DNA of 12,657 nt. Source: Clostridia bacterium. Its GTDB lineage: Bacteria; Bacillota; Clostridia; Oscillospirales; CAG-272. Position numbers and translations under genes: made by a program. The stretch is taken from contig JAKSPW010000020.1 in NCBI GenBank assembly GCA_024404435.1, positions 1-12,657 of the forward strand, written 5' to 3'. Below, piece by piece: positions 1-12,657 of the stretch (position 1 is the stretch's first letter; every line of letters begins with the position of its first letter). A model generated the notes under the pieces. That model saw only the letters and a program-made list of their open reading frames with translations, had not been told where the DNA came from and made no database searches.

Positions 1-2
1 CG

Positions 3-356
3 TCAGTTTCTGGGGGTGGTCGTCGTGAGATTTGTCGCGTGCTGGGGGACGTCGCGCGGTGCCTCTGGTAGATGCTGGTGCTCTTCGGCTTGTGCTCGTG
101 TTTTGCTAGCTGCCGCGTCGTTGTTAACCGATGCCTGAAGCGTATGATATCCGGGAGTCAGCGTTATCGTCTTATCGGTGCCGCCGTCAAACTTTGCGAC
201 CTTCGCTCCGTCGACGTAAACCGTGATCGAATTCGCGCTTTCCACCGTGATCGGTATCATGAGCCTTATGCCGACGATGATCCGATCCATTTCGGACTTT
301 TTTCATCGCAAGCCTTGCAAGCAGGACTGCAGCAGTGAAATAAATACCTGTCCCAT
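3..356 (-). pseudogene. decayed blaR1-like (M56 sensor peptidase) remnant
   Basis: Six bases after the blaI stop, a frame opens at 356 with MGQVFISLLQSCLQGLR and hits TGA at 305-303. The same frame resumes and reads VGIRLMIPITVES (about 275-238), and another frame at about 284-301 reads KSPKWI. In intact BlaR1/MecR1-type M56 proteins these pieces occur in this order: the first membrane helix (M..VF..LL), then a KKAPKW motif, then a second helix ending in RL.CP...ES. Here they are compressed and lie in two frames with a stop, so several deletions and frameshifts are likely. The zinc peptidase motif and sensor domain are absent. After position 237 the frame continues with SITVYVDGAKVAKF and then Thr/Gln/Pro-rich sequence to a stop at 3-5. 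That part does not look like the N-terminal region of BlaR1 and may come from another gene joined by a deletion. The blaI-then-blaR1 order is the usual one for this pair. I am confident of the remnant, less so of the tail. Confidence 0.72.
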
Positions 357-362
357 ATTTTC

Positions 363-725
363 TTATTTGTTCTGACGGTAGCTGTCGATCATTTTTTTGA
401 TCTCGTCAGCCTCTTCGTCTGTGATCTCCTTTCCGTTCATGAATGCCGCGAGGAATGCAGGCAGCGAGCCCTTGAAGGAATTGTCGACGAACGTACGGCT
501 TTCGTTTGAGTGGAACTCCTTTTGCGATACGATAGAGCGCACCGTGCCGTTTTCGTTTACGAAAAGACCTTTTTCGCAAAGTCTTCTGAGTACAGTATAA
601 GTGGTGGACTTCTTCCAGCCGAGCTCTGCTGCGCAAATCTTTACGAGTTCAGGGGATGCGACAGGCTCTCTTTCCCAAATGATGTCCGCGAATCTTGTTT
701 CGATTGTTCCGAGCTGATAATCCAT
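363..725 (-). CDS. blaI: BlaI/MecI/CopY-family transcriptional repressor
   Basis: This is a 120-residue protein, the normal length for a penicillinase-repressor-type winged-helix regulator. The N-terminus MDYQLGTIETRFADIIWE matches the family opening. The winged helix covers about residues 5-66, with the recognition helix around LGWKKSTTYTVLRRL (35-49) and the wing at LFVNENGTV. Residues 70-120 would form the helical dimerisation domain where BlaR1/MecR1 normally triggers cleavage. The family binds as a dimer to operators of beta-lactamase, penicillin-binding protein or other stress genes and represses them until the sensor is activated. GGAGGAG at 729-735 supports the ATG at 725. The partner sensor downstream is broken, so this repressor is probably unlinked from its usual signal or has another inducer. 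No beta-lactamase or penicillin-binding protein gene is visible in the window. The exact regulon cannot be told from sequence, and the symbol denotes the family. Confidence 0.88.
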   Translation of the reverse strand: MDYQLGTIETRFADIIWEREPVASPELVKICAAELGWKKSTTYTVLRRLCEKGLFVNENGTVRSIVSQKEFHSNESRTFVDNSFKGSLPAFLAAFMNGKEITDEEADEIKKMIDSYRQNK

Positions 726-741
726 GATCTCCTCCGCTTTT

Positions 742-757
742 TTGAATGATCATTCAA
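742..757. promoter_or_regulatory. 16-bp perfect palindrome in blaI leader, candidate operator
   Basis: TTGAATGATCATTCAA is a perfect inverted repeat between the predicted blaI start of transcription and the blaI Shine-Dalgarno sequence. That position suits a repressor that blocks elongation or initiation. BlaI boxes usually carry TACA...TGTA half-sites, which this lacks. The TGAATGA/TCATTCA form is more like operators of TetR-type regulators. The binding protein is therefore unknown, and autoregulation by BlaI is only one option. Confidence 0.5.
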
Positions 758-778
758 TTTTTTTATTGGCCTGCATAT

Positions 779-807
779 AGTCTACAACAATAAACCAAAT
801 TTGTCAA
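779..807 (-). promoter_or_regulatory. sigma-A-type promoter of blaI
   Basis: On the minus strand, a perfect -35 TTGACA (807-802) is followed by a 17-bp spacer and a -10 TAGACT (784-779, four of six consensus). Transcription would start near 772, about 47 bases before the blaI ATG. The leader contains the TGATCA-centred palindrome. The promoter lies back to back with that of the esterase operon. Confidence 0.62.
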
Positions 808-825
808 GACTTTTTTTCACTCGCC

Positions 826-856
826 TTGTGAACATTTGATACTTTTGTGGTAAAAT
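826..856 (+). promoter_or_regulatory. extended -10 promoter of the esterase/AKR/GRE operon
   Basis: TAAAAT at 851-856 is preceded by TG one base upstream (TGGTAAAAT), an extended -10 element. TTGTGA at 826-831 is a possible -35, but its spacing of 19 is long. Transcription would begin near 863, leaving a leader of about 20 bases that includes the GGAG ribosome site at 872-875. This arrangement argues against using the GTG at 847 as a start, since it would precede the transcript. Confidence 0.5.
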
Positions 857-882
857 ATGAAAAAAAGGATCGGAGAAGAAAA

Positions 883-1917
883 ATGAAAATAGAAAAAATA
901 GACGGAAACTTCAAGGTGGAAAGCACGATAAAACGCGAGGGGATCAGGTTTTTCGACGCTAAGGAAAAGCCGTTCAGGATCTGCGGCCTGATGCGCGAGG
1001 ACGACCGCTACGTCCGCATGCCGGGAGAGGTCGCCGCGAGAGTGAACGACGGCGTGAAGGATCTGAATTCCTGCACTGCCGGGGGCAGAGTCCGCTTCGT
1101 GACCGACAGCCCGTACGTTGCGATCGCGGTCAAGTACAACGTGATGTACCGCATGCCGCATTGCGCCAACACCGGCGGAATCGGGTTTGACCTCTACGCC
1201 GACGATCTGTATGCCGGCACGTTCATCCCCGGGGACTCGGACACTCTCGAGTCGGTCGTCGATCTGCCCGATAAGGGCACACACACGATGACGATCCATT
1301 TCCCGCTTTACGGCGGAGTCGACGAGCTGTTCATCGGACTTAAGGAGGGCTCCGTCCTTCTGCCGCCGCCCGACTACCGCACGGAGAAGCCCGTCGTCTT
1401 CTACGGCTCGTCGATCACGCAGGGCGGATGCGCGAGCCGCCCCGGAAACGCCTACGACAACATCATATCCCGCATACTCTCGTGCGAGCACGTGAATCTC
1501 GGCTTCTCGGGCAGTGCGCGCGGAGAAAAAGAGATCGCGGAATATATCGCCTCGCTCGACATGAGCGCGTTCATTTTCGATTACGACCACAACGCACCGA
1601 ATCCCGAGCATCTCGAAAAGACGCACGAGCCGATGTTCAAGGTGATAAGAAAAGCCCATCCCGACCTGCCCGTCATCATGCTCTCGAGGCCGAACTACCA
1701 CCTTGACGGAAACGGCATCCGCCGCATGGAGATCATCCGCAAGACCTATGAAAACGCCGTGGCGGCAGGGGACAAAAACGTATACTTCATCCCGGGTCCC
1801 GATCTGATCGAGGAGAGGATCAGAGAGTGTGCGACCGTGGACGGCGGTCACCCGAACGACAGCGGATTCGTCAGCATGGCGTATGCGGTCGAAAGAGTAC
1901 TGAAAAACGTGTTATAA
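883..1917 (+). CDS. SGNH/GDSL hydrolase with N-terminal GxDLY domain
   Basis: This 344-residue protein is predicted to be a cytoplasmic esterase, since no signal peptide is visible. The N-terminal half is a beta-rich domain ending near GFDLY (residues 101-105), the hallmark of the GxDLY domain found beside Lipase_GDSL_3-type SGNH modules. The C-terminal half has all SGNH blocks. Block I is YGSSITQGG, with the likely nucleophile Ser177. The block II Gly lies in NLGFSGSARG, block III is DYDHNAP with Asn237, and block V is DGGHPNDSGF with Asp320 and His323 completing the triad. Family members remove acyl groups, often from sugars, but no substrate can be assigned. A GTG at 847 in the same frame would add 12 residues. 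ATG 883 is preferred because GGAG lies seven bases upstream and the protein then begins just before the conserved domain. It is the first gene of a three-gene operon, with 12 bases to the next gene. Confidence 0.88.
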   Translation: MKIEKIDGNFKVESTIKREGIRFFDAKEKPFRICGLMREDDRYVRMPGEVAARVNDGVKDLNSCTAGGRVRFVTDSPYVAIAVKYNVMYRMPHCANTGGIGFDLYADDLYAGTFIPGDSDTLESVVDLPDKGTHTMTIHFPLYGGVDELFIGLKEGSVLLPPPDYRTEKPVVFYGSSITQGGCASRPGNAYDNIISRILSCEHVNLGFSGSARGEKEIAEYIASLDMSAFIFDYDHNAPNPEHLEKTHEPMFKVIRKAHPDLPVIMLSRPNYHLDGNGIRRMEIIRKTYENAVAAGDKNVYFIPGPDLIEERIRECATVDGGHPNDSGFVSMAYAVERVLKNVL

Positions 1918-1929
1918 GAGGAAAACGAA

Positions 1930-2805
1930 ATGGAAATGAAAAATCTTACGGACTGCTTTGAACTTTCAAACGGCGTGAAGGTTCCCTGCATCGGCTACGG
2001 CACTTGGCAGACTCCCGACGCTGAAGCGAAAGAATGTGTGAAGACCGCGCTCGGGCTCGGCTACCGCCACGTCGACACCGCATGGGCTTACGAAAACGAA
2101 GCGGGAGTCGGCGAGGGGATCAGAGCCTCCGGCGTGAAGCGTGAGGACGTCTTCCTGACGACGAAGCACTGGATCACGGAGAGAGGGTTTGAAAAGACCG
2201 TCCGCACGATCGAGGACTCGCTTAAAAATCTCGGCACGGACTACATCGACCTCTACCTCGTCCACTGGCCCGCAGTCGCAAAGCGCGATGCCGCGTGGGA
2301 GGAGACGAACGCCGAAACGTGGCGCGGATTCGAGAAGGCGTACAAGGAAGGGAAGCTCCGCGCGATCGGAGTATCCAACTTTGAAGAAAAGCATATCGAA
2401 TCGCTGAAAAAGTATGCGACGGTCATGCCGATGGTCAATCAGATCGAGTTCCATCCGGGCTACACACAAATGGAAAACGTGAAGTATTCGCAGTCCGAGG
2501 GCATGCTCGTCGAGGCGTGGAGCCCGCTCGGAAGCGGCGCGGTGCTGAAGGACGAAACGCTTTGCAGTATCGCCGCAAAATACGGCAAATCGACGGCACA
2601 GCTCTGCATCCGCTTCGCACTGCAGTTCGGAGTGCTCCCGCTTCCGAAATCGGTAAATCCCTCGCGTATCGCGCAGAACGCCGAAGTGTTCGATTTCGAG
2701 ATCACGGCTGAGGACATGGCAAAGCTCGCCTCGATGCCGTGCCTCGGATTCTCGGGCTATTTGCCGGAGAATGCTCCCGCGGACGCGCTCGTCTACGGTG
2801 AATGA
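1930..2805 (+). CDS. aldo/keto reductase
   Basis: This is a 291-residue NAD(P)H-dependent carbonyl reductase with the (beta/alpha)8 fold, at the slightly long end of the usual 270-290 for bacterial single-domain members. The catalytic tetrad is complete: Asp49 and Tyr54 in HVDTAWAYENE, Lys79 in TTKHW, and His112 in YLVHWP. The substrate/cofactor strand IGVSNFEEKH (146-155), the NQIEFHP motif (170-176) and the cofactor phosphate-binding LPKSVNPSRIAQN (238-250) are also present. The pattern is that of the 2,5-diketo-gluconate reductase-like AKR group, which accepts many small aldehydes and ketones, so the true substrate is unclear. AGAGG at 1917-1921 gives a ribosome site eight bases before the ATG. 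Its stop overlaps the next start (ATGA), so it is probably translationally coupled to the glycyl radical enzyme and may act on the product or substrate of that enzyme. Confidence 0.92.
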   Translation: MEMKNLTDCFELSNGVKVPCIGYGTWQTPDAEAKECVKTALGLGYRHVDTAWAYENEAGVGEGIRASGVKREDVFLTTKHWITERGFEKTVRTIEDSLKNLGTDYIDLYLVHWPAVAKRDAAWEETNAETWRGFEKAYKEGKLRAIGVSNFEEKHIESLKKYATVMPMVNQIEFHPGYTQMENVKYSQSEGMLVEAWSPLGSGAVLKDETLCSIAAKYGKSTAQLCIRFALQFGVLPLPKSVNPSRIAQNAEVFDFEITAEDMAKLASMPCLGFSGYLPENAPADALVYGE

Positions 2806-4940
2806 AAATGGAAAGAACAAGACTCCTCAAAAAAGAAATAGAAAAAAAGCCCGACGGGAAGCCGGCGTTTTCCTATTTCCGATTTTATAAGCTTTATGAC
2901 GGCGACACGGCCGACGTTCCGCGGCTGCGCGCCGAGTCGGTGGCGTCACTGCTCGAAAACGTGCCGCCGCATATCTACGAAAACGACCTCATCGTCGGAA
3001 GCGTCCGCGGTGTGCTCGCAAGCCCTGACGATTCCGTCTCCGGGGCGTGTGAGGAGCTCTGCGGAAAAATCGGTGAGCGGACCTTCCTGACCGGAGTCGA
3101 TCATTTCGCGCCTCATTACCGCATGATGCTCTCCCGCGGCATCCCCGGGATCTTTGCAGATCTCGATGCCTCCGAAAGGGCGCACGCATCGGACGCGAAT
3201 CGGGTGAAATACATCGGTGAGATGCGCCGCGTATGGACGGGTTTTTCGGAAATGGTGCGCTCTTACGCCGAAAAAGCCGAGTCTCTCATCGACACCGCCG
3301 GCTATGACGAAGGGCGCCTCCGCGCGATCGCATCACGGTGCAGGGCACTTCTTGAGCACGCGCCGGAGCACTTTGACGAGGCGCTTCAGTTCGTGTGGTT
3401 CTGCCACATTGCCTTTCAGCTTGAGGGCCGCTACGCGATGGCGCTCGGCAGGATCGACCGGTATCTCCTTCCGTTCTATCTGAAGGACACGGAAGAGGGC
3501 AACCTCACGAGCGACGGCGCCCGTGAGATGCTCGAAAACGTGTTCATGAAGATTTACGAGCGCCGTGCCTTTTTCGGCGGAGACGACGTCGTGAACATCT
3601 GTATCGGCGGCACGGCATTGGACGGCTCGTGCGACGTGAATCCGTTGAGCTACGACGTTCTTCACGCCGTCGGCGGGTGCGGCATCCCCGGCCCGAACCT
3701 TTCCGCAAGGATGATGAAGGACACGCCCGTCGAATTCTACGACGAGTGCCTTAAGGTCATCGGCACGGGACTCGGTTACCCCGCGATGATGAACGACGAG
3801 GTCAACTTGCCGGCGCTTCTGAGCTACGGCTACGACGAGGAGGACGTGGCGGATTACTGCATGGTCGGATGCATCGAGACCGTCCTTCCCGGAAAGCAAT
3901 GGCCGTGGGGAGACGGCAGATTCGGCACCCCGCGATTCTTAGAACCCATTTTCAACCACGGGCACGGGATCATGTCTGACGGCTTTAACGTTGACACGGG
4001 TGACGTTTCGGATATCGTCTCGATGGAAGATTTCATGAAAAAGTTCGAGATACAGCTCGCGTCAGGCGTTGAATATTACGTAAAACACACCTGCGAAAGA
4101 TCGGTCTGCGAAAACGAGGCTGACAAGACCTCCCCGATGCTGTCTCTCTGCTGTCCCGAGTGCATAGAGCGCGGGATCGATATCAATCTCGGCGGCACGA
4201 AATATCCCTCGTCCCACGGTGTGTGCCTGATGGGAGTCGGCACGACGGCGGACTCTCTCGCGGCGATAGAGAAGACGGTCTTCGTCGATCACACGCTGAC
4301 GCTTTCGCAGATCGGCGAGGCGATAAAGGCTGACTTCGTCGGCATGGAGGACGTGAGAGCACTTCTGAAAAGCGCGCCGAAATACGGCAACAACGACGAT
4401 TTCGCGGACAAATACGCGGTATGGTTCGTCGATTTTCTCACCCGCGAATTCAGAAAATATCACATGCCCGACGGCGGTAATTTCTATACCGCCATGGCGG
4501 CAAACACCGCGAATATATACTCCGGTCTCGGCACGGCGGCGACTCCCGACGGCAGACGCGCGGGCGAGCCTCTGTCCGACGCGGCGTCCCCGACGTACGG
4601 CGTCGACGTGAACGGCGTGACCTCGACGGTCCTCAGCCTGACGAAGCCCGATTACAGCGTCGTCGCCTGCGGCTCCGTCGTGAATCAGAAATTCATGCCG
4701 GACGCTTTCGCCGACGGAAACAGAGAAAAGCTTGCCTCTCTTCTCCGCGTGTACTTCGCGCGCGGAGGACAGGAGATGCAGATCAACGCGACGTCCCCCG
4801 AGGTGCTGACCGATGCGATGGAGCATCCCGAAAAATACGGCTCGCTCGTCGTCAGGGTTTCGGGCTTCTCCGCGCATTACGTGACACTCGACCGAAGAAT
4901 TCAGAATGACATCCTGCACAGAACTCAGCAGAGAATATAA
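2802..4940 (+). CDS. glycyl radical enzyme of the pyruvate formate-lyase/dehydratase superfamily
   Basis: This 712-residue protein is shorter than the usual 760-850. The N-terminal region carries the conserved IYENDLIVG (58-66). The active-site loop reads YCMVGCIETVLPG, giving the thiyl cysteine Cys357 and a Glu two residues later (Glu359). This C-x-E spacing is typical of dehydratase or lyase members (glycerol dehydratase, choline lyase) rather than of pyruvate formate-lyase, which has two adjacent cysteines. The C-terminal radical loop is VVRVSGFSAHYVTL with radical Gly688, followed by the expected Q..I..RT tail. The family uses a radical made by a dedicated radical-SAM activase; none is in this window, so it must come from elsewhere. 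The residues after the Glu (TVLPGKQWPWGDGRF) do not match a functional subgroup I know. Its start overlaps the reductase stop by four bases; ATG 2808 is an alternative start. The enzyme would be oxygen sensitive. Confidence 0.9.
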   Translation: MKMERTRLLKKEIEKKPDGKPAFSYFRFYKLYDGDTADVPRLRAESVASLLENVPPHIYENDLIVGSVRGVLASPDDSVSGACEELCGKIGERTFLTGVDHFAPHYRMMLSRGIPGIFADLDASERAHASDANRVKYIGEMRRVWTGFSEMVRSYAEKAESLIDTAGYDEGRLRAIASRCRALLEHAPEHFDEALQFVWFCHIAFQLEGRYAMALGRIDRYLLPFYLKDTEEGNLTSDGAREMLENVFMKIYERRAFFGGDDVVNICIGGTALDGSCDVNPLSYDVLHAVGGCGIPGPNLSARMMKDTPVEFYDECLKVIGTGLGYPAMMNDEVNLPALLSYGYDEEDVADYCMVGCIETVLPGKQWPWGDGRFGTPRFLEPIFNHGHGIMSDGFNVDTGDVSDIVSMEDFMKKFEIQLASGVEYYVKHTCERSVCENEADKTSPMLSLCCPECIERGIDINLGGTKYPSSHGVCLMGVGTTADSLAAIEKTVFVDHTLTLSQIGEAIKADFVGMEDVRALLKSAPKYGNNDDFADKYAVWFVDFLTREFRKYHMPDGGNFYTAMAANTANIYSGLGTAATPDGRRAGEPLSDAASPTYGVDVNGVTSTVLSLTKPDYSVVACGSVVNQKFMPDAFADGNREKLASLLRVYFARGGQEMQINATSPEVLTDAMEHPEKYGSLVVRVSGFSAHYVTLDRRIQNDILHRTQQRI

Positions 4941-4973
4941 AAATCAGGCGGAATGATCCGCCTGATTTTTTCT
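4941..4973. terminator. intrinsic terminator, probably bidirectional
   Basis: Directly after the glycyl radical enzyme stop comes a perfect 12-bp stem, AAATCAGGCGGA (4941-4952) pairing with TCCGCCTGATTT (4957-4968), with the loop ATGA. A T-run follows on the plus strand. On the minus strand the same stem is followed by a shorter T stretch, so it can also end the SLH-protein transcript arriving from the right. Confidence 0.9.
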
Positions 4974-4980
4974 TATTAAA

Positions 4981-5008
4981 GCTTAAGGCTTAAGACTTAA
5001 GACTTAAG
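4981..5008. repeat. four tandem 7-bp units built on CTTAAG
   Basis: The units are GCTTAAG, GCTTAAG, ACTTAAG, ACTTAAG, with a degenerate fifth (GCTCAAT) running into the stop codon of the SLH-protein gene. Each contains the palindrome CTTAAG. The block sits in the convergent gap after the shared terminator and is most simply explained by replication slippage. Confidence 0.75.
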
Positions 5009-5010
5009 GC

Positions 5011-7863
5011 TCAATATCTTCCTATCTCTGCGAAGGGAATGTCGACCACGTCCGAGATAACGTTGCCGGGGAGGAGTGTGTAGTCTCCGTTTGCGGCATC
5101 CTTGAAGTAGACTGCCGTGTTGTAAGAGAGCACCTGGTTGTTCTCCGCCGTGCCGCCGAACTTTTCGACGTTCTTCGAGATGTTGAACTCTCTGCTGCCG
5201 ATCTCAAAGTTGTCGCGGATGGTCACGTTGCCCGTGTTGCAGATGAAGTTTCCGCTGTCAATGTCGTCTGCGTTGAGAGAAACGCCTGCAAGAGCCGGGA
5301 ACTTTTCAGCCCAGATGCCGTTTCTGAAATCGAATTCACGCAGGCTTCCCCAGAGTTCTTCCATGTTGCCTCTCTCGGTTTCGGGGTTGGCACAGAAGTC
5401 GAGGAACAGAGCCTCGCCCGTCAGCGTGCTGTTCTTTGCGTATTCGACGAACTCATCCGTGAAGCCGTCCCAGACCTTGATGCATTCGTGCGAGATCTTG
5501 TCGTACGCATACAGATCGTAGCCCGTGCAGTCTCTCGTGTGGATGATCACGTTGCCGCGGAAGGTGTTGTCACGTCCGGAGGACAGGAAGCTGCTGCCGG
5601 ACACGTTGTAGAAGATGTTTCCGTAGACCTCCTGACCTGCAAGCTCGTCGTCGAGGTAGACGCCGTTGCCGCAGCGGTTTTCTTCGGAGAATCCGACGTC
5701 GGCGATGACGTTGTATCTTATCGTGACGCCGTAGTTCGACCATCTTCTGCCGGAGTAGATCGCGCCCATGTCGCCCGTGTTCTTGACCACGTCGTGGAGG
5801 TAGTTCTTCTCGATCAGGATGTCGTTGCCGTCTTCATAGAACAGAGCGTAATGCGGGCTGTTGTACAGCTCGTTGTGAGTGACCTTGATGCCGACGCCGT
5901 CAACACTGATGCCGGCGTTGTAGGTCGTGTATCTCTGAGCGAAATCGTGTACGCAGTTGTTGTCGATGACGTTGTTCGACGGTGTCAGCGTTTCTCTCTC
6001 GCCGCCGAAGACGGTGATGCCCTTGCCGCCGATATTGAACACCTCGCATCCGCGGATCGTGATATCGTTTGCGGGGTCTTTGTAGATCTTGTGCGAGCGT
6101 CTGTAGTCGGTCTGCGCGGAGAGATCGATGCCGTGCTCTCTTATGTTCTTGAATGTGCAGTTCAGAATGGAGATGTGATCGACCGCTCCGTTCTTGACGA
6201 GGCCGCTGCCCGCGACGTTTTCGACGGTCAGATTCTCAAGAGTCAGATATCTCGCGCCGTTCAGCGTGATCGCGTTGCCGCCTGCGGCGATGGAGCATCC
6301 GTTCTCGCTCGGATCGTAGATGTAAAGCGAGGAAGTCTTTGAGTCGTAGTAGTATTCATTCGACTTGTCAAGCTCCTCGGAGACGTTGTAGATATAATAT
6401 CTTCCGTTGCAGACGTCGTTGATCTCGTATCCGCCCGAGAAGCCTGCGGGGTCAAGAGTCAGGACGTTGGTCGCCTTGTCGTATTCGGCGTAGGAGTCGT
6501 TGGAAGCCCAGTCGTAAGCAAAATACGACTTGACTCTGATACCTTTGACCTCGTGATACTTCTGCGCTCTGTCGATAACGCCCGTGCCGAGCGTGATCGC
6601 GTGCTCGTTGACGTAGCCGTAAGCCGAGCGGTCGTATTTGATCGAGGCTTCCATCGCTTCATACCAGTTCGGGTTTCTCACGTTGCGCATGAACATGTCC
6701 TCTCCGCGCTCGCCCACGTTCGGATATCTTGCGATAACGAGGGCCTCGTTGCCGTTGAACACGCTGATGTCGGAGGGAAGAGAAGCGGCATATCCGGAAA
6801 GGTCGATCTTCTTTATGTGAGAGACGTTTTCAGCGAAGAAATGCGTCTTCTCCTCGGCAGAAAGCTCCTCGTAGGACGAAGCGGGAAGGACGATGCCTTC
6901 GCCGATCGAGACGGTGCCGTTATAACCGACGTATCTGACGGACACGTTCTCGTTTCCGCTGTCAGCCGTGCCGAACACGAGGCTCTCGTGATACGTTCCG
7001 CCCTCGATAGCGACTACTATCTCACCGGACGTGCCGCCTGCCAGCATGCCGCGGACTGCCTCTTCAGCTCTGTTGATCGTTCTGAACGGAGAGTCCTTTG
7101 TGCCGGAATTTCCGTCGTCACCGCTTCCCGAAACGTAAACGTCTGCATCGGGAACGGAACTGTAATCCGGTGCCGTGTACGTCGAGATGAGCTTCGGTGA
7201 CTCGTATTTTTTGTGTGCCATTTCGCAGAATCTGTTGAGGATCGCGGCTACCTGCTCGCGCGTTGCGTATCCTCTCGGGTCGAGGACAGCCGTGCCGCCC
7301 GAGGACGTGCCGGTGATGATCCCGTTGACGTTTGCCCATGACAGAGCGTCAAGAGCGTAGGAATGTACTTTTTTGACGTAGGGATAGGAACTGATGTCTC
7401 CTCTGTCGTCGGTGAGGAAGCCGCAGTAGTTTTCCATTCTGACTATCATCGCCGCCATCTGTTCTCTCGTCACCGGATCGTTCGGCGCGAAGGTGCCGGT
7501 GCCGACACCGTTGACGACGTCGTTGGCCTTTGCCCAGTAGACTGCCGGTCCGTACCACGACTTTTTGTCAACGTCGGAGAAGGAGTAGAGCGCCCTGACT
7601 TCTTCCGTGTATCCGTTACTGACTGCAAAGCGGTAAAGGATCGTGGTGATCATCGCTCTCGTCGTCTTGCCGGTGGGATTGAATTTTCCGTCGCCGACGC
7701 CGTTCATCAGCCCGTTATTGTAACAGAACATGATGTTTTCATAGCTCCAGCGGGACGTTTTCACGTCGGTGAACGGAGACTTTTCCTCTGCGGCGAATGA
7801 CACGAACGTCATAAGCTGCATCACGACGAGGATGACAGATAAAACCTTTAATGTTTTTTTCAT
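5011..7863 (-). CDS. secreted SLH-domain protein with GH141-like right-handed beta-helix
   Basis: This is a 950-residue surface protein. Residues 1-25 form a signal peptide (MKKTLKVLSVILVV, ending ...SFAAE). Three SLH repeats follow, at about 31-83, 95-145 and 165-215, with the typical TRA/TREQ motifs. SLH repeats hold proteins to the pyruvylated secondary cell-wall polymer. From 241 the DVYVSGSGDDGNSGT..SPFRTINRAEEAV opening, then EGGTYHESLVF and ALVIARYPN (374-381), match the start of GH141-like beta-helix glycosidases. Helix coils run from about 530 to 780 with repeating ITIRGCEVFN, VIDNNCVHDF, ILIEKNYLHDV and MGAIYSGR patterns. Known GH141 members act on fucosylated pectin or on xylan; the activity here is inferred only. 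AGGAGG at 7869-7874 sets the start. It is cotranscribed with the upstream MBL hydrolase (25-base gap). The first SLH repeat sits immediately after the signal peptide, so the catalytic part projects C-terminally. Confidence 0.88.
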   Translation of the reverse strand: MKKTLKVLSVILVVMQLMTFVSFAAEEKSPFTDVKTSRWSYENIMFCYNNGLMNGVGDGKFNPTGKTTRAMITTILYRFAVSNGYTEEVRALYSFSDVDKKSWYGPAVYWAKANDVVNGVGTGTFAPNDPVTREQMAAMIVRMENYCGFLTDDRGDISSYPYVKKVHSYALDALSWANVNGIITGTSSGGTAVLDPRGYATREQVAAILNRFCEMAHKKYESPKLISTYTAPDYSSVPDADVYVSGSGDDGNSGTKDSPFRTINRAEEAVRGMLAGGTSGEIVVAIEGGTYHESLVFGTADSGNENVSVRYVGYNGTVSIGEGIVLPASSYEELSAEEKTHFFAENVSHIKKIDLSGYAASLPSDISVFNGNEALVIARYPNVGERGEDMFMRNVRNPNWYEAMEASIKYDRSAYGYVNEHAITLGTGVIDRAQKYHEVKGIRVKSYFAYDWASNDSYAEYDKATNVLTLDPAGFSGGYEINDVCNGRYYIYNVSEELDKSNEYYYDSKTSSLYIYDPSENGCSIAAGGNAITLNGARYLTLENLTVENVAGSGLVKNGAVDHISILNCTFKNIREHGIDLSAQTDYRRSHKIYKDPANDITIRGCEVFNIGGKGITVFGGERETLTPSNNVIDNNCVHDFAQRYTTYNAGISVDGVGIKVTHNELYNSPHYALFYEDGNDILIEKNYLHDVVKNTGDMGAIYSGRRWSNYGVTIRYNVIADVGFSEENRCGNGVYLDDELAGQEVYGNIFYNVSGSSFLSSGRDNTFRGNVIIHTRDCTGYDLYAYDKISHECIKVWDGFTDEFVEYAKNSTLTGEALFLDFCANPETERGNMEELWGSLREFDFRNGIWAEKFPALAGVSLNADDIDSGNFICNTGNVTIRDNFEIGSREFNISKNVEKFGGTAENNQVLSYNTAVYFKDAANGDYTLLPGNVISDVVDIPFAEIGRY

Positions 7864-7888
7864 TTTATCCTCCTGAAAATATTAAAAA

Positions 7889-8608
7889 TCAGAGATCAAC
7901 TTCGGTATAGTCTCTTGCGATCTTCACGGGGATGCCGAGCTTGCTTTCGAGTGCCATCAGGCGGCCGACCTTGTTGTCGGTGTAGTGGTTGAAGACGAGC
8001 AGACCGAAGTCGCAGCCCGCAAATCCGTCCTCGCACTGCTGAGGCTCGACGTGTGCGTTCTCGCAGACGACGACGTCGTAGTGCTCGGTGTGGATGGAAT
8101 CCGGGAAGTCGGTGCGCGCAGAGTTCATGTCGCCGCTGAAGAGGATCTTCTTGCCCTCGCAGGTGACGATGAAGCCGTGGGACGAACCCGTGTGCGGGGT
8201 CGGGAAAGCCTCAACCTTGATTATGCCGTCGTCGAAAACGGGGCCGTTTTCGTATTTTGCAAATCTCACGCCGTCCTCACGGAGAGTAACGTCGTTTGCT
8301 CTGTGCCAGTTCCTTATTGCGTCGACACCGTCAGTCTTCGGCAGGAAAATGTCAACGCTCACGTCCGTGAAGTACCAGCTTGCGAGAGCCGTGAACGGGA
8401 TGAGTCCGTCGGTGTGGTCGTTGTGCATGTGAGTGATGAAAACAGCCTTGACGTCGGAAATTTTGCGTCCCATCGTCCTGAGGTCGTCTATCACCATGAT
8501 GCCCATGTCGATGAAATAGATGTTCCCGCCCGCCTCGATCATCGTGCAGGACATTCTTCTGTTTGCCTCCGGCAAGCCGTGGCTCGTTCCGAGAAATCTG
8601 AGTTTCAT
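7889..8608 (-). CDS. MBL-fold metal-dependent hydrolase (RNase Z-like)
   Basis: This 239-residue, apparently cytoplasmic protein (no signal peptide) has a two-zinc metallo-beta-lactamase fold. The start MKLRFLGTSHG is the first strand typical of the RNase Z/PhnP-like branch. The metal ligands are visible: THMHNDH (His60, His62, Asp64, His65), His139 or His144 in TPHTGSSH, Asp160 in FSGDMNSA and His208 in FNHYTD. This branch includes phosphodiesterases and assorted hydrolases. It is not a secreted beta-lactamase, and it lacks the long exosite arm expected of a true tRNA 3' endonuclease, so substrate and role remain open. AAGGAGA at 8616-8622 supports the ATG. It is the first gene of a two-gene operon with the SLH beta-helix protein, and no functional link between the two is obvious. 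Confidence 0.85.
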   Translation of the reverse strand: MKLRFLGTSHGLPEANRRMSCTMIEAGGNIYFIDMGIMVIDDLRTMGRKISDVKAVFITHMHNDHTDGLIPFTALASWYFTDVSVDIFLPKTDGVDAIRNWHRANDVTLREDGVRFAKYENGPVFDDGIIKVEAFPTPHTGSSHGFIVTCEGKKILFSGDMNSARTDFPDSIHTEHYDVVVCENAHVEPQQCEDGFAGCDFGLLVFNHYTDNKVGRLMALESKLGIPVKIARDYTEVDL

Positions 8609-8643
8609 GGTTTTGTCTCCTTATGAGCTTTGTTGTCAGTTTG

Positions 8644-8672
8644 ATTTTAACACAAAAACGGCTTTTTTTCAA
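8644..8672 (-). promoter_or_regulatory. sigma-A-type promoter of the MBL/SLH operon
   Basis: On the minus strand, TTGAAA (8672-8667), a 17-bp spacer and TAAAAT (8649-8644) form a near-consensus promoter. Transcription would start about 28 bases before the MBL-hydrolase ATG. It diverges from the promoter at 8752-8780. The stretch between them (8673-8751) is AT-rich with a few weak inverted repeats and no gene. Confidence 0.7.
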
Positions 8673-8751
8673 TAAACCCAACCGCAAAATGTGGTTTTCA
8701 CCAAAAAAACGTGCCGCTCTTTGGCGATAACGACGAAAAAAACGTTTTCGC

Positions 8752-8780
8752 TTGAAAAGAATAGGAAAAGAAGTTATAAT
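8752..8780 (+). promoter_or_regulatory. sigma-A-type promoter of the duplicated surface-protein genes
   Basis: TTGAAA (8752-8757), a 17-bp spacer and a perfect TATAAT (8775-8780). Transcription would start near 8787, giving a leader of about 40 bases with CGGAGGT at 8811-8817. It lies outside the duplicated unit, so only the first gene copy has this promoter. Confidence 0.75.
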
Positions 8781-8827
8781 ACTTGTAAGTTTAATAACAA
8801 AAATTCAATTCGGAGGTAATTGTTCAT

Positions 8828-9964
8828 ATGAAAAAAACACTGGCACTTATTCTGACTGCGCTTCTTGCGGTGTCACTTACACTTGCGGTGTCCGCCGGCG
8901 CGTATAATCCCGCGGGCGGCTGCAAGACGGCTGTCAACGTCTGCAAGGCAGATCCCGCCGCCGTCGTCAAGGACGGCATCATCGGCGAGGGCGAATATCG
9001 CGAGATCGAAGTCAACCGCGATCCCGATGCGACCGACCTCATGCTCTCCTACCTCAACGCAGCTCAGTATACACAGGCAGAAGATTTTTTGCAGAACGTA
9101 CACTTCTACACGTCGTGGGACGAGATCCACGGACTGAATTTCGCCATCGTGTCAACGCTTCTTGAAGACCCGTGGTGCGAGACTCCGCTTCCCGCTCCGA
9201 ATGCCGGCGACGGCTTCCTCTTCCAGTTCGGCTCAATGTACAGAGTCTGCGCGTCGGAAGAGAACAAGAGCCTTGTTAACCGCGGTATCGGCATCAACAC
9301 CACGACGGGCGAGATCCTTATCGGTGACTACGACGAGAACGGCTATACGGGTTCTCTCGACCTGCAGGCAGGGCGTGACTACACCGTCGCCGTCAACGGC
9401 AGAACGGTCACGTATGAATTCTCATATCCTCTCGCATCCGTAGTCAAAGCCGAAAACATCGTCGACGGTGCTCCGACCGAAGGCTACACGGTATGGATCG
9501 ACCTTACCGCAACGGGCGGAAGTGTCGGCAGAGAGCAGGAAAACGGCGCGATAACTTATGCAATATCGCTCGGTGACTCCGGATACATGGCAACGTGGAA
9601 TCAGTTCACCGAGCCGTCACATGCAAAGGCGGTCTTCACGAACGATCCCGTAGTCGAGGCAGCACCCGACACGACGACGGACGCAGATATTGATCAGCCC
9701 TCGTCCGGCGGAGATTCGGAAACACCCGGCACGGAAGACACGACCGGCCCCGTCGACACCGATAACGGACAGAGCGAAACGACCGAAACGAAGGGCACCG
9801 AGCCCGTCGCTCCGAAGGAAAACAACGTCCCGACCGATACGACGAGCAGCGAGACCGCAAAGGAAAGCGGCAAGGCTCCGGCAACGGCAGACCCGATCGT
9901 GACAGCAGCTCTCGTTTCCGGCGTATCCGCACTCGGCTTCACCTTCTGCAAAAAGAGAAAATAA
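8828..9964 (+). CDS. secreted CBM9/DOMON-like surface protein, copy 1
   Basis: This 378-residue protein starts with a signal peptide, MKKTLALILTALLAV...SAGA (1-25). Residues about 45-272 form a beta-rich domain opening with VVKDGIIGEGEY and containing NFAIVSTLL and a later TYEFSYPL strand. This is the layout of CBM9/DOMON-like sugar-binding domains in clostridial surface proteins, a moderate-confidence assignment. Residues 279-349 are a Thr/Asp/Glu/Ser/Pro-rich linker without large hydrophobics, suited to crossing the cell wall. The end is A350-P-A-T-A-D355, a hydrophobic stretch 356-374 and the tail CKKRK. That arrangement is a sortase-type sorting signal with APATA in place of LPxTG. CGGAGGT at 8811-8817 is the ribosome site. 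It has its own promoter at 8752-8780. Copy 2 differs only at residues 19 and 21. A role as a wall-anchored glycan-binding protein is inferred; no catalytic motif is visible. Confidence 0.85.
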   Translation: MKKTLALILTALLAVSLTLAVSAGAYNPAGGCKTAVNVCKADPAAVVKDGIIGEGEYREIEVNRDPDATDLMLSYLNAAQYTQAEDFLQNVHFYTSWDEIHGLNFAIVSTLLEDPWCETPLPAPNAGDGFLFQFGSMYRVCASEENKSLVNRGIGINTTTGEILIGDYDENGYTGSLDLQAGRDYTVAVNGRTVTYEFSYPLASVVKAENIVDGAPTEGYTVWIDLTATGGSVGREQENGAITYAISLGDSGYMATWNQFTEPSHAKAVFTNDPVVEAAPDTTTDADIDQPSSGGDSETPGTEDTTGPVDTDNGQSETTETKGTEPVAPKENNVPTDTTSSETAKESGKAPATADPIVTAALVSGVSALGFTFCKKRK

Positions 9965-9999
9965 TCATAAAAGCTGCGAATGATTTTTCCCGGAACCTC

Positions 10000-10033
10000 T
10001 TGAAAAAGAGAAAAAAATACACTATCACATAAT
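10000..10033 (+). promoter_or_regulatory. degraded promoter copy between the duplicated genes
   Basis: TTGAAA at 10000-10005 is followed 17 bases on by TATCAC (10023-10028), overlapping CATAAT (10028-10033). In the second unit the matching sequence reads TATCAT/TATAAT and serves as the putative promoter of the oxidoreductase gene. The one C-for-T change at 10028 weakens both -10 options here, so copy 2 is probably transcribed mainly by read-through from copy 1. Confidence 0.3.
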
Positions 10034-10050
10034 CGGAGGTAATTGTTCAT

Positions 10051-11187
10051 ATGAAAAAAACGCTGGCACTTATTCTGACTGCGCTTCTCGCGGTGTCCTT
10101 GACAATTGCGGCCTCCGCCGGCGCATATAATCCCGCGGGCGGCTGCAAGACGGCTGTCAACGTCTGCAAGGCAGATCCCGCCGCCGTCGTCAAGGACGGC
10201 ATCATCGGCGAGGGCGAATATCGCGAGATCGAAGTCAACCGCGATCCCGATGCGACCGACCTCATGCTCTCCTACCTCAACGCAGCTCAGTATACACAGG
10301 CAGAAGATTTTTTGCAGAACGTACACTTCTACACGTCGTGGGACGAGATCCACGGACTGAATTTCGCCATCGTGTCAACGCTTCTTGAAGACCCGTGGTG
10401 CGAGACTCCGCTTCCCGCTCCGAATGCCGGCGACGGCTTCCTCTTCCAGTTCGGCTCAATGTACAGAGTCTGCGCGTCGGAAGAGAACAAGAGCCTTGTT
10501 AACCGCGGTATCGGCATCAACACCACGACGGGCGAGATCCTTATCGGTGACTACGACGAGAACGGCTATACGGGTTCTCTCGACCTGCAGGCAGGGCGTG
10601 ACTACACCGTCGCCGTCAACGGCAGAACGGTCACGTATGAATTCTCATATCCTCTCGCATCCGTAGTCAAAGCCGAAAACATCGTCGACGGTGCTCCGAC
10701 CGAAGGCTACACGGTATGGATCGACCTTACCGCAACGGGCGGAAGTGTCGGCAGAGAGCAGGAAAACGGCGCGATAACTTATGCAATATCGCTCGGTGAC
10801 TCCGGATACATGGCAACGTGGAATCAGTTCACCGAGCCGTCACATGCAAAGGCGGTCTTCACGAACGATCCCGTAGTCGAGGCAGCACCCGACACGACGA
10901 CGGACGCAGATATTGATCAGCCCTCGTCCGGCGGAGATTCGGAAACACCCGGCACGGAAGACACGACCGGCCCCGTCGACACCGATAACGGACAGAGCGA
11001 AACGACCGAAACGAAGGGCACCGAGCCCGTCGCTCCGAAGGAAAACAACGTCCCGACCGATACGACGAGCAGCGAGACCGCAAAGGAAAGCGGCAAGGCT
11101 CCGGCAACGGCAGACCCGATCGTGACAGCAGCTCTCGTTTCCGGCGTATCCGCACTCGGCTTCACCTTCTGCAAAAAGAGAAAATAA
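10051..11187 (+). CDS. secreted CBM9/DOMON-like surface protein, copy 2
   Basis: This 378-residue paralogue is identical to copy 1 except for Leu19Ile and Val21Ala in the signal peptide. Both changes are conservative and keep the hydrophobic core. At DNA level it carries nine substitutions within codons 4-25 and, by eye, none in the remaining codons. The mature domain, linker and APATA-type sorting signal are therefore the same. CGGAGGT at 10034-10040 is the ribosome site. It starts 86 bases after the copy 1 stop and has only a degraded promoter of its own, so the pair is likely one transcript. The second copy mainly raises dosage unless the signal-peptide changes alter export or expression. 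Confidence 0.85.
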   Translation: MKKTLALILTALLAVSLTIAASAGAYNPAGGCKTAVNVCKADPAAVVKDGIIGEGEYREIEVNRDPDATDLMLSYLNAAQYTQAEDFLQNVHFYTSWDEIHGLNFAIVSTLLEDPWCETPLPAPNAGDGFLFQFGSMYRVCASEENKSLVNRGIGINTTTGEILIGDYDENGYTGSLDLQAGRDYTVAVNGRTVTYEFSYPLASVVKAENIVDGAPTEGYTVWIDLTATGGSVGREQENGAITYAISLGDSGYMATWNQFTEPSHAKAVFTNDPVVEAAPDTTTDADIDQPSSGGDSETPGTEDTTGPVDTDNGQSETTETKGTEPVAPKENNVPTDTTSSETAKESGKAPATADPIVTAALVSGVSALGFTFCKKRK

Positions 11188-11222
11188 TCATAAAAGCTGC
11201 GAATGATTTTTCCCGGAACCTC

Positions 11223-11256
11223 TTGAAAAAGAGAGAAAAATACACTATCATATAAT
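11223..11256 (+). promoter_or_regulatory. probable promoter of the Gfo/Idh/MocA gene
   Basis: TTGAAA (11223-11228), a 17-bp spacer and TATCAT (11246-11251, five of six). A perfect TATAAT overlaps at 11251-11256 but lies 22 bases from the -35. The element occupies the end of duplicated unit 2 and leaves a leader of about 40 bases before the ATG at 11299. Confidence 0.5.
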
Positions 11257-11298
11257 CTGAAAATACCCGCATACGCGGACAAAAGAAAGGCGATAAAC

Positions 11299-12390
11299 AT
11301 GATCAGTCCCAACGAAAAAATCAGAATAGGTATCATCGGCTGCGGCGGCATCGCAAACGGAAAGCACATGCCCTCGCTGAAGAAGCTTCCCGACGTTGAA
11401 ATGGTCGCTTTCTGCGACATCATCGTAGAGAGAGCAGAGAAAGCAAAGGCAAACTACGGTACGCCGGATGCAGCCGTTTACGAAGATTATAAGAAGCTCC
11501 TCGAGGACAAGACGATCGACGTAGTTCACGTCTGCACACCGAACAGAGCTCACAGCTTCATCACGGTCGACGCTCTTGAAGCAGGCAAGCACGTCATGTG
11601 CGAGAAGCCGATGGCGATCAACTCCGCTGAGGCTCTCAAGATGCTCGAAGCAGCAAAGAGAACGGGCAAGACGCTCACGATCGGTTATCAGAACCGTCAG
11701 ACTGCCGGCGCTCAGTACCTCAAGAACGAGGCACTCGCAGGCACGTTCGGCGACATCTACTATGCAAGAGCACTCGCACTCCGCCGCAGAGCAGTCCCGA
11801 CGTGGGGCGTGTTCCTGAACGAGTACGAGCAGGGCGGCGGTCCGCTGATCGACATCGGAACCCACGCGCTTGACCTGACTCTCTGGACGATGGACAACTA
11901 CAAGCCGAAGTACTGCCTCGGCACGTCCTATCATTCACTCAACAATCAGACTCATACGGCGAACGCATGGGGCGACTGGGATCCCGAGAAGTTCACGGTC
12001 GAGGACTGCGCGTTCGGCTTCGTCGTGATGGAGAACGGTGCTACCGTTTCCGTTGAGTCTTCATGGGCACTCAACTGCCTCGACACACACGAAGCAACGA
12101 CGATCGTCTGCGGCACGAAGGCAGGCGGCGACCTCATCAACGGTGTCCGCATCAACGGTGTCCGTCAGGGACGTCAGTATTCGTACTCACCCAACCTCGA
12201 AGCAGGCGGCGTGGCATTCTACGACGGTGACGGCGACGCAGACCCGTCCGCTATCGAAGCACGTCAGTGGATCGCAGCTCTGAGAAACGGCACGCAGCCG
12301 TGCGTTCTCCCCGAGCAGGCTTACACCGTAACGAGGATCCTCGAGGGTATCTACACCTCCGCAAAGACCGGAACGATCTTCACATTCTAA
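11299..12390 (+). CDS. Gfo/Idh/MocA-family NAD(P)-dependent oxidoreductase
   Basis: This 363-residue cytoplasmic dehydrogenase has the length usual for the family. The N-terminal Rossmann fold shows IRIGIIGCGGIANGKHMP (8-25) with the GxGGxA dinucleotide motif, and the strand end VAFCD (36-40). The family's EKP motif is CEKPMAIN (Glu102, Lys103, Pro104), with Lys103 as the catalytic lysine. The C-terminal alpha/beta domain carries GGGPLIDIGTHALDLTLW, in which Asp185 and His189 are the usual active-site pair. Such enzymes oxidise or reduce sugars, inositols or related polyols, and some act in glycoside breakdown; the substrate cannot be assigned. The ribosome site is AGAAAGG (11284-11290). It follows the duplicated surface-protein genes on the same strand with a 111-base gap, has its own promoter and ends in a strong terminator, so it may be a single-gene unit that also receives read-through. 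Confidence 0.92.
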   Translation: MISPNEKIRIGIIGCGGIANGKHMPSLKKLPDVEMVAFCDIIVERAEKAKANYGTPDAAVYEDYKKLLEDKTIDVVHVCTPNRAHSFITVDALEAGKHVMCEKPMAINSAEALKMLEAAKRTGKTLTIGYQNRQTAGAQYLKNEALAGTFGDIYYARALALRRRAVPTWGVFLNEYEQGGGPLIDIGTHALDLTLWTMDNYKPKYCLGTSYHSLNNQTHTANAWGDWDPEKFTVEDCAFGFVVMENGATVSVESSWALNCLDTHEATTIVCGTKAGGDLINGVRINGVRQGRQYSYSPNLEAGGVAFYDGDGDADPSAIEARQWIAALRNGTQPCVLPEQAYTVTRILEGIYTSAKTGTIFTF

Positions 12391-12392
12391 TT

Positions 12393-12419
12393 AAAAAAGA
12401 GCCGCAAGGCTCTTTTTTT
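12393..12419 (+). terminator. intrinsic terminator of the oxidoreductase gene
   Basis: The stem AAAAAAGAGCC (12393-12403) and GGCTCTTTTTT (12408-12418) closes on the loop GCAA and runs into seven Ts. It follows the stop codon by two bases. The hairpin array begins one base after the T-run. Confidence 0.92.
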
Positions 12420-12420
12420 A

Positions 12421-12534
12421 TGCTCTTGTGCACGGCACAAGAGCATATTATGAACTTTCGCTGTGCGAAAGTTCAATTCATGCGCGAAGCGCAATTCATG
12501 ACGAAGTCAATTCATGCGGCACAGCCGCAATTCA
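12421..12534. repeat. array of five triloop hairpins with 5-nt linkers
   Basis: Five perfect hairpins stand head to tail. H1 is TGCTCTTGTGC-ACG-GCACAAGAGCA (12421-12445). H2 is TGAACTTTCGC-TGT-GCGAAAGTTCA (12451-12475). H3 is TGCGC-GAA-GCGCA (12481-12493). H4 is TGAC-GAA-GTCA (12499-12509). H5 is TGCGGC-ACA-GCCGCA (12515-12529). Stems are 11, 11, 5, 4 and 6 bp with no mismatch. Every loop is three bases, and every hairpin starts with TG and ends with CA. Linkers are exactly five bases: TATTA, then ATTCA after each of H2-H5. Stem sequences differ between hairpins while pairing is kept, so structure rather than sequence appears conserved. I do not recognise a named repeat family, and the function is unknown. 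Confidence 0.9.
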
Positions 12535-12657
12535 TCTTTTAATGTACGGATCTTGCTGCACGAAGCCGGGAAAGTAACCGGTTGGAGCCGCGCCGCTTGA
12601 TGTTAAATTCGCACGGCGACCCGCCGAAATCCCGCATGATTTTTTGTTTTAGACGCT
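12535..12657. other. right-edge stretch without a supportable gene
   Basis: No ribosome site or recognisable gene is seen. On the minus strand a 32-residue Arg-rich frame (ATG at 12637, stop at 12541-12539) lacks a Shine-Dalgarno sequence. A second minus-strand frame, without a start codon, reads through to the last ATTCA linker. Plus-strand details are the palindrome AACCGGTT, a small CGGCG-ACC-CGCCG hairpin and a T-rich run near 12640-12650. It may be the end of an element cut by the window edge. Confidence 0.4.

Follow-up and report, generated by a model that had tools for sequence, protein, structure and literature searches.

What does a row of five perfect hairpins do immediately 3' of an intrinsic terminator, near the end of a contig from a Clostridia genome? 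The window, that is, the whole stretch of DNA analysed, is the entire contig C113 of 12,657 bases, and the contig ends 123 nt 3' of the array. The array and its surroundings, as read from the sequence, are laid out as follows.

11299..12390, + strand: upstream gene from the ORF list, 363 aa, NAD(P)-binding oxidoreductase-like, named by sequence appearance
12393..12419, + strand: intrinsic terminator, stem 12393-12403 / 12408-12418, loop GCAA, T-run
12421..12445, + strand: hairpin 1, 11 bp, 3-nt loop ACG, no mismatch
12446..12450, + strand: linker TATTA, off consensus, occurring once
12451..12475, + strand: hairpin 2, 11 bp, 3-nt loop TGT, no mismatch; the covariance-model match begins here
12476..12480, + strand: linker word ATTCA
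12481..12493, + strand: hairpin 3, 5 bp, 3-nt loop GAA, no mismatch; includes GCGAAGC
12494..12498, + strand: linker word ATTCA
12499..12509, + strand: hairpin 4, 4 bp, 3-nt loop GAA, no mismatch
12510..12514, + strand: linker word ATTCA
12515..12529, + strand: hairpin 5, 6 bp, 3-nt loop ACA, no mismatch
12530..12534, + strand: terminal linker word ATTCA
12451..12534, + strand: match to covariance model R1 (four-hairpin arms), 44.2 bits, E 1e-5

The first-pass annotation had described five mismatch-free hairpins with these stem lengths, loops and linkers, placed right behind a terminator, and both the description and the placement were exact to the base. Its uniform five-unit grammar held for hairpins 2-5, which fit the family described below, but not for hairpin 1 and the TATTA linker, which are off the family consensus and lie outside the model match. 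Hairpin 1 occupies the slot where many arrays of the same genome have a GGAGCGAAGCGAGA leader unit, so that in the window copy the first unit is swapped for a long perfect hairpin. The hairpins are not due to chance. The folding energy of the 155-nt array region had a z-score of -10.4 as DNA and -8.2 as RNA, and in each case none of 200 shuffles folded as well. Elsewhere in the window, two tandem genes (8828-9964 and 10051-11187) encode near-identical 378-aa proteins with a few residues different near the start, a near-identity that points to a recent tandem duplication.

Conservation of pairing and the two-armed repeat

The genome to which the window belongs (G000; 1.5 Mb, 248 contigs, 80% complete) holds many such arrays. 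The pattern ATTCATN{6,32}ATTCAT matched 55 times and the reversed pattern not once, and in 18 stretches 20 arrays were parsed with 53 units between two ATTCA words, of which 33 were perfect Watson-Crick hairpins, compared with a mean of 0.26 (maximum 2) for letter-shuffled units. When terminator, array and right flank were searched together by blastn, 14 of the 59 genomes gave matches, the own genome among them; of the matches listed, those in G015, G026 and G033 lay mainly over the terminator part. A covariance model, R1, was built from seven arms of a genome of another genus (G014), with the window not included; it returned 171 matches in 91 sources, the loci scanned being hand-picked, and the window array was among them and thereby falls within the ATTCA-word family. 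Across whole genomes, R1 matched in 16 of 59 (window array, E 3e-5), and arrays of this family are present in relatives, where the first-pass annotation had made absence the outcome that would count against it.

In relatives, hundreds of compensatory changes have left the pairing intact. For the seven arms a MAFFT alignment was combined with a structure written by hand from reading them; 10 of 22 pairs were altered on both sides (shuffles, mean 2.7) and the covariation score was reached by none of 500 shuffles; with the structure slid by -2 columns the score was 0.210 versus 0.219 in register, yet only 40% of cells paired compared with 91.7%. A larger alignment, fitted to the structure and consisting of 145 distinct rows from the best 150 of the 171 R1 matches, paired in 93.5% of cells and carried both-side changes in 837 cells, compared with 242 in shuffles. 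Here slid structures gave covariation of at most 0.074 against 0.571 in register, and again 0 of 500 shuffles reached the score, although two other measures stood out less against shuffles (pairs with both-side changes, 2/500; further pair types, 116/500). The proposal that structure rather than sequence is kept is thus borne out in both alignments.

Fuller copies in many named relatives form a divergent pair, with TGAAT-joined hairpins on the left, a centre and ATTCA-joined hairpins on the right; in 31 of these pairs both arms could be parsed. The genome that supplied the seven arms has 32 R1 matches, and in the loci read its stems differ in sequence between pairs. By eye, the copies in the window's own genome mostly resemble lone right arms, and so does the window copy. 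The suggestion that the array belongs to something larger therefore holds in that the array is one arm of a two-armed repeat, and the larger element is probably mobile.

The leader unit common in the own genome, GGAGCGAAGCGAGAATTCATG, was found exactly in 74 stretches of named species genomes, with titles naming Clostridia, Clostridiales, Eubacteriales, Oscillospiraceae or Ruminococcus and many giving a ruminant gut site. The leader 21-mer had no exact match in viral contigs, a weak test of a viral home since the window array itself is without that 21-mer. An alignment of 25 copies of one leader type showed conservation extending into the flanks, with no clean end and no target-site duplication. 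By eye, the first right-arm unit (for example in L053, L115, L156 and L167) keeps a motif, GGAGCGAAGCGAGA or GTGAGCGAAGCGAAC variants, across different linker words, and the other right-arm units lack such a kept motif; the first-unit motif is a possible recognition site. Further intergenic repeats of the own genome adjoin arrays, among them TGTCATTGCGAGG...GTGGCAATC and GTAGGGGTCGGCGCCCTCGACGACCC (L055, ~2072-2107; L057, ~3476-3700), the former of which we take to be similar to repeats of other bacteria.

Gut-1 and the intervening-sequence protein

The first-pass annotation knew of no named family with this grammar, but one exists: Gut-1 (Rfam RF01706, type sRNA) consists, like the window array, of short hairpins in series with a single recurring linker word between them. 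The word differs (GUGAAAU in the Gut-1 consensus, ATTCA in the window), and the Rfam model spans one arm only. The window matched Gut-1 on the minus strand at 12470-12537 with 21.6 bits (E 0.14) against a curated threshold of 50 bits, and so the window array is not filed as Gut-1; all five matches with E up to 1 in the Rfam scan of the window were under threshold. Gut-1 was reportedly first described from metagenomes. Among 54 loci, all but one of which were picked for an intervening-sequence protein (IVP) gene (the exception, L071, is an ATTCA composite only), Gut-1 reached at least 50 bits in 12 (4/14, 5/20 and 3/20). Of the 59 genomes, 36 had a match above cut-off and 40 a match with E <= 0.001; the control genomes gave matches in 1 of 14, below cut-off. 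Strong matches lie at contig ends of the own genome (C101:2-74, C92:10-86), as if the repeats break the assembly. Reverse transcriptase was also considered as the partner of the arrays, and it showed no association with Gut-1 arrays (P 1.0, 59 genomes).

The gene to which the arrays are linked is that of IVP. On contig C90 of the own genome an ATTCA array is followed by a 120-aa gene and an inverted array; in a profile search the protein belonged to PF05635, the 23S rRNA intervening-sequence protein family, and it resembles the solved structure 2rld, listed with five chains. Some of the fuller copies in relatives likewise enclose or precede an IVP gene, and the window array shares the word and unit grammar of the IVP-enclosing arrays on C90 and elsewhere. 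The PF05635 search found two genes in the own genome (contigs C22 and C90), with none on the window contig, although this stops 123 nt past the array and a gene farther on would escape the search; the C90 pair accounts for the only IVP-flanking arrays there, 2 of the 20 parsed. We know of no catalytic activity of IVP.

This linkage was seen at several levels. PF05635 was found in 35 of 59 genomes and in none of 14 control genomes. An IVP gene was present in 31 of 40 genomes with Gut-1 versus 4 of 19 without (P 5.5e-5), and for ATTCA arms the figures were 14 of 16 with arms versus 21 of 43 without (P 0.008); these P values are optimistic because the genomes are related by descent. Two genomes with arms, G010 and G011 (74% and 86% complete), had no IVP detected. 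At least 8 of the 171 ATTCA arms lay within 400 nt of an IVP gene, with 0.34 expected.

IVP genes in relatives carry the hairpin-and-word design with many other linker words, Gut-1 being one such word class; by eye the words include GTGAAGTT, ATGATGTT, GTGAAAT, AGTTATGA and GCTAAAT. The flanks of 67 of 87 IVP ORFs carry a repeated 6-mer together with its reverse complement (score >= 6), compared with 5 of 74 ORFs used as controls and 21 of 870 shuffled sequences (Fisher P 6e-21), and the remaining 20 IVP ORFs scored below 6. The 87 rows come from 97 IVP ORFs, 10 being excluded for flanks of less than 200 nt, and they count four broken genes as two pieces each (L161, L210, L219, L232) and, at L205, a fragment beside the full gene. 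With the word picked solely for its repetition upstream (79 ORFs), the flanks hold 2.37 copies of its reverse complement, compared with 0.46 of the reversed word and 0.26 of the plain complement. The top words among high scorers comprised 40 distinct 6-mers, including shifted readings of one longer word. Upstream of 34 of the 87 IVP ORFs, the first stem has a second, distant partner beside the word (S1/S1'/S1''); control windows showed this in 24 of 1120 cases and shuffled sequences in 5 of 870. The IVP count may include other repeats near terminators (for example at L231, L233, L235, L237 and L248).

IVP composites also often begin behind terminators, an enrichment that the first-pass annotation had suggested looking for: 22 of 66 begin within 45 nt of one, compared with 2.5% of random positions, a comparison that is not restricted to intergenic sequence. 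Several IVP elements stand directly 3' of tRNA genes (such as L156, L163, L193, L206, L214 and L227). At L143 (own contig C22), L144, L145, L147 and L148, the IVP genes are flanked by plain tandem words, for example CCTTAAG, TTGACAA and TGGAAAG, with reverse complements opposite and no hairpin arrays; such flanks are perhaps the simplest form of the hairpin-array element. L229 contains a pair of 207-nt composites that are 98% alike and may have arisen by transposition or by local duplication; one of the two has no IVP gene adjoining in the available sequence.

Filled and empty sites, DNA and RNA

The site behind groEL allows filled and empty states to be compared among ten genus relatives with a groEL match (in one of them, G011, the sequence ends after 74 nt). 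The own genome has a gene-less ATTCA array there, G008 an IVP element with the word ATGATAT, and G001 and G002 an IVP element with the word AGTTATGA, the last two probably representing one event; six genomes (G003-G007 and G009) have no array in the ~170-330 nt read. G004 is an empty counterpart, aligning to G001, G002 and G008 at the groEL end and again from ~100 nt behind it, with the IVP elements in between. That the elements at this site carry two different words speaks for separate gains, with loss in G004 as the alternative. The elements of G001 and G002 have three (L301) and four (L302) copies of the first hairpin unit, respectively, so unit number appears to change quickly. At the window site, the nearest genus matches of the upstream gene have ~78-80% DNA identity, and the matching genes have no array behind them where the sequence sufficed (L257 and L260 are cut or fall short of the gene end); gene order behind these matches differs within the genus and the own contig stops shortly after the array, which makes this a presence/absence comparison and not a strict empty site. 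The flanks of the arrays on own-genome contig C183 match different contigs in relatives, among the matches listed, and gave no empty site. We infer that the IVP-associated element is mobile.

Our preferred interpretation, to which we assign a probability of roughly 55%, is that the window array is a gene-less solo arm of an IVP-associated mobile element that acts as single-stranded DNA. When the DNA becomes single-stranded, the ATTCA strand of each arm, which makes up the 3' half whichever strand of a divergent pair is read, would fold into successive, very stable GNA/GNNA mini-hairpins; IVP would bind the hairpin rows in cis or in trans and aid copying or insertion of the element, and gene-less arrays such as that in the window would be passengers or remnants.

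The loops are what suggest DNA as the acting form. Among 369 distinct units, triloops were GNA in 123 of 239 cases, compared with 9.9% expected from loop composition, and tetraloops were GNNA in 69 of 125 (GNRA 34, GNYA 35) and UNCG in none, while a C-G pair closed the loop in 299 of 364; of 267 hairpins outside arrays in the same genome, 51 had loops of the GNA or TNC type. According to one report, GNA and GNNA loops on G-C stems form extraordinarily stable DNA mini-hairpins (PMC4686876). In the 31 divergent pairs, GNA and GNNA loops lie on the ATTCA strand of both arms (left, 26/49 and 20/30; right, 23/49 and 17/29), so a transcript of one strand would have the favoured loops in one arm only. 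G.T made up 2.9% of standard pairs compared with 7.6% in 67 tRNAs of the same loci. Among the inner pairs of all arms, 51 were G.T compared with 9 A.C; this suggests that the ATTCA strand is the one that folds, and does not by itself separate DNA from RNA. Loop types, strand and the rarity of G.T together favour DNA mini-hairpins over RNA, and they are compatible with RNA roles.

An alternative interpretation is that the arms are structured RNA, transcribed as a Gut-1-type sRNA or as the leader of IVP mRNA and bound by IVP in autoregulation or in a toxin-antitoxin-like arrangement, with the dispersed copies as RNA genes. The Rfam typing of Gut-1, the marked RNA fold, the alternative S1/S1'/S1'' pairing upstream of IVP genes and the reported role of an IVP relative, Avd, in a reverse-transcriptase system (PMC10053308) would all fit, and at L084 the array, by eye, stands between a promoter-like TTGAAA-N17-TATAAT and the IVP start, directly before the start codon, which would place it in the IVP mRNA. 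We nevertheless consider this alternative unlikely because the favoured loops are on the ATTCA strand in both arms, GNRA is not preferred over GNYA, G.T pairs are few relative to tRNAs and, by eye, the promoter-like site comes after the array in L163, L168 and L172.

Another possibility is that the arrays are a mutational by-product, in which template switching or snap-back synthesis at GNA mini-hairpins perfects short palindromes without selection and slippage spreads the words. The near-perfect Watson-Crick pairing, the choice of loops most stable as DNA hairpins and the differing unit number at the groEL site are as this process would have them, but it leaves unexplained why unpaired linker words are kept as reverse complements between arms, why arrays are linked to IVP genes and why sites are filled or empty, and we regard it as quite improbable. 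That the array is a tandem termination or mRNA-3'-end stabilising element is very hard to credit, despite its position directly behind a terminator and the excess of IVP composites there, because arrays also occur upstream of genes and as divergent pairs and no array stands behind the matching gene in relatives with enough sequence.

Comparison with known systems

Repetitive extragenic palindromes (REP), BIMEs/REPINs and REPtrons are the most obvious mobile counterparts, and the first-pass annotation had suggested a REP-type Y1/HUH transposase. As described in PMC6006769, these are dispersed intergenic hairpins that also form inverted pairs or flank a gene, and the arrays resemble them in being short, multi-copy hairpins next to a guide-like word, with an IVP-plus-arrays layout reminiscent of a REPtron. 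A repeat moved by a Y1/HUH TnpA-REP protein is nonetheless a strongly disfavoured reading of the window array. The Y1 profile (PF01797) had no match in the own genome, at 80% completeness, and Y1 was above cut-off in 7 of the 16 genomes that have ATTCA arms versus 17 of the 43 that do not (P 0.77) and was equally unrelated to Gut-1 (P 1.0). A REP as defined in PMC6006769 has the tetranucleotide GTAG or GTGG at the foot of its hairpin, whereas the foot in the window array is ATTCA; moreover, the stems of the arrays are not conserved in sequence and the linker word varies by element.

Two further systems are comparable on the protein side. Avd, the accessory protein of diversity-generating retroelements (DGRs), is similar to PF05635 by sequence and structure alignment, according to PMC10053308, and a second IVP of the own genome matched bAvd below cut-off; these systems differ in that the presence of reverse transcriptase is unrelated to Gut-1 arrays. 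The intervening sequences (IVSs) of 23S rRNA carry S23p/IVP genes of the same protein family, PF05635, as the array-linked genes. In one published IVS, three tandem heptamers directly precede the start of S23p, and the same paper cites as a hypothesis that IVSs were mobile elements (PMC4990558). The arrays differ from IVSs in sitting, at the loci read, behind ordinary protein or tRNA genes, in having hairpins between the words and in being mostly gene-less, and the window array accordingly stands not inside a 23S rRNA gene but behind a protein gene and its terminator. Descriptions of such arrays, or of IVP with hairpin arrays, were absent from the literature matches listed, in a coverage that lies mostly outside subscription journals.

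We tentatively suggest, with rather less assurance than an even bet would warrant, that these elements form a new class of mobile element, consisting of an IVP/Avd-type protein and two complementary, word-joined arrays of GNA/GNNA single-stranded DNA mini-hairpins, the word being changeable between elements; Gut-1 would be one of its word classes and the rRNA intervening sequences its rRNA-dwelling relatives. If this is true, the class would explain how the long-suspected mobile rRNA intervening sequences move. The arrays also provide a natural system of apparent large-scale selection for DNA mini-hairpins, and the groEL site, as an empty versus filled comparison, makes mobility testable. The family moreover joins three things that have stood apart, namely Gut-1, which has no known role, IVP/S23p, for which mobility has been proposed and not shown, and the dispersed hairpin arrays of gut Clostridia.
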